Of a stretch of DNA of 64,000 nt, positions 1-64,000 are shown piece by piece; within the stretch, counting starts at the first letter, position 1; each line of letters starts with the position of its first letter. Source of the stretch: Gammaproteobacteria bacterium (GTDB taxonomy: Bacteria; Pseudomonadota; Gammaproteobacteria; Burkholderiales; Thiobacillaceae); assembly GCA_018820765.1 (NCBI GenBank), contig JAHJNN010000008.1, positions 186,001 through 250,000 on the forward strand, in the 5' to 3' direction. Made by a program: the position numbers and the translations under genes. The notes beneath the pieces are model-generated. The model worked only from the letters and a program-made list of their open reading frames with translations, was not told the DNA's origin and searched no databases.

Positions 1-586
1 GCACAAGCAGAACGGCAACAATACTTTCACCAACGCCTTGGCCAATGACGGTCTGGGGACCACGCAAGCCCAGGATGTCGACAATACCTTTCATTCGGCG
101 GGCGCCTCCCTCAACCTGACCCCGGCGGAACGGGTCAGCGCCAGTGTCAGCCTTGATTGGACCCAGAACGACTTCGAGTCCTACTACTTCTCCACCGACC
201 GTCGCCGCTATGAGGCGGGGCTGACGGCTGCCAGCACGCTGAATTTCCTGATCCGCGACACATCGGCCTACAAGGTCGACACCTGGTCGCTATCCCTTAA
301 TGGCGACTGGCAGGCGAGCGACCGCCTCAAGCTGGATGCGGGTTACACCTTCTCCGTGTCGGAAGGCGATGTGGCCAGCGGTCTGGTCGCCTCGGAACTG
401 GCCGGCACCGTCGATGGGCGTATCGACAACACCCTGCACAGCTTTATTCTGGGTGCGAATTACGGCCTGAAGAAAGGCACCACGCTGCGCGCTGGCTACA
501 TGTACGACAAATATGACGATGATGTTTACGACGCGCTCTCCGGCGGGGTGCACACGCTGATGGCGGGCGTGTCTTTCGCGCTGTAA
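1..586 (+). CDS. C-terminal part of an outer-membrane beta-barrel protein, possibly MtrB/PioB family
   Basis: The frame is open from the left edge (base 2) to a TAA at 584-586, so the 5' part lies outside the window. About 194 residues are visible. They show alternating hydrophobic/polar strands with many aromatic residues, short turns rich in D, G and N, and a last strand ending in ...VSFAL, as expected for an outer-membrane barrel. Strand pairs such as LNGDWQASDRLKLDAGYTF and TLRAGYMYDKYDDD resemble the porin partners of multiheme cytochromes (MtrB/PioB), which thread electrons across the outer membrane. A diheme cytochrome c follows 47 bp downstream, which fits a respiratory context. The barrel call is firm; the MtrB/PioB assignment is tentative because no N-terminal CxxC region is visible here. 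Confidence 0.55.
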   Translation, partial: HKQNGNNTFTNALANDGLGTTQAQDVDNTFHSAGASLNLTPAERVSASVSLDWTQNDFESYYFSTDRRRYEAGLTAASTLNFLIRDTSAYKVDTWSLSLNGDWQASDRLKLDAGYTFSVSEGDVASGLVASELAGTVDGRIDNTLHSFILGANYGLKKGTTLRAGYMYDKYDDDVYDALSGGVHTLMAGVSFAL

Positions 587-633
587 AAACCAGAATTGCA
601 TCAATCCGGCGAGATAACAAAAGGGGAATGGCC

Positions 634-1203
634 ATGCGCTACCACGTGGTACTTGGAATGATACTGGCGGGCTTTCTTGGTTCGGCCCAAGCCGCGGACA
701 GGATCGAGGAAGTGGCCGAAACCTGCAATGCCTGCCATGGCGCCAATGGCGTCTCGGAGAACCCTGCCATCCCCTCCATCGGAGGCCAGCACGAGTCATA
801 CCTCAAGAAAGTCTTGCTTGACTGGAAAAACGGGGTGAGCCATTCCGAGACCATGGCCAGCCTGATCAAGGATTATTCGGTAGAGCAGATCGCCGCGCTG
901 GCGGCGTACTTCGCCAAGAAGCCCTGGACACCCGTGGCGCAAAAGTTAGACGCCAACCTGGTGAAGCTCGGTGAGAATCCGGCTAGGCGCTGCGCGGCCT
1001 GCCATGGCGACAAAGGTGCTTCCCACGATGGCGAGACGCCGAATCTCAACGGCCAGTGGGCCGAATATCTGGAAATGGATACCCTGAAGATTCGCGATGG
1101 CATCATTCCGGTGACCGATCAAAGAATGGTCAAGGCCATCAAGAGGCTGAGCGCCGAAGAAATCAAGGCCGTCGCCGCGTTTTTCGCCAGCCAGGGAAAA
1201 TAA
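634..1203 (+). CDS. periplasmic diheme cytochrome c (c4/c553-like)
   Basis: The 189-residue product has a cleavable signal peptide (about residues 1-20, ending SAQA/ADR) and two CxxCH haem-binding motifs, CNACH and CAACH, in two similar halves. This is the class I diheme c4 arrangement. Conserved GG/LNGQ and YL segments follow each haem, and methionines that could be distal ligands are present in both halves. Such proteins shuttle electrons in the periplasm to terminal oxidases or to outer-membrane electron conduits. An ATG also exists at 628, but the AAGGGG ribosome site ends 1 nt before it and lies 7 nt before the ATG at 634, so 634 is chosen. It is probably co-transcribed with the preceding barrel gene. 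Confidence 0.85.
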   Translation: MRYHVVLGMILAGFLGSAQAADRIEEVAETCNACHGANGVSENPAIPSIGGQHESYLKKVLLDWKNGVSHSETMASLIKDYSVEQIAALAAYFAKKPWTPVAQKLDANLVKLGENPARRCAACHGDKGASHDGETPNLNGQWAEYLEMDTLKIRDGIIPVTDQRMVKAIKRLSAEEIKAVAAFFASQGK

Positions 1204-3995
<2,792 letters not shown>

Positions 3996-4015
3996 TCCGC
4001 GAAGCGGACACATGA

Positions 4016-5646
<1,631 letters not shown>

Positions 5647-5654
<8 letters not shown>

Positions 5655-6828
5655 CTTGCAAATCGGGCTGTTGTTGATCGGTGCGGCCATCGTGGCGGGG
5701 GTACTGCTGTTCAACTGGATCCAGGAACGCCGCTTTCGCAGGCAGGCCGACGCCGCTTTCCAGGCGCCGCTCGGCGATGCCCTGATGCAGCCGGGCGCGG
5801 TGCCGCGCGAGGCCTACGAACGGATCGAACCCGCGTTGCAGGAACCGGGCTTCGATGTCGTCCGCGTGGGCGAAACCGATGCCGACAATGAGCCCCACTG
5901 GTCTGCCGATGCGGACGCGCCGCAGGGCGGGAACGCGCTCGAGCCGCCCGCGCCTGCCGTGTCGGCCTCCCCGACGCCTGCCCCGCCGCGCCCGGCGGCG
6001 CCCGCATCTCCTGCGCCCTACGACGAGCTGATCGAATACCGCATCCGCGTCGGCGCCGACAGCGTGCCGGCCAGTGCGTTCAGCGAGGCCTTCAGTCACG
6101 CACGCACGCTGGGCAAGGCGGTGCGCTGGGCTGGATTGCCGGTGGGCGCCACGGAATGGGAAGAGCTCCAGCCCTGGCGCGACGTGCGCTATCAGCAGGT
6201 GGTGATCACCATGCAGCTGGCCGATCGCAATGGCGCGGTGCAGGAGGAACAGCTCGCCACGCTGTGCAGTGTGCTGCAGTCCATGGCGCAGAGCCACGCC
6301 CTGCGGATCGCCTGCGACGATGTGGTCGATGCGCTTGAACGCGCGCAGGCGATCGACCGTTTCTGCGTCGACGTCGACGTCCTCATCGGCCTCAATGTGG
6401 TGGCGCGCGGCGAAGGTGCGGTGAACCTCACGCGCATCGAGCAGGCGGCGGCGGACAGCGGCATGGTGCTGGGCGTGGATGGTGTGTTCCAGCTGCTCGA
6501 CAGCCGCGGCGAGCCGCTCTACGCCCTGTGCAACCATGATGCCGAGCCGTTCAGTCCCGAGGTGGTGGAGGGTCAGACCTCGCAGGGCGTCACCCTGCAG
6601 TTCGACGTGCCGCGCGTGCCGGACGGCCTCAAGGTGTTCGACGGCATGGTGGGATTCGGCCGCAAGCTGGCCAATGAGGTCGGCGGCATTCTGGTGGACG
6701 ACAACCTGCGCCCGCTGACCGACACCGGCATCGAGAAAATCCGCACCCAGCTCATGCAGATCTACGAACGCATGGAAGCGCGCGGCGTGCCATCCGGATC
6801 AAGGCGGGCGCTGCGTCTGTTCTCCTGA
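5647..6828 (+). CDS. zipA: ZipA-like cell division protein
   Basis: The 393-residue protein has the ZipA layout. An N-terminal membrane anchor (about residues 6-24) is followed by a short basic stretch (QERRFRRQ), a long proline/alanine-rich linker (about 95-125), and a C-terminal FtsZ-binding-like domain (about 130-385, including SQGVTLQFDVPRVPDG and VGGILVDDNLRPLTD). ZipA tethers FtsZ to the inner membrane. The gene order zipA then ligA is widespread. It overlaps ftsB by 8 bp, unlike the usual smc-zipA order, so no smc is present here. A palindromic repeat begins 1 nt after its stop. Confidence 0.8.
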
Positions 6829-6829
6829 T

Positions 6830-9102
<2,273 letters not shown>

Positions 9103-9127
9103 ACCAAAGGACAGACAGGGAAGAGAC

Positions 9128-9997
9128 ATGAAAAAAGTCAAAAAAGCCGTATTTCCGGTGGCCGGCCTCGGCACCCGCTTTCTGCCGGCCACCAAGGCCA
9201 GCCCCAAGGAGATGCTTCCCATCGTCGACAAGCCGCTGATCCAGTATGCGGTCGAGGAAGCGATGGACGCCGGCATCACCGACATCATCTTCATCAGCAG
9301 CCGCACCAAGCGCACCGTCGAGGACCACTTCGACAAGGCCTACGAGCTGGAAACTGAGCTGGCCGCGCGCGGCAAGAATCGCGATCTGGAGCTGGTGCAG
9401 TCGATCCGCCCGGCCGGCGTCAACTTCATCTACATCCGCCAGGCCGAGGCGCTGGGCCTCGGCCACGCCGTGCTGTGCGCGCAGCCGGTGGTCGGCAACG
9501 AGCCCTTTGCCGTCATCCTCGCCGACGACTTGCTCGACGGCAGCCCGGCGGTGATGAAGCAGATGGTCGATCAATACGACTACTACCAGTGTTCGGTGCT
9601 GGGGGTGCAGCAGGTTGCGCCCGAGGAAACCGCGTCCTACGGCATCGTCGACGCCAGCCCCATGGCGGAGCGCGTGTCGCGGGTGAACGCCATCGTCGAA
9701 AAACCCAAGCCGGCAGACGCGCCGTCCAACCTCGGCGTGGTCGGCCGCTACATTCTCACGCCGCGCATTTTCCATCACATCCAGCATCTCAAGCCCGGTG
9801 CCGGTGGCGAACTGCAGTTGACCGACGCCATCGCCGCGCTTCTGAAGGAGCAGCAGGTGCTGGCCTATGCCTTCGACGGCATCCGTTACGACTGCGGCAG
9901 CAAGCTCGGCTATCTGCAGGCCACCGTCGAATATGCGTTGAAGCACAGCGAAGTCAGCGCAGATTTCGCGGCCTACCTGAAGAAGCACATCTGCTGA
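9128..9997 (+). CDS. galU: UTP-glucose-1-phosphate uridylyltransferase
   Basis: GalU makes UDP-glucose for exopolysaccharide, LPS and glycolipid synthesis. The 289-residue protein has the nucleotidyltransferase signature [22 protein letters not shown] at the N-terminus, then [15 protein letters not shown] with the metal-binding aspartates, and VEKPKP. The start ATG at 9128 follows a purine-rich GGGAAGAG. The next gene is convergent, with 38 bp between stops. Confidence 0.96.
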
Positions 9998-10035
9998 ATT
10001 CTTGGTGCGAGGTCGATCGTGCTGATCGGTGTGCC

Positions 10036-12027
10036 TCAGGGCGCGTACAGCGCGGTCGTCGACACCCTCGACCAGGCCGATTCCCGCAGCCAGATTTCGA
10101 GCTTGTCCGCGGGGATCGGTTTGCCCATCAGGTAGCCCTGTGAACTGTCGCAGCCGAGGATGGTGAGCGTGTCCCAGGCTGCCCGGGTTTCCACGCCTTC
10201 GGCGATCACTTTCAGTCCGAGGTTGTGCGCGAGTTCGATGGTGGAGCGCACGATGACGGCATCGTTGTCGTTGTTCTCCATGTCCATCACAAAGGATTTG
10301 TCGATTTTCAGCTTGTCGACCGGCAGCCGCTTGAGATAGGCGAGCGAGGAGTAGCCGGTACCGAAGTCGTCGATCGCAATCTTGATGCCCATGCGGTCGA
10401 GCTCGGTGAGGACGGCCAGCGCATCGCTGGTGTTTGCCATCACGGCGCTCTCGGTGATCTCCAGCGTGAGGCGTTGCGGCGCCACGCCGCTCCCGGCGAG
10501 CAGGTTCAGAACGCGATCGGGCAGTTCCATGTCCTGCAGGTCGCGCGCGGAGAGGTTGACCGCCATGCTCAGGTCATAGCCCTTTTGCTGCAGGCTCAGC
10601 AACTGACTCAATGCGGCCTCGAGCACCCAGAGGGTGAGCGGCCCGATCAGGCCGGCCTCTTCCGCCAGGGGGATGAATTGATCCGGCTTGAGGAAGCCGC
10701 GTTGCGGATGGTTCCAGCGCACCAGCGCCTCGAGGCCCACCACGCGTTTGCCGCGGTGTTCGATTTGCGGCTGATAGTGGAGGCTCAGCTGGTTCGACTG
10801 GATGGCTTCGCGCAACTCGCTCTTCAGCGAGAGGTCGCTGCAGTTGCTGTGATCCAGTTCAGGCGTGTACAGCGCGTAGTCCTTGCCTGCGCGTTTCGCC
10901 GCATACATCGCGATGTCGGCGCAACGCAGCAGTCCGTTGGCATCGCTGCACTGGGCGGGATACAGCGACACCCCCAGGCTTGCGCTGATGTCGATGCTCT
11001 GGTTTTTCCAGTGGAAGGGCTTGTCCAGGCAGGCGAGAATTTTTTTCGCAATGACCGGGAGATTTTTCGGGTTCAGGTCGTGGATCAGCAGCACGTATTC
11101 GTCGCCGCCCAGCCGCGCCACGGTGTCCACTGCACGAACCGCCTCCTTCAAGCGTTGCCCGGCTTCCCGCAGCAGTTCGTCGCCGACGTAATGGCCCAGG
11201 GTGTCGTTGACTTCCTTGAAGCGGTCCAGGTCCAGCAGCGCCACCCCGAACGAGGTATGCGTGCGCTTGGACACTTCGATCTCGCGTTCGAGTTGATTGT
11301 GCAGCAGGGCGCGGTTGGCCAGGCCGGTCAGCGGGTCGTACATGGCCTGGGTGGCGAGTTGCTCCGCCTGGCGGGTCACCCGCCGGCTGACAATCCAGGC
11401 AATGGCCATCCCCATCATCAGTGCCAGTGTGCCCAGCCCCAGCATCAGGTTGCGCACGCGCGCATACGAGGCTTCGGCATTGCGCATGGCGGCTGCCGTC
11501 TGCTCGCGCTGTAACTGAAGCAGGACGCCGACCTGTTCCGTGATGGCGCGTTGCCGGGGCATCGCCACGCTGCGGATGCGCTCGAAAATTTCCTGCTGGT
11601 CGTCATTGAAAATGGCCATTTCAACCACCGCCTGTACCTCGGGCTGCGCCTCGCGGGTCAGTTCGAGGATGTGGGCCAGGATGCGCCTTTCTTCGCGGCT
11701 GAGCGGCATGCTCTCGAGGCGCTCGCGCGCGCCCATGTAGATGGTGCCTTGCGAATTGAAGCGCAGGACCTCGGCGTCCTTTTCGAACGGGTCGGCCAGA
11801 ATCGGCAGGGCGTGCATGGCGAGCGCGCGCTCGCGCAGCGCGCTGTGCATCACGGTCGCGAGTTCGGTCTTGACGTTGTTGCCCTGGGCGATGTCCTTCA
11901 GGCGCTGGTTGGCTTCGGCCACATAGCGCAGGCCGGTCGCGCCGAGCGCGACCATCAGGGCGAGCACGACGATGAAGCCTACGCCGATCCATGCCCCCAT
12001 CCCCAGGGAGTGCGTGCGCTGATTCAT
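10036..12027 (-). CDS. membrane-bound GGDEF/EAL protein (c-di-GMP turnover)
   Basis: The 663 residues show a membrane segment (about 12-34), a helical periplasmic sensor region like a four-helix-bundle chemoreceptor domain (35-190), a second membrane segment (about 192-214), a GGDEF domain (about 230-395) and an EAL domain (about 410-655). The GGDEF core reads RLGGDEY with an RAVD inhibitory (I-site) motif five residues earlier, so the cyclase may be active and product-inhibited. The phosphodiesterase part keeps LEALVRW and IDDFGTGYSSLAYL. The protein therefore could make or degrade c-di-GMP; the net direction cannot be told from sequence. A FliA-like promoter is proposed upstream. Confidence 0.93.
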   Translation of the reverse strand: MNQRTHSLGMGAWIGVGFIVVLALMVALGATGLRYVAEANQRLKDIAQGNNVKTELATVMHSALRERALAMHALPILADPFEKDAEVLRFNSQGTIYMGARERLESMPLSREERRILAHILELTREAQPEVQAVVEMAIFNDDQQEIFERIRSVAMPRQRAITEQVGVLLQLQREQTAAAMRNAEASYARVRNLMLGLGTLALMMGMAIAWIVSRRVTRQAEQLATQAMYDPLTGLANRALLHNQLEREIEVSKRTHTSFGVALLDLDRFKEVNDTLGHYVGDELLREAGQRLKEAVRAVDTVARLGGDEYVLLIHDLNPKNLPVIAKKILACLDKPFHWKNQSIDISASLGVSLYPAQCSDANGLLRCADIAMYAAKRAGKDYALYTPELDHSNCSDLSLKSELREAIQSNQLSLHYQPQIEHRGKRVVGLEALVRWNHPQRGFLKPDQFIPLAEEAGLIGPLTLWVLEAALSQLLSLQQKGYDLSMAVNLSARDLQDMELPDRVLNLLAGSGVAPQRLTLEITESAVMANTSDALAVLTELDRMGIKIAIDDFGTGYSSLAYLKRLPVDKLKIDKSFVMDMENNDNDAVIVRSTIELAHNLGLKVIAEGVETRAAWDTLTILGCDSSQGYLMGKPIPADKLEIWLRESAWSRVSTTALYAP

Positions 12028-12081
12028 CGCTTAGGCGGGCGCTCCATTTTTATGTGATCTGGAAGAGGCCATTAACCTTGT

Positions 12082-12109
12082 TTATCGGAAGAGTGCTCGG
12101 CGGACTTTA
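12082..12109 (-). promoter_or_regulatory. possible sigma-28 (FliA)-like promoter of the GGDEF/EAL gene
   Basis: On the minus strand TAAA (12109-12106) is followed after 16 nt by TCCGATAA (12089-12082). The enterobacterial FliA consensus is TAAA-N15-GCCGATAA, so this is one base mismatch and one base extra spacing. The predicted leader is about 50 nt. Confidence 0.3.
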
Positions 12110-12129
12110 ACCGCGCCGGCACGGCGAAG

Positions 12130-13539
12130 CTATGGGCCGGACGTGCCATGCAGCCAGACGGCGGCCTCCAGCGCGTCGGCCGCAGGCATCCCCTGGCCCA
12201 ACAGTGCCGCCAGCATGCCGCTGAGACGGTCGCCGGAGCCGGCCTGGGCAAGCCAGGGGCCGCCGCTGGTGTTGATGGCATAGCGGCCGTCCGGATGGAC
12301 GATCACGGTGCCGGCGCCTTTCAGCGCGACATGCGCGCGATACAGGGCGCTCAACTGGCGCGCGGCTTCGATGCGGTTCGCCTGGATGCCGGCACTGTTT
12401 GCGCCGAGCAGGCGTGCCGCTTCGCCGGGGTGGGGGGTGAGCAGGGTGGGGCGGTCGCGGCGGGCGACCCGCTCGGCCAGTCCGGGATCGCCGGCCAGCA
12501 GGTTCAGCGCGTCGGCATCCAGCACCAGCGGGCAGGGCGCAGCCAGGGCGGCTTCCAGCAGCGCGCGTGCGCGCGGGCCCTGGCCCAGCCCGGGACCGAT
12601 CGCCAGCCCGCCCAGCGGTGCGTCTACCAGGGTTTCCGGTGCGGCAAGCATCAGCCGCGGCTCCAGGTAATCGACCACGATGCGCTCGTCCAGCGTGCCC
12701 AGCGTCACGCTGCCCGCGCCTTGCCGCAGCGCGGCGCGCCCGGCGATCAGACAGGCGCCCACCATGCCGCTGCCGCCGCCGATGATGCCGATGTGCCCGA
12801 ACAGGCCCTTGTGGCTGTTGCGCGCGCGCGCGGGCAGGCGATGGCGGCTTTCCAACTGGGTCAGGGCAAAGCCGGATGGGGCGGGCAGTGCGGCCGGATC
12901 GACGCCGAGCAGGTCGAGATGCAGTTCGCCGGCGTAATCGGGGCCGTCGGCGGTGAGCAAGCCCGGCTTGAGGCCGATAAACGTGAGGGTGTGATCGGCG
13001 CGCAAGGCGCAGCCGCACACCCGGCCGCTGTCGGCGTCGAGGCCGCTCGGCACGTCGAGCGCCAGTTTCGGACAGGTCAGGGCGTTGGCCTGCGCGATCC
13101 AGCGCGCGTCCTCGCCGCCGATGTCACGCTGCAGACCGACGCCGAACAGCCCGTCGATGACGAGGCTGAAGCGCTGCGACGGCGGCATGTCCGCCAGGAC
13201 CGTGCCGCCGCTTTCACGCCAGGCGGCCCAGGCGCGCGCCGCATCCGGCGGCAGGTGCGCAGGGTCGGCACGGCTGACGGCCGCCACGCGGCATCCCCGG
13301 GCGGCCAGCAGGCGCGCCGCGACCAAAGCGTCGCCGCCGTTGTTGCCGGGGCCGATCAGGATCAGGATGGGATCCCCCGATTCGCTGGCCAGCATGCCGG
13401 CCAGTTCGGCGGTGGCGGCCCCCGCGCGCTCCATCAGCGAAAGGGCGGGATGGCTGCCGGCCCATTGCCGGTCGATCGCCCGGATGTCGGCGGCCGTGAA
13501 CAGCGGAGGCGAGACGAGGGAGAAGGGATCGATCGGCAT
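12130..13539 (-). CDS. nnr: bifunctional NAD(P)H-hydrate repair enzyme (epimerase and dehydratase)
   Basis: The 469-residue protein fuses the YjeF N-terminal epimerase domain (about 1-215; LMERAGAATAELA, ILIGPGNNGGDALVAARLL, VIDGLFGVGL) to the ADP/ATP-dependent (S)-NAD(P)H-hydrate dehydratase domain (about 220-465; KGLFGHIGIIGGGSGMVGA, LDADALNLL, LTPHPGEAARLL, KGAGTVI, NTSGGPWLAQAGSGDRLSG). It repairs hydrated NAD(P)H in the cytosol. The ATG at 13539 gives a normal start, although no strong Shine-Dalgarno sequence is visible. The gene precedes the GGDEF/EAL gene on the same strand. Confidence 0.94.
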   Translation of the reverse strand: MPIDPFSLVSPPLFTAADIRAIDRQWAGSHPALSLMERAGAATAELAGMLASESGDPILILIGPGNNGGDALVAARLLAARGCRVAAVSRADPAHLPPDAARAWAAWRESGGTVLADMPPSQRFSLVIDGLFGVGLQRDIGGEDARWIAQANALTCPKLALDVPSGLDADSGRVCGCALRADHTLTFIGLKPGLLTADGPDYAGELHLDLLGVDPAALPAPSGFALTQLESRHRLPARARNSHKGLFGHIGIIGGGSGMVGACLIAGRAALRQGAGSVTLGTLDERIVVDYLEPRLMLAAPETLVDAPLGGLAIGPGLGQGPRARALLEAALAAPCPLVLDADALNLLAGDPGLAERVARRDRPTLLTPHPGEAARLLGANSAGIQANRIEAARQLSALYRAHVALKGAGTVIVHPDGRYAINTSGGPWLAQAGSGDRLSGMLAALLGQGMPAADALEAAVWLHGTSGP

Positions 13540-13630
13540 GGAGGATGGCCGTGTCCGGGCGGTCGCGTAAGGAACCCCATCTTAATCCCAAGGCTGCGTG
13601 ATTGAGCGTGCAGGGGGCGGGGGAGGCTGG

Positions 13631-13660
13631 TTGAAAATGACCACAATGCCCAGGTATTCA
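13631..13660 (+). promoter_or_regulatory. putative sigma-70 promoter of the PhnD-like gene
   Basis: TTGAAA (13631-13636) and TATTCA (13655-13660) are 18 bp apart, about 65 bp upstream of the start codon at 13726. The region is the divergent spacer between nnr and the PhnD-like gene. Confidence 0.35.
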
Positions 13661-13725
13661 GTCGCGCCCCGGAATCGTCGTTAATGGGCGACCGAATCCC
13701 CCGCAATCCATTTAAGGAAGTTGAA

Positions 13726-14523
13726 ATGCGTAGACGTAGCTTTCTGGCAGGCCTGACGATTCTTCCCGCGCTGCCCCTGGTGGCGCACGCTGCCAAGGGC
13801 ACCCTCAACATCGGAATTTACCCAGGTACCGGCAAGGCCGATATCGTGATGGGGGATTTTCGCGCCTATGCGATGCCCTTTGCGCAGGCGCTGGGCGCCG
13901 CCGTGAACGCGCAGCCCAAGCTCACCCTGTTCCGCAGCATCCGCAGCGTGATGGGATCCCTGAAAAGCGGCCGCCTCGACCTGTATTTCGTGCCGCCTTC
14001 CGTCGCGGTTGCCGTGCTCGACCACGACTATTCGCCCATTGCCCGCGTGCGCGATCAGGCCACGGGTGTGCTGGTTCGCCGCAAGGGCGCGACGGTGAGC
14101 GCGGTGGCCCTGACCGAGAAGGAATCCTGGCTGGACGTGATGGCGCGCCACACGCTCAGGAAAAACAAGATCGACGGACTGAAGATCTACAACTTCAAGA
14201 CGCAGGACGACGTGGCCCTGTCCATGCAGCGCGACTATGCCCAGGCCGGCAGCCTGCGCAGCAAGCTGGCCGATGCCTTGGTGGCAAAAGGCGAGTATGA
14301 AATCTGGCATCCCCTGCCGACCACGCCGGATTTCACGCTGATGGCGAGCAACCGCATGAGCGCGACCGAGCAGAACCGTCTGGGGGCGGCGGCCGTCGCT
14401 CTCAGCCCTGCGGCCATTCAGTCGCTGCAGCAGACCATCCACAGCAAAGTCACCGGTTTCGTGATCGACAAGGAAGCGGATTACAAGACCATCAAGCAGG
14501 CGATCGTCGAAGCCGGGTACTGA
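13726..14523 (+). CDS. PhnD-like periplasmic substrate-binding protein
   Basis: The 265-residue product starts MRRRSFLAGLTILPALPLVAHA, a signal peptide with an arginine cluster that could be Tat-type. The mature part has the two-lobe phosphate/phosphonate-type binding-protein pattern: LNIGIYPGTG, FRSIRSVMGSLKSGRLDLYFVPPSVAVAVL, then a second lobe ending in a helix-rich tail. No permease or ATPase gene is adjacent, so it is an orphan binding protein that may sense rather than import. AAGGAAG at 13714-13720 supports the ATG at 13726 over the upstream in-frame ATG at 13684. The ligand is unknown. Confidence 0.7.
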   Translation: MRRRSFLAGLTILPALPLVAHAAKGTLNIGIYPGTGKADIVMGDFRAYAMPFAQALGAAVNAQPKLTLFRSIRSVMGSLKSGRLDLYFVPPSVAVAVLDHDYSPIARVRDQATGVLVRRKGATVSAVALTEKESWLDVMARHTLRKNKIDGLKIYNFKTQDDVALSMQRDYAQAGSLRSKLADALVAKGEYEIWHPLPTTPDFTLMASNRMSATEQNRLGAAAVALSPAAIQSLQQTIHSKVTGFVIDKEADYKTIKQAIVEAGY

Positions 14524-14605
14524 CGCCGGGTCCAGACAGGCGGGTTTTGCGGCACAGTTCGGGTGGCCTAAACTGTGAAGTATCCGTAGCGTTGAGGATC
14601 GTGGT

Positions 14606-14824
14606 ATGGATACCGAGCATCGCAACCCGGCGGGGGGGCTGGTCGCCCAGTGTTCCGACGAGGCGGCCTGCAAGAAGCTGACCTGCGCCGTCTGCCTGAA
14701 GGAAGTCCCCGCCGATGCCGTCAAAATCACCGATGCGCAGGATTACGTCCATCATTTCTGCGGCCTCGACTGTCTCGATGCCTGGCGCAAACAGGCGGAA
14801 GCGCGCGGCAGACAGTCCGGCTAG
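14606..14824 (+). CDS. small cysteine-rich protein, DUF3330-like
   Basis: The 72-residue protein has two cysteine pairs, CAVC (residues about 27-30) and CGLDC (about 52-56), and a conserved-looking DYVHHFCGLDC segment. This resembles DUF3330 proteins, often found with mercury-resistance Tn3-type transposons, and probably binds zinc. No mer genes or transposase lie nearby. GAGGA about 8 nt before the ATG supports the start. The function is unknown. Confidence 0.65.
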   Translation: MDTEHRNPAGGLVAQCSDEAACKKLTCAVCLKEVPADAVKITDAQDYVHHFCGLDCLDAWRKQAEARGRQSG

Positions 14825-14875
14825 CAAGGCCTTGATCGGCTAAAATAGCGCCTTTGCCCGCTTGCAAAGACGCAC

Positions 14876-17800
14876 ATGTCTGCCATCGTCTCCCTTCCCG
14901 GCGCCGCCGCGCTGTCCCCGTTCCGTCTCGATAAAATCCGCCGCGAGGCCGCGCAGCAGGGCTTGAACCTGGGCACGCTGGCAGCGCGTCACTGGCATTT
15001 CCTGGAAGTGGACGCTGCGCTCGACGCCGCGCAGATGCGCCTGGTCGAACAGGCCCTCGATTACGGCACGCCGACCGCGACGCCGACCGCCGCCGACCCG
15101 CTGATCCTGGTGACGCCGCGCCCCGGCACCCTCTCGCCGTGGTCGTCGAAGGCCACCGACATCCTGAAGAACTGCGGCCTCACGGGCTTCCGGCGGATCG
15201 AGCGCGGGGTCGCCTTCCACGTGCTGGACGCCGCCGGCCAGCCGCTCTCGGCCGAGGCGACGTCGCGCCTGCTGCCGCTGCTGCACGATCGCATGACCGA
15301 GGCGGTGATGACGCTGGCCGACGTCGAGCAGCTGTTCCGCCACGTGCCGCCGCGCGAGCTGGCCGCGGTCGACGTGCTGGGCGGCGGACGCCCGGCGCTG
15401 GAAGCAGCCAACACGAGCCTGGGCCTGGCGCTGTCGGACGACGAGGTCGAGTACCTAGTGGACAACTTCGTCCGCATCGGGCGCAACCCCACCGACGTCG
15501 AGCTGATGATGTTCGCGCAGGCCAATTCCGAGCATTGCCGCCACAAGATCTTCAACGCCGCCTGGGTGATCGACGGCGCGGCGCAGGCCAAATCGCTGTT
15601 CGGCATGATCCGCGATACCCACGCCGCGCACCCCGCAGGCACCGTGGTGGCGTATTCCGACAACTCCTCGGTCATCGAGGGCGCCGAGATCGAGCGCTTC
15701 TACCCGCGCGCCGACGGCAGCTACGCCTACAGCATCGAGCTCACCCACGTGCTGATGAAGGTGGAAACGCACAACCACCCGACCGCGATTTCGCCCTTCC
15801 CGGGCGCGGCCACCGGCAGCGGCGGCGAAATCCGCGACGAGGGCGCGACCGGCATCGGATCCAAACCCAAGGCCGGCCTCTGCGGCTTCTCGGTGTCCAA
15901 CCTCAACATTCCCGGCTTCGAACAGCCGTGGGAAACCGGCGCCTACGGCAAGCCCGACCGCATCGTCACCCCGCTCGCCATCATGCTCGAAGGCCCGATC
16001 GGCGCCGCTGCGTTCAACAACGAATTCGGCCGCCCCAACCTTGCGGGCTATTTCCGCACCTTCGAGGAAACCGTGGGCGGGCAGCGGCGCGGCTACCACA
16101 AGCCCATCATGCTGGCGGGCGGTGTCGGCAGCATCCGCGCCGACCACGTTGAAAAGAAAATGCTGCCGGTCGGCACGTTGCTGATCCAGCTAGGCGGCCC
16201 CGGCATGCTGATCGGCCTCGGCGGCGGCGCCGCCTCGTCGATGGACACCGGCGCCAACGCCGCCGACCTCGACTTCGATTCGGTGCAGCGCGGCAACCCG
16301 GAAATGGAGCGGCGCGCGCAGGAAGTCATCGACCGCTGCTGGCAGTTGGGCGACAAGAATCCGATTCTTTCCATCCACGACGTCGGCGCCGGCGGCCTGT
16401 CGAATGCGCTGCCCGAGCTGGTGCACGGCGGCGGCCGCGGCGGCCGCTTCGAGCTGCGCGCCGCGCCGTCGGAAGAGTCCGGCATGTCGCCGCGCGAAAT
16501 CTGGTGCAACGAGGCGCAGGAACGCTACGTGCTGGCGATCCCGCCGGCGCGGCTGGCCGAATTCCGTGCCATGTGCGAGCGCGAGCGCTGCCCGTTCGCG
16601 GTGCTCGGCGAAGCGACCGACGAGAATCACCTCTTGGTGACCGACAGCCACTTCCAGAACGCGCCGGTCGACGTGAGCCTGGATGTGATCCTCGGCAAGC
16701 CGCCCAAGATGACGCGCGACGTGGCGCACCAGCCCGCCGTGCCGGCGCCGCTGGCGCTCGACGGCATCGAGCTCAAGGACGCGGTCTACCGCGTGCTGGC
16801 GATGCCCGGCGTGGCCTCAAAAATGTTCCTGATTGCCATCGGCGACCGCTCGGTGGGTGGCCTCACCGCGCGCGACCAGTGCGTGGGGCCGTGGCAGGTG
16901 CCGGTGGCCGATTGCGCGATCACCCTGGCGGGCTACCAGACCACCCGGGGCGAGGTCTTCTCCATCGGCGAGAAGGCGCCGCTCGCCCTGATCGATGCCC
17001 CGGCATCGGGGCGCATGGCGATCGTCGAGGCGGTCACCAACCTCGCCGCTGCGCGCGTGGATGGACTCACCGAGGTCAAGCTGTCGGCCAACTGGATGGC
17101 GCCGGCCGGCCACCCGGGCGAGGACGCCGCGCTGTTCGACACGGTGGCGGCGGTCTCGAATTATTGCCAGGCGCTGGGCGTTTCCATCCCGGTCGGCAAG
17201 GACTCGATGAGCATGAAGAGCGTGTGGCAGGACGGCAGCGAGAGGAAGGCGGTGACCTCGCCGATCTCGCTGGTGATCTCGGCCTTCGCCACCACGCCCG
17301 ACGCGACGCAGCATCTCACGCCGCAACTGCGCACCGACGCCGGCGACACCGACCTCGTGCTGCTCGACCTCGGACTGGGCAGGAACCGCCTCGGCGCGTC
17401 GAGCTTCGCGCAGGCCTACAAGCAGGTGGGCGACGCGTGTCCGGACGCGCCGGAATCCGCCGCGCTGCTTGCGTTCTTCGACACCATGCAGGCGCTCAAT
17501 TCGGCAGGAAAGCTGCTCGCTTATCACGACCGTTCCGACGGCGGACTGTTCGCCGCCGTGTGCGAAATGGCGTTTGCCGCGCACTGCGGTGTGGATATCG
17601 ATGTTGACGACCTGTGTCTGGGCTACATCCGCCACGAAGTCGAGGATCAGGGACGGCCGGAACCCGAGGCGCTGAAAGACAGGGGTTACTCGGCGCGCAT
17701 GTTCAACATCCTGTTCAACGAGGAAGCGGGTGCGGTTCTGCAGGTCCGGCGAACGGACATGCCCGAGGTGATGCAGGCGTTTTTCGATGCCGGTCTGCGC

Positions 17801-18829
17801 GACGCGTTTCATGTCGTCGGCCAGCCCAACACGCTGGATCGGGTGCGGGTGTTCCGCGAAGAGCGGGGGGTGCTGGACGAGACGCGCACCGACCTGCAGC
17901 GCGCCTGGGCGCGCACCAGCTACGAGATGGCGAAGCTGCGCGACAACCCCGTGTGCGCCGAGCAGGAATACGCCCAACACGCCGACGCCGGCGACCCCGG
18001 CCTGCGCTACGCGCCGAGCTTCGACACCCATGACGACATCGCCGCGCCGTTCATTGCGGCCGGCAAGCGTCCGCGCATCGCGGTGCTGCGCGAGCAGGGC
18101 GTCAACGGCCAGGTCGAGATGGCCGCCGCCTTCGATACCGCCGGCTTTGCCGCGTCCGATGTCCACATGAGCGACATCCTGGCCGGCCGGGTCGATCTCG
18201 CCGACTTCGCCGGGCTCGCCGCCTGCGGCGGCTTCAGCTACGGCGACGTGCTGGGCGCGGGCGGCGGCTGGGCCAAATCCATCCTGTTCAACCCGCGCGC
18301 GCGCGACCAGTTCGCGGCCTTCTTCCAGCGCACCGATACCTTCGCCCTCGGCGTCTGCAACGGCTGCCAGATGATGAGCCAGCTGCACGACCTGATTCCC
18401 GGCGCGGCGGCCTGGCCGCGCTTCGAGCGCAACCTGTCGGAGCAGTTCGAGGCGCGCTTCGCGCTGGTGGAAGTGCTGGATTCGCCGTCGCTGTTCTTCG
18501 ACGGCATGGCGGGTTCGGTGATGCCGATCGTGGTGTCGCACGGCGAAGGCCGGGTGGAGTTCCGCGATCCGGCGCATGCCGGGCAGGCGCACGCCACCCT
18601 GCGTTATGTCGACCACCGCGGCGCGCCGACCGAGACCTATCCCGCCAATCCGAACGGCTCGGTCGGCGGGTTGACCGGCTTTACCACCGCGGACGGACGC
18701 TTCAGCATCCTGATGCCGCATCCTGAACGCGTCGTCCGCGCCGCGCAGCTGTCGTGGAAGCCGGACGGCATGGCCGGCGCGGCCCCGTGGCTGCGGATGT
18801 TCCGCAACGCGCGGCGCGCGGTTGGGTGA
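14876..18829 (+). CDS. purL: phosphoribosylformylglycinamidine synthase (single-chain)
   Basis: PurL converts FGAR, ATP and glutamine to FGAM in purine synthesis. The 1317 residues match the large single-chain type: N-terminal PurS-like region, linker, two AIR-synthase-like halves ([47 protein letters not shown], and later [10 protein letters not shown] and [19 protein letters not shown]) and a C-terminal glutaminase domain with nucleophile motif [16 protein letters not shown], and the His/Glu pair in [15 protein letters not shown] box lies at 14841-14846 without a clear -35. No strong Shine-Dalgarno is seen before the ATG at 14876. Confidence 0.98.
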
Positions 18830-18901
18830 TGCGCACCGTCTATGCGAAAATAGCGGGCTTTGTCGTATTGAATCCCGCTGTGCCGGGCTAATTCTCTTGC
18901 T

Positions 18902-21721
18902 ATGAATGCACCCGAAAATCTCCTGACGGACGACCACCTGCGCGCGCAGGTGAAACTGCTGGGCACCCTCTTGGGGCAGGTGCTGTTGCAATTTGCCGGC
19001 GAAGACGTGTTCGAGGCCGTGGAAACGCTGCGGCGCGGTTTTGCCGAACTGCAGCAGCAGGAGGACCAGCAGCGCCGCAGCGAGCTGATGGCGATGATCG
19101 ACGCCATGCCCGCCGCCAAGGTGGAGCTGGTGGTACGCGCCTTCTCCAGCTATTTCATGCTGGTCAACGTGGCGGAAGAGAGCTTTGCGCACCGCAACCG
19201 CCGCCGCCTGCTGTCGCACGGCATGGCGCTGTGGGAGGGCTCGTTCGACCACACCCTGGGTGATCTCAAGGCGCAGGGCATTTCGGTGAATACCCTGCAG
19301 GACATGCTCAACCGGCTGCACTTTGCGCCGGTGTTTACCGCGCACCCGACCGAAGCGCGCCGCCGCGCGGTGATGGAAGGCATGCGCCGGATATTCCTGA
19401 TTTGCGACCAGATGTACAGCCCGACGCTGGGGGTCAACGACCAGCGCGAACTGGAAGCGCAGCTGGCTGCGGCCATCCAGGTGATGTGGCGCACCGATGA
19501 ACTGCGCAGCGCCAAGCTGGAAGTGCGCGACGAAGTGCGCAACGGCCTGTACTACGTGCGGGAAAGCCTGTTCGAGGCGGTGCCGAAGGCGTATCACTAT
19601 TTCGAGAAGGCCATCCGCAAGCACTATGGCGCAAATGCCGACGGCGTCGGCGTGGTGGCGGTGCCGAGCTTCATCCGCTTCGGTTCGTGGATCGGAGGCG
19701 ACCGCGACGGCAACCCGTTCGTGACGGCGGACGTCACCGAATGGACGGTGCACCGGCAGATGGAGGAAGCGCTCGACGAATACCGTTCGCGGGTGCTGGA
19801 ACTGCGGCAGACGCTCACCCACAGCAGCGACTGGTGCACCCCGTCCGCGCCCTTCCTGGCGCGCCTGGCGGAATACGAGGCCGAATTCGGCGAACAGGTG
19901 TTCCGCGGCACCGCCGTGCAGATCTACAGCCGCGAACCCTACCGCCGGATGGCGGCGATGATGTTGGCGCGGCTGGATGCGAACCTGTCCTATGTCCACC
20001 AATGTCTGGCCGACGTCCCGAGCTTCGTGCCGCACCTGGCGTACGAAAACGCCGCCGCCTTCCTCGAAGACCTCTATCTGCTGCGCGATTCGCTGATCAG
20101 CCACGGCGACCGCATCGTTGCCATGCAAGGTCTGCAGGCGCTGATCCGGTTGGTCGAGAGTTTCGGCTTTCACCTGCTGCAGCTCGACATCCGCCAGGAG
20201 TCGACGGTGCACACGCGCACGGTCGCGGCCGTGCTGCGGCAGATCGACGCCGATTTCGATTATCTGGAGGCATCGGAAGCCGGACGCCTGCAGCGCCTGG
20301 CCGCTTGGATCGGCCACATCGACCCGATCGAGATCAACGACGCCGTCCTCGACGACGAGGCGCGCGAGGCGCTCGCGGTGTTCCGCCGCATGGCCAAGCT
20401 GCAGGCCGAGGTGGGCGACGAGGTGTTCGGTGCCTACGTGATCTCGATGACGCACAGCGCCTCCCACGTCATGGAAGTGATGCTGCTGGCGCGGCTGGTC
20501 GGACTGTGCGGCCACAACGGTCGCAACTGGTTCTGCCGCATCCAGGTGGCGCCGCTGTTCGAGACCGTGGACGACCTGCAGCGCAGCCAGGCCATCCTCG
20601 ACCAGTTGCTGTCCAACAAGGTGTACCGGGCGCTGGCCGCGGCCGACGGCAACCGCCAGGAAGTCATGCTCGGCTATTCCGACTCGTGCAAGGACGGCGG
20701 CATTCTGGCGTCGAACTGGAACCTCTACCAGGCGCAGCTTTCCATCATCGCGCTGACCCAGCGCTACGGCGTCGCATGTCGCCTGTTCCACGGCCGTGGC
20801 GGCACCGTCGGGCGCGGCGGCGGCCCCACCTACGAGGCGATCCTGTCGCAGCCGCCCGGCACCGTCAACGGCGAGATCAAGTTCACCGAGCAGGGCGAGA
20901 TGCTGTATTACAAGTACAGCAATCCCGAAACCGCGAACTACGAAATCGGCATGGGCGTGACCGGCCTCCTGAAGGCCAGCGCCACCGCGCTGGCGCATTG
21001 CGAAGTGCACTATCCGCAGGACTATCTCGACTGGATGCGCGACATCGCGGCGGCGGGCGAGACGGCCTACCGCGCGCTGATCGGCACGCCGGGCTTCATC
21101 GACTATTTCTACGAGAGCACGCCGGTGACCGAAATCGGCCTGCTCAACATCGGCAGCCGGCCGTCGCACCGCAAGAAGGCCGACCGTTCGCTGGGTTCGA
21201 TCCGCGCCATTCCGTGGGTGTTCGGCTGGGCGCAGTCGCGCCATACGCTGCCCGCCTGGTATGGCATCGGCAGTGCGCTGAAGGGCTTCATCGACAGCCA
21301 GCCGGACGCGCTCGCTCACCTGCAGGCGATGTGCCGCGAGTGGCCGTTCTTCCGCGGCCTCTTGTCCAACGTGCAGATGGCGCTGACCAAGGCCGATCTG
21401 GAAATCGCCGAGGAATATGCGCGCCTGTGCGACCACCCCAACACCCTGGCGATCTACCGCGCGATCGCGGACGAGTTCGCGCTGACCGTGGCCGGCGTCA
21501 AGCAGGTTGCGCAGATCGAGAACCTGCTGGAAGACAACCCGTCGCTGTCGCTGTCGATCTCGCGCCGCCGGCCCTACATCGACCCGATCAACCACATCCA
21601 GGTGCGGATGCTGAAACGCTACCGCACCGACAGCGTGTGGGAAGCCGAGCAGGACTCGTGGCTGACGCCGCTGAAGCGCTCGATCAACGCCATCGCCGCC
21701 GGAATGCGCAACACCGGCTGA
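18902..21721 (+). CDS. ppc: phosphoenolpyruvate carboxylase
   Basis: Ppc fixes bicarbonate onto PEP to give oxaloacetate, the anaplerotic entry to the TCA cycle. At 939 residues it is family-typical. Catalytic signatures are FTAHPTEARRRAV (active-site histidine), SWIGGDRDGNPFVT, LDIRQES, GYSDSCKDGG, FHGRGGTVGRGGGP and the C-terminal NTG. The ATG at 18902 lies 72 bp after purL on the same strand; the leader has no obvious Shine-Dalgarno. A small membrane-protein gene follows 16 bp downstream. Confidence 0.98.
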   Translation: MNAPENLLTDDHLRAQVKLLGTLLGQVLLQFAGEDVFEAVETLRRGFAELQQQEDQQRRSELMAMIDAMPAAKVELVVRAFSSYFMLVNVAEESFAHRNRRRLLSHGMALWEGSFDHTLGDLKAQGISVNTLQDMLNRLHFAPVFTAHPTEARRRAVMEGMRRIFLICDQMYSPTLGVNDQRELEAQLAAAIQVMWRTDELRSAKLEVRDEVRNGLYYVRESLFEAVPKAYHYFEKAIRKHYGANADGVGVVAVPSFIRFGSWIGGDRDGNPFVTADVTEWTVHRQMEEALDEYRSRVLELRQTLTHSSDWCTPSAPFLARLAEYEAEFGEQVFRGTAVQIYSREPYRRMAAMMLARLDANLSYVHQCLADVPSFVPHLAYENAAAFLEDLYLLRDSLISHGDRIVAMQGLQALIRLVESFGFHLLQLDIRQESTVHTRTVAAVLRQIDADFDYLEASEAGRLQRLAAWIGHIDPIEINDAVLDDEAREALAVFRRMAKLQAEVGDEVFGAYVISMTHSASHVMEVMLLARLVGLCGHNGRNWFCRIQVAPLFETVDDLQRSQAILDQLLSNKVYRALAAADGNRQEVMLGYSDSCKDGGILASNWNLYQAQLSIIALTQRYGVACRLFHGRGGTVGRGGGPTYEAILSQPPGTVNGEIKFTEQGEMLYYKYSNPETANYEIGMGVTGLLKASATALAHCEVHYPQDYLDWMRDIAAAGETAYRALIGTPGFIDYFYESTPVTEIGLLNIGSRPSHRKKADRSLGSIRAIPWVFGWAQSRHTLPAWYGIGSALKGFIDSQPDALAHLQAMCREWPFFRGLLSNVQMALTKADLEIAEEYARLCDHPNTLAIYRAIADEFALTVAGVKQVAQIENLLEDNPSLSLSISRRRPYIDPINHIQVRMLKRYRTDSVWEAEQDSWLTPLKRSINAIAAGMRNTG

Positions 21722-21737
21722 TCAAGGATATGACGGC

Positions 21738-22298
21738 ATGACGACTTCTCCCCCCAGCCAGCCGAAATCGCGCGGGCTGATCGTCTCCCTCGGCGTGAAT
21801 GCCGCGCTGCTGTTGCTGGTGTGCGGGCTGGTGCTGTATGCCTTCATGCTCAACGTCGACCTCGGCGATGTGAAGCGGCGCCTGTCGAAGGAAGTCGAAG
21901 TCCGCCAGCAAACCGAAGGCTACCTGATCGAGGCGCGCAACCAGCTGACCGACAACCAGCGCGAAATCGAGCAACTCAAGGCGCAGCTGAGCTACAAGGA
22001 AACCGACTACCGGGCGGCGACGTCGGCCAAGCCCGCATTGCCGGTGGTCGTCAGCTTCCGTTCGTCGATTCTGGGCAAGGGCCTGGTCGCGGTGTTCGAG
22101 AACACCAGCGATCGCTACCTGGGCGTGGTGTTGTCGGTGCGCAATCCCACGCTGTCCACCGCCAAGCGTTTCACGTTGGAGCTCGAACCGAAATCCAGCA
22201 CCGACTTCGGCCACATGGAAGGCTGGCAGTTTGCCTCGGGCGACGAACTGGGGCTGTTCAACGACGAGTTCGGCGCGCTCAGGCTGACGACGCCTTGA
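21738..22298 (+). CDS. membrane-anchored coiled-coil protein of unknown function
   Basis: The 186-residue protein has one N-terminal membrane segment (about residues 12-35, rich in L and V), a coiled coil (about 38-88; KEVEVRQQ, REIEQLKAQL) and a C-terminal domain of about 90 residues with beta-strand character (VVVSFRSSILGKGLVAVFENTS, TLELEPKSSTDFGHMEGWQ). The topology suggests a periplasmic C-terminal domain. I do not recognise the family. AGGA 9 nt before the ATG supports the start. It probably follows ppc in one transcript, and its last 20 bp overlap the convergent RND gene. Confidence 0.75.
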   Translation: MTTSPPSQPKSRGLIVSLGVNAALLLLVCGLVLYAFMLNVDLGDVKRRLSKEVEVRQQTEGYLIEARNQLTDNQREIEQLKAQLSYKETDYRAATSAKPALPVVVSFRSSILGKGLVAVFENTSDRYLGVVLSVRNPTLSTAKRFTLELEPKSSTDFGHMEGWQFASGDELGLFNDEFGALRLTTP

Positions 22299-24570
22299 CG
22301 GCCTTCGGCCGGCGCAAACGCATGCCGAGCAGGGCGGGCGTCAGCAGCAACTCGAACACCTGACCGGCGAACAGACCGACCGCGCACAGCATGCCGAAAT
22401 GCGCGGTGGGGCGGAAGTCGGACAGGCCCAGCAGGCTGAACTGGGCGATCAGGATGACCGAGATCGCGATCACCGCGCGGCCCGAGCTTTCCACGCTGCG
22501 GATGATGGCGAACACCGGGCTGACGCCGTTCTGGATGCGGTGCAGGTAGCCGTGATAGAGATGGATGGTGTCGTCCACCGTGATGCCGAGGATCACGCCT
22601 GCGATCAACACGGTTGCCACATCGAGTGCGATTCCGGTCGCGCCCATCACCACGAAAATGAAGAACAGCGGCGCCAGGTTCGGCACCAGGCAGATCAGCG
22701 CGCCGCGCACCGAGCGGAACAGCAGGGCCATCAGCAGCAGGATCTGCAGGAAGGCCGAGACGAAGCTCTTGATCTGGCCTTCGACGATGCGGTCTTCCTG
22801 GTCGGAAAACAGCCGTCCGAAACCCGCCATCTCGGCGTGGACTCCCGAAATCGGCTCGGCGCGCAGGCGCGCCTCGATGCGTTCGATCACCTGGCCGATT
22901 TCGTTGGCGCCGTGCACGTTGAGATTGAGGGCGATCCGGCTGCGCTGGAATTCACGGTTGACCATTTCGTACAGATCCTTGCCGTCGTAGATCAGCAGCA
23001 GCTGTTCGACCAGCCTGCGGTTGGTCGGCAGCGCGTCGTCGCCCAGGTCGCCGCCGCTGAAGGCACGGTTCATTTCCTCGATCACCTCGACCAGCGAAAA
23101 GCTGCGATCGATTTCCGGCTGCTGTTCGAGCCAGGTCTGCAAGGCCTTGATCTGCGCCAGCGTGGCGGGGTTCTTCAGGCTGTCGCGCGCATCCCCGGTG
23201 AGCACGACCTCCATCGTGGTGACGCCGGACAGCCTGGCCTCGACGCGGTCGGTGCTGCGGCTGATGCTGTGATCGGGCGCAAAAAACTTGATCAGGTTGG
23301 ATTCCACCTTCAGCTGCATGGCGAGCGGAATGGCCGCCAGCACCAGAAGAAACGTGCCGATGAGCACGGCCCGGGCATTGCGCAGGCTGAATACCGCGAC
23401 GGCCGCAGCGATGCGGCGTGCATGGGCGAGGCCGGAGCGGCGGCGCGGCCAGCGCGGCGTGTCCCATTTCAGCAGGATCGGCGGCACCAGGATGAACACC
23501 ACCAGAAACACCATCAGCGTGCCGATCGCGCCGGACAGGCCGAAGCCCTGCACCGGCGGAATGTCGACCCACAGCAGACTCAACAGCCCGGCGCCGGTCG
23601 TCAGCACATTGAACAAGCCCGGCACGAAGGTTTGGGACAGCGCGCGCGCGATGCGTTGCGGGCGCGACAGCAGCGCGATGCGCCCGCGCTGGATGGCCGC
23701 ATACAGATGCAGCAGCGTCGCCGTGGTGTAGGCGGCCATGAGGGTGGGGATCATCGCGGTGATCGGCGTATACGGCTGGCCGACCGCGACGATCCCGGCC
23801 ACGCTGACCCCGACGACCGCGCCCATGGCGAGGCCGCCGACGATCATCGGCCGCACCCGCCCGACCACCCACCACAGCAGCGCCAGGCCGATGACGACGG
23901 TGAGCGGAATGAAAATGGCGCTGTCGCGCCACAGCGAGCGCAATTCCTCGACGGTCTGGGCGACGGTCCCGGCGGTGGCGGTCTGGTAGGCGTCGAGCTT
24001 CTCGGTGCGGATGGCGGTCTCCAGCGCGATTGCGATGTCGCGCCGCGCGAGGCTTTCCTTCAGCACTTTGGGCCGCACTATCAGCGCGACGGCCAGGCCG
24101 TCCTTCGACACGAGCGTTCCGGGCGCCAGCTCGTCGTCGAGCACCCGGGCTTTCCACTCGTCCGGCGTGCGCGCGGTCAGGTCGTCGGGATCCACCAGCA
24201 GGGAAACCGCAAAGCCGTCGTCGGTGGCGTCGATGTGCTCGATCGTGGTGACCGTGAGCACGCGATCCACCGAGGGATGCGCTTCCAGTTTCCTGACCAC
24301 ACGATCGAGCGCGCCGAGGAATTCCGGGCCGTACAGATCGTCGCCCTCGAACAGCGCGATCAGCGCCTCGTCGCTGGGGAATTCGCGAAACAGCGATTCG
24401 CGCAGCTGGATGATGGGCGCGTCCGGCGGAGAGTAGATGTCCCCCGCGTTGTTGAAATGGATCTTGAACAGGAAGGGCAGCGAGCCCAGGATCAGGCCGA
24501 GCAGGATGGCGAGCGCCAGCCACGGCGGCAGCATGCGGCTGCCATTCATCCAGGCCTTCAGGATACGCAT
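22279..24570 (-). CDS. RND-superfamily (MMPL) exporter
   Basis: The 763-residue protein has two repeats of one membrane helix, one large periplasmic loop, and five more helices (helices near residues 20-36, 210-360, 400-418, 610-745). This is the single-chain RND/MMPL design used to move lipids or hydrophobic compounds. Motifs such as GVTTMEVVLTG and the helix pair GVILGITVDDTIHLYHGYLHRI, with paired aspartates, are typical. It is the last gene of a three-gene minus-strand operon after an outer-membrane protein gene (13-bp gap) and a LolA-like gene. The context suggests lipid or lipoprotein-precursor transport; the substrate is unknown. Confidence 0.85.
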   Translation of the reverse strand: MRILKAWMNGSRMLPPWLALAILLGLILGSLPFLFKIHFNNAGDIYSPPDAPIIQLRESLFREFPSDEALIALFEGDDLYGPEFLGALDRVVRKLEAHPSVDRVLTVTTIEHIDATDDGFAVSLLVDPDDLTARTPDEWKARVLDDELAPGTLVSKDGLAVALIVRPKVLKESLARRDIAIALETAIRTEKLDAYQTATAGTVAQTVEELRSLWRDSAIFIPLTVVIGLALLWWVVGRVRPMIVGGLAMGAVVGVSVAGIVAVGQPYTPITAMIPTLMAAYTTATLLHLYAAIQRGRIALLSRPQRIARALSQTFVPGLFNVLTTGAGLLSLLWVDIPPVQGFGLSGAIGTLMVFLVVFILVPPILLKWDTPRWPRRRSGLAHARRIAAAVAVFSLRNARAVLIGTFLLVLAAIPLAMQLKVESNLIKFFAPDHSISRSTDRVEARLSGVTTMEVVLTGDARDSLKNPATLAQIKALQTWLEQQPEIDRSFSLVEVIEEMNRAFSGGDLGDDALPTNRRLVEQLLLIYDGKDLYEMVNREFQRSRIALNLNVHGANEIGQVIERIEARLRAEPISGVHAEMAGFGRLFSDQEDRIVEGQIKSFVSAFLQILLLMALLFRSVRGALICLVPNLAPLFFIFVVMGATGIALDVATVLIAGVILGITVDDTIHLYHGYLHRIQNGVSPVFAIIRSVESSGRAVIAISVILIAQFSLLGLSDFRPTAHFGMLCAVGLFAGQVFELLLTPALLGMRLRRPKAVKASSA

Positions 24571-24583
24571 GAACCGGCTCCGT

Positions 24584-26032
24584 TCAGAACCTGGTGCGCA
24601 GGCCCAGCGTGATCAGCGAATGGTCCTGGTGGAAGCCGCCCAGAGTGCGTGCCTCGCCGTCGAAATAATGCCCGGCGACATAGAGTTCATGCGGCTCCCA
24701 TCCGACGTAGCTGAGCTTCGGCCCGAGGTAGACGTCGTGCACGTTGAGGCCGCTGGCGAAGCGCAGGGCGGCTTTCCAGCGGCCCTGGCCGAAGGTGGTC
24801 TCGACTTCGCCGTTGGCGCCGTAATACTCCTTCAATTCCAGGATGCTGCGGTCGGTCTGCAGCGCGTGGGCGAGCAGTTGCAGGTTGACGCGGGTGTCGC
24901 CGCCGCCGGGGAAGAATTCCAGCGCGCCGATCCAGTCGAGCGAATGCGTCGTGTCCATCGCGGTGCTGGCCAGGGTGACCGGGACGTCGTCGGTATAGCC
25001 GAGCTCCATGCGCCAGGTGAGGCCGCCGCGTACCAGTTCGAGGTCGGCCCCGACGAAGCTGTTGTAGGGGTGGATCGCGGTCAGCGCCGGACCGGCGTCG
25101 ACCCGGTAGTACGGCAGCGATTGCCGGGTGCGTGCCAGCGTGACGCCGAAATCGAAGGCCTCGCCGGTCTGGGTCAGGCGCACGGCGGCGCCGCCGCTGC
25201 CGTGTTCGTCTTCGGCGATGCTCGCCGCGCCCACCAGCGCCGCGACGGCCGGACTGGGAGCGATGCCGATGATCTGGCCGGTGGTGCGGTTGATCGGGCT
25301 CCAGACGCTGGCGACGTCGGGTAGCTGGGCGCCGCGGAACAGCGGCAGCCACACCGCATCCAGCTTGGTGTCGCCGAAGCTCTGCTCCCAGCGCGCGGCC
25401 AACTGGGCGCGGCGGCGGTCGGCCAGGTCGTCGAGGCTGAAGCGGGTGAGGTCGGCGCGGCTGACGCGGTCGGCCAGCGGGATTTCGTCCGCGCGGCCCC
25501 AGATGATGGTCTGCGCGCCGACGGTCAGGCGCGTGTCGCCGTTGCGGTAGCGCACATAGGTGTCGCCATAGTCGGCCAGCATCTCGTCGTGATCGGCGCT
25601 GCCGCCGGCCTGCGTCATGCCGTCGAGGCGGGCGCCGGCGCGCAATTCCCAGTTGCGGCTGGGCTGCCACAGCACGTAGGCGCTGGCGCGCAGGGTGGAA
25701 TAGCTGTCCGCCTCCGGTGCGTCGGGCAGCGCGCCCGCTTCCAGCAGCAGGTCGTCGATGCCGAACTTGAGCGCCGGCCGGAAGCCGCGCGCCACCGGTC
25801 TGCGGCTGCGCGCCACGGGCGGTGGCAGGTCGTCCGCCGTGCTCGCCTGCGGGGTGGCTGCGGCCGCGGCAGGGTCCGGCTGGGCTGCCCGCGGCTTGCG
25901 CGTCGTGGTGCGTGGCGGCGGCAGATCGTCCGTTGCCTCCTGGGCGACGGCGCGCGGGGGCGGCAGGTCGTCGGCAGCGACGCCGGGGAGGGCGGCGAGC
26001 GACAGGCTCAGGGTCAGCAACAGCTTCTTCAT
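24584..26032 (-). CDS. outer-membrane barrel protein with DDLPPP repeats (DUF1302-like)
   Basis: The 482-residue product has a signal peptide (residues 1-20), a low-complexity segment with three near copies of DDLPPP-R/V (about residues 21-90), then a long beta-rich region with alternating aromatic residues, including VGAQTIIWGRADEIPLADR, and the terminal strand ...LGLRTRF ending in phenylalanine. This fits an outer-membrane barrel; the WGRADE segment recalls DUF1302-type proteins that accompany LolA-like and RND genes. The ATG at 26032 overlaps the upstream stop by 4 bp (ATGA) and gives the signal peptide. The proline-rich segment could be a periplasmic plug or a partner-docking linker. Confidence 0.75.
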   Translation of the reverse strand: MKKLLLTLSLSLAALPGVAADDLPPPRAVAQEATDDLPPPRTTTRKPRAAQPDPAAAAATPQASTADDLPPPVARSRRPVARGFRPALKFGIDDLLLEAGALPDAPEADSYSTLRASAYVLWQPSRNWELRAGARLDGMTQAGGSADHDEMLADYGDTYVRYRNGDTRLTVGAQTIIWGRADEIPLADRVSRADLTRFSLDDLADRRRAQLAARWEQSFGDTKLDAVWLPLFRGAQLPDVASVWSPINRTTGQIIGIAPSPAVAALVGAASIAEDEHGSGGAAVRLTQTGEAFDFGVTLARTRQSLPYYRVDAGPALTAIHPYNSFVGADLELVRGGLTWRMELGYTDDVPVTLASTAMDTTHSLDWIGALEFFPGGGDTRVNLQLLAHALQTDRSILELKEYYGANGEVETTFGQGRWKAALRFASGLNVHDVYLGPKLSYVGWEPHELYVAGHYFDGEARTLGGFHQDHSLITLGLRTRF

Positions 26033-26838
26033 GGGCGATACTCCGATTCCAGGCTTTCGTCGGCCAGGGCTTGGGTGGTGAACAGTTTGGCGGGCAGTTT
26101 CTGGTCGTACAGCGCAGCGTCGACGACCATGCGGGTTTCGTGCCCGCTTTCCAGATCGATGACGCGGCTGTCGGTCAGCGTCCAGTAGCCCTGGTTGCGC
26201 TTCTTGCCGCGCAGCAGCCAGCGCTTGCTGGGGGTGGTGGGGTCCTTCTCGAAATAGTCCACGCGCTGGGCGATGGCGGTGGCCGGGTCGATCCAGCTGA
26301 TGCGCCGGCTGTAGACCGAATCCTTGGTGTCGATCGGTACGCTTTCGAGCACTTCGCACAGAATGCCGTTTTCGGTTTGGCGGCCGAGCAGGCGGTGGCG
26401 GTCCTCCGACGGCTTGCGCTCCTGCAGGTCCTCGAAGTACAGGTCGGAGCCGACGAAGCGGCCGCCCTTGCGGTCGCTGGAAATGCGTCGCACGCGGTCG
26501 AGCGCGGGCAGATATAGCCACTGGTCGGTGTCGCCGTCGGCCTTGTCGATGCTGAGCAGGCCGGTGCCGGCGATGTCTTCCGGATAGATGAAGCGGATCA
26601 GGTTGGCGGTTTCGCCGCCGGATTTGTCGAGGCGATAGGTGACGATTTCGCGGATGCGCGGTGCGCGGTCCTTTTCGGTGAGCACCATGCGTCCCAGCGT
26701 GGTGAGGTCGCGGCCATTGGGACGGTCGTAGACCCGTTGCGCCAGGTTCGCGGCGGCGTCGGCGCGTGCGCCGGCTGCGCCGAGCAACAGCGCAAGCAGC
26801 AGAAAGCGGGCGAAAAGCGGCAACGGGCTGAAGGGCAT
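26029..26838 (-). CDS. LolA-like outer membrane lipoprotein-sorting family protein
   Basis: The product from the ATG at 26838 has 269 residues, with a signal peptide (about 1-24, ending GARA/DA). The mature domain carries hallmarks of the LolA_like family linked to RND exporters: VYDRPNGRDLTTLGRMVLTEK, the YLPALDRVRRISSDRKGGRFVGSDLYFEDL core and GYWTLTDSRVIDLESGHET. These proteins are thought to carry lipid-like cargo across the periplasm. An upstream TTG at 26853 is possible but less likely. It is the first gene of the operon with the barrel and MMPL genes. Confidence 0.85.
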   Translation of the reverse strand: MPFSPLPLFARFLLLALLLGAAGARADAAANLAQRVYDRPNGRDLTTLGRMVLTEKDRAPRIREIVTYRLDKSGGETANLIRFIYPEDIAGTGLLSIDKADGDTDQWLYLPALDRVRRISSDRKGGRFVGSDLYFEDLQERKPSEDRHRLLGRQTENGILCEVLESVPIDTKDSVYSRRISWIDPATAIAQRVDYFEKDPTTPSKRWLLRGKKRNQGYWTLTDSRVIDLESGHETRMVVDAALYDQKLPAKLFTTQALADESLESEYRP

Positions 26839-26966
26839 GAGGTTTCCGGCCAACGGACCAGCCGGAACTTTACCGCAAAAACCGGCCTCGACCCCAGCCG
26901 CGGCGGGCTGGATTTCAGTCCCGACTTGTGATAAAAAGACAAAAATATCTAATTAAGGATACCGAG

Positions 26967-28337
26967 ATGGCGTCGACGACTCTGGAACTGCTGCAGAAAT
27001 ACAGCGTGCCCGGTCCGCGTTATACGTCCTACCCGACCGCACCGTATTTCCACACCGGCTTCGGCGCGGCGGAGTGGACCGAGGCGCTGGCCGTGCCGGC
27101 GGCGGATCGCGGGCTGTCGCTGTATGCCCACATTCCGTTCTGCGACTCGCTCTGCTACTACTGCGGCTGCAACATGGTGGCGACGCGCGACTACAGCAAA
27201 ACCGAACCCTATCTCGCCGCGCTCGACCAGGAAATGGCGCGTACTGCAGCGCGGGTCGACCCCACGCGCGTGGTGCGCCAGCTGCACTGGGGCGGCGGCA
27301 CCCCCACGTATCTCAATCCCGACGACATCCGCCGCCTGATGGACATGATGCGCCGGCATTTCACCCTGGCCCCCGACGCCGAAATCAGCTGCGAAGTCGA
27401 TCCGCGCGAACTGACGTATGAGCATCTGGCGGCGCTGCGCGAATCCGGCTTCAACCGCGTGTCCTTCGGCGTGCAGGACATGGACCCGGACGTGCAGCAG
27501 GCGGTCAACCGCATCCAGTCGGAATTCCTCATCCGGCAGGTGCTCGACTGGTCGCGCGAGCTGGGCTTTTCCAGCATCAACCTCGACCTGATCGTGGGCC
27601 TGCCGAAACAGACGGTCGACAGCTTCCGCCGCACCCTGGAGCGGGTGTCGGTTTGGGCGCCCGATCGCCTGGCGGTGTTTGCCTATGCCCATGTGCCGTG
27701 GATGAAGAAGCACCAGAAACTGATCAACGAGGCCGACCTGCCGGATTCGGCGACGCGCCTGGGCCTGCAGCAGGCGGTGAACGAGATGCTGGGCGCGGCG
27801 GGCTACGTCAACATCGGCCTCGACCACTTTGCCCGCCCCGACGACGAACTGGTGCGCGCGCAACAGAACAAGACGCTGTGGCGCAACTTCCAGGGCTACA
27901 CCACGCACAAGGACTGCGACATCCTCGCCTTCGGCGCGTCCAGCATCAGCCAGACCGCCGACGTCTACATGCAGAACGAAAAGAGCCTCAAGCGCTATCA
28001 GGAGCGCGTCGCCGCGACCGGCTTCGCCGTCGAGCGCGGCTTGAAGCTCACGCGTGACGACCAGATCCGCCGCGATGCGATCACCCGGGTGATGTGCGAT
28101 CTCGAACTCGACTTCACGGCCTTCGGCGCCGAATGGGATATCGCGTTTACGGATTATTTCGCCGATGCGCTGGCCGATCTGCGCCCGCTGGCCGAGGACG
28201 GGCTGGTGGAGACCGCGGCAGACCGGGTCAGCGTCACCCCCAGCGGACGCCTGTTCCTGCGCAACATCGGCATGTGCTTCGACCGCTACCTGCGGGACGC
28301 CGCCAGCGATCAGCCGCGCTATTCGCGTACGGCCTGA
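26967..28337 (+). CDS. hemN: oxygen-independent coproporphyrinogen III oxidase
   Basis: HemN is a radical-SAM enzyme that decarboxylates coproporphyrinogen III in anaerobic haem synthesis. The 456-residue length fits. The iron-sulfur motif is CDSLCYYCGC (CxxxCxxC), preceded by YTSYPTAPYF and followed by HWGGGTPTYL, SCEVDPREL and SFGVQDMDPDVQQAVNRIQ. A HemN C-terminal domain follows. AAGGAT at 26955-26960 supports the ATG at 26967 rather than the in-frame upstream codon at 26928. Its location beside the cbb3 oxidase cluster fits low-oxygen physiology. Confidence 0.96.
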   Translation: MASTTLELLQKYSVPGPRYTSYPTAPYFHTGFGAAEWTEALAVPAADRGLSLYAHIPFCDSLCYYCGCNMVATRDYSKTEPYLAALDQEMARTAARVDPTRVVRQLHWGGGTPTYLNPDDIRRLMDMMRRHFTLAPDAEISCEVDPRELTYEHLAALRESGFNRVSFGVQDMDPDVQQAVNRIQSEFLIRQVLDWSRELGFSSINLDLIVGLPKQTVDSFRRTLERVSVWAPDRLAVFAYAHVPWMKKHQKLINEADLPDSATRLGLQQAVNEMLGAAGYVNIGLDHFARPDDELVRAQQNKTLWRNFQGYTTHKDCDILAFGASSISQTADVYMQNEKSLKRYQERVAATGFAVERGLKLTRDDQIRRDAITRVMCDLELDFTAFGAEWDIAFTDYFADALADLRPLAEDGLVETAADRVSVTPSGRLFLRNIGMCFDRYLRDAASDQPRYSRTA

Positions 28338-28344
28338 GACATCC

Positions 28345-28644
28345 TCAACAGCAATCGTTTCCGTTTTCGCGCGTGGGGCAGCCCTCCGGCCGCTTGCGCG
28401 GTGGCAGCGGACAGCGGTTGATCTCGTCGGCGCTGCGCTGGAAGTAGCAGGTCAGCATGCTGGCCGCGATGCCCAGCAGCCAGAACACAAAAAATCCGAT
28501 GGTGTAGGCGGCGATGCGATGCTCGATCAGCGCCTCGCCGCGATACATGATTTCCAGCGGATCGAACAGGGTGGTGAAGATGATGTCGGCCACCCCGGCA
28601 ACCAGGAAAGAAGGCCACAGAATCTGGATCAGGCGCTGCATCAT
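28345..28644 (-). CDS. small two-helix inner-membrane protein at the end of the cco cluster
   Basis: The 99-residue protein has two predicted membrane helices (about 10-28 and 46-68) and a cytoplasmic, cysteine-containing tail (RCPLPPRK...NGNDCC). GAGGAG 8 nt upstream supports the ATG at 28644. It is the last gene of the minus-strand cco run, after the DUF3149-like gene. I do not recognise a named family; a role near the oxidase is inferred only from position. Confidence 0.7.
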   Translation of the reverse strand: MMQRLIQILWPSFLVAGVADIIFTTLFDPLEIMYRGEALIEHRIAAYTIGFFVFWLLGIAASMLTCYFQRSADEINRCPLPPRKRPEGCPTRENGNDCC

Positions 28645-28669
28645 GGCGTGCTCCTCGACAGGGTGGCGA

Positions 28670-28804
28670 TCACTCTTCCGGATTGTTCATCTTGCGCTTG
28701 AGCCAGACCGACAGGTAAATCGCCATGCCGATGATGAAGAGGATGGTGAACAGGCTCAACAGGCCGATCGGGTGGTTAAACAGCAGATCGAGTACGGCGT
28801 CCAT
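28670..28804 (-). CDS. DUF3149-like 44-residue membrane peptide
   Basis: This short gene encodes 44 residues starting MDAVLDLLFNHPIGLLSLFT, with one hydrophobic helix (about 14-33) and a basic then acidic tail (KRKMNNPEE). The pattern matches DUF3149 small membrane proteins. GGGAG lies about 6 nt before the ATG at 28804. It sits between ccoH and the two-helix protein gene on the same strand, with a 10-bp gap from ccoH. Confidence 0.7.
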   Translation of the reverse strand: MDAVLDLLFNHPIGLLSLFTILFIIGMAIYLSVWLKRKMNNPEE

Positions 28805-28814
28805 TTCAGTCTCC

Positions 28815-29336
28815 CTATTGTTGAACAGTGGATTCAGCATCCGTCATGAGCGTGACGGGCTGGCTGAACGGGGTGTGCAGCACGCCGGAAAGCCGCCACG
28901 CCGAAGCGGAATCGGCGAGCTGGGCGTGCCATTTGCCTGCCGGCAGGGCGGGCAACGACGTACGATAGTGTCCACCGCCTGCATGGCTGAGGACGAGTGT
29001 CTGGTCCAGGCCCTGGCGGGTCGGGTGGGCCAGGGTGAGGCTGAGTTGGTCGGGCCAGGCTTGCAGGCGGCCTGCCAGCGTCAGCGCCAGCGCGCCGCCG
29101 TCGCGCTGCAGGGTGGCGGTCAGCGCCAGCGCGCGCGCGGCATCATCGCGCGCCAGCGTCTGGTTGATCGCCAGCCCCGCCTTGTAATAGTCGCCCACCA
29201 CCAGACCGTCGGCGCTGGTGGCCGCGATCCATACCGTGGTCAAGCCGGCGATGACCGCGGTGGCGGGCAGACTGATGAGAAACCACGGCCAGGGTTCGCG
29301 ATACCAGGGTTTGGGGTGCAAGGCGCTGTTCATCAT
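28815..29336 (-). CDS. ccoH: FixH/CcoH-family cbb3 oxidase assembly protein
   Basis: The product has an N-terminal membrane helix (about residues 16-38, after PWYREPWPWFLISLP) and a periplasmic domain with the family's DGLVVGDYYKAGLAINQTLARD motif. FixH/CcoH is needed for assembly or stability of cbb3 oxidase. AGGTGA, which overlaps the ccoG stop, lies 6 nt before the ATG at 29336, preferred over a GTG at 29345. The product is 173 residues. Confidence 0.88.
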   Translation of the reverse strand: MMNSALHPKPWYREPWPWFLISLPATAVIAGLTTVWIAATSADGLVVGDYYKAGLAINQTLARDDAARALALTATLQRDGGALALTLAGRLQAWPDQLSLTLAHPTRQGLDQTLVLSHAGGGHYRTSLPALPAGKWHAQLADSASAWRLSGVLHTPFSQPVTLMTDAESTVQQ

Positions 29337-29341
29337 GGCAA

Positions 29342-30769
29342 TCACCTGTTGAAGAATTTGGTGGCGACCTCTTCCCTGATGCGCGGGTCGTCGGTGGCCT
29401 GTACCGTGAACGTCACCTCGATCGAGCGGCGGTCCAACTCCTCCAGTTCGTCCGATTCGGCAATCAGGCTTACGGGTACGTCAATGGTCTGCAAGGGCCC
29501 GGCTGCAATGTCGCGGGTGCCTGTCACCACCTCCAGGTCATCGATGCCCTCCGCCTCGATCGTATAGCGATGCGGCTGGCCATCCTTGTTGATGATCTGC
29601 AGGCGATAGACGTTTTCGATATCGCCTTCCTCGGTTTCCTTGGACAGCGCCACGCGGTCGCGCACCACGTCGACGCGTAGCGGCACGCGTGTGGCCAGGC
29701 TGAAAACGAAGGCGCCGGCGATCAGTCCCAGCAGCACGGTGTAGATGAGGGTGCGCGGGCGCAGGATGTGGCGGACGATGCCGCTGTCCGGGTATTTGCC
29801 TTTCACCACGTTTTCGGTGGTGTAGCGGATCAGGCCGCGCGGGTAGCCCATCTTGTCCATTATCTGGTCGCAGCCGTCGATGCAGGCGGCGCAGCCGATG
29901 CATTCGTATTGCAGGCCGTTGCGGATGTCGATGCCGGTGGGGCAGACCTGCACGCACACCTCGCAGTCGATGCAGGTACCCAGGCCGGCTGCCTTGTAGT
30001 CGGTCTTCTTGCTGCGCGGACCGCGCGGCTCGCCGATGGAACTGTCGTAGGTCACGGTCAGCGTGTCGGAGTCGAACATCACGCTCTGGAAGCGCGCGTA
30101 GGGGCACATGTACTTGCACACCTGCTCGCGCATGAAGCCGGCATTGCCCCAGGTGGCGAAGCCGTAGAACAGGATCCAGAAGCTTTCCCACGGGCCGAGG
30201 TTCAGGCTCGCCACTTCGGCAGCCAGCGCCTGGATCGGGGTGAAGTAGCCGACGAAGGTGAAGCCGGTCCACAGCGCGATCGCGAACCACACCACATGCT
30301 TGAGGCCGCGCTTTTTCAGCTTGCTGGCGTTCCACGGCGCCTTATCGAGCTTCTTGCGCGCGACGTGGTCGCCTTCCAGCCATTCTTCCACCCACATGAA
30401 GATTTCCGTGTAGACGGTTTGCGGGCAGGCATAGCCGCACCAGAGGCGGCCGGCGACGGCGGTGAACAGGAACAGCCCCAGTGCCGACAGGATCAAAAGG
30501 CCGGTGAGATAGACGAAATCCTGCGGCCAGAACACCAGGCCGAAGATGTAGAACTTGCGCGCAGCCAGGTCGAATAGCACCGCCTGGCGGTTGTCCCACT
30601 GTAGCCAGGGCAGGCCGTAGTAAACCGCCTGGGTAATGAGCACCAGTGCAACACGCCAGTTGGCAAACACGCCATGCACCGCGCGCGGCTGGATTTTTTG
30701 CTGGATCGCGTAGAGCTGTTGTTCGATCGGGGCGTCGGCGGAGGCGGGTTGCTGCTTGTCGTCTGTCAC
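29342..30769 (-). CDS. ccoG: cytochrome c oxidase accessory protein CcoG (FixG/RdxA)
   Basis: The 475-residue membrane protein has several helices in its first 350 residues and the YACPQTVYTEIF motif. Two cluster-binding sets follow, CIDCEVCVQVCPTGIDIRNG and CIGCAACIDGCDQIM, then a C-terminal immunoglobulin-like periplasmic domain. CcoG is implicated in copper handling during cbb3 assembly. It lies 93 bp downstream of ccoP, with two strong hairpins in the gap, and is followed by ccoH. Confidence 0.95.
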   Translation of the reverse strand: MTDDKQQPASADAPIEQQLYAIQQKIQPRAVHGVFANWRVALVLITQAVYYGLPWLQWDNRQAVLFDLAARKFYIFGLVFWPQDFVYLTGLLILSALGLFLFTAVAGRLWCGYACPQTVYTEIFMWVEEWLEGDHVARKKLDKAPWNASKLKKRGLKHVVWFAIALWTGFTFVGYFTPIQALAAEVASLNLGPWESFWILFYGFATWGNAGFMREQVCKYMCPYARFQSVMFDSDTLTVTYDSSIGEPRGPRSKKTDYKAAGLGTCIDCEVCVQVCPTGIDIRNGLQYECIGCAACIDGCDQIMDKMGYPRGLIRYTTENVVKGKYPDSGIVRHILRPRTLIYTVLLGLIAGAFVFSLATRVPLRVDVVRDRVALSKETEEGDIENVYRLQIINKDGQPHRYTIEAEGIDDLEVVTGTRDIAAGPLQTIDVPVSLIAESDELEELDRRSIEVTFTVQATDDPRIREEVATKFFNR

Positions 30770-30791
30770 TGCATAAGTCCGTAATGAATCG

Positions 30792-30853
30792 GGGCCGCTT
30801 GAGCGTACTGCAACAATACGCTCAAGCGGCCCGCCGGAACATGCCCGGCGGGC
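30792..30853 (-). other. two overlapping strong hairpins between ccoP and ccoG
   Basis: Arms at 30792-30807 and 30817-30832 form a perfect 16-bp stem with a 9-nt loop. A second perfect stem has arms at 30829-30837 and 30845-30853. The two share bases 30829-30832, so they compete. No T-tract follows on the minus strand, so RNA processing, stability or attenuation between ccoNOQP and ccoGH is more likely than simple termination. Confidence 0.7.
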
Positions 30854-30862
30854 TGCATTGAC

Positions 30863-31783
30863 TTACTTCTGTTGCGACAGGCCGTACACGTAAGCCGTCA
30901 GCAGGTGCAGCTTGGCGTCCTTGTTGGACGTGGTGCCCAGCGTCTGCGCCATGCCGGGCATCACGCCGTTGCGGCCCTTGGCGATGGCCTCGATGATGGC
31001 GCCTTCGGAGCCGCCATACAGCCATACCTTGTCGGTGAGGTTGGGCGCGCCCATCGCCTGCATGCCGGTGCCGTCGGGCATGTGGCAGGCGGCGCAGTTT
31101 TCGGCGAACTTCGCCTGACCTGCGGCGGCCAGCGTGGCGTCGTGCTTGCGGCCCGACAGCGATAGCACGTAATTGGCGACCTGCTGGGTGCCGTCGGCGC
31201 CCAGCGCATCGCCCAGTGCCGGCATCACCCCGCCGCGGCCGTCGGTGAGGGTGGCCTTGATGGTGTCGGGGTCGCCGCCGTACAGCCAGTCGCCGTCGGT
31301 CAGGTTGGGGAAGCCCCTGGCGCCCGCCGCATCCGAGCCGTGGCATTGCGAGCAGTAGGTCAGGAACAGGTTCTTGCCGATGGCACGCGCGTCCGCATCG
31401 GCGGCCACGGTGGAAACATCCTGCTGCATGAACCCGGCATAGACCGGCTGGAATTTGGCTTCGGCCTTTTGCACTTCTTCCTCGTACTCGCCGATCTGCG
31501 TCCAGTTCAGCACGCCGGCGTAATTGCCCAGGCCGGGCCACAACACAAGATACGCCAGCGCAAACACCAGGGTGCCGTAGAACAGCCCCAGCCACCAGCG
31601 CGGCAGCGGGTTGTTCAGGTCCTGCAGGTCGCCGTCCCAGGTGTGCTCCATCAGTTCGGGCTTCTCGCCGGGGGCGAGCTTGCGGGTGGTCTGCGATTTG
31701 AGGAACACCCAGGTGCCGATGATGCTCACCAGGGTGATGACGCTGATGTAGATCGGCCAGAAGCCGTGTGTGAAATCACTCAT
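30863..31783 (-). CDS. ccoP: cbb3-type cytochrome c oxidase subunit III (diheme)
   Basis: CcoP passes electrons from soluble cytochromes to the oxidase. The 306-residue product starts MSDFTHGFWPIYISVITLVS, with two membrane helices (about 8-28 and 60-80) separated by HTWDGDLQDLNNPLPRWW, the family hallmark. Two haem c motifs follow, CSQCH and CAACH, each with a later methionine (GGVMPALG, NGVMPGMA). The ATG at 31783 overlaps the ccoQ stop by 4 bp. Confidence 0.97.
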   Translation of the reverse strand: MSDFTHGFWPIYISVITLVSIIGTWVFLKSQTTRKLAPGEKPELMEHTWDGDLQDLNNPLPRWWLGLFYGTLVFALAYLVLWPGLGNYAGVLNWTQIGEYEEEVQKAEAKFQPVYAGFMQQDVSTVAADADARAIGKNLFLTYCSQCHGSDAAGARGFPNLTDGDWLYGGDPDTIKATLTDGRGGVMPALGDALGADGTQQVANYVLSLSGRKHDATLAAAGQAKFAENCAACHMPDGTGMQAMGAPNLTDKVWLYGGSEGAIIEAIAKGRNGVMPGMAQTLGTTSNKDAKLHLLTAYVYGLSQQK

Positions 31784-31947
31784 TGCTTGTCTCCTTGTTT
31801 GCCTGCCGTGTTGTCTTCGTCGAATGGCAGCTTGCCGGCGTCTTCGAAACGCTGCTTGTTGCCCTTGCTGTAGGCCCACCAGACGATGCCGATGAACACC
31901 ACGATGAAGACGACCGTGACGATGCCGCTGATGATTCCGCTGTCCAT
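31780..31947 (-). CDS. ccoQ: cbb3-type oxidase small subunit CcoQ
   Basis: The 55-residue product begins MDSGIISGIVTVVFIVVFIG, with one membrane helix followed by WWAYSKGNKQRFEDAGKLPF and an acidic tail. CcoQ stabilises the cbb3 complex. The ATG at 31947 lies 7 nt after ccoO, and its stop overlaps ccoP. Confidence 0.93.
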   Translation of the reverse strand: MDSGIISGIVTVVFIVVFIGIVWWAYSKGNKQRFEDAGKLPFDEDNTAGKQGDKQ

Positions 31948-31954
31948 GGCGGGC

Positions 31955-32560
31955 TCAGTTTTTGGGAGCGTGGACGCCCAGTACCTGCAGGTAGGCAACG
32001 ACCGCGTCCATCTCGGTCTTGCCTTCCAGCTCGGCCGGTGCGCCGGCGATCTCCGCTTCGCTGTAGCCGTGGCCGACCAGGTTCAGCCTGCGCATCTTGG
32101 TCTGGATCGCCGCGTCCTCGAGCGGACGGTCGAGCCATGGGTAGGCCGGCATGTTCGATTCCGGCACCACGTCGCGCGGGTTCAGCAGGTGCGCCATGTG
32201 CCAGGCATCGGAATAGCGTCCGCCGACGCGCTGCAGGTCGGGACCGGTGCGCTTGGAACCCCACAGGAAGGGACGGTCGTAGACGAACTCGCCGGCCACC
32301 GAGTAGTGGCCGTAGCGTTCGGTCTCGGCGCGGAACGGCCGCACCATCTGCGAGTGGCAGCCGACGCAGCCTTCGCGGATGTAGATGTCGCGTCCCGACA
32401 GCTGCAGCGCCGTGTAGGGCTTCAAGCCCGCCACCGCGGTGGTGGTGGAGGTCTGGAAGAACAGCGGCACGATCTGCACTAGGCCGCCGACGCTGACGAT
32501 GAGGATGGTCAGAACGATCAGCAGACCGATGTTCTTTTCGATGGTTTCATGCGAAATCAT
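31955..32560 (-). CDS. ccoO: cbb3-type cytochrome c oxidase subunit II (monoheme)
   Basis: The 201-residue subunit has an N-terminal membrane helix (about 12-35) and one haem c site, [15 protein letters not shown]. It also shows [31 protein letters not shown] and a distal methionine region ([10 protein letters not shown]). AAGGAGAC is well placed before the ATG at 32560. It lies 11 bp after ccoN. Confidence 0.97.
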
Positions 32561-32571
32561 GTTCGGTCTCC

Positions 32572-33993
32572 TTAGGCTTGAACGGCTTGCGGGATGGGGG
32601 CGTCATTCACCACGCGTCCCTGCCGCGTGGTTTGCCAGACGTTCCAGGCCATCATCAGCATGCCGCTGAAGAACAGCGCACCGCCGGCGAGACGGATGCC
32701 ATAGAAGGGATACATGGTGTTGAGCACCTGGGCGAAGCTGTAGGTCAGCGTGCCGTCGGCGTTCGCCGCGCGCCACATCAGGCCCTGCGCCACCCCGGCG
32801 ATCCACATCGAGGCGATATACAGCACCACGCCGATGGTGGAGAGCCAGAAATGCCATTCGATCAGCTTGGTGCTGAACATCGACTCGCGGCCGAACAGGC
32901 GCGGAATCAGGTAGTACATCGAACCGATGGTGATCATCGCCACCCAGCCCAGCGCGCCGGAGTGCACGTGGCCGATGGTCCATTCGGTGTAGTGGCTCAA
33001 TGCGTTGACCGTCTTGATCGACATCATCGGACCTTCGAAGGTCGACATGCCGTAGAACGACAGCGCGGTCACCATGAACTTCAGGATCGGGTCTGTGCGC
33101 AGCTTATGCCACGCGCCGGACAGCGTCATGATGCCGTTCATCATGCCGCCCCAGGACGGTGCCAGCAGCATCAGCGAGAACACCATGCCGAGCGATTGCG
33201 CCCAGTCGGGCAGCGCGGTGTACTGCAGGTGGTGCGGGCCCGCCCACATGTAGATGAAGTTGAGCGACCAGAAGTGCACGACCGACAGGCGATACGAGTA
33301 GATCGGGCGGCCGGCCTGCTTCGGAATGAAGTAGTACATCATCCCGAGGAAGGCGGTGGTGAGGAAGAAGCCCACCGCGTTATGGCCGTACCACCACTGC
33401 ACCATCGCATCCTGCACGCCGGCGTAGGCGGAGTAGGACTTGGTGAAGGTCACCGGCAACTCGGCGCTGTTGACCAGGTGCAGAATCGCGATCACCAGGA
33501 TGTAGGCGCCGAAGAACCAGTTGGAGACATAGATGTGCTTGGTCTTGCGCTTGATGATGGTGCCGAAGAACACCAGCGCGTAGGACACCCACACCACCGT
33601 GATCAGCAGATCGATCGGCCATTCCAGTTCGGCGTATTCCTTGGAACTGGTGTAGCCCAGCGGCAGGGTGATGGCTGCCAGCACGATCACCGACGTCCAG
33701 CCCCAGAAGGTGAAGGCCGCCAGCTTCTCGGCCCATAGCCGCACCTGGCAGGTGCGCTGCACGATGTAGTACGACACTGCGAACATCGCCGAACCGCCGA
33801 AGGCGAAGATCACCGCGTTGGTGTGCAGCGGTCGGAGACGCCCGTAAGAAAGCCATTCGATGCCAAAGGTCAGGTCCGGCCAGATCAGTTGCGCAGCTAG
33901 GATCACCCCGACCAGCATCCCGACGATCCCCCAGACCACCGTCATGATGGCGAACTGGCGGACGACCTTATAGTTGTAGGTTGTCGCTTCCAT
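32572..33993 (-). CDS. ccoN: cbb3-type cytochrome c oxidase subunit I (catalytic)
   Basis: CcoN reduces oxygen at a haem b3/CuB centre and pumps protons. The 473-residue protein has about 12 membrane helices. The haem and copper histidines are in [48 protein letters not shown] and [19 protein letters not shown] upstream supports the ATG at 33993. An earlier in-frame ATG at 34029 is possible but would lack the family N-terminus. It starts the ccoNOQP-GH operon, whose promoter is at 34064-34093. Confidence 0.97.
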
Positions 33994-34063
33994 ACACGTC
34001 TCCCGTGATTGATAACTCGATTGATACATGCGAACGTGACGACACGTTCCATATATGAAGATA

Positions 34064-34093
34064 AATATATCTATATATAAAGAGATGTGTCAA
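34064..34093 (-). promoter_or_regulatory. putative sigma-70 promoter of the cco operon
   Basis: On the minus strand TTGACA (34093-34088) is followed after 18 bp by TATATT (34069-34064), about 70 bp before ccoN. The -35 lies in an imperfect dyad, TGTGTCAA-G-TTGACGCA (34086-34102), that could be an operator. The leader holds a direct repeat of GATTGATA (34007-34014 and 34019-34026). I see no canonical FNR box (TTGAT-N4-ATCAA). Confidence 0.6.
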
Positions 34094-34217
34094 GTTGACG
34101 CACCCCCAGATGATCGGGCGATGCGGACAAAGTGTTGTTTGCTTGCTAAAACGGACGCCATCCCTGTTTTTTATGTCAGATTTGGATTTGGTATAGCTCA
34201 GTTTTCATCTAATTGAT

Positions 34218-34871
34218 ATGCAGCATATTCCAAAACCCAGCGCGACCCGAATCTGCATCATCCGCCACGGCGAAACCGACTGGAATGTGGAGAGGCGCAT
34301 CCAGGGGCATACCGATGTTCCGCTCAACGAGACCGGGCGGGCGCAGGCGCTGGCGATGGCGTTCAATGCGGCGCACCACCGCTTCCATGCGATCTACAGC
34401 AGCGATCTGGCGCGGACCTTGGAAACGGCGCAGGTGCTGGCGCAGCGCGAGGGCCAGGAAGTAAAGCTGCTGCCGCAGCTGCGCGAACGGCATTTCGGCA
34501 TCTTCCAGGGCATCACCGCGGCCGAGGCGGCCGGCCTGTATCCGGCGGCGTATGCGCACTATGCGGCGCGCGACCTGGATTACGACTTCGAGACCGGCGA
34601 GTCGCTGCGCCGGTTTGCCGAGCGCGTGGCCGCAGGCATCGACTGGCTGGTGCGGCACCACAGCGGGCAGACCCTCGCGGCGGTAAGCCACAGCGGCGTG
34701 CTCGACGTGATCTATCGCCGCGCGACGGGGCGCCCGCTCGACACGCCGCGCGATTTCAAGATTCCCAACTGCGGACTCAACTGGTTTCACTTCGACGGCC
34801 AGGGCTGGCATCTGGAAGCCTGGGCGGATCGCCACCATCTGCACGACGTGCTGACGGAGCCGCCCGAATGA
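34218..34871 (+). CDS. histidine phosphatase family protein (GpmB/CobC-like)
   Basis: The 217-residue protein has the phosphohistidine motif CIIRHGETDWNVERRIQG near the N-terminus, then SSDLARTLETAQ, LRERHFGIFQG and the second catalytic histidine in AAVSHSGVLDVI. Family members include phosphoglycerate-mutase-like phosphatases and alpha-ribazole phosphatase; the substrate cannot be assigned. It lies divergent to ccoN and overlaps the following gpmA-like gene by 4 bp (ATGA). Confidence 0.85.
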   Translation: MQHIPKPSATRICIIRHGETDWNVERRIQGHTDVPLNETGRAQALAMAFNAAHHRFHAIYSSDLARTLETAQVLAQREGQEVKLLPQLRERHFGIFQGITAAEAAGLYPAAYAHYAARDLDYDFETGESLRRFAERVAAGIDWLVRHHSGQTLAAVSHSGVLDVIYRRATGRPLDTPRDFKIPNCGLNWFHFDGQGWHLEAWADRHHLHDVLTEPPE

Positions 34872-35596
34872 ACGCGCCGGCAGCGTGGGTGGTGCTGTTC
34901 CGCCACGGACACAGCGAATGGAATCTCTCCGACCGCTTCACCGGCTGGACCGACATTCCGCTGACCGAGGTGGGGCTTGCCGAGGCGTCCGCGGCGGGGC
35001 GGCGGCTGGCGCAGGCGGGCTATGCCTTCGACGAGGTGCATGGCTCGGTGCTGCAGCGCACGCGCCAGACCGCCGAGGCGCTGCTGGCCGCGATGGGCAC
35101 GCCCGAGGTGCCGCTGTTCACCAGCTGGCGCCTGAACGAACGCCATTACGGCGCGTTGCAGGGCTTGAACAAGCGCGAGATTTTTTCGACCTGGGGCGAG
35201 ACGGCGTCGCGCCGCTGGTGGCGCGGCTATGTCGAACCGCCGCCGCCGCTGGACTGGAACGACTCGCGCCACCCGCGCTTCGATCCGCTGTATGCGGCGC
35301 TTGCCCCCGCGGACCTGCCGGCCAGCGAAAGCCTGCGCGACTGCCAGCGGCGCACGCTGCCGTACTGGCACGAGGTGCTGGTGCCGCGGCTGCAGGCGGG
35401 ACGCCGCCTGCTGGTGATCAGCCATGGCAACACCCTGCGCGGGCTGGTGATGCACCTCGACGGTCTCTCCGCCGAGGCGATGGAGCAGGTGGAAATCCCC
35501 TCCGGGGTGCCGCTGGTCTATCACTTCGCGCCCGACCTGAGCGTGCTGGGGCGGGAGTGGCTGGAGGTGCCGGCACTCTGCAGGGCCGGAATGTAG
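34868..35596 (+). CDS. gpmA: 2,3-bisphosphoglycerate-dependent phosphoglycerate mutase
   Basis: GpmA interconverts 3- and 2-phosphoglycerate. The 242-residue protein has the expected segments FTGWTDIPLTEVG, SWRLNERHYGALQGLNK, PPPPLDWND, LPASESLRD and SHGNTLRGLV. The first active-site motif reads FRHGHSEWN, where the usual form is RHGES-WN, so histidine replaces the conserved glutamate; the arginine and catalytic histidine are kept. The start overlaps the previous gene, so the two are co-translated. The stop codon lies inside a REP-like repeat. Confidence 0.88.
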   Translation: MNAPAAWVVLFRHGHSEWNLSDRFTGWTDIPLTEVGLAEASAAGRRLAQAGYAFDEVHGSVLQRTRQTAEALLAAMGTPEVPLFTSWRLNERHYGALQGLNKREIFSTWGETASRRWWRGYVEPPPPLDWNDSRHPRFDPLYAALAPADLPASESLRDCQRRTLPYWHEVLVPRLQAGRRLLVISHGNTLRGLVMHLDGLSAEAMEQVEIPSGVPLVYHFAPDLSVLGREWLEVPALCRAGM

Positions 35597-35669
35597 GAAG
35601 CCCGCCCTCGGGCCGAAGCCGGGGTGGTTGCGACGGTGCGGAAATCGGGGCGATGGCGCCCCTCCTACA
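35592..35669. repeat. pair of inverted REP-like units between gpmA and ald
   Basis: The 78-bp element is bounded by TGTAGGA (35592-35598) and its complement TCCTACA (35663-35669). Each half holds a small perfect hairpin: GCCCG-CCCT-CGGGC and GGGGCG-ATGG-CGCCCC. The layout matches paired REP units of the TGTAGGAG type known from many proteobacteria. The TAG in each terminus is the stop codon of gpmA (+) and of ald (-). Confidence 0.75.
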
Positions 35670-36750
35670 TGCCTATCCCCAGATCCTGCGCCAGCCCGGT
35701 GTGGGTGATGGTGCCGGCATGCACGTGCAGCCCCGCCTTCAGCCCGGCGTCGGCATCGAGCGCCGCCAGGCCCTGCGCCGCCAGCGCCTGCAGGTAGGGC
35801 AGGGTGGCGTGGGTGAGTGCCTCGGTGGCGGTGCGCGCCACCGCGCCCGGCATGTTGGTCACGCAGTAGTGGACGATGCCCTCCGCCATGAAGAAGGGAT
35901 GGCTGTGGGTGGTGGGGCGCGAGGTTTCCGCGATGCCGCCCTGGTCGATCGCCACGTCCACCAGTACCGAACCCGGCGACATCCGGCGCAATGATTCCAG
36001 GCTGATCAGGCGCGGCGCGTGGCGGCCGGGAATCTGTGCGGCACCGATGACGATGTCGGCGACGGTCAGGCTGTCGGCAATGGCTTCGGGCGAGGAAAAC
36101 CGCGTTTCCACGTGCGCGCCGAACAGCGCTTCGGCGCGGGCCAGCTTGTCGGCCTGGCGGTCGATCAGGGTGACGCGTGCGCCCAGTCCGACCGCGGTGC
36201 GCGTGGCGCTCATCCCCACCACGCCGGCGCCGATGACGAGCACGTGTGCAGGCGGCACGCCGGGCAGGCCGCTGATCAGCTTGCCGTTGCCGCCGTGTGA
36301 CGTGTGCAGTCCCAGTGCGCCCATCTGCGGCGCCAGCCGACCGGCGATGTCGGACATCGGCTGCAACAGCGGCAGGCCGCCCCCCGGGTTGCTCACGGTT
36401 TCGTAGGCGATCGCGCTCACCCCGCGCGCCATCAGTTCGCGCGCCAGATCCGGCGCGGCCGCCAGGTGCAGGTAGCAGAACAGCAGCTGACCCTGGCGCA
36501 GCCGTTTCACTTCATCCGCCTGCGGCTCCTTCACCTTCGCCACCAGGTCGGCGGCCCAGGCGTCGGCCGCGGTGGCCGCGATGGCGGCGCCGGCGGCACG
36601 GTAGGCCTCGTCGGAAAATCCCGTTGCAGCGCCGGCGCCGGCCTCGACGCTGACGCGGTGGCCCGCCCCGGTCAACGCACGCGCCCCCTCGGGCGTGAGT
36701 GCCACCCGGTATTCGTGGTTCTTGATTTCCTTGGGAATGCCGATGTGCAT
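35665..36750 (-). CDS. ald: alanine dehydrogenase
   Basis: The 361-residue protein matches NAD-dependent alanine dehydrogenase: [20 protein letters not shown], the lysine in [14 protein letters not shown], the nucleotide-binding [22 protein letters not shown], and [26 protein letters not shown]. It reversibly converts L-alanine to pyruvate and ammonium. The ATG at 36750 gives the canonical N-terminus; the open frame continues to 36843 but that part is not family-like. Confidence 0.93.
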
Positions 36751-36858
36751 GGCGGCGCCTCGCGCAGGATGGATACCCGCAGCATAACCAAAGCCGCTGC
36801 GCGCTTGAAGTGCGGCGGCTTGGGAAGGCCCGGACAAGGCCACCTGCGCTGCCCTGCG

Positions 36859-38133
36859 CTAACGGATCGGCGCGGGCTCGCTGCGGCGCTCGAAGCGGTA
36901 ATACGCCGGCGGGAGGTGGTCGAGCCTGATCTCGCGCGTGCCCCAGCCGACCGGCAGGCGGCCGACGCTGCGGTAGGGCCCCATCATCGACGGCGCGGCC
37001 TGCACGTCGTAAAGCCCCGGGGCGAGCAGGCGCGCTTCGAGGGCGACGCCGCCCTCGCGGGCGTGGTGGGTGACGCCGGCAAACGGCCGTGCCAGCGGCT
37101 CGCCGATGAAGAGGCCCTGCCCCGGCGTCTGCACGCTTTTCCAGTAGGCCTCGATCAGGGTTTCGCCTTGCAGATAGTGCGCCATGACGACGCCGGGCAC
37201 CGGAAACTTGGCCGGAAAGTTGCACGGTTCGACCACCGCGCCGTAGCTGCCGGTAGCGCCCGCCTGCAGCCAGGCGAGGCTGCTCATCTGGCTGCTGCCG
37301 AACAGCTCGCCGCCGGCCGAGGTGAGGTGATCGGCGATGGCGCCGGGCAGGAAGCGGTTGCTGTCGAGCGACGGCACGTGCGTCAGGCCGGTGAAGTAGA
37401 ACATCACGTCGGATTTGTTTTCGAGCGCGTTGGCGTCGACGATTTCGATGGGAAGGATACGCTGCATCTGCGCGCGCAGCGCGGCGTAGCCGGCCGCGCG
37501 CACGTTGCGTGCCTTGTCGCCGGTACTGACGAGATAGGCGGTGCCCGCGGGATTGCTGCCGTCGGACGCCACGCCGCGGTCGATCAGCCGCTTCGCCTCC
37601 GCCACGCTGGCGGCGGCGAGGCTCATGGTCGGACGGATTTTATAAACATCGAAGGGGCGCGCCACGCTACTGTTGAAATACGGGCTGGGCTGCGTCGGCT
37701 TGCAGCCGCTGGCGCACCAGGCGGGGTCGAAACCGAAGGCGAAGGCGGACGTGATCGCCATGCAGTCGACCCGGTAGGGCTGCGCCCAGGTCAGCGCGTA
37801 GGCCTGAACATTTTTGGGGGCGGTGTGGTCGACCCGGCGCTTGAGGTTGACGAATTCCTCGCGGGGGAGCGTGCTGCGCCCGGGCTTGAAGCGAACGTGG
37901 ATCAGGTTGGCGGCGGGAATGCCGCGCTTTTCCCGGTAGTACGCGGCAATCGCCACGCTGTCGGGGTCGTCGTCGTTGACGATGATGCCGAGTTGATCGG
38001 CGCTGAGGCCGGGCTGCGGGAAATGGGTGACGACCGGTTCGGGCGGTGCGGCGTGCGTGCTGGCCTGCAGCAGCAGGGCCGCGACGGCGCCGCACAGCAG
38101 GCGCACGATCAGCGGGCGAGACGCTGCACGCAT
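36859..38133 (-). CDS. secreted TIGR03790-family protein
   Basis: The 424-residue protein has a signal peptide (about 1-28) and the features I associate with TIGR03790: [32 protein letters not shown] near the start, [42 protein letters not shown], and [21 protein letters not shown]. The biochemical function is not known. Its start overlaps the 3' end of pyrD by 25 bp on the same strand, so coupling is likely. Confidence 0.75.
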
Positions 38134-39122
38134 TCGCGCACCAGCGCCGGGCCGCGGTAGATCAGGCCGGAATAGAGCTGCACCAGCGACGCGCCGGCAG
38201 CGATCTTCTCCGCCGCGTCGGCGCCGGAGAGGATGCCGCCGACGCCGATGATCGGCACTTCGCCCCGCAGGTGGTGCGCCAGCGCAGCGATCACGCGGGT
38301 CGACGCGGCGCGCACCGGCGACCCGGAGAGCCCGCCGGCCTCGTCCGCATTCGGCAGGCCGGCGACGGCATCGCGTGAAATGGTGGTGTTGGTGGCGATC
38401 ACCGCGTCGATGCGGTGCATCATCAGCAGCGCGGCAATCGCGGCGATCTGCGCGTCGTCGAGGTCGGGCGCGATCTTCAGCGCGACCGGCACGTACTGGC
38501 CGTGCTGCTGCGCGAGTTCGGATTGCCGGTGCTTGATCGCCGAGAGCAGGGCGTCGAGCGCCTCGTCCTTCTGCAGTTCGCGCAGGTTCTGCGTGTTGGG
38601 CGAGGAGATGTTCACCGTCACGTAGCGGGCGTGCCCGTAGACCTTGTCGAGGCAGGCGAGGTAATCGTCGACCGCCTGTTCGTTCGGCGTGTCCTTGTTC
38701 TTGCCGATGTTGATGCCGAGCACGCCCTTGAAGCCGCTCGCCTCGACGTTCCGCACCAGATTGTCGACGCCGAGGTTATTGAAGCCCATGCGGTTGATGA
38801 TGGCCTCGGCAGCAGGCAGGCGGAACATGCGCGGCTGCGGGTTGCCGGGCTGCGGACGCGGCGTCACCGTGCCGATCTCGATGAAGCCGAAGCCGAGCGC
38901 CGCCAGCGCGTTGATGTGCGCGCCGTCCTTGTCGAGCCCGGCCGCCAGGCCGACCGGATTCGGAAAGTCGATGCCCATCACGCGCACGGGCTTGCCGGCC
39001 GCGCGCGGCAGCAGGCCCAGCAGGCCGAGACGGTGCGCGACGTCGAGGCCGGCAAGGGTGAAGCGGTGCGCGTCCTCGGGGTCGAGCGAAAACAGGGCGG
39101 GGCGGATCAGCGGATAGAGCAT
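38109..39122 (-). CDS. pyrD: dihydroorotate dehydrogenase (quinone), class 2
   Basis: PyrD oxidises dihydroorotate to orotate, passing electrons to membrane quinone. The 337-residue length and N-terminal membrane-binding helix ([18 protein letters not shown]) mark class 2. Motifs include [20 protein letters not shown], the catalytic serine in [12 protein letters not shown], and IIGVGGI followed by [13 protein letters not shown]. It is 3 bp downstream of the symporter gene and overlaps the following TIGR03790-type gene. Confidence 0.97.
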
Positions 39123-39125
39123 GGT

Positions 39126-40433
39126 TCAGGCAGCGGGGGCGGAGGGAAGGGGGCGACGCGTGGCGGCCTCGACCGAGCCGGCGGCGGGGTCGTCGAACAC
39201 GGCCTGATCGAACGCGTTCTCGCTCTTGGCGACGATACAGCTCACCGCGCAGTCGCCGGTGACGTTGACCGTGGTGCGCATCATGTCGAGCAGGCGGTCG
39301 ACGCCGATGATGAGCGCGATGCCCTCGACCGGCAGGCCGACCTGGCCCAGCACCATCGTCAGCGTGACCAGACCGACCGCGGGGATCGCGGCGGTGCCGA
39401 CCGAGGCCAGCGTGGCGGTCAGCACCACCAGCAGGTAGTCGGTCAGCGACAGGTCGATGCCGTAGACGTTGGCGATGAACACCGTGGCCACGCCCTGCAT
39501 CATCGCGGTGCCGTCCATGTTGATGGTGGCGCCCAGCGGCACGCTGAAGGAGGCGACGCTGTTCTTCACGCCCATCTTGTATTCAACGGTATGCAGGGTG
39601 ACCGGGATGGTCGCGCCGGAACTGGCGGTGGAAAACGCGAACGCCGCCGGGTCGCGCATCTTTTTCAGGAAAGTGATCGGGTTGAGCGAAGCCAGGAGGC
39701 GCAGCATCAGCGGATAGGTGCCGAACAGCTGGATCGCCAGTGCCGCAGTGAGCGTCAGGAAATAGGCCGCGAGCGGCAGCAGCAGGTCCAGCCCCTGGGT
39801 GGCGAAGGTGCGGGTGATCAGCGCGAACACACCGTAGGGCGCAAGCCGCATGATCCACTCGACCATGTGCATGATCACCGCGTCGAGGTCGTTGAACAGG
39901 TTGAGCACATGCTTGCCGCGCGCGCCCGACATCGTCACCGCCACCCCGAACAAGAGCGCGAACACGATGATCTGCAGCATGTTGCCCTCGGCCATCGCCG
40001 CCACCGGATTGGTCGGCATGATGTCGATCAGCACCTGGGTGAGCGGCGGCGCCTCCTTGCCACTGAAGCTGGCCGTCGTTCGCCCGGCATCGAACCCGTG
40101 TCCCGGGCCGACGATGCCTGCAAGCGTCAGCGCGATCGTCACCGCGATCGCGGTCGTCGCCAGGTACAGCGCCAGCGCCTTGGCGCCGATGCGGCCCAGC
40201 GCCTTCAGGTCCGACAGGGCGGTGACGCCGACCACCAGCGACACCAGCACCAGCGGCACCACCATCATCTTCAGTGCCGACACAAATACCGAGCCGACCA
40301 CGTGCAGCAGCCCGTCCACCACAAACGTCTGCATCCAGGGGGCCGCGCCCAGCCGGTTGAGCGCAACGCCCAGAATCATTCCGGAGAGCATTGCGATCAC
40401 GATCTGGCGGGTGAGGGTATGCGTCGATTTCAT
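39126..40433 (-). CDS. dicarboxylate/amino acid:cation symporter (DAACS family)
   Basis: The 435-residue membrane protein has the DAACS hallmark segments: MMVVPLVLVSLVVGVTAL, the serine-rich hairpin ASSGATIPVTLHTVE, PLGATINMDGTAMMQG, the second hairpin SVGTAAIPAVGLV, and VDRLLDMMRTTVNVTGD. It imports C4-dicarboxylates or acidic amino acids with H+ or Na+. The ATG at 40433 gives the usual N-terminus; the open frame upstream is not family-like. The 3-bp gap to pyrD suggests one transcript. Confidence 0.9.
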   Translation of the reverse strand: MKSTHTLTRQIVIAMLSGMILGVALNRLGAAPWMQTFVVDGLLHVVGSVFVSALKMMVVPLVLVSLVVGVTALSDLKALGRIGAKALALYLATTAIAVTIALTLAGIVGPGHGFDAGRTTASFSGKEAPPLTQVLIDIMPTNPVAAMAEGNMLQIIVFALLFGVAVTMSGARGKHVLNLFNDLDAVIMHMVEWIMRLAPYGVFALITRTFATQGLDLLLPLAAYFLTLTAALAIQLFGTYPLMLRLLASLNPITFLKKMRDPAAFAFSTASSGATIPVTLHTVEYKMGVKNSVASFSVPLGATINMDGTAMMQGVATVFIANVYGIDLSLTDYLLVVLTATLASVGTAAIPAVGLVTLTMVLGQVGLPVEGIALIIGVDRLLDMMRTTVNVTGDCAVSCIVAKSENAFDQAVFDDPAAGSVEAATRRPLPSAPAA

Positions 40434-40630
40434 CGGGCGTGCGGGCAAGGCGGGAGGAAGGCGGATGGGGGATTGTAGCGCCCCGGCAAGCGGGGCTTTG
40501 CCGCGTCGCGACAGCAAAAACAATATTTGATCAAAATAAGTTTGTTAAATATCATGTTTACCCGCTTCTCGTCATCGGCTTTGCGCACTTCGCGTGCGCC
40601 ACGGCGCATCGCCCATCCATTAGGAGATTC

Positions 40631-42013
40631 ATGCCGGCTACACAACCGTCCGAGCGCCTGCTTTCGCTCATATCCAGTTCCCCGGCGACGGACCGCAACA
40701 GGCCATTTGTCGTTTATACCGCCCGCGACCTTGAACGAATCGCGCCCCTGGCACGCCTGTCCGAGGCCCAGCGCTTCGATATGCGGGTGGTCTCGACCGT
40801 GTTGCCGTTCCGCGTCAACCAGTACGTAATCGACGAGCTGATCGACTGGAATGCGGTACCCGACGACCCGCTTTTCCAACTCACTTTCCCGCAGCGTGGA
40901 ATGCTCGAAGAAGCACATTTCGAAGAAATTGCGGGTCTTTTGCGGCGCAATGCGGACAAATCGGATGTTGATCAGGCGGTCGCGCGTATCCGTGGCGCGC
41001 TGAATCCCCACCCGGCGGGGCAAATGCTTCACAACGCGGCGCGTGATGACGACGGCAACCGGGTCGACGGTCTGCAGCACAAATACCGCGAGACGGTGCT
41101 GTTTTTCCCAGCCCAGGGCCAGACCTGCCACAGTTATTGCAGTTTCTGCTTCCGCTGGGCGCAGTTCGTAGGCGACAAGTCGCTACGCATCGCCAGCAGC
41201 GAGGCGGGGCAACTGGCGCACTATCTCGCGGCGCACCCCGAGGTCAGCGACCTGCTCCTGACCGGCGGCGACCCCATGGTGATGAAGACAGCGCATCTCG
41301 CCCGCTATATCGAGCCGCTGCTGGCCCCGGCGCTGGACCATGTGCAAACCCTGCGTATCGGCACCAAGGCGCTGAGCTTCTGGCCGCAGCGATTTCTCGA
41401 CAAGGAGGGCGACGCGCTGCTGCGCCTGTTCGAGCGGCTGGCGCGCGCGGACAAGCAGGTTGCGCTGATGGCGCACTACAACCATTGGCGCGAGCTGGAG
41501 ACGGATACCGCCCGCGAGGCGATACGCAGGGTGCGCGACAGCGGTGCGATGATCCGCGCGCAGGGCCCGTTGCTGGCCCACATCAACGACGATCCGGCGG
41601 TTTGGGCGCGGCTGTGGCGCGAGCAGGTCAGGCTCGGCATCGTGCCCTACTACCTGTTTGCCGAGCGCGACACCGGCGCCCGCCGCTATTTCGAGGTGCC
41701 GCTGGAACGGGTCTGGCGCATCTACCGCGAAGCCATCCAGCAGGTGTCCGGGGTGGCGCGCACCGCGCGCGGCCCGAGCATGAGCGCGGGCCCCGGCAAG
41801 GTCGAAATCCAGGGCGTGAGCGAAATCAACGGCGAAAGGGTATTCGTGCTGCGCTTCATCCAGGGGCGCAATCCGGACTGGGTGCAACGGCCTTTTTTCG
41901 CCACGTTCGACCCCGAGGCTACCTGGCTCGATCAGCTGCGGCCGGCATTCGGCGAACCAAAGTGGTTTTGGCAGGACGAATACGCCGAGCTGTGCCGCAA
42001 CGCGGTAACATGA
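40631..42013 (+). CDS. KamA-family radical SAM protein (lysine 2,3-aminomutase-like)
   Basis: From the ATG at 40631 (TAGGAG 4 nt upstream) the product has 460 residues. The cluster motif is TCHSYCSFCFRW (CxxxCxxC), preceded by KYRETVLFFPAQGQ and followed by LLLTGGDPMVM and LRIGTKAL, all typical of the KamA family. A C-terminal region with GPSMSAGPGKVEI corresponds to the PLP-lysine area, but the usual PGGGGK is not present. It could be a lysine aminomutase or a relative with another substrate. Upstream AT-rich DNA holds the 10-bp palindrome TTTGATCAAA (40526-40535). Confidence 0.82.
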   Translation: MPATQPSERLLSLISSSPATDRNRPFVVYTARDLERIAPLARLSEAQRFDMRVVSTVLPFRVNQYVIDELIDWNAVPDDPLFQLTFPQRGMLEEAHFEEIAGLLRRNADKSDVDQAVARIRGALNPHPAGQMLHNAARDDDGNRVDGLQHKYRETVLFFPAQGQTCHSYCSFCFRWAQFVGDKSLRIASSEAGQLAHYLAAHPEVSDLLLTGGDPMVMKTAHLARYIEPLLAPALDHVQTLRIGTKALSFWPQRFLDKEGDALLRLFERLARADKQVALMAHYNHWRELETDTAREAIRRVRDSGAMIRAQGPLLAHINDDPAVWARLWREQVRLGIVPYYLFAERDTGARRYFEVPLERVWRIYREAIQQVSGVARTARGPSMSAGPGKVEIQGVSEINGERVFVLRFIQGRNPDWVQRPFFATFDPEATWLDQLRPAFGEPKWFWQDEYAELCRNAVT

Positions 42014-42059
42014 CGCCGCGTTTGGCCCGGCTGGGTTGGGCGAAATTCTTTCCATCGAA

Positions 42060-43223
42060 ATGCTTACACGTCTGAATCCGATGCACTTTGCCGTCTATCT
42101 GCTTACCGCTTTTCTTTCCCTGCCGCTCGCCGTTGCCCGGGCCGATGTCCCGCCGCCCCCGCAACTGGCCGCCAAATCCTGGGTGCTGATGGACGCCGCC
42201 AGCGGCAGCGTGCTGGTCGACCACCAGGGCAACCACCGCCTGCCGCCCGCCAGCCTGACCAAGCTGATGACCTCGCATGTCGCGGCGCTGGAACTCCAGC
42301 GCGGTAAAGTCAAAGAGAGCGATCTCGTTACTATCAGCGAAAAAGCCTGGCGCATGGGCGGCTCGAAAATGTTCGTCAAGGTCGGCAACCAGGTCGCGGT
42401 GAAGGACCTGCTGCGCGGCATCATCGTGCAGTCGGGTAACGACGCCAGCATCGCGCTGGCCGAGCATCTCGCCGGCGGCGAGGACACCTTCGCCGCCATG
42501 ATGAACCAGGAAGCGAAGCGCCTGGGCCTTGCCGACACCCGTTTCGTCAATGCCACCGGCTGGCCGGCCGAAGGCCATCATTCGAGCGCGCTCGACATGG
42601 CCAAACTTGCGCGGGCCATCGTCATCGAGGACCCCGAGCACTACGCGATGTACGCCGAAAAGGAATTCGTCTGGAGCGGCATCAAGCAGCCGAACCGCAA
42701 TCTGCTGCTGTGGCGCGACCCGACCGTCGACGGCCTGAAAACCGGCCACACCGAAGAAGCCGGCTACTGCCTGGTGGCCTCGGCCAAACGCGACGGCATG
42801 CGCCTGATCGCCGTCGTGTTCGGCACCGAAAGCGAAGCCGCGCGCGCGACCGAAACCGCCACCTTGCTGGGCTACGGCTTCCGCTTCTTCGAGAACAAGA
42901 CCTTCCACGAGCGGGGCGAGGTGATGACCGAAGTGCCGCTGTGGAAAGGCGCGACGCGCACCGTCAAGGCGGGTGTCAGCGCCGACCTCGCCGCCAGCGT
43001 GGCCCGCGGAACGGTCGACACCCTGAGCACGCGGCTGGTACTGGAACCGGCCCTGATCGCGCCGGTGAAGCAGGGCCAGGTCATCGGCAAGGTCGAGATT
43101 CTTCAGGGCGACAAGGTGCTGAACCGGGCCGACCTGGTCGCGATGGAAACCGTCGAGGAAGGTGGCTTCTTCCGCCGCATCTGGGACGGCATCCGCCTGT
43201 TCTTCAGGGGGCTGTTCGGCTGA
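42060..43223 (+). CDS. dacC: D-alanyl-D-alanine carboxypeptidase (penicillin-binding protein 5/6 type)
   Basis: This periplasmic, membrane-anchored peptidase trims peptidoglycan pentapeptides. The 387-residue product has a signal peptide (about 1-28). The active-site set is SLTK, SGN (VQSGNDAS) and KTG (DGLKTGHTEEAG). A C-terminal beta domain follows, then an amphipathic tail RRIWDGIRLFFRGLFG that would bind the inner membrane. An alternative start at 42081 would also leave a signal peptide. A strong terminator follows. The dacA/dacC distinction is not resolvable here. Confidence 0.92.
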   Translation: MLTRLNPMHFAVYLLTAFLSLPLAVARADVPPPPQLAAKSWVLMDAASGSVLVDHQGNHRLPPASLTKLMTSHVAALELQRGKVKESDLVTISEKAWRMGGSKMFVKVGNQVAVKDLLRGIIVQSGNDASIALAEHLAGGEDTFAAMMNQEAKRLGLADTRFVNATGWPAEGHHSSALDMAKLARAIVIEDPEHYAMYAEKEFVWSGIKQPNRNLLLWRDPTVDGLKTGHTEEAGYCLVASAKRDGMRLIAVVFGTESEAARATETATLLGYGFRFFENKTFHERGEVMTEVPLWKGATRTVKAGVSADLAASVARGTVDTLSTRLVLEPALIAPVKQGQVIGKVEILQGDKVLNRADLVAMETVEEGGFFRRIWDGIRLFFRGLFG

Positions 43224-43252
43224 CGCCAGCCGGCACCTGCAAGCGCAGTCGA

Positions 43253-43282
43253 AAGCGGTCCGGAAGCGGGCCGCTTTTTTTG
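43253..43282 (+). terminator. Rho-independent terminator after the carboxypeptidase gene
   Basis: A 10-bp stem with one G-U pair (arms 43253-43262 and 43269-43278, 6-nt loop) runs into seven T residues at 43276-43282. Confidence 0.85.
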
Positions 43283-43362
43283 GCTGCTTGCAGCGACGCT
43301 TTGGACTAAATTGTCGTCAACCCGTAAAGGTTTCCGGTAGACGTTGCACGTGGATCAGGCCC

Positions 43363-44790
43363 ATGTCGAAATCATTCAAAGCCATTACCTATGCCATCGG
43401 CGCGATCATCGGCCTGCTTGTCCTCACCGCGATCGCCCTGTCGCTTTTCCTGGATATCAACGCCTACAAGCCGCGGCTGGAAGCGGCCGCCGTGGCTGTC
43501 ACCGGGATGGAAGTCAGCGTCAACGGGCGTCTGGGAGTCGGCTTCTTCCCCGGCTTGCGGGTCACGCTCGAAGACGTGCATATCCGCAACCGGGGAACCG
43601 AGCTCGTCACCGCAAGCAAGGTCCGGATCGGAGTCGATTTCCTCGCCCTGCTCAAGCAGGACGTCCGGATCAGGAACGTCGTGTTTGAACACCCGAGCAT
43701 CACCATTGAGCGGGGCCGCGATGGCCGGTTCAACTACGAGAGAACGGACGCGGTTCGGGGCCCCTTGCCCGGACTGAGCCTGGCAAAAGTATCTTTCTCG
43801 GACGGCACGTTTCGCTACCTCGACAGGCAATCCGGAAAAGGCTTCGAAGCCGCCGGATGCAGCCTGGACGCGAACCGCCTGCAGCTTGCAGAGAGGGATC
43901 GACCGGGCATCATGAAGTACCTTTCCCTCTCGGCGGAAATCGTCTGCGGGACGGTCCGGACCAAGGAGCACGCCGCATCCGACCTGAAAATGACGGTCGC
44001 CGGGAAGCGCGGGATCTTCGACATCACGCCGCTCACGATGCGGGCCTACTCTGGACAGGGTTCGGGGAACCTGCGGGCGGATTTTACCGGCGCCGTTCCC
44101 CGCTACCACCTCAGCTATATCCTTTCGCAGTTCCACGTCGATGCGTTCCTCAAGCCCATGTCGCCGAAAAATGCCCCGGAAGGGTCGGCGGACATCACCG
44201 CAAACCTGTCGATGCAGGGCAAGACCGTGAAGAACATGAGGCAGACCCTGCAAGGTCAGGTCTCGCTGCGCGGCAGGAGCCTCCTCCTCAAGGGCCGCGA
44301 CCTCGATCAGGAGTTCGCCCGCTTCGAGTCCAGCCAGACTTTCAATCTCGTGGATGTGGGCGCCTTCTTCTTTGCCGGGCCTGTCGGCCTGGCGGTCACC
44401 AAGGGCTACAACTTTGCGAACATCCTGCAGGGATCGGAGGGCCGCAGCGAGATCCAGGCCCTCGTCTCGGACTGGAAAGTCGAGCGCGGCGTCGCGCTGT
44501 CGCGAGACGTGGCCATCGCGACGAACAAGAACCGGGTCGCCCTCCAGGGCCGGCTCGATTTCGTCAACGAGCGGTTCGACGACGTGACCGTGGCCTTGAT
44601 CGACGACAAGGGCTGCATCAGGGCGCAGCAAACTATCCATGGCGCGTTCGAAAAGCCGGTGGTTGAAAATCCGAGCACCCTCAAGGCGCTCACCGGGCCC
44701 GTCGTCAGCTTGCTTAAGCAGGTGGAGGGTCTCTTTCCGGGCGGCGCGTGCGACGTGTTCTACGCGGGCTCGGTCGCACCGCCGGAATAG
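43363..44790 (+). CDS. AsmA-family protein
   Basis: The 475-residue protein has an N-terminal membrane anchor (about residues 10-29) and the AsmA start pattern: DINAYKPRLEAAAVAVTGMEVSVNGRLGVGFFPGLRVTLEDV, FLALLKQDVRI, ITIERGRDGRFNYE. The AsmA C-terminal pattern is also present (DITANLSMQGKTVKNMRQTLQGQVSLRGRSLLLKGRDLDQ). AsmA-like proteins act in envelope phospholipid transport or outer-membrane homeostasis. The ATG at 43363 begins just before the membrane helix; the open frame continues upstream through the preceding terminator and is not credible there. Confidence 0.88.
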   Translation: MSKSFKAITYAIGAIIGLLVLTAIALSLFLDINAYKPRLEAAAVAVTGMEVSVNGRLGVGFFPGLRVTLEDVHIRNRGTELVTASKVRIGVDFLALLKQDVRIRNVVFEHPSITIERGRDGRFNYERTDAVRGPLPGLSLAKVSFSDGTFRYLDRQSGKGFEAAGCSLDANRLQLAERDRPGIMKYLSLSAEIVCGTVRTKEHAASDLKMTVAGKRGIFDITPLTMRAYSGQGSGNLRADFTGAVPRYHLSYILSQFHVDAFLKPMSPKNAPEGSADITANLSMQGKTVKNMRQTLQGQVSLRGRSLLLKGRDLDQEFARFESSQTFNLVDVGAFFFAGPVGLAVTKGYNFANILQGSEGRSEIQALVSDWKVERGVALSRDVAIATNKNRVALQGRLDFVNERFDDVTVALIDDKGCIRAQQTIHGAFEKPVVENPSTLKALTGPVVSLLKQVEGLFPGGACDVFYAGSVAPPE

Positions 44791-44847
44791 GCGCGTTGTC
44801 CGACGCGGGTCAGCAATTCCGCTCAGTCAAACATAGGAATTCGTGCC

Positions 44848-45468
44848 ATGAAACAAAGCAAGCATTTCTCGATGATCCGAAGCTTTCATCTTGCGGATTG
44901 GCTGACCTTGGCCAATGCAGTGTGCGGCGTCGGCGCGCTGTTCGCGGTGATGAGTTATCTGCAGAGCCGGGATGTGCTGCACGTGTTGGTTGCGTGCGCC
45001 CTGGTTCTGCTGGCGTTTGTGTTCGATGTGTTCGATGGCCGCGTCGCGCGTTGGCGGCAGAAAACCTCGTTGCTCGGCCGGGAACTGGATTCCCTGGCCG
45101 ATGTGATCTCCTTCGGTGCCGCGCCGGCAGTCATCGCCTATGGCGTCGGCATGGACGGACTCTGGGACCTCGTGGTTCTGCTCTACTTCGTTGCGTGCGG
45201 CGTGAGCCGTCTTGCACGCTACAACATTACCGCCGAGGCCCTGGCGGAAGGGGGCGACAAGGTCAGGTATTTCGAGGGCACACCGATCCCCAGTTCGCTG
45301 TTGCTCGTCGTCGTCATCGCCATCGCCGCTGCGAACGGTGCGCTCGGACATGATCTCTGGTTCGGAACGATGCACATTGGCCCTGGGCAACTCCATCCGC
45401 TGGTGTTGATGTTCGCGGTTTCCGGCTCGTTGATGATCAGCCGGACATTGCACATACCGAAACTCTGA
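44848..45468 (+). CDS. pssA: CDP-alcohol phosphatidyltransferase, PssA type
   Basis: The 206-residue membrane protein has the CDP-alcohol phosphotransferase signature DVFDGRVAR-x8-G-x3-D-x3-D (residues about 58-82) and about six hydrophobic helices. Length and the LADWLTLANAVCG start resemble CDP-diacylglycerol-serine O-phosphatidyltransferase, which makes phosphatidylserine at the inner membrane. Other CDP-alcohol substrates cannot be excluded. The gene follows the AsmA-like gene by 57 bp and is convergent with hflX. Confidence 0.82.
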   Translation: MKQSKHFSMIRSFHLADWLTLANAVCGVGALFAVMSYLQSRDVLHVLVACALVLLAFVFDVFDGRVARWRQKTSLLGRELDSLADVISFGAAPAVIAYGVGMDGLWDLVVLLYFVACGVSRLARYNITAEALAEGGDKVRYFEGTPIPSSLLLVVVIAIAAANGALGHDLWFGTMHIGPGQLHPLVLMFAVSGSLMISRTLHIPKL

Positions 45469-45559
45469 GGCCTCCCGCGCGGGCCGAGCCGGGCCCCTTC
45501 AAATAGGGGCGCGCAATCGCCCTTTCCAGGAGGCGACCCGGTGCTGCAAGCGATCTGTT

Positions 45560-46954
45560 TCATCGCGCCTGGCCGACTTGTTCGCGCAGGCTGTCCAGCG
45601 CCCCTTGCTCGCCGCGGACGCGGAAGAACGCGCCCTCTTCGTCGGCGCGTTCTTCCAGTACCTCGCAGCGCGCGAAGATGTCCCCGCGCAACTGCTGGGC
45701 CGACCAGGGCAGAAAAAGTTCGGCCTCCACCAGATCCTGCCGGAAAAACGCAAGGATCGCCTGGTGCAGTTTCGCGACGTCGGCAGGGCGGCGCGCGCTC
45801 ATCACGATGCAGCCGGGGTAGCGGACGCGCAGCGCGGCTTCGCATTCGGCCTGCGCCGCGGCGTCGCCGACATGGTCGATCTTGTTGAAGATGCGCAAGC
45901 GCGGAACGTTCTGCGCATCGATCTCCTTGAGGACGACTTCGGTGGTTTCGATCTGCCGTTCAAAGCCGGGGTCGCTGGCGTCGATGACGTGAAGCAGCAG
46001 CGAGGCATCAAGCGCCTCTTCGAGCGTCGACTTGAACGACGCGACCAGGCCGTGCGGCAGGTTCTTGATGAAGCCGACCGTGTCGCTGACCAGCACGCGC
46101 GGAACGCTCTCGGGATACAGGGTGCGCACCGTGGTGTCGAGCGTCGCGAAGAGCTTGTTGGCGACCAGCACCTCGCTTCCCGTGAGCGCGCGCATCAGGG
46201 TGGACTTGCCCGCGTTCGTATAGCCGACGAGCGCCACGCTGGCGAGCCCCTGGTGCGCTTGCCGCCGGGCGCGCTGCGTCTTGCGCTCGACGTCCATCGC
46301 GGCAATCTCCTTCTGCAGTTCGGCGATGCGGTCGCGGATCTTGCGCTTGTCCAGCTCCGTGTGCGATTCGCCGGCGCCGCGGCCGCCGACGCCGCTGCGC
46401 TGCCGCCCCTGCGGCCCCGCCAGCTTGGCCGCTTCGCGCAGGCGTGGCGCCATGTATCCGAGTCGCGCGATCTCCACCTGCGCGCGCGCGGCAGGGGAGC
46501 GCGCGTTGCGGTGGAAGATCTCGAGGATGACCATGGTGCGGTCCATCACCTGGCAGCCGACCTCGTTTTCGAGGTGGCGCGCTTGCGACGGCGAGATCTC
46601 GTGATCGACGAAAAGGACGTCGATCGGGTTGGGGGAGACCTCATCGTCCATGCCCTCGACCAGCGTGGAAAGTCGATGCAAAGGATTCTGCGGCGCCTGG
46701 TCAGGCTCGGTCTCGCCGGCCGGTTCGCCACTCACGAAGCGGCGTATCTCCTGCCGCTTGCCCACCCCCAGATACGCCGTCGATTCGAAGCCGGAGCGTT
46801 TCTGCGTGAACGTGCGGGTGACCGTGAACCCCAGTGTTTTTGCCAGCTCGCGCAGTTCGGTCAGCGACGCCTCGAACTCGATGTCGTCCACGCCCGGCAG
46901 CTGTACTGCCGCCACAATGGCGTACAGGGGGGCTTCTTTGACTTCGCTTTGCAT
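45560..46954 (-). CDS. hflX: GTPase HflX
   Basis: HflX is a ribosome-associated GTPase that splits stalled or heat-damaged ribosomes. The 464-residue product has the N-terminal HflX domain (ELRELAKTLGF, YLGVGKRQEI, LFVDHEISPSQARHLE, QVMDRTMVILEIFHRNARSPAARAQVE), a coiled linker, and the GTPase domain with G1 GYTNAGKST, DTTVR, G3 DTVGFI and G4 NKID. The C-terminal tail is longer than in E. coli. Here it is not next to hfq, which is its usual partner gene. The ATG at 46954 is chosen because the longer open frame upstream is low-complexity. Confidence 0.92.
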   Translation of the reverse strand: MQSEVKEAPLYAIVAAVQLPGVDDIEFEASLTELRELAKTLGFTVTRTFTQKRSGFESTAYLGVGKRQEIRRFVSGEPAGETEPDQAPQNPLHRLSTLVEGMDDEVSPNPIDVLFVDHEISPSQARHLENEVGCQVMDRTMVILEIFHRNARSPAARAQVEIARLGYMAPRLREAAKLAGPQGRQRSGVGGRGAGESHTELDKRKIRDRIAELQKEIAAMDVERKTQRARRQAHQGLASVALVGYTNAGKSTLMRALTGSEVLVANKLFATLDTTVRTLYPESVPRVLVSDTVGFIKNLPHGLVASFKSTLEEALDASLLLHVIDASDPGFERQIETTEVVLKEIDAQNVPRLRIFNKIDHVGDAAAQAECEAALRVRYPGCIVMSARRPADVAKLHQAILAFFRQDLVEAELFLPWSAQQLRGDIFARCEVLEERADEEGAFFRVRGEQGALDSLREQVGQAR

Positions 46955-47116
46955 TCGGTATCGTGCTTCTGGGGGTGGGCGAAGCCAGATAGTACCCGCC
47001 AATGCAGTGAGCACCGCTATTGAGGACGTGATCGCATTGGGTGTTACGGTTTCTGACGACTCCGGCTGCCCGAACCGAACCCGGCTGGATTCGGCTTCGT
47101 GGGGAGAGGTATCCAC

Positions 47117-47154
47117 GCACAAAAATGGCCGCGAAAGCGGCCCTTTTTTTGTGC
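47117..47154 (-). terminator. bidirectional Rho-independent terminator downstream of the LysR gene
   Basis: A GGCCGC-GAAA-GCGGCC hairpin (47127-47142) is flanked by an A-tract on one side and seven T residues on the other, so it can work on both strands. It lies 35 bp past the LysR stop. Confidence 0.85.
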
Positions 47155-47188
47155 GGAGTCTGCCACTGGCAGCTGCAAGGTACTCGAA

Positions 47189-48088
47189 TCACTGCAGTGC
47201 CGTATCGGCCCTCAGCTTTTCTACGGCCAGATCCACGAAGCTCCGGACCTTGGCCGATCCGTGGCGACCTTCGCGATGAATCACGTGGACCGGCAGCGAA
47301 GCCTCTTCAAAGTCCGTCAGCACCGTCTCGAGCGTGCCGGCCGCCAGTTCGTTCGCCACCTGATAGGAAAGCAGCCGCGTCAGGCCAAACCCGCTCTTGG
47401 CCGCTTCGAGCGCCCCATCATTGGTATTCACCAGGATGCGCGGACTGAGCCGGACGCCGATCTTTTCTTTCCCCCTGGCGAACGTCCATTCCGAACCCGC
47501 AGACACCGAGGTGGCGGCAATGATCGGATGCTGCGCAAGATCCGCAGGGGACTTGGGGCTGCCGTACGTCCTCAGGTAGGCCGGCGATGCACAGACGACG
47601 CGGCGCACCTGGCCGACGCGAATGGCCCGCAGCGAAGAATCGGGCAATGGGCCGATGCGGATGCCGACATCAAGACCTTCCTCCACCAGGTTGACCACGC
47701 GATCGATGAACAGCGCCGACACCGTGGTTTCCTTGAATGCCATCTGGTAGGCGGTGATGATGGGCATCACATAGATCTTCCCGAACAGCACCGGTGCCGT
47801 GAGCGCAAGATGCCCGCGCGGCGTGGCATTGATGCCGGCCGCCGCTTCGTCGGCCTCGTCCGACTCAAGGAGGATCCGCCGCGCATCCTCGAGATAGCGG
47901 GCGCCGGCATCGGTGGTCCGCACCAGACGCGTGGTGCGTGTGAGCAGCCGCACGCCCAGCCGTTCCTCAAGGAAGGCAATGGCCCGGGTCACGGCGGGTG
48001 GAGACATGCGCAGCCGCCGCGCCGCCGCCGCAAAGCCTTCCTCTTCGGCCACGGCAACAAACACCGTCATGAGATGGAATCGATCCAC
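47189..48088 (-). CDS. LysR-family transcriptional regulator
   Basis: The 299-residue protein has an N-terminal winged helix-turn-helix (FVAVAEEEGFAAAARRLRMSPPAVTRAIAFLEERLGVRLLTRTTR) and a C-terminal effector-binding domain typical of the class with SLRAIRVG and GFGLTRLLSYQVANEL. The start is GTG at 48088, supported by the family N-terminus MDRFHLMTVF. It is divergent from the AhpD-like/flavoprotein pair and probably regulates them through the dyad at 48105-48121. The effector is unknown. Confidence 0.92.
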   Translation of the reverse strand: MDRFHLMTVFVAVAEEEGFAAAARRLRMSPPAVTRAIAFLEERLGVRLLTRTTRLVRTTDAGARYLEDARRILLESDEADEAAAGINATPRGHLALTAPVLFGKIYVMPIITAYQMAFKETTVSALFIDRVVNLVEEGLDVGIRIGPLPDSSLRAIRVGQVRRVVCASPAYLRTYGSPKSPADLAQHPIIAATSVSAGSEWTFARGKEKIGVRLSPRILVNTNDGALEAAKSGFGLTRLLSYQVANELAAGTLETVLTDFEEASLPVHVIHREGRHGSAKVRSFVDLAVEKLRADTALQ

Positions 48089-48104
48089 GGTTTATTCCCG
48101 TAAA

Positions 48105-48121
48105 TGGAACAGTAGATTCCA
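48105..48121. promoter_or_regulatory. candidate LysR operator in the divergent spacer
   Basis: TGGAA (48105-48109) and TTCCA (48117-48121) form a perfect dyad with a 7-nt centre, giving several T-N11-A matches. It lies 17 bp upstream of the LysR start and about 95 bp before the AhpD-like gene. Confidence 0.5.
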
Positions 48122-48213
48122 TTCTATGGCTATTCTTCTTTAAAGGGGAATTAGGCAAAGTGGCAACCGTCGCCAGCACGAGGACGCACCCAACCCCAAA
48201 CAGGAGAAACATC

Positions 48214-48759
48214 ATGGCACGCATCAACATCGTTACCGCCGAATCGGCCAATCCGGAACAGAAGGCCCTTTACGACGCCATCCATGCCCAGCTTGGCATG
48301 GTGCCCAATTTCCTCAAGGTCTTTGCCAACTCCCCGGCCGCCCTCAAGGCCTTCCTGGGACTGCACGGCATCGCCGGCGACGGTTCGCTCGACCCGCAGA
48401 CGCGCGAACGCATCGCCCTTGCCATGGCCCAGCAGAACAGTTGCGAGTATTGCCTGTCGGCGCACACGGCGATCGGCCGCAAGGTGGGCCTGGACGGCGC
48501 CGAGATCGAGGCCAACCGCGCCGGCACCAGCCGGGATGAAAAGGCGGCGGTCGCCGTCCGGTTTGCCCGCTCACTGGTCGCCCACATGGGAGAAGTGACC
48601 ACCGACGAACTGCTGGAAATGCGCAATGCCGGCTACAACGAATCCGACATCGTCGAGGTCATCACCCACGTCGGCATGAACATACTGACCAACCTGCTGG
48701 GCAAGGCCGGACGCGTCGACATCGATTTCCCGAAAGTCGAACTGAAGCACGCCGCCTGA
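48214..48759 (+). CDS. AhpD-like / carboxymuconolactone decarboxylase-fold protein
   Basis: The 181-residue protein has the AhpD-fold motif QNSCEYCLSAHTAIGRKVGL, with the redox CxxC and downstream histidine. MVPNFLKVFANSPAALKAFLGLHG at the start and NILTNLLGKAGRVDIDFP at the end are typical of the peroxidase-related subgroup. It probably acts as a thiol peroxidase or redox partner. AGGAG at 48202 supports the ATG at 48214. It is the first gene of a pair controlled by the divergent LysR. Confidence 0.88.
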   Translation: MARINIVTAESANPEQKALYDAIHAQLGMVPNFLKVFANSPAALKAFLGLHGIAGDGSLDPQTRERIALAMAQQNSCEYCLSAHTAIGRKVGLDGAEIEANRAGTSRDEKAAVAVRFARSLVAHMGEVTTDELLEMRNAGYNESDIVEVITHVGMNILTNLLGKAGRVDIDFPKVELKHAA

Positions 48760-48810
48760 TCCCGCCCACCGATCCCGGGGGCAATGCTCCCGGCAGCAAG
48801 GAGACGCCCC

Positions 48811-50100
48811 ATGGCCCGTGCCTTCGCCAAGATTGCCTTCACCCCGAACGTTCAAGCCGCCCAGGCGCGGATGGGCAGTCGCGATGCCTACCGCATGGCC
48901 GAACTGGGCGAGACTGAACCGGTTGAACTCGGCCCCGACGAAATCGAGTTCATCGGCGCACGGGACAGCTTCTACCAGGGCACCGTGGGCGAGAACGGCT
49001 GGCCCTATGTTCAGCATCGCGGCGGGCCGGCCGGCTTCCTGAAGGTACTGGGGCCGCAGACGATTGGCTATGCCGATTTCTCCGGCAACCGCCAGTACAT
49101 CTCGGTGGGCAACCTTGCCGGGGATGACCGGGTCAGCCTGTTCCTGATGGACTATCCCGGGCAGCGCCGGCTCAAGATATGGGGGCGGGCACGACTGATT
49201 GAAGAGGACACGGAACCGACCCTCGTCGCCCGCCTCGAGTCGCCCGACTATAGGGCACGCATCGAGCGTGGGGTGATCATCACGGTGGAGGCCTTCGACT
49301 GGAATTGCCCGAAATACATCACGCCGCGGTTCACCGCGCGCGAGGTCAGGGAACTTGTCAGCGGCCGCCAGCAGGAGGCCGAAAAACGCGAATCCACCGC
49401 CACCGGCATGGATGAAATCGGCAGCGGCGTGCTGAAGCTTGTCGTGACCGGCATGCGCCAGATGACACCACGCGTCCGAGCCTATGAACTGCGGGCACCC
49501 GACTGGAGCGATTTGCCTCCCGTTACGGCAGGCGCGCATCTCGCCGTGCCGGTGCGGCTGCCGGACGGCTCCGTCGTCACCCGACAGTATTCGCTGGCCA
49601 CGCATCCGCACCGGCGCGACCTGTACGAGATTGCCGTACTGCGCGAGGAAACGGGACGCGGCGGGTCGGCTGCGATCCATGCCACGTGGCGGATCGGCAC
49701 CCGACTCGCCATCGATCATCCGGCCAACCAGTTTCCCCTCCATGATGACGTCCGCCCTGCCGTGCTGATAGCCGGCGGCATCGGCATCACGCCGATCAAG
49801 GCCATGGCCCAGGAACTCAAGGCCCATGGCAACCCCTTTGAGCTGCACTACAGCGGCAGGACCGCCGCCGACATGGCCTACCGGGACCGGCTGGCCATCG
49901 AGTTTCCCGGGCAGCTGCACCTGTATTTCACGCGCGCCTCGGGCGGAACCCGCATTGATTTTCATTCGATCATGCGCGCTGCCCCTGATGACGCCCTGTT
50001 CTACGTCTGCGGCCCCAGCCGCTTGATCGAGGCCGCCAGCACGGCAGCACGCGAGCTTGCGATCCCGGCCGGGCGTGTTCAGTACGAGAGTTTCGAATGA
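48811..50100 (+). CDS. PPOX-type flavin-binding domain fused to a ferredoxin-NAD(P) reductase domain
   Basis: The 429-residue protein has an N-terminal split-barrel FMN domain (about 20-190; FIGARDSFYQGTVGENGWPYVQHRGGPAGFLKVL, GNRQYISVGNL, WGRARLI). A reductase module follows (about 205-425) with FAD motif RQYSLA and the NAD(P)-binding IAGGIGITPIKAM and FYVCGPSRLI. The chain stops at GRVQYESFE, where related oxygenase reductases continue into a 2Fe-2S ferredoxin domain that is absent here. AAGGAG before the ATG at 48811 decides the start. Substrate unknown; the pairing with an AhpD-like gene suggests redox or nitro/quinone detoxification. Confidence 0.82.
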   Translation: MARAFAKIAFTPNVQAAQARMGSRDAYRMAELGETEPVELGPDEIEFIGARDSFYQGTVGENGWPYVQHRGGPAGFLKVLGPQTIGYADFSGNRQYISVGNLAGDDRVSLFLMDYPGQRRLKIWGRARLIEEDTEPTLVARLESPDYRARIERGVIITVEAFDWNCPKYITPRFTAREVRELVSGRQQEAEKRESTATGMDEIGSGVLKLVVTGMRQMTPRVRAYELRAPDWSDLPPVTAGAHLAVPVRLPDGSVVTRQYSLATHPHRRDLYEIAVLREETGRGGSAAIHATWRIGTRLAIDHPANQFPLHDDVRPAVLIAGGIGITPIKAMAQELKAHGNPFELHYSGRTAADMAYRDRLAIEFPGQLHLYFTRASGGTRIDFHSIMRAAPDDALFYVCGPSRLIEAASTAARELAIPAGRVQYESFE

Positions 50101-50120
50101 AACGACGACGCCGGACAGAA

Positions 50121-50152
50121 ACAACAAGGGCCGCATTTGCGGCCCTTGTTGT
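50121..50152. terminator. hairpin copy A: terminator shared by hicA and the flavoprotein gene
   Basis: A perfect 15-bp stem (arms 50121-50135 and 50138-50152) around a 2-nt centre lies between converging genes. The stem core is the same as in the terminator after the E2-E3 gene (50746-50772). On the minus strand it ends in TTGTTGTTTC. Confidence 0.75.
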
Positions 50153-50172
50153 TGGTCTTTCGGTGAGTTAAC

Positions 50173-50212
50173 TCTTCGCCGTCCGCCGCCAACCCTTATT
50201 TCTTCGCCGTGC
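50173..50212. repeat. 40-bp direct repeat, copy A (next to hicA)
   Basis: These 40 bp are identical to 50797-50836. They correspond to the last codons, stop codon and downstream sequence of the E2-E3 gene, here placed immediately past hicA. The hicA stop codon starts on the last base of the repeat. Confidence 0.9.
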
Positions 50213-50424
50213 TACAAATCTTCGGGTTTGAGGCCCGTGTGTTTGGACAAACGGGCGAGCATGCGCGGGCCGAGTTCTTCTCCGTCACGGAATGCAAACA
50301 CGACATCCGGCCAACCGGATCTTGTCAGCGTCTTGTGGGAACCTGTTTGCCGCTTGACGGACCAGCCCAGGCGCTCAAGCGCGGCCAGTACCCGTTTGGC
50401 CTTGGCCGAGGGCCAGACGCTCAT
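50212..50424 (-). CDS. hicA: type II toxin HicA (mRNA interferase)
   Basis: The 70-residue protein has the double-stranded-RNA-binding-like HicA fold: AKAKRVLAALERLGWSVKRQTGSHKTLTR with the catalytic histidine at residue 30 (GSHK), then VVFAFRDGEELGPRML and a C-terminal LSKHTGLKPEDL. HicA cleaves mRNA unless bound by HicB. Here the antitoxin gene is upstream and overlaps it by 4 bp. The stop lies at the edge of the 40-bp direct repeat. Confidence 0.9.
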   Translation of the reverse strand: MSVWPSAKAKRVLAALERLGWSVKRQTGSHKTLTRSGWPDVVFAFRDGEELGPRMLARLSKHTGLKPEDL

Positions 50425-50624
50425 GCGGCCAGCGAAATGGAAATGCTCTCCGGGAGGGATTCATCGTGCTCCAGCCGTTCGGCCAGGGCACGGAATGCAA
50501 GCGCCTCGGCCTTGGCCATCGCTTGCAGTCTGGATGTTCCATAGGCCATCACGCCCGGCAGGCCGATGACTTCCGCGAGCCAGCGTCCGTCCTCTTCCTG
50601 TTCAGTTTCGATGCGAATTTCCAT
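50421..50624 (-). CDS. hicB: type II antitoxin HicB
   Basis: The 67-residue protein has the HicB half-RNase-H-like fold: MEIRIETEQEEDGRWLAEVIGLPGVMAYGTSRLQAMAKAEALAFRAL. It lacks a visible added DNA-binding domain, as in short HicB forms. AAGGAC 7 nt before the ATG at 50624 sets the start, although an in-frame ATG upstream at MTVKITHPSRK is possible. The order hicB then hicA is the less common arrangement. Confidence 0.88.
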   Translation of the reverse strand: MEIRIETEQEEDGRWLAEVIGLPGVMAYGTSRLQAMAKAEALAFRALAERLEHDESLPESISISLAA

Positions 50625-50745
50625 GGTGCAGTCCTTTCTGGATGGGTGCGTGATTTTGACGGTCATGGTACTAGAAGACGTGGCCTTTGGGCTGAAGAGG
50701 GCGGCGGGCGGGCCGCGGCCTGATTGGATGACCCTGCTCGAAAAA

Positions 50746-50772
50746 ACAAGGGCCGCAAAATGCGGCCCTTGT
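50746..50772 (-). terminator. Rho-independent terminator of the pyruvate dehydrogenase operon (copy B)
   Basis: A 12-bp perfect stem (arms 50746-50757 and 50761-50772, loop of 3) is followed on the minus strand by six T residues. The stem and the 19 bp beside it (50761-50779) match copy A at 50124-50156. Confidence 0.88.
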
Positions 50773-50796
50773 TGTTGGTACTTACGAAGGCTTACT

Positions 50797-50836
50797 TCTT
50801 CGCCGTCCGCCGCCAACCCTTATTTCTTCGCCGTGC
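50797..50836. repeat. 40-bp direct repeat, copy B (3' end of the E2-E3 gene)
   Basis: Identical to 50173-50212. In this copy it contains the last codons and TAA of the E2-E3 gene and the sequence leading to its terminator, so it is probably the original. Copies A and B are 624 bp apart and enclose hicBA. Confidence 0.9.
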
Positions 50837-53819
50837 GACGAAGGCGGTTCAACAACCGCCGCGCCAGTTCGCCGAACAGTTCGGTCTGCGTCGGGTGCGG
50901 GAAGATGGCTTTGGCCACCTGGGTCAGCGTCATCTCGCCCGCCACCATCATCACGCCGATGCCGATCAGGGTATCGGTGTGGTCGGCGAGGTAGTGCACG
51001 CCGATGATGCGGCCGCTGACCTTGTCGGCCACCAGCTTGATCATGCCCTCGGTCTCGCCGGTGATCATTGCCTTGGCGTCGATGCTCATCGGCATCTTGG
51101 CTTCCACTGCGTCGATGCCCTTGGCCTTGGCCTGCGCCACGCTCAAGCCTACAAAGCCGGCCTGCGGGCGCGAGAAGGTGACGCCGCAGTCCTTGTCCTG
51201 ATCGTATTCGGATGCGTGGCCCAGCAGGTTGCTGGCGGCGACGCGGCCTTGGGTGGCGGCGGTGTGGGCGAGCATGTAGCCGCCGATCACGTCGCCCACC
51301 GCGTAGATGTGCGGCGCGCTGGTCTGGCAACGCGTGTTGACCTTGATCGCCGCGCCGTCGAGCGCGACGCCGACCTTGTCCAGATTCAGCTTGCCGGTGT
51401 CGGGGCGCTTGCCGGTCGCCATCAGGACGACGTCGCAGTCGAACACCGACTCGACACCCTCCTTGTTCGCATAGCGCAGCTTCATCTTGCCGGGCTTGCC
51501 GCTGACTTCCTTGATGTCGGCGCTGGTGACGACGGTGATTTCCTTCTCCAGCGAGGCGATCAGGACCTTGCCGATCTCGTCCTCGATTTCGGCGAGGATG
51601 CGGTCGTTGCGCTCGACCATCAGCACCTCGGTGCCGAAGTCGCGGAAGATCTGCGCCATTTCGACGCCGATGACGCCGCCGCCGACGATGCCGAGCTTCT
51701 TCGGCGGGGTGGCAAGGTTCCAGATGGTGTCGGAGGTGGCCACGCCGCCCGTCGCCAGGTTTTCGCGCGCGCCGGGGATCGGCGGAACGAAGGCGGGGGC
51801 GCCGGTGGCGATGACGGCCGCGCCGAAGCTGACGGTGTAGGCCTCGCCCTCGACCGGGGTGATCTTCAGCGTATGGGTGTCGACGAATTCGCCGTAGCCT
51901 TCGCGCACGTCGATCTTCATGCCCTTGTCGGCTTTCAGCGCCATCTCGCCGCGGCTGGTTTGCACCCAGCGGCGATGCTTCTCGACCTGTTCCCAGTTGA
52001 GCTTGGGCGTATTGGTGCCGTCGACGCCCATCTCGGCGTCGTGCGCGCGGTTGCGGATGACGTCCGCCGCGGCGCGCCAGGCTTTGGACGGGATGCAGCC
52101 GCGCCACAGGCATTCGCCGCCGGGGAAGGGCTCGTTGTTGACCATCATCACCTTGATGCCATGGTCGGCCAGGTCGCGCGCGCAGTCCTCGCCGCCGGGG
52201 CCGCCGCCGACGACGACGACCGGGAAGTCCCAGTTGCCCTCGGGGATGGGCGACACCGGTGCGCTGGTGGTCGCGGCTGCGCCGGCGACGGATTCAGCCG
52301 CCGCGCCGCCCGCCATCCAGGCATCGGGCGCTTCGATGGTCTGTTTCAGCGTGGCGAGATACAGCGCCACCTCGGCGCCGTTCAGCACGCGGTGGTCGCA
52401 GGTGAGTGTGAACGGCGTGCCTTGCGGGCCATTGGCCGCAATCGCCAGGATCGCGGCGATGCCCGGCGTGGGAATCGCGGTGAAATGCGACACGCCCATC
52501 ATCCCCATGTTTGAAATGGTGAAGGTGGGGTTGGCGTATTCGGCGGGGGCGAGCTTGCGCACGCGGGCGCGCTCCACCAGGCCGGCCCAGTCGCCTTGCA
52601 GCGTGGCCAGGGATTTCTTTTCGATGCCGTGCAGGATCGGCACCACCAGGCCACCGTCGTTGGAGGTGACCGCGACGCCGAAGTCGTGGTTCGCGCGCTC
52701 GACCAGCTTGTCGACCGGCTGGTAGGCCCAGTTCATGCGCGGGAACTTCGCCATCGCGACCGAACAGGCCTTGGCGATCGCCACCGTCACCGAGACCTTG
52801 CTTGCCTTGGCGGCAGCGGTCAGCGCGGCGGTGTCGATGTTCATGGTGGCATGGAAGGTCGGCAGCGTCAGCGATGCGGTCATCGCGTGGGAGACGGCCT
52901 TTTCCATCGAGGTCATCTTGCGACCCTGGCCCGGCACGTCGACCTGCGGCAGCGAGTGCGCGACTTCCTGCATCGACGGACGCGCACGCGCCACGTCGGC
53001 GGCGACGATCACTCCCGAAGGGCCGGTTCCGGCCAGGCCGGTGAGGTTGACACCCAACTGCGCCGCGACCTTGCGCGCATAGGGGCTGGCCTGGCGGCCC
53101 GACGGACGCGCCACCGGCGGCAGGGCGCCTTCGGCGGAAATCTGCACCGGCGCGGCCTTAGGCATGGGGATGTGCGCCGGCTTGTCGGCCGCATGCGGAG
53201 CGACCTTGTGCATATTCTTGACCTGGTGGTCGGCGCTGATGGTGACCCCGGTGTCGTTGGCCTTGGCCGCGTCGTCGACGATGAAGCCCATCGGGTGGCC
53301 GACCTCGACCACGCTGCCGATGTCGGCGATCGGGCCGGAGAGCCACCCTTCCTGGAACACTTCGACGTCCATGATGGCCTTGTCGGTTTCCACCGTGGCG
53401 ACGATGTCGCCACGCTTGATGACGTCGCCCGGCTTCTTTTCCCAGGTGACGACGACGCCTTCGGTCATGGTGTCGGACAACTGCGGCATCACGACCGGCG
53501 TGCCGGCGTGGTGCGGGATCATCTCGGTCTGCGCCTGTTCTTCCACCACTTCGTCGGCGGCAATCGCCACGTCGCCCGCGGTGTCGGTGATGTAGCCGAG
53601 TGCAGCACCGACCGCGATGGTCGCGCCGACGTCAGCCAGCGGCCCGGCCAGGTAGCCGGCCTTGAACACCTCGACGTCCATGATGGCCTTGTCGGTTTCG
53701 ACCGTGGCGACGATGTCGCCGCGCTCGACCTTGTCGCCGGCCTGCTTCTCCCAGGTAACGACCACGCCCTCGGTCATGGTGTCCGAGAGCTGCGGCATCG
53801 TGATGGCGTAATGATTCAT
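50820..53819 (-). CDS. fused pyruvate dehydrogenase E2 (acetyltransferase) and E3 (dihydrolipoyl dehydrogenase)
   Basis: One 999-residue chain holds two near-identical lipoyl domains (lipoyl lysines at 44 and 147 in ETDKAIMDVEV), an E1/E3-binding domain (about 244-280; ASPYARKVAAQLGV), an E2 acyltransferase (about 295-500) and a full E3 (about 530-999). E3 has FAD motif VVVGGGPGGEDCARDL, redox disulfide CLWRGC (C570/C575), NAD motif IVGGGVIGVEM and catalytic histidine in PHPTQTE. The E2 motif reads DHRVLNG; the usual HxxxDG aspartate is asparagine. E2 and E3 are normally separate proteins. The ATG at 53819 has no visible Shine-Dalgarno because repeat sequence lies directly upstream. Confidence 0.93.
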   Translation of the reverse strand: MNHYAITMPQLSDTMTEGVVVTWEKQAGDKVERGDIVATVETDKAIMDVEVFKAGYLAGPLADVGATIAVGAALGYITDTAGDVAIAADEVVEEQAQTEMIPHHAGTPVVMPQLSDTMTEGVVVTWEKKPGDVIKRGDIVATVETDKAIMDVEVFQEGWLSGPIADIGSVVEVGHPMGFIVDDAAKANDTGVTISADHQVKNMHKVAPHAADKPAHIPMPKAAPVQISAEGALPPVARPSGRQASPYARKVAAQLGVNLTGLAGTGPSGVIVAADVARARPSMQEVAHSLPQVDVPGQGRKMTSMEKAVSHAMTASLTLPTFHATMNIDTAALTAAAKASKVSVTVAIAKACSVAMAKFPRMNWAYQPVDKLVERANHDFGVAVTSNDGGLVVPILHGIEKKSLATLQGDWAGLVERARVRKLAPAEYANPTFTISNMGMMGVSHFTAIPTPGIAAILAIAANGPQGTPFTLTCDHRVLNGAEVALYLATLKQTIEAPDAWMAGGAAAESVAGAAATTSAPVSPIPEGNWDFPVVVVGGGPGGEDCARDLADHGIKVMMVNNEPFPGGECLWRGCIPSKAWRAAADVIRNRAHDAEMGVDGTNTPKLNWEQVEKHRRWVQTSRGEMALKADKGMKIDVREGYGEFVDTHTLKITPVEGEAYTVSFGAAVIATGAPAFVPPIPGARENLATGGVATSDTIWNLATPPKKLGIVGGGVIGVEMAQIFRDFGTEVLMVERNDRILAEIEDEIGKVLIASLEKEITVVTSADIKEVSGKPGKMKLRYANKEGVESVFDCDVVLMATGKRPDTGKLNLDKVGVALDGAAIKVNTRCQTSAPHIYAVGDVIGGYMLAHTAATQGRVAASNLLGHASEYDQDKDCGVTFSRPQAGFVGLSVAQAKAKGIDAVEAKMPMSIDAKAMITGETEGMIKLVADKVSGRIIGVHYLADHTDTLIGIGVMMVAGEMTLTQVAKAIFPHPTQTELFGELARRLLNRLRRTAKK

Positions 53820-53826
53820 AGGATTT

Positions 53827-53851
53827 AGGGGTCAGGATTCAGGGGTCAGGG
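53827..53851 (+). repeat. 25-bp inverted repeat, left copy, flanking the four-helix-bundle gene
   Basis: Built from iterations of AGGGGTCAGG and ATTCAGGGGTCAGG; the repeat sequence continues to about 53860. It is the perfect inverse complement of 54226-54250. It occupies the leader of the E2-E3 gene. Confidence 0.92.
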
Positions 53852-53852
53852 G

Positions 53853-54224
53853 TCAGGGAGTTGGCAATGGTTTTACGGCCAGAGCGCTTCTCAAGCCATG
53901 CAACATACGGCCAACCTCGTTCGTCTGCTCAAGCAGACGATGCAACACGGCTTGGGTGATATAACCCAGCCGGTGCGCGAGTTCGAGCTGTGTTTCTGCT
54001 TCAGCCAGCGAACCCTGCGAAATCGATAGAAAACGCAAGTAATCCTTTGTCGAATTTCTTGCGTGACCTTCGGCAATATTGGAAGGGATGGAAACAGCTG
54101 CGCGCTGGAGTTGATTGGCCAGCGCATAGGTTTCCCGGGAAGGGAAGGATTCGGTCGCCCGGTAGATGTCTTCTGTCAGCATCATCGCCATCTGCCAGAC
54201 TTTCAGATCACGGTAGTTATTCAT
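53853..54224 (-). CDS. four-helix-bundle protein (23S rRNA intervening-sequence / Avd-like family)
   Basis: The 123-residue protein matches the TIGR02436/S23 four-helix-bundle family: NNYRDLKVWQMAMMLTEDIY, FPSRETYALANQLQRAAVSIPSNIAEGHARNS, YLRFLSISQGSLAEAETQLELAHRLGYI. Members occur in rRNA intervening sequences and, as Avd, in diversity-generating retroelements; no reverse transcriptase is nearby here. It sits between pdhB and the E2-E3 gene. Its ATG is 1 nt from one inverted repeat and its TGA is 1 nt past the other. Base composition is visibly less GC-rich than its neighbours. Purine-rich repeat sequence (AGGGG) upstream of the ATG may act as the ribosome site. Confidence 0.88.
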   Translation of the reverse strand: MNNYRDLKVWQMAMMLTEDIYRATESFPSRETYALANQLQRAAVSIPSNIAEGHARNSTKDYLRFLSISQGSLAEAETQLELAHRLGYITQAVLHRLLEQTNEVGRMLHGLRSALAVKPLPTP

Positions 54225-54225
54225 G

Positions 54226-54250
54226 CCCTGACCCCTGAATCCTGACCCCT
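54226..54250 (-). repeat. 25-bp inverted repeat, right copy, flanking the four-helix-bundle gene
   Basis: Perfect inverse complement of 53827-53851. It lies 6 bp past the pdhB stop and 1 bp before the four-helix-bundle start codon. Confidence 0.92.
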
Positions 54251-54256
54251 GATCCC

Positions 54257-55240
54257 TCAAGCTTTCCCGAACAGCTTCAGTACAGCTTTCACCACATCCT
54301 CGTGATCCGGGATCGCCGCTTTTTCCAGCGTGTGGTTGTAAGGCTGCGGCACCAGGGCCGAGTGGACGCGCACCGGGGCGGCGTCCAGTTCGAAGAAGCA
54401 CTCTTCGTTGATGATGGCGATGACTTCGGAGCCGACGCCAACCGGGGCTTCGTCTTCTTCGGCGATGACGGCGCGGTGGGTCTTACTGACCGATGCCTTG
54501 ATGCCTGCGCGATCCAGCGGCGACAGCGAGTAGAGGTCGACGACCTCGGCCGAGATGCCGTACTGCTTGTCGAGGATTTCGGCGGCCTTCAAACACCAGT
54601 GCACCGAGACGTTGTAGCCGAAGAGCGTCACGTCGGTGCCGGCGCGCGCGACGTCCGAACCTTCCAGCGGATGGAAGTATTCGCCGTCGGGCACTTCGCC
54701 CTTCATGTTGTACATGAGTTCGTGTTCGTTGATGAACACCGGGTCGTCGCAGCGGATCGCCGACTTCAGAAGGCCGTAGGCCTGCTTGGGGTTGGACGGC
54801 GTCACCACGCGCAGGCCGGCGATGCCCATGAACACCTTCTCCATGCGCGCCGAGTGCTGCGCGCCGAGCTGGTGCGCGGCGCCGCCGGCGGAGCGGAACA
54901 CGCACGGTGCGGTCAGCTGGCCGCCCGACATGTAGCGCACCTTGGCGGCGGAGTTGAACATCTGGTCCATCGCCAGCCAGGCGAAGTTGACCGACATGAT
55001 TTCGATGACGGGACGCACGCCGAGGAAGGACGCGCCGATGCCCAGCCCGGTGAAGCCGCCTTCTGAAATGGGGGTATCCATCACGCGCAGAGGGCCGTAT
55101 TTTTCGTACAGGCCCTTGGTGGCCTTGTAGGTGCCGCCGGCTACGCCGATGTCTTCGCCCATGCAGATGACCAGTGGGTCACGCGCCATTTCTTCGTCGT
55201 GGGCGCGCTGGATCGCTTCCCAGTACATGATGTTTGCCAT
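54257..55240 (-). CDS. pdhB: pyruvate dehydrogenase E1 component, beta subunit
   Basis: The 327-residue protein has the transketolase pyrimidine-binding fold of E1 beta: VICMGEDIGVAGGTYKATKGLYEKYG, RVMDTPISEGGFTGLGIGASFLG, PCVFRSAGGAAHQLGAQHS, VVTPSNPKQAYGLL, and a C-terminal domain with AVIAEEDEAPVGVG. With E1 alpha it decarboxylates pyruvate and acetylates the E2 lipoyl groups. It lies 19 bp after pdhA. A four-helix-bundle cassette separates it from the E2-E3 gene. Exact 2-oxoacid specificity (pyruvate, acetoin or branched-chain) is inferred. Confidence 0.92.
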   Translation of the reverse strand: MANIMYWEAIQRAHDEEMARDPLVICMGEDIGVAGGTYKATKGLYEKYGPLRVMDTPISEGGFTGLGIGASFLGVRPVIEIMSVNFAWLAMDQMFNSAAKVRYMSGGQLTAPCVFRSAGGAAHQLGAQHSARMEKVFMGIAGLRVVTPSNPKQAYGLLKSAIRCDDPVFINEHELMYNMKGEVPDGEYFHPLEGSDVARAGTDVTLFGYNVSVHWCLKAAEILDKQYGISAEVVDLYSLSPLDRAGIKASVSKTHRAVIAEEDEAPVGVGSEVIAIINEECFFELDAAPVRVHSALVPQPYNHTLEKAAIPDHEDVVKAVLKLFGKA

Positions 55241-55259
55241 GCTGTCTTTTCCTTAAACC

Positions 55260-56261
55260 TTAAGCGGCTTTGCCCGTGAGCCACGGGAGCTGGGTTTCGC
55301 GCTCGGCGAAAACGTATTTTTCGAGGTCTTCGACGCGCGGTTCGGGCGACTCCTCGGAGAATTTGACGACTTCATTCTCGATGTAGGCGTCGGTTTCCTT
55401 TTCCAGCGTCTCGAACTCGGCCATGGTCAGCGCGCCCGCCGTAATCAGGCGGTCACGCAGCATGAGGATGGGGTCGCGCTGCTTCCACACTTCTTCTTCC
55501 TCGCGCGAGCGGTAGCCGCGCGAGTCGGACATCGAGTGGCCGCGATAGCGGTAGGTCATCAGTTCGAGGAAGAAGGGGCCGTTGCCGGCGCGCACGTGGT
55601 CGACTGCCTTGCGTGCATGCTCGTACACGATGTCGATGTCCTGGCCGTCGCACTCGTCGGCCGGGATGTTGTAGGCGGCGACGCGCTTGTGCTGATGCAC
55701 CACCGCGGTGGAGCGCTCGATCGAGGTGCCGATGCCGTACAGGTTGTTCTCGCACACGAACAGCACCGGCAGTTTCCACAGCGCGGCCATGTTCAGCGTT
55801 TCGTGGAACACGCCCTGGTTGTTGGCGGCGTCGCCGAGGAAGCAGATGGCGATTTCGTCGCCGCCTTTCAGCTGGATCGCCTTGGCGATGCCGGCCGCGA
55901 GCGGGAAGGGGCCGCCGACCAGCGCGTAGCCGCCCATGAAATGGTGTGCCGCATCAAAGATGTGCATCGAGCCGCCGCGTCCCTTGGAGGAACCGGTTTC
56001 CTTGCCGTACAGCTCGGCCATCACTTCTTTCGGATCGGCGCCGCACTTGATCGCGTGCACGTGGTCGCGGTAGCCGGTGATCACGTAGTCGTGGCCGGGA
56101 CGCGCGGCTTCCATCACGCCGTTGCAGCAGGCCTCCTGGCCGGGATAGAGGTGGAGGAAGCCGCCGATCTTGCGTTCGATATAGGCCTGATAGCAGCGCT
56201 CCTCAAAACGGCGGTGCAACACCATTTCACGCAGCACGCGTTTCTTGTCTTCAATCTTCAT
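55260..56261 (-). CDS. pdhA: pyruvate dehydrogenase E1 component, alpha subunit
   Basis: The 333-residue protein has E1 alpha features: EMVLHRRFEERCYQAYIERKIGGFLHLYPGQEA, YRDHVHAI, KGRGGSMHIFD, the thiamine-diphosphate motif GDAANNQG (GDG usual; second glycine is alanine) and the phosphorylation-loop-like YRYRGHSMSDSRGYRSREE. AAGGG 8 nt before the ATG at 56261 supports the start. It heads the minus-strand operon pdhA-pdhB-(four-helix bundle)-E2/E3, with a good promoter at 56320-56348. Confidence 0.93.
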   Translation of the reverse strand: MKIEDKKRVLREMVLHRRFEERCYQAYIERKIGGFLHLYPGQEACCNGVMEAARPGHDYVITGYRDHVHAIKCGADPKEVMAELYGKETGSSKGRGGSMHIFDAAHHFMGGYALVGGPFPLAAGIAKAIQLKGGDEIAICFLGDAANNQGVFHETLNMAALWKLPVLFVCENNLYGIGTSIERSTAVVHQHKRVAAYNIPADECDGQDIDIVYEHARKAVDHVRAGNGPFFLELMTYRYRGHSMSDSRGYRSREEEEVWKQRDPILMLRDRLITAGALTMAEFETLEKETDAYIENEVVKFSEESPEPRVEDLEKYVFAERETQLPWLTGKAA

Positions 56262-56319
56262 TCGGTTACCCTTGTTGGATGGGGCGGAAAAATGCGCTGT
56301 GAAAAATCAAAAGCACGCA

Positions 56320-56348
56320 ATTATCCGGGAAACCCCGTTCATCATCAA
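56320..56348 (-). promoter_or_regulatory. putative sigma-70 promoter of the pyruvate dehydrogenase operon
   Basis: On the minus strand TTGATG (56348-56343) and GATAAT (56325-56320) are 17 bp apart. The predicted leader is about 50 nt. Confidence 0.55.
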
Positions 56349-56375
56349 GAAAAACGCCACCGCCAAGGAACCGCC

Positions 56376-57848
56376 ATGCTGCCTAAACTCGCTGAAAACA
56401 AACAGGAAATCACCGCCAAAACGCTCGAATCCACAGCCCATGCGCTGCTGCTGCTGCCGCTGTCGAAAACCCTGCCCGAGATGCCCGGCAGCGCTGAGCT
56501 GAAGGCTGTGATGAAGCGGCGCGACCTGAAAATCGACTCGCTGGCGAAGTCGCCGGTGGCGCTGCAGCTGCCCGGCGGCACGCTCGCGGTGGTCGCCATG
56601 CTGAAAGCCGACGCCAGCACTTTCGAAGCCCACGAACAGGTGCGCAAGGCATTGGCTTTGCTGATGGCCGAGCATCCGAAGTCGCTGACGCTGGCCGTGT
56701 TCGGCGACGCCGCGTTCAAGGCGCGCGCGGCCGACGCCGCGGTGTACGCCGCGCTGGTCAATGCCGTGCCGCTGCCGTCGCGCAAATCCAAGCCCGATGC
56801 CGCCCTCAAGTCCGTTCAACTGTTCGGCCACAAATCCGCCGACGGTTTCGCCCGCGTGCAGGCGCTGGCCGAAGGCAACCTCCTCACTCGCAGCCTCACC
56901 GTGCAGGGGCCGGACGAACTCACCCCCGGCGTCTACCGCAAGCGTATCAAGGCGCTGGCCAAGCAATACGGCTGGACGGTCGAGGAATTTGCTTTCGACA
57001 AGCTGAAGAAAATGGGGGCGGGCGCCTTCTGTGCCGTGGCGCAGGGTTCACCGGCGAAGGATGCGGCGATCGTGCGCATCAGCTACAAAGGGCCGAAGGG
57101 CAAGGGGTCAGGAGTCAGGGGTCAGGGGTCAGGGAAGAAGGTGGCGTTCGTGGGCAAGGGCATCTGCTTCGATACGGGCGGACATAATTTGAAACCCGCC
57201 AAGTACATGCAGGGCATGCACGAGGACATGAACGGGTCGGCGGTGGTGCTCGGCATCCTGGCCGCGGCCTCCAAGCTGAAGCTGCCGGTCGCGCTGGAAG
57301 GCTGGGTCGCGCTTGCCGAAAACCACATCAGTCCGCAGGCCTACCGCCAGAACGAAGTGGTGACGGCGCTCAACGGCACCACCATCGAAGTTGTCCACAC
57401 CGACGCCGAAGGCCGCATGGTGCTGGCCGACACGCTGACGCTGGCCGCAAAAGGTAAGCCCGACCTGATCGCCGACTTCGCCACGCTCACCGGCTCCATG
57501 CACTACGCGCTCGGCAGCCGCATGTCCGGCGTGTTCGCCTCGTCCAGCGCGATCGCGCATCAGGCCTCGCGCGCCGCTACTTCAAGTGGCGAGCGCATCG
57601 TCGTTTTCCCCTATCCCGAGGACTACGACAGCAGCCTCGATTCCACGGTGGCCGACGTCAAGCAGTGCAGCATGGAAGGCGAGGCCGACCACATTCTCGC
57701 CACCCGCTTCCTGTCGCGCTTCGTCGGCGACACGCCGTGGCTGCACATGGACCTGTCGGCGCACAGCTGCAAGGGCGGCCTGGGCGCGGTGATGAGCGAT
57801 GCCAGCGGCTTCGGCGTGGCGTGGGCGCTGGCCTTGCTGGAAGGCTAG
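56376..57848 (+). CDS. pepA: M17 leucyl aminopeptidase with an in-frame repeat insertion
   Basis: The 490-residue protein is a two-metal cytosolic aminopeptidase: KVAFVGKGICFDTGGHNLKP, MHEDMNGSAVVLG, TDAEGRMVLADTL, DFATLTGSMHYALG. Residues 244-253 (GSGVRGQGSG), just before the catalytic core, come from a 33-bp repeat (57103-57135) that matches the one flanking the four-helix-bundle gene. The frame stays open, so the enzyme is probably functional with an added flexible linker. AAGGA before the ATG at 56376 sets the start; the open frame continues far upstream as antisense to pdhA and is not used. Confidence 0.9.
   Translation: MLPKLAENKQEITAKTLESTAHALLLLPLSKTLPEMPGSAELKAVMKRRDLKIDSLAKSPVALQLPGGTLAVVAMLKADASTFEAHEQVRKALALLMAEHPKSLTLAVFGDAAFKARAADAAVYAALVNAVPLPSRKSKPDAALKSVQLFGHKSADGFARVQALAEGNLLTRSLTVQGPDELTPGVYRKRIKALAKQYGWTVEEFAFDKLKKMGAGAFCAVAQGSPAKDAAIVRISYKGPKGKGSGVRGQGSGKKVAFVGKGICFDTGGHNLKPAKYMQGMHEDMNGSAVVLGILAAASKLKLPVALEGWVALAENHISPQAYRQNEVVTALNGTTIEVVHTDAEGRMVLADTLTLAAKGKPDLIADFATLTGSMHYALGSRMSGVFASSSAIAHQASRAATSSGERIVVFPYPEDYDSSLDSTVADVKQCSMEGEADHILATRFLSRFVGDTPWLHMDLSAHSCKGGLGAVMSDASGFGVAWALALLEG
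57103..57135 (+). repeat. 33-bp solo copy of the GGGGTCAGG repeat inside pepA
   Basis: Matches 53827-53859 at 32 of 33 positions. Its frame encodes a Gly/Ser/Arg/Gln linker without stops. Confidence 0.9.
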
Positions 57849-58180
57849 GGCGATCTTTCCTGTTGTTTCCGCACAATGTCGCCGGCCCAGCTCAAAGCGG
57901 CCGAAACCGTAGGAAAGCCGACGGTGCTAGTGAGGAGGACGATGGCATGGTAGACCTCCTCGGCGGACGCCCCGTTTTCGATCGCCCGTCTGATATGGCT
58001 GTGAACGGCACCTTCGGAATGGATCGCGATGGCCGCGGCGAGCTGGATCAGGTTCGCGGTCTTCTCGTCGAGCGGCCCCTGTTTCCTGAGAGCCTTGCCG
58101 AGGTCCTCAACCGCATCGATGAAGGCCTGGTGCGCTTTTTTCTCGAACAGATAGTGCTCGGGAAGGGTTTCCTTGGACAT
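57845..58180 (-). CDS. carboxymuconolactone decarboxylase-fold protein without the CxxC
   Basis: The 111-residue all-helical protein has the CMD/AhpD pattern: KKAHQAFIDAVEDLGKALRKQGPLDEKTANLIQLAAAIAIHSEGAVHSHIRRAIENGASAEEVYHAIVLLTSTVGFP. The AhpD cysteines are absent, with histidines at the equivalent site (HSEGAVHSH), so a thiol peroxidase role is unlikely. Its TAG stop and the pepA TAG share the palindrome CTAG at 57845-57848. It is divergent from the pseudouridine synthase gene. Function unknown. Confidence 0.8.
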   Translation of the reverse strand: MSKETLPEHYLFEKKAHQAFIDAVEDLGKALRKQGPLDEKTANLIQLAAAIAIHSEGAVHSHIRRAIENGASAEEVYHAIVLLTSTVGFPTVSAALSWAGDIVRKQQERSP

Positions 58181-58233
58181 GGGGGTCCTCCAAATCGGCT
58201 CCTGGGAATTCACTTTAGCCAACCCCGCTGACC

Positions 58234-58914
58234 ATGACGTGGAATCCTGCCTGCTCCGCGATCGAGCCGCTCTACGCCGACGACACCCTACTGGTTTTCG
58301 ACAAGCCCAGTGGGCTGCTCGCGGTGCCGGGGCGCGGCCCCGACAAGCAGGACTGCCTCGCCGCGCGGGTACAGGCCCGCTATCCCGATGCCCTGGTCGT
58401 GCATCGGCTGGACATGGCCACGTCCGGTCTGATGGTGATGGCGCGCGGCGCGGCGGTGCAGCGCGCACTTTCCAGGGCCTTTGCCGCGCGCGAAGTCGGC
58501 AAGCGCTACATCGCGGTCGTGGCCGGCAGGCTGGACGCGCCGCCTCAGGATTGGGGCGTGCCGGAAAATTGGGGAATCATAGACCTGCCCATCATCGTCG
58601 ACTGGCCGAACCGGCCCCTGCGGATCGTCGATCACACCCGCGGCAAGCCGAGCCTCACCCGCTGGCGCGTGCTGGGGAATGATGACGAAACCGGCGCCAG
58701 CACCCGCATCGAACTTGAACCCGTCACCGGCCGTTCGCACCAGTTGCGCGTCCACCTGCGCGAGCTGGGCCACCCGATCCTGGGCGACATGCTCTATGCG
58801 CCGCCGGAGGTGCAGGCTCTGTCCGGGCGGCTGCTGTTGCATGCCTGGTCGCTGGGCTTCGTGCATCCGCTGAGCGGGCAGCGGCTGGCGTTCGAGTGCC
58901 CGGCGCCGTTCTGA
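58234..58914 (+). CDS. RluA-family RNA pseudouridine synthase
   Basis: The 226-residue protein has the family motifs DDTLLVFDKPSGLLAVPG, the catalytic aspartate in VVHRLDMATSGLMVMA, KRYIAVV, and the C-terminal GRSHQLRVHLRELGHPILGD. It has no S4 domain, which fits RluA/TruC-like enzymes acting on 23S rRNA or tRNA. Target uridine unknown. Length is typical for RluA. Confidence 0.88.
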   Translation: MTWNPACSAIEPLYADDTLLVFDKPSGLLAVPGRGPDKQDCLAARVQARYPDALVVHRLDMATSGLMVMARGAAVQRALSRAFAAREVGKRYIAVVAGRLDAPPQDWGVPENWGIIDLPIIVDWPNRPLRIVDHTRGKPSLTRWRVLGNDDETGASTRIELEPVTGRSHQLRVHLRELGHPILGDMLYAPPEVQALSGRLLLHAWSLGFVHPLSGQRLAFECPAPF

Positions 58915-58969
58915 TCGACGTTTCACAAGACGCCATCCCCCGCCTCATATCCATCCGCCGCCCGCTTCC

Positions 58970-58975
58970 TATAAT
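58970..58975 (+). promoter_or_regulatory. perfect -10 box (TATAAT) before the yceI-like gene
   Basis: TATAAT lies 29 bp upstream of the start codon. No good -35 is visible at 16-18 bp spacing. Confidence 0.4.
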
Positions 58976-59004
58976 CAGAGCCTGGTGTGTTGGAGGGATC
59001 GGAC

Positions 59005-59589
59005 ATGGCTAAATGGATATTCGAACCGGGACATTCCGCCGCGGAATTCGCGGTGCGTCACATGATGGTTTCGCAGATGCGGGGCATGTTCAAGAACGTG
59101 CACGGCAGCATCGACTTCGATCCGGACAAGCCCGCGGACAGCGCCGCTGCCGTCGAGGCTGAGATCGATGCGGCGGGCATCTGGACGGGCGACGATGCGC
59201 GCGACGCGCACTTGCGCGGCCCAGACTTTCTGAATGTTGAAAAACATCCGCTCATCACCTTCCGCAGCACCGAGGTCCGCTGCGTGGGGGGCGCCGATTT
59301 CCTGATTTCGGGCGAACTCGGCCTGCGCGGCGTGACCCGCCCGGTGGAACTGGAGGCCCGCTATCTGGGCCGCTGGCAGTGCCCCTACTGGGAGGGCGGC
59401 AAGGACCTGGGGCCGGTGAGCCGCATCGGCTTCACGGCGACCACCACGATCAACCGCCATGACTTCGGCGTGATCTGGAACGCGCCCATGGACCAGGGCG
59501 GCATGGTCGTCGGGGAAGCGGTGGCGATCACCCTGGATGTCGAGGCGATCCTCGAGGCGGATATGAGCCGGGTTGCCGCGGCGGCCTGA
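59005..59589 (+). CDS. YceI-family protein
   Basis: The 194-residue protein matches the YceI lipocalin-like fold: WIFEPGHSAAEFAVRHMMVSQMRGMFKNVHGSIDFD, HLRGPDFLNVEKHPLITFRST, LGLRGVTRPVELE, GFTATTTINRHDFGVIWN. YceI proteins bind polyisoprenoid or other amphiphiles. No signal peptide is present, so this copy appears cytoplasmic, unlike E. coli YceI. GGAGG 8 nt before the ATG at 59005 sets the start. Confidence 0.88.
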   Translation: MAKWIFEPGHSAAEFAVRHMMVSQMRGMFKNVHGSIDFDPDKPADSAAAVEAEIDAAGIWTGDDARDAHLRGPDFLNVEKHPLITFRSTEVRCVGGADFLISGELGLRGVTRPVELEARYLGRWQCPYWEGGKDLGPVSRIGFTATTTINRHDFGVIWNAPMDQGGMVVGEAVAITLDVEAILEADMSRVAAAA

Positions 59590-59613
59590 TTTACGTCGCC
59601 TGGCCGTTACGCC

Positions 59614-60828
59614 GTGAACGCGCCGTCAAACGAGCCGTCTGCCCGCGCCGCGCCGGCATGGCGGTCGCTGCCCGCGGCCATCTGGGCGCTGGGATTCGGC
59701 TCCCTGTTGATGGACACCTCGTCGGAGCTGATCCACAGCCTCTTGCCTGTCTTCCTGGTCAGCGTCCTCGGGGCGTCGATGGTCACCGTCGGCATCATCG
59801 AAGGCGTGGCCGAAGCCACCGCCGCCGTGATGAAGGTCTTCTCGGGCGCACTCAGCGATTACCTCGGCCGCCGCAAGTTCCTGATGATTCTCGGCTATGG
59901 GCTGGCGGCGTTCACCAAACCGGTTTTCCCGCTGGCCACGTCGGTCGGCTGGGTGTTCGCGGCGCGTTTCGTCGATCGCGTCGGAAAGGGCATCCGCGGC
60001 GCGCCGCGCGACGCGCTGGTGGCCGACATCACGCCGCCGCAGCTGCGCGGTGCGGCCTATGGTCTGCGCCAGGCGCTCGATTCGGTGGGGGCGCTGCTCG
60101 GTCCGCTGCTGGCGGTGGCGTTCATGATGGCGTTCGCCAACGACATCCGGGCGGTGATGTGGGTTGCCGTGGTGCCGGCCTTCCTCGCGGTGGCCGTGCT
60201 GATGGTCTATGTGCGCGAGCCCGAGCGCGACAACGGCGACCCCGCAGCCCGGGCGCCGCTCACCCTCGCCGAGGTCAAGCGCCTGCCGTGGGGGTACTGG
60301 TTCGTCGTGCTGCTCGGCGCGGTCTTCACGCTGGCGCGCTTCAGCGATGCCTTTCTGGTGCTGCGCGCCCAGGATGTCGGCCTCGACCTCGGCTACGTGC
60401 CGCTGGTGATGATCGTGATGAATATTTTTTATGCGGGGGCCGCGTATCCGGCCGGGGCCGCCGCCGACCACATGAGCCAGAGCACCTTGCTGCTCATCGG
60501 GCTGGCGCTGCTGATCGCAGCGGACGCGGTGCTGGCCTTTTCGACGTCGCCGCTGATGGCCTTTTCCGGCGCCGCGCTGTGGGGCCTGCACATGGCCTTC
60601 ACCCAGGGTTTGTTGTCGAAGCTGATCGCGGATACCGCGCCCGCAGCACTGCGCGGCACGGCCTTCGGGATATTCAATCTCGTCAGCGGCGGCGCGCTGC
60701 TGCTGGCGAGCGTGATTGCGGGCACGCTATGGAGCGCGTTTGGGGCATCGGCCACGTTTATGGCCGGCGCGGGTTTTGCCCTCGTGGCGGCCATCGGACT
60801 GCTCGCCCGCAGGCAGCACGCCGCGTAA
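59614..60828 (+). CDS. MFS transporter
   Basis: The 404-residue protein has about 12 membrane helices. MFS signatures are present in the first half (GALSDYLGRRKFLMILGYGLAAFTKPVF and ARFVDRVGKGIRGAPRDALVAD). The RxGKGIRGAPRDAL stretch recalls a bacterial MFS subgroup that lacks an assigned substrate. The start is GTG at 59614, as no earlier in-frame ATG gives the N-terminal helix; the Shine-Dalgarno is weak. It lies 24 bp after yceI, so they may be co-transcribed. Confidence 0.85.
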   Translation: MNAPSNEPSARAAPAWRSLPAAIWALGFGSLLMDTSSELIHSLLPVFLVSVLGASMVTVGIIEGVAEATAAVMKVFSGALSDYLGRRKFLMILGYGLAAFTKPVFPLATSVGWVFAARFVDRVGKGIRGAPRDALVADITPPQLRGAAYGLRQALDSVGALLGPLLAVAFMMAFANDIRAVMWVAVVPAFLAVAVLMVYVREPERDNGDPAARAPLTLAEVKRLPWGYWFVVLLGAVFTLARFSDAFLVLRAQDVGLDLGYVPLVMIVMNIFYAGAAYPAGAAADHMSQSTLLLIGLALLIAADAVLAFSTSPLMAFSGAALWGLHMAFTQGLLSKLIADTAPAALRGTAFGIFNLVSGGALLLASVIAGTLWSAFGASATFMAGAGFALVAAIGLLARRQHAA

Positions 60829-60929
60829 TGGCCGCGGTCAGGCAGGGGGATTCCAGCATCTGGCGGTGACGGCGGGCTGGCGCGCAACGTATCCGGGTCA
60901 ATCCGAGCCCTCACCCCCGTTTTTCGCTG

Positions 60930-61367
60930 CTAGTGAATCTCCAGCTTCTTGGCCATGCTGGACGCTTTCTTGGGCAGGGTCAGATGCAGCACGCCGTCGG
61001 CGTAAGTGGCATCTGCGTTCGTCTCTTCGATTTCCAGCGGCAGCTGGATAGTGCGGCTGACTTTGCCATACCAGCGTTCACTGCACCATTCCCTGGCTTC
61101 GGCGGCCATTTTTTCCTGCTTGCATTCGGCGTTGAGGGTGACCTGGTTGCCCGTAATGCTGATGTCGATATCCTCTTTTTTCACCCCTGGAAGTTCCGCC
61201 GCCACCAGGTAGGCGTTGTCCATTTCCTGAACCTCTATTGCAATGGTCGGTTCGGTCATTGGTCGCAACATGGACCGAACCGTCGTCGGCATGAAGTCGC
61301 GCACCATACTTTCAAACGGATCCATCCGCGTCATACTGAATGGATCAAAACGGGCAAGATTTGCCAT
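60930..61367 (-). CDS. Hsp20-family small heat-shock protein
   Basis: The 145-residue chaperone has the alpha-crystallin domain: EMDNAYLVAAELPGVKKEDIDISITGNQVTLNAE, then SRTIQLPLEIEETNADATYADGVLHLTLPK, ending KKLEIH. It holds unfolding proteins under stress. AGGAGG 6 nt before the ATG at 61367 is strong. An inverted repeat at 61407-61423 lies in the upstream region. Confidence 0.93.
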   Translation of the reverse strand: MANLARFDPFSMTRMDPFESMVRDFMPTTVRSMLRPMTEPTIAIEVQEMDNAYLVAAELPGVKKEDIDISITGNQVTLNAECKQEKMAAEAREWCSERWYGKVSRTIQLPLEIEETNADATYADGVLHLTLPKKASSMAKKLEIH

Positions 61368-61406
61368 GATGATTCCTCCTGACAATGGAATAAAAAAACG
61401 ACAGAA

Positions 61407-61423
61407 GTAGGCAGGACGCCTAC
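61407..61423. promoter_or_regulatory. inverted repeat upstream of the Hsp20 gene
   Basis: GTAGGC and GCCTAC form a perfect 6-bp dyad with a 5-nt centre, 40 bp before the Hsp20 start. It could be an operator or a leader hairpin. No clear heat-shock sigma site is seen. Confidence 0.35.
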
Positions 61424-61494
61424 CTCAACCAGTATGGTTCGGGGTGCGGAATTTTCAAGGTAAGGAATGACAGCCCGCGAACATGCTTTGCAAG

Positions 61495-61526
61495 GAAAAC
61501 GGGGCAGCTATGGCTGCCCCGTTTTC
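61495..61526. terminator. bidirectional terminator between the DUF1059-like and Hsp20 genes
   Basis: A perfect 14-bp stem (61495-61508 and 61513-61526, loop TATG) has A-rich and T-rich ends. It lies just past the stop of the minus-strand DUF1059-like gene. Confidence 0.85.
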
Positions 61527-61558
61527 GTATGGCCTTGCCTTGCCAGTTCTTGCGAAAT

Positions 61559-61759
61559 TCAGGCTGCCCTGGCCATGGGCAGGGTCTTGAACAGCTTGCG
61601 CAACTGATCGCGCAGCTCAGGCGTGTCCTGGTGATTGTGTACTGCGACGGCGTGCTGGACAGCGGCTTCCAGAAGCTCGACTTCGCTGTCTGCGGACATC
61701 ATGAGCGTGCAGTTCATCTCGCTCGGGTACTCTCTGCAATCGATGTACTTGCGTTCCAT
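61559..61759 (-). CDS. DUF1059-like small protein
   Basis: The 66-residue protein starts MERKYIDCREYPSEMNCTLMMSADSEVELLEAAVQHAVAVH, matching the DUF1059 pattern (YIDCREYPSE-x-C and a helix with paired histidines). AGGAGG 5 nt before the ATG at 61759 is strong. The function is unknown. The gene is monocistronic between two terminator/spacer regions. Confidence 0.8.
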   Translation of the reverse strand: MERKYIDCREYPSEMNCTLMMSADSEVELLEAAVQHAVAVHNHQDTPELRDQLRKLFKTLPMARAA

Positions 61760-61940
61760 AAAAACCTCCTGTCTTTCACCCGGATTGCCCCGATCCACCT
61801 CGACCGGAAGTCGCAAAGGGCGAATAGGTCTTTTATAGTCCACCATCGGAGCGTGAAGCCAGGCTTTGAACCATCAAAAGCCTTTATGCACACCGATGGA
61901 TGAGCAGACTCGCAAATACAAGCTCAGGGAAACATCAGGT

Positions 61941-62444
61941 TTAGCGCTTCAGTGCGTCGGCGCGGGGCACCACAAGCCGCACATAATCGAGCGCTTCATA
62001 GTTGCGGATTTGCGTCGGCCCGGCGGGTGCCACGTCGACGTAGGCGGGGAAGTCCTCGGCCGCCAGCCCGCGCCTGCCGGCATAAGTCTCGCAGACGTGG
62101 ACCGGGATGCCGTCGTCGCGGCTGAGACTCTCCGCAATCTGGTGGATTGCCGGGTTGCCGGCTCGTTTTCCGGTCTGCAGGGCAAACATTTCCTGACCGT
62201 GCGTCACCAGCGCCATCGGCAGGCCGGGGTGGCGCGCCTTCAGGCGTTGCGCAGCCTGCTTCACCCAGGGCAGCGCCACCTCCAGCGCGCCCGGGTCGCG
62301 GTCGACGATTTCGAACACCACCCCGGCGGGCGCCACCGGGCGCGCCAGCAGCGCGTCCAGGGTGAGGGGCGCGGCGACGGCCGGGCTGGCCAGGGCTATC
62401 AGCACGATCCAGGCGGGCAATAAACGGTGGAGCAGCCAATTCAT
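61941..62444 (-). CDS. exported DsrE-like protein
   Basis: From the ATG at 62444 the product has 167 residues with a signal peptide (about 1-24). The mature domain (VVFEIVDRDPGALEVALPWVKQAAQRLKARHPGLPMALVTHGQEMFAL, GIPVHVCETYAGRRGL) resembles the DsrE/F-like fold of sulfur-relay proteins and their exported relatives. A single cysteine (VCETYAGRRG) sits at the usual active position. A role in sulfur transfer is possible but inferred. Confidence 0.65.
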   Translation of the reverse strand: MNWLLHRLLPAWIVLIALASPAVAAPLTLDALLARPVAPAGVVFEIVDRDPGALEVALPWVKQAAQRLKARHPGLPMALVTHGQEMFALQTGKRAGNPAIHQIAESLSRDDGIPVHVCETYAGRRGLAAEDFPAYVDVAPAGPTQIRNYEALDYVRLVVPRADALKR

Positions 62445-62573
62445 GGGATTCGATTCCAGCGTGGAGGTTTTTGCCAAGAATACAGGCCGGACGCCTTGTT
62501 CCGGGACGCATGGGTGAATTGTGCCGCCTTCGGGATGATGTCGAGCCTGTTCACCCGCCGGTGCGCTGGCGGC

Positions 62574-63548
62574 TCAGCTTTCGGCGGTGTCGGGGAAGGG
62601 CAAGCCGAGATCGATTTCCAGTTTTTGCAATTCCCACCATGCTTCGGCATGCGTGGAATCCAGCAGCAACGCGCGCCTGAATCCGCGGACGGCCTCATCG
62701 ACCTGTTCCAGTTTCAGGTTGGCCCGTCCCCAGGCCATCCAGGCCTGGGGGTTGTCGGGTTCCTGATGTGTCCAGTCGCGGGAGAGTTTCAGCAAGCCAT
62801 TCCAGTTCTGTTTGGCGTCCAGATCGCAGGCAAGGAGAAAATACCCGCTGTCACGGGTGGCATTTTCCCAGAAGGTGGTTTTGCTCGCGATGGTCTGTGG
62901 CGGAAGCCTGCTCAGTTGCTTCATCCAGCCGATCGGCACGGCAAAATGAAAGTGGCCTCCCGATCCGGACTTGTATGTCAGGATGCCCAGAAGCCGGCCC
63001 GCGCTGTCGAACAGTCCGCCGCCGCTGGCACCGGGGCCGAAATAGGCGGACGTCTGGATGACCCGTCCGCCATCACAGGCGCATGAGAACAGGCCTTTCA
63101 CCCCGCCTTGGCTGACGGCGAATTTGCCGCCGGGGTAGCCGACCGCGATCACGCCGAGCCCGACCTTGGCATCTTCCGGTTCGGCCATCCGCGGGGGGAC
63201 GCCCGGGTAGCCGGGCACCCTGAGAAAACACAGGTCACGATACTCGTCGCCGGCTTCCATCGTCGCCGGCCAGACTTCCGTGCCGCGCGATACCTGGATC
63301 GTGCGGGCATTGCGCACCACATGGCAATTGGTGACGATTTGCTGCGGTCCGATCGTCACTCCGGAACCCAGTTCCCTGCCGCCATCTCGCCGAACCACTT
63401 CGACCTTGTTGACCCAACTGGACCAGTCCGGCTGGGTTCCCCCTTCCGGGGCAGACGCTGCGGACGCGATCGGCGAAAGCAGCAGCAGGGCGCAGCCCAG
63501 CGCCCGAACGTGCCAACCGCTTTCCAGTTTTCCGGCGAACCGCCTCAT
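62574..63548 (-). CDS. secreted trypsin-like serine protease with a C-terminal TPR region
   Basis: The 324-residue protein has a signal peptide (about 1-31), then a trypsin-like domain. The triad is visible as His in VTNCHVV, Asp in YRDLCFLRV and Ser in GPGASGGGLFD, so it should be active. A C-terminal TPR-like part (AWMAWGRANLKLEQVDEAVRGFRRALLLDSTHAEAWWEL) may recruit partners or substrates. It lacks a PDZ domain, so it is not a standard DegP. A 28-bp palindrome lies in the promoter region. Confidence 0.82.
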   Translation of the reverse strand: MRRFAGKLESGWHVRALGCALLLLSPIASAASAPEGGTQPDWSSWVNKVEVVRRDGGRELGSGVTIGPQQIVTNCHVVRNARTIQVSRGTEVWPATMEAGDEYRDLCFLRVPGYPGVPPRMAEPEDAKVGLGVIAVGYPGGKFAVSQGGVKGLFSCACDGGRVIQTSAYFGPGASGGGLFDSAGRLLGILTYKSGSGGHFHFAVPIGWMKQLSRLPPQTIASKTTFWENATRDSGYFLLACDLDAKQNWNGLLKLSRDWTHQEPDNPQAWMAWGRANLKLEQVDEAVRGFRRALLLDSTHAEAWWELQKLEIDLGLPFPDTAES

Positions 63549-63583
63549 CAGTCTCTCTCCGTCAGGGTGTCGACATTTCCAAT

Positions 63584-63628
63584 TTTATAGCCCGGCTTGG
63601 CCATTCGGGTATTCGAATATCTGAATGG
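63584..63628 (-). promoter_or_regulatory. 28-bp near-perfect palindrome with -10 box upstream of the protease gene
   Basis: CCATTC...GAATGG (63601-63628) is centred on the perfect TATTCGAATA (63610-63619); 12 of 14 pairs match and the others are G-T. On the minus strand a TATAAA box (63589-63584) follows, so the palindrome covers the -35 position, as expected for an operator. Confidence 0.5.
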
Positions 63629-63813
63629 TTCCCATTGATATTTCGACTACCAAAAAGTGAACTATGGGGAAGGTGTTGGACCCTAATCAATACCTCCAGC
63701 GAAATGGGCCAGTTGGCTTCAGGTTTCGCCCGGCTGGAGCGCACTTCGTGGCGGACCTACCATGCATGACTATCCGTCTGCATGTTTCGTTCATTTTTAT
63801 GGAGGAACACGCC

Positions 63814-64000
63814 ATGAAAAACCTCAGTCACATTGCAACCATGGCAGGCCTGCTGGGCGCTGGCGCCCTGCTGATGGCCGCCGCCCCCGCCATTGCGGGA
63901 CCCTACGACGGCCACCCTGACCTGGAACACAGCATCCTGAACGATCTTGATCGGCCGGCCTATGTCGGCACCGGTCTGGAAACACGGGCACGCGTACGCG
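63814..64000 (+). CDS. N-terminal part of a secreted protein of unknown function
   Basis: An ATG at 63814, with GGAGG about 8 nt upstream, starts a frame that runs off the right edge. The first 62 residues begin MKNLSHIATMAGLLGAGALL and form a signal peptide (cleavage expected after AIA), then GPYDGHPDLEHSILNDLDRP. Nothing further identifies the family. Confidence 0.7.
   Translation, partial: MKNLSHIATMAGLLGAGALLMAAAPAIAGPYDGHPDLEHSILNDLDRPAYVGTGLETRARVR

Follow-up and report, generated by a model that had tools for sequence, protein, structure and literature searches.

Inverted heptanucleotide arrays around an S23 four-helix-bundle gene in Thiobacillus suggest a possible partner protein for a dispersed bacterial repeat family

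RAYT genes have their REPs, palindromes with a GTAG-type head, on either side. In the REPIN-RAYT system, as set out in the portions of PMC3116915 and PMC8049555 drawn on here, a single trans-acting gene lies amid its own repeat, which also occurs as many short, convergent, intergenic copies. A different kind of element is found within 23S rRNA genes: the Coxiella intervening sequence is 428 nt long, contains an S23 open reading frame, ends in a 28-bp terminal stem, and is excised by RNase III in vitro (PMC4990558, in part).

Heptanucleotide arrays have been described separately. In the available sections of PMC4692102, Rehm et al. report the heptamer GGGAATC in two Xanthomonas genomes (186 and 183 arrays, of which 70 and 75 are convergent pairs) and GGGGA(C/T)T heptamers in Nostoc; these repeats are mostly intergenic, lie mostly between co-directional genes, prefer four units, and vary in sequence between close species. 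Those sections propose no partner protein, and a term search of the article's text returned neither 'four helix', 'four-helix' nor 'XCC0516'. MacGregor describes TAACTGA arrays in Beggiatoaceae, with no transmission mechanism evident in the part of the article consulted (PMC4679880). Finally, the Avd proteins of diversity-generating retroelements, a family homologous to S23, act as accessory proteins for nucleic-acid copying (PMC10053308, in part).

The locus of interest lies in a window of 64,000 nt (the whole stretch of DNA analysed) from a 3.44-Mb Thiobacillus genome. Its central gene (53853..54224, minus strand; 123 aa) is a member of the four-helix-bundle family S23, or 23S_rRNA_IVP / TIGR02436: the open reading frame matches PF05635 with E=1.6e-41 (141 bits, curated cut-off 33.8) and TIGR02436 with E=8.9e-40 (135 bits, curated cut-off 24), and has a homologue of solved structure, PDB 2gsc (E=1.2e-27). 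The predicted pI of the protein is 8.1. To our knowledge, S23 has no known enzymatic activity, and the solved S23 structures carry molecule names that mark them as uncharacterized. The gene is the sole PF05635 match found in its genome, and its nearest named relatives among the best 80 in GTDB genomes are from Thiobacillus. Directly upstream lies a pdhB-like gene (54257..55240, minus strand) and directly downstream an E2-E3 (aceF-lpd like) fusion gene (50820..53819, minus strand); the S23 element fills the gap from the pdhB-like stop codon to the E2-E3 start. The fusion gene is itself of interest, in that E2 and E3 of the pyruvate dehydrogenase complex form a single 999-aa open reading frame, with an N-terminal duplication that is 82% alike over 175 nt.

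The S23 gene is bordered by two arms, each of which is an array of a heptanucleotide unit. The upstream arm (54226..54257, minus strand) carries five AGG anchors spaced 7 nt apart, is G-rich on the coding (minus) strand, and reaches its end at the pdhB stop codon. The downstream arm (53820..53858, plus strand) has six 7-spaced anchors and is rich in G on its plus strand; the S23 stop codon falls inside it, and it extends as far as the E2-E3 start. An earlier reading, made from the sequence alone, had reported perfect 25-bp inverted repeats around a single gene with a base composition unlike that of its neighbours. Both observations hold: the repeats occupy 53827-53851 and 54226-54250, and the element has a GC content of 52.6% against 65.0% for the window, within the lowest 1% of 363-nt windows. 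The start codon does indeed lie 1 nt from its arm; the stop codon, which had been placed 1 nt past the other arm, in fact falls inside it (it is the TGA of CCCTGACCCC). Neither is the repeat an iteration of the 9-nt unit GGGGTCAGG, as had been proposed: the unit is 7 nt, AGGGGTC / AGGATTC. Beyond the perfect 25 bp, the similarity of the arms extends to 32 nt at 91%. Since the rest of the window contains only three pairs of perfect inverted 16-mers within 600 nt of each other, the 25-bp pair is not a chance occurrence. The two arms are predicted to pair when the element folds, at an energy of -194 kcal/mol; 20 shuffles average -137 (sd 8.7).

The element resembles the 23S rRNA intervening sequences in size (~430 nt), in its protein family, and in its pairing terminal inverted repeats (PMC4990558, in part); that members of this family occur in such sequences had been stated correctly by the sequence-only reading. 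It differs from them in that it lies between a pdhB-like and an E2-E3 gene rather than in 23S rRNA, and in that its arms are heptad arrays common to a genome-wide family. A search of 80 S23 loci for five 23S rRNA words found none. Two differences from Avd were also recorded: a profile search of this genome returned no match to the reverse transcriptase family PF00078, and the S23 protein scores below the cut-offs of the Avd families (NF033474, 34 bits against 80; PF22296, 33.6 bits against 40).

A solo copy of the repeat, likewise noticed from the letters alone, is present at 57103..57135 (plus strand), in frame within a gene that we take to be aminopeptidase-like. Of 17 related loci, 11 are readable at this site: ten have an array (TGA-type in one, L047), and one (L045) has none. 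The repeat is not rare. A three-unit heptad pattern with up to two mismatches gives 130 overlapping matches in the 3.44 Mb, while the reversed-pattern control gives none; a tandem array yields several overlapping matches, and these numbers therefore count matches rather than arrays. Inspection of 100 of the 130 places, in 39 fetched stretches, revealed 35 short convergent elements (85–161 bp), ten lone arrays, and the S23 pair. The short elements consist of a G-rich array, a core, and a second array in inverse orientation; the core contains a GC-rich hairpin in 27 of the 35 (by a simple test). Among these 100 places, S23 is the sole gene between paired arrays, the other pairs being short, and hence most copies are without a gene.

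The elements occupy intergenic gaps, many beside housekeeping genes—nuoI-nuoJ, hscB, hslU, accC, gcvH-gcvP, dnaJ, atpC, guaB-guaA, and gap, by our reading of the translations without family search—and at the sites read they abut the stop and start codons of the neighbouring genes. With its dispersed convergent pairs and hairpin cores, the family is REPIN-like. It departs from REPIN-RAYT in several respects: (i) the gene is a helix bundle without a transposase match, and no Y1 gene is flanked by the repeat (there are four Y1_Tnp profile matches in the genome, and no heptad array within 1.5 kb of any of them), (ii) its repeat is built as a heptad array, whose length varies, and (iii) copies at the same site bear different arms in different genomes. 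The family also resembles the Xanthomonas and Nostoc heptamers, which are likewise intergenic arrays with convergent pairs dispersed over the genome and with a sequence that varies between close species (PMC4692102, available sections). The same genome contains, in addition, seven matches to another heptad, GAGAGTC, including a convergent pair (G000:C11:437515-437603, and five other places). It has no S23 of the GAGAGTC type, and these arrays are possibly relics of a lost one.

The association between S23 and heptad arrays extends well beyond Thiobacillus. The 80 best S23 relatives in GTDB genomes—a sample of the S23 family that is biased by best-hit choice—span Thiobacillus, Gallionella, Planctomycetes, Chloroflexi, Acidobacteria, Cyanobacteria, Bacteroidales, and Clostridia. 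Among the 60 of these loci used, flanks with both an inverted match of at least 16/20 and a heptad-periodic run of at least four were seen at 53 S23 genes, compared with 2 among 256 neighbouring genes taken from those loci as controls (Fisher p=8e-50). An inverted match of at least 16 over 20 nt is found at 68 of 77 S23 loci (three had short flanks and were left out) versus 54 of 2450 random places in the same loci; at a threshold of at least 18, these numbers become 50 and 4. When periods of 5–9 were compared at 57 of the 80 loci, only 7 was clearly above controls; period 6 showed a slight excess, and 5, 8, and 9 nothing comparable. Several S23 loci below threshold display partial arrays by eye.

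The flanking unit varies: GGGGTCA, GGGGCTA, GAGAGTC, GTTAGTC, GGGTGTC, AGTTTCT, and many more were encountered. Six genomes outside Thiobacillus have an S23 flanked by TAGTCGT, and all six hold further TAGTCGT arrays (10, 5, 1, 6, 23, and 8 matches, those beside the S23 gene removed); among 14 genomes whose S23 has a different heptad, one has a single match (p=2e-4). S23 genes are found on plasmids as well: 34 records matched, and in the 16 looked at, arrays—including CTAAAAG and GGGAACA—lie beside most by eye. In two of these (L398 and L400) both flanking arrays run in the same direction rather than inverted.

Four distant loci (L399, L400, L403, and L404) have arrays that look octameric by eye, for example GAGGAGCA and GAGAGTGG. 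On three cyanobacterial plasmids (L393, L397, and L406) the S23 gene is part of a CRISPR operon: two of them have it flanked by cas6 and cas4, and the other by cas10 and a cmr3-like gene. At L105, the downstream S23 flank is TAACTGC, one letter off the TAACTGA of Beggiatoaceae, and the closest S23 flank to that heptamer that was noticed. The TAACTGA arrays are similar to the present ones in being short, intergenic, and found in scattered phyla, and dissimilar in being mostly direct arrays upstream of start codons (PMC4679880, in the part consulted).

Within the genus, S23 is present in 32 of 56 Thiobacillus genomes, with 48 genes above the cut-off. Both flank features are seen at 42 of the 47 genes with sufficiently long flanks (one was left out); the other five are L166, L173 (which has lost one arm), L180, L243, and L248. 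Several loci are occupied. As in our genome, the pdhB-aceF junction carries S23 in 20 of 56 genomes, with GGGGTCA arms in 15 and GGGGCTA arms in five. Further loci, named from the ends of the flanking frames and read by eye, are guaB-guaA (GAGAGTC), yebC-ruvC (GGGGTGA or GGCGTGA), rfbB-rfbA (GAGCGGG, GTGAGTG, or GGGAGTG), and one more (TTACAAG or TTCAAGA). Two S23 genes of relatives have unusual structures. At L173 (G015:C232, around 11762-12067) the S23 frame is open into E2, giving a frame of 1121 aa that fuses S23 to a host enzyme, and the downstream array is missing. At L253 (G029:C25:11736-12052), at the pdh junction, S23 is split into two matches while the genome keeps 39 TCA matches, a possible case of recent S23 loss with the arrays left behind.

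These data bear on whether the gene moves. The sequence-only reading had pictured a minimal mobile cassette, and it was right to the extent that the arms belong to a dispersed repeat family most copies of which, at the 100 places inspected, hold no gene; further copies are thus present in this genome and in relatives. A hopping gene, on the other hand, is not what is seen: S23 occupies a common junction in the 20 genomes, its tree follows the locus, and on these sequence comparisons it is a gene without a recent move. The suggested search for empty pdhB-aceF sites produced no short one. Eight genomes are unreadable here, and the 28 readable junctions without S23 have gaps of 64–198 bp; in 20 of these gaps an inverted repeat exceeds what each of 20 shuffles gives. 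By type, ten are heptad, 11 CGCGAAG, and seven other. In the 11, a CGCGAAG-rich inverted element fills the junction. Sites with and without an element do exist at nuoI-nuoJ, where the gap is 10 nt and free of any element in three genomes (G010, G040, and G024), and where our genome and five relatives carry one. Comparison of the occupied and 10-nt alleles shows no target-site duplication readable by eye. The cassette reading is partly supported; it is chiefly the array, rather than the gene, that seems to move or get rewritten.

The type of heptad array in a genome mostly tracks the type of S23. Matches to four heptads were counted in the 56 Thiobacillus genomes, with those beside S23 genes removed; since the genomes are related, the p-values overstate the evidence. 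The median number of GGGGTCA matches is 36 in the 15 genomes with a matching S23 versus 5 in the 41 without (p=4e-6), that of GGGGCTA is 53 in five genomes versus 0 in 51 (p=3e-4), and that of GGGGTGA is 4 in seven genomes versus 1 in 49 (p=0.003). GAGAGTC was rejected as a fourth genome-wide association, being significant only until the S23-flank matches were removed (p=0.06 thereafter, 56 genomes): in G009 and G047 all matches lie beside S23, only G003 has further ones (9), and the largest number (18) occurs in G005, where no S23 was found. The correspondence has exceptions. A TCA S23 goes with just 2 further matches in G001 and 1 in G046, and with 33 CTA matches in G002 and 69 in G045; 29 CTA matches occur in G014, where no S23 was found; and G025 and G053 contain 29 and 30 TCA matches with no TCA S23 found (the G025 assembly is 81% complete and lacks the pdh junction). 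At two loci (L184 and L199) the arrays themselves are mixed CTA/TCA.

The S23 tree is in keeping with this pattern. Across 47 proteins (of 50; three were not recovered by the motif used, and the tree carries a long-branch warning), the heptad labels need 10 changes, which is the minimum, compared with a mean of 32.3 for shuffled labels. The CTA clade (support 99/99) branches from within the TCA group and shares its locus, and therefore gene and repeat changed jointly without moving. Among the S23 residues at the three within-locus heptad switches, two alignment columns change in all three, which is too few cases to assign a code.

A similar picture emerges from orthologous sites. Twelve sites, chosen as TCA in our genome, were looked up in nine relatives, filling 96 of 108 cells. 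In genomes with a TCA S23 the arms are TCA in 11 cells and CTA in 2; in genomes with a CTA S23 they are TCA in 7 and CTA in 37 (Fisher p=1e-5; the 57 CTA-genome cells also include 4 TGA, 8 unclear or empty, and 1 other site). By eye, the hairpin cores at hslU, gcvP, hscB, and dnaJ are alike in TCA- and CTA-armed alleles. Cores that are alike with arms that differ indicate that the arms changed while the element stayed, and by this comparison of alleles the elements seem to be rewritten in place.

The length of the arrays provides the strongest hint as to mechanism. Counting as anchors AGG or CGG spaced exactly 7 nt, exactly five are present in 45 of 69 arrays of our genome, and in 77 of 140 at places in relatives. 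At 57 non-Thiobacillus loci, the longest run per flank is most often five (36 of 113, against 20 with six and 19 with four), while controls peak at two; arrays with 9–13 anchors also exist. The title of the paper on the homologue structure 2gsc (protein XCC0516) names five four-helix bundles. Both 2gsc and a second homologue structure, 2rld, contain five chains each. If one heptad is bound per S23 subunit, as we propose, an array of five anchors spaced 7 nt apart would be what one pentamer reads. A parallel exists in TRAP, a ring that reads eleven RNA triplets. The number five could also stem from a different constraint, for instance quadruplex formation, which takes four G-tracts. As a general principle the quadruplex was discarded, since S23 flanks are without long G-runs at L054, L111, L180, and L393; the G-run-poor heptads GTTAGTC, CTAAAAG, and TTACAAG, all of which flank S23, likewise argue against a quadruplex-only reading.

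We propose that S23 is the trans-acting partner of a two-part repeat system, helping matching heptad arrays to spread and to overwrite others; from the sequence comparisons above, we give this reading a probability of roughly one half. The first part would be S23 itself, a pentameric four-helix bundle that is inherited in place within an operon and has its own heptad type. The second would be the heptad array, which comes in convergent pairs. Such a pair may enclose the S23 gene, but the great majority sit in intergenic gaps and enclose a short core that is usually a GC-rich hairpin. Each S23 lineage would recognise its own heptad, most likely one per subunit, on single-stranded RNA or DNA. 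Array-bound S23 would then aid both the spread of arrays and the overwriting of other arrays at existing elements, being a cause of array spread rather than a follower, such that the arms of a genome's elements drift toward the type of the resident S23. The route is probably strand annealing for host replication or recombination: annealing or copying via host machinery is proposed because no array lies near the Y1 genes, no reverse transcriptase match was obtained, and S23 is without known enzymatic activity.

The main rival is an RNA-processing element comparable to the rRNA intervening sequences, because an intervening sequence with the same open reading frame is cut by RNase III and because the arms pair here. 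The arms would pair in the mRNA and RNase III would remove the S23 segment, or the core; arrays would be kept as processing or stability signals internal to operons, S23 would bind the excised RNA, and any spread would be slow and incidental. The predicted fold of our element, the Coxiella precedent, and the position of elements right at stop and start codons between genes all fit. What processing alone leaves unexplained is why the heptad sequence, beyond its capacity to pair, goes with the S23 lineage and, for the most part, with the genome, why the period is 7 in many phyla, and why lone arrays exist. We therefore consider it unlikely as the whole explanation; processing and array spread by S23 may both apply. 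Somewhat less probable again is that S23 is a passenger, riding along by chance with arrays that grow by polymerase slippage—as proposed for heptamers in the available sections of PMC4692102—and spread by homologous recombination. Long arrays of 9–13 anchors, the mixed arrays at L184 and L199, and the persistence of arrays in genomes without a matching S23 are all as such a process would have them. It is difficult to see, however, how chance would place one gene family between arrays of many sequences (53 of 60 loci versus 2 of 256 other genes) and no other gene between paired arrays at the 100 places inspected, or why most comparisons show array type and S23 type in agreement.

Two explanations that rely on a transposase fare considerably worse, and we regard each as highly improbable. 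One is that a Y1 transposase of the RAYT type moves the elements as REPINs, with S23 accessory or unrelated; the convergent pairs with hairpin cores and the four Y1_Tnp matches speak for it, but the arrays flank S23 rather than any of the four Y1 genes. The other is the minimal cassette, in which a transposase encoded at a different place acts on the 25-bp ends to mobilise the S23 gene. In its favour are the closeness of perfect inverted ends to the gene and the atypical GC content; against it stand the common junction in 20 of 56 genomes, the failure to read a target-site duplication by eye at nuoI-nuoJ, and ends that differ (TCA or CTA) between orthologues around the same gene.

A broader version of the two-part proposal is that S23 proteins are general partners of bacterial heptanucleotide repeats: a pentameric ring whose subunits each read one heptad, which thereby counts arrays in fives, co-evolves with its heptad in the manner of a code, and rewrites the arms of existing elements genome-wide without a transposase or reverse transcriptase. 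This we hold tentatively, and as somewhat less probable than the proposal for Thiobacillus. X. campestris has an S23 protein, XCC0516, and a link between S23 and the Xanthomonas GGGAATC repeats is a prediction of this view. In the open-licence literature, outside which most subscription papers lie, we found no report linking S23 to heptad repeats.

Some bacterial genomes are rich in heptamer repeats, whose role the available text of PMC4692102 leaves open. The joint change of gene and repeat among Thiobacillus relatives suggests that S23 may be the missing partner of this common repeat class. The link would give S23 and the heptamers each a partner, together with a specificity code (heptad versus S23 lineage) and a stoichiometry (five anchors, five subunits), and may explain how repeats spread with no known transposase involved. 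If the broader version is true, the tandem heptamers of cyanobacteria, the GGGAATC repeats of Xanthomonas, and the TAACTGA repeats would have a single origin, and the rRNA intervening sequences would be a special case of a heptad-armed element.
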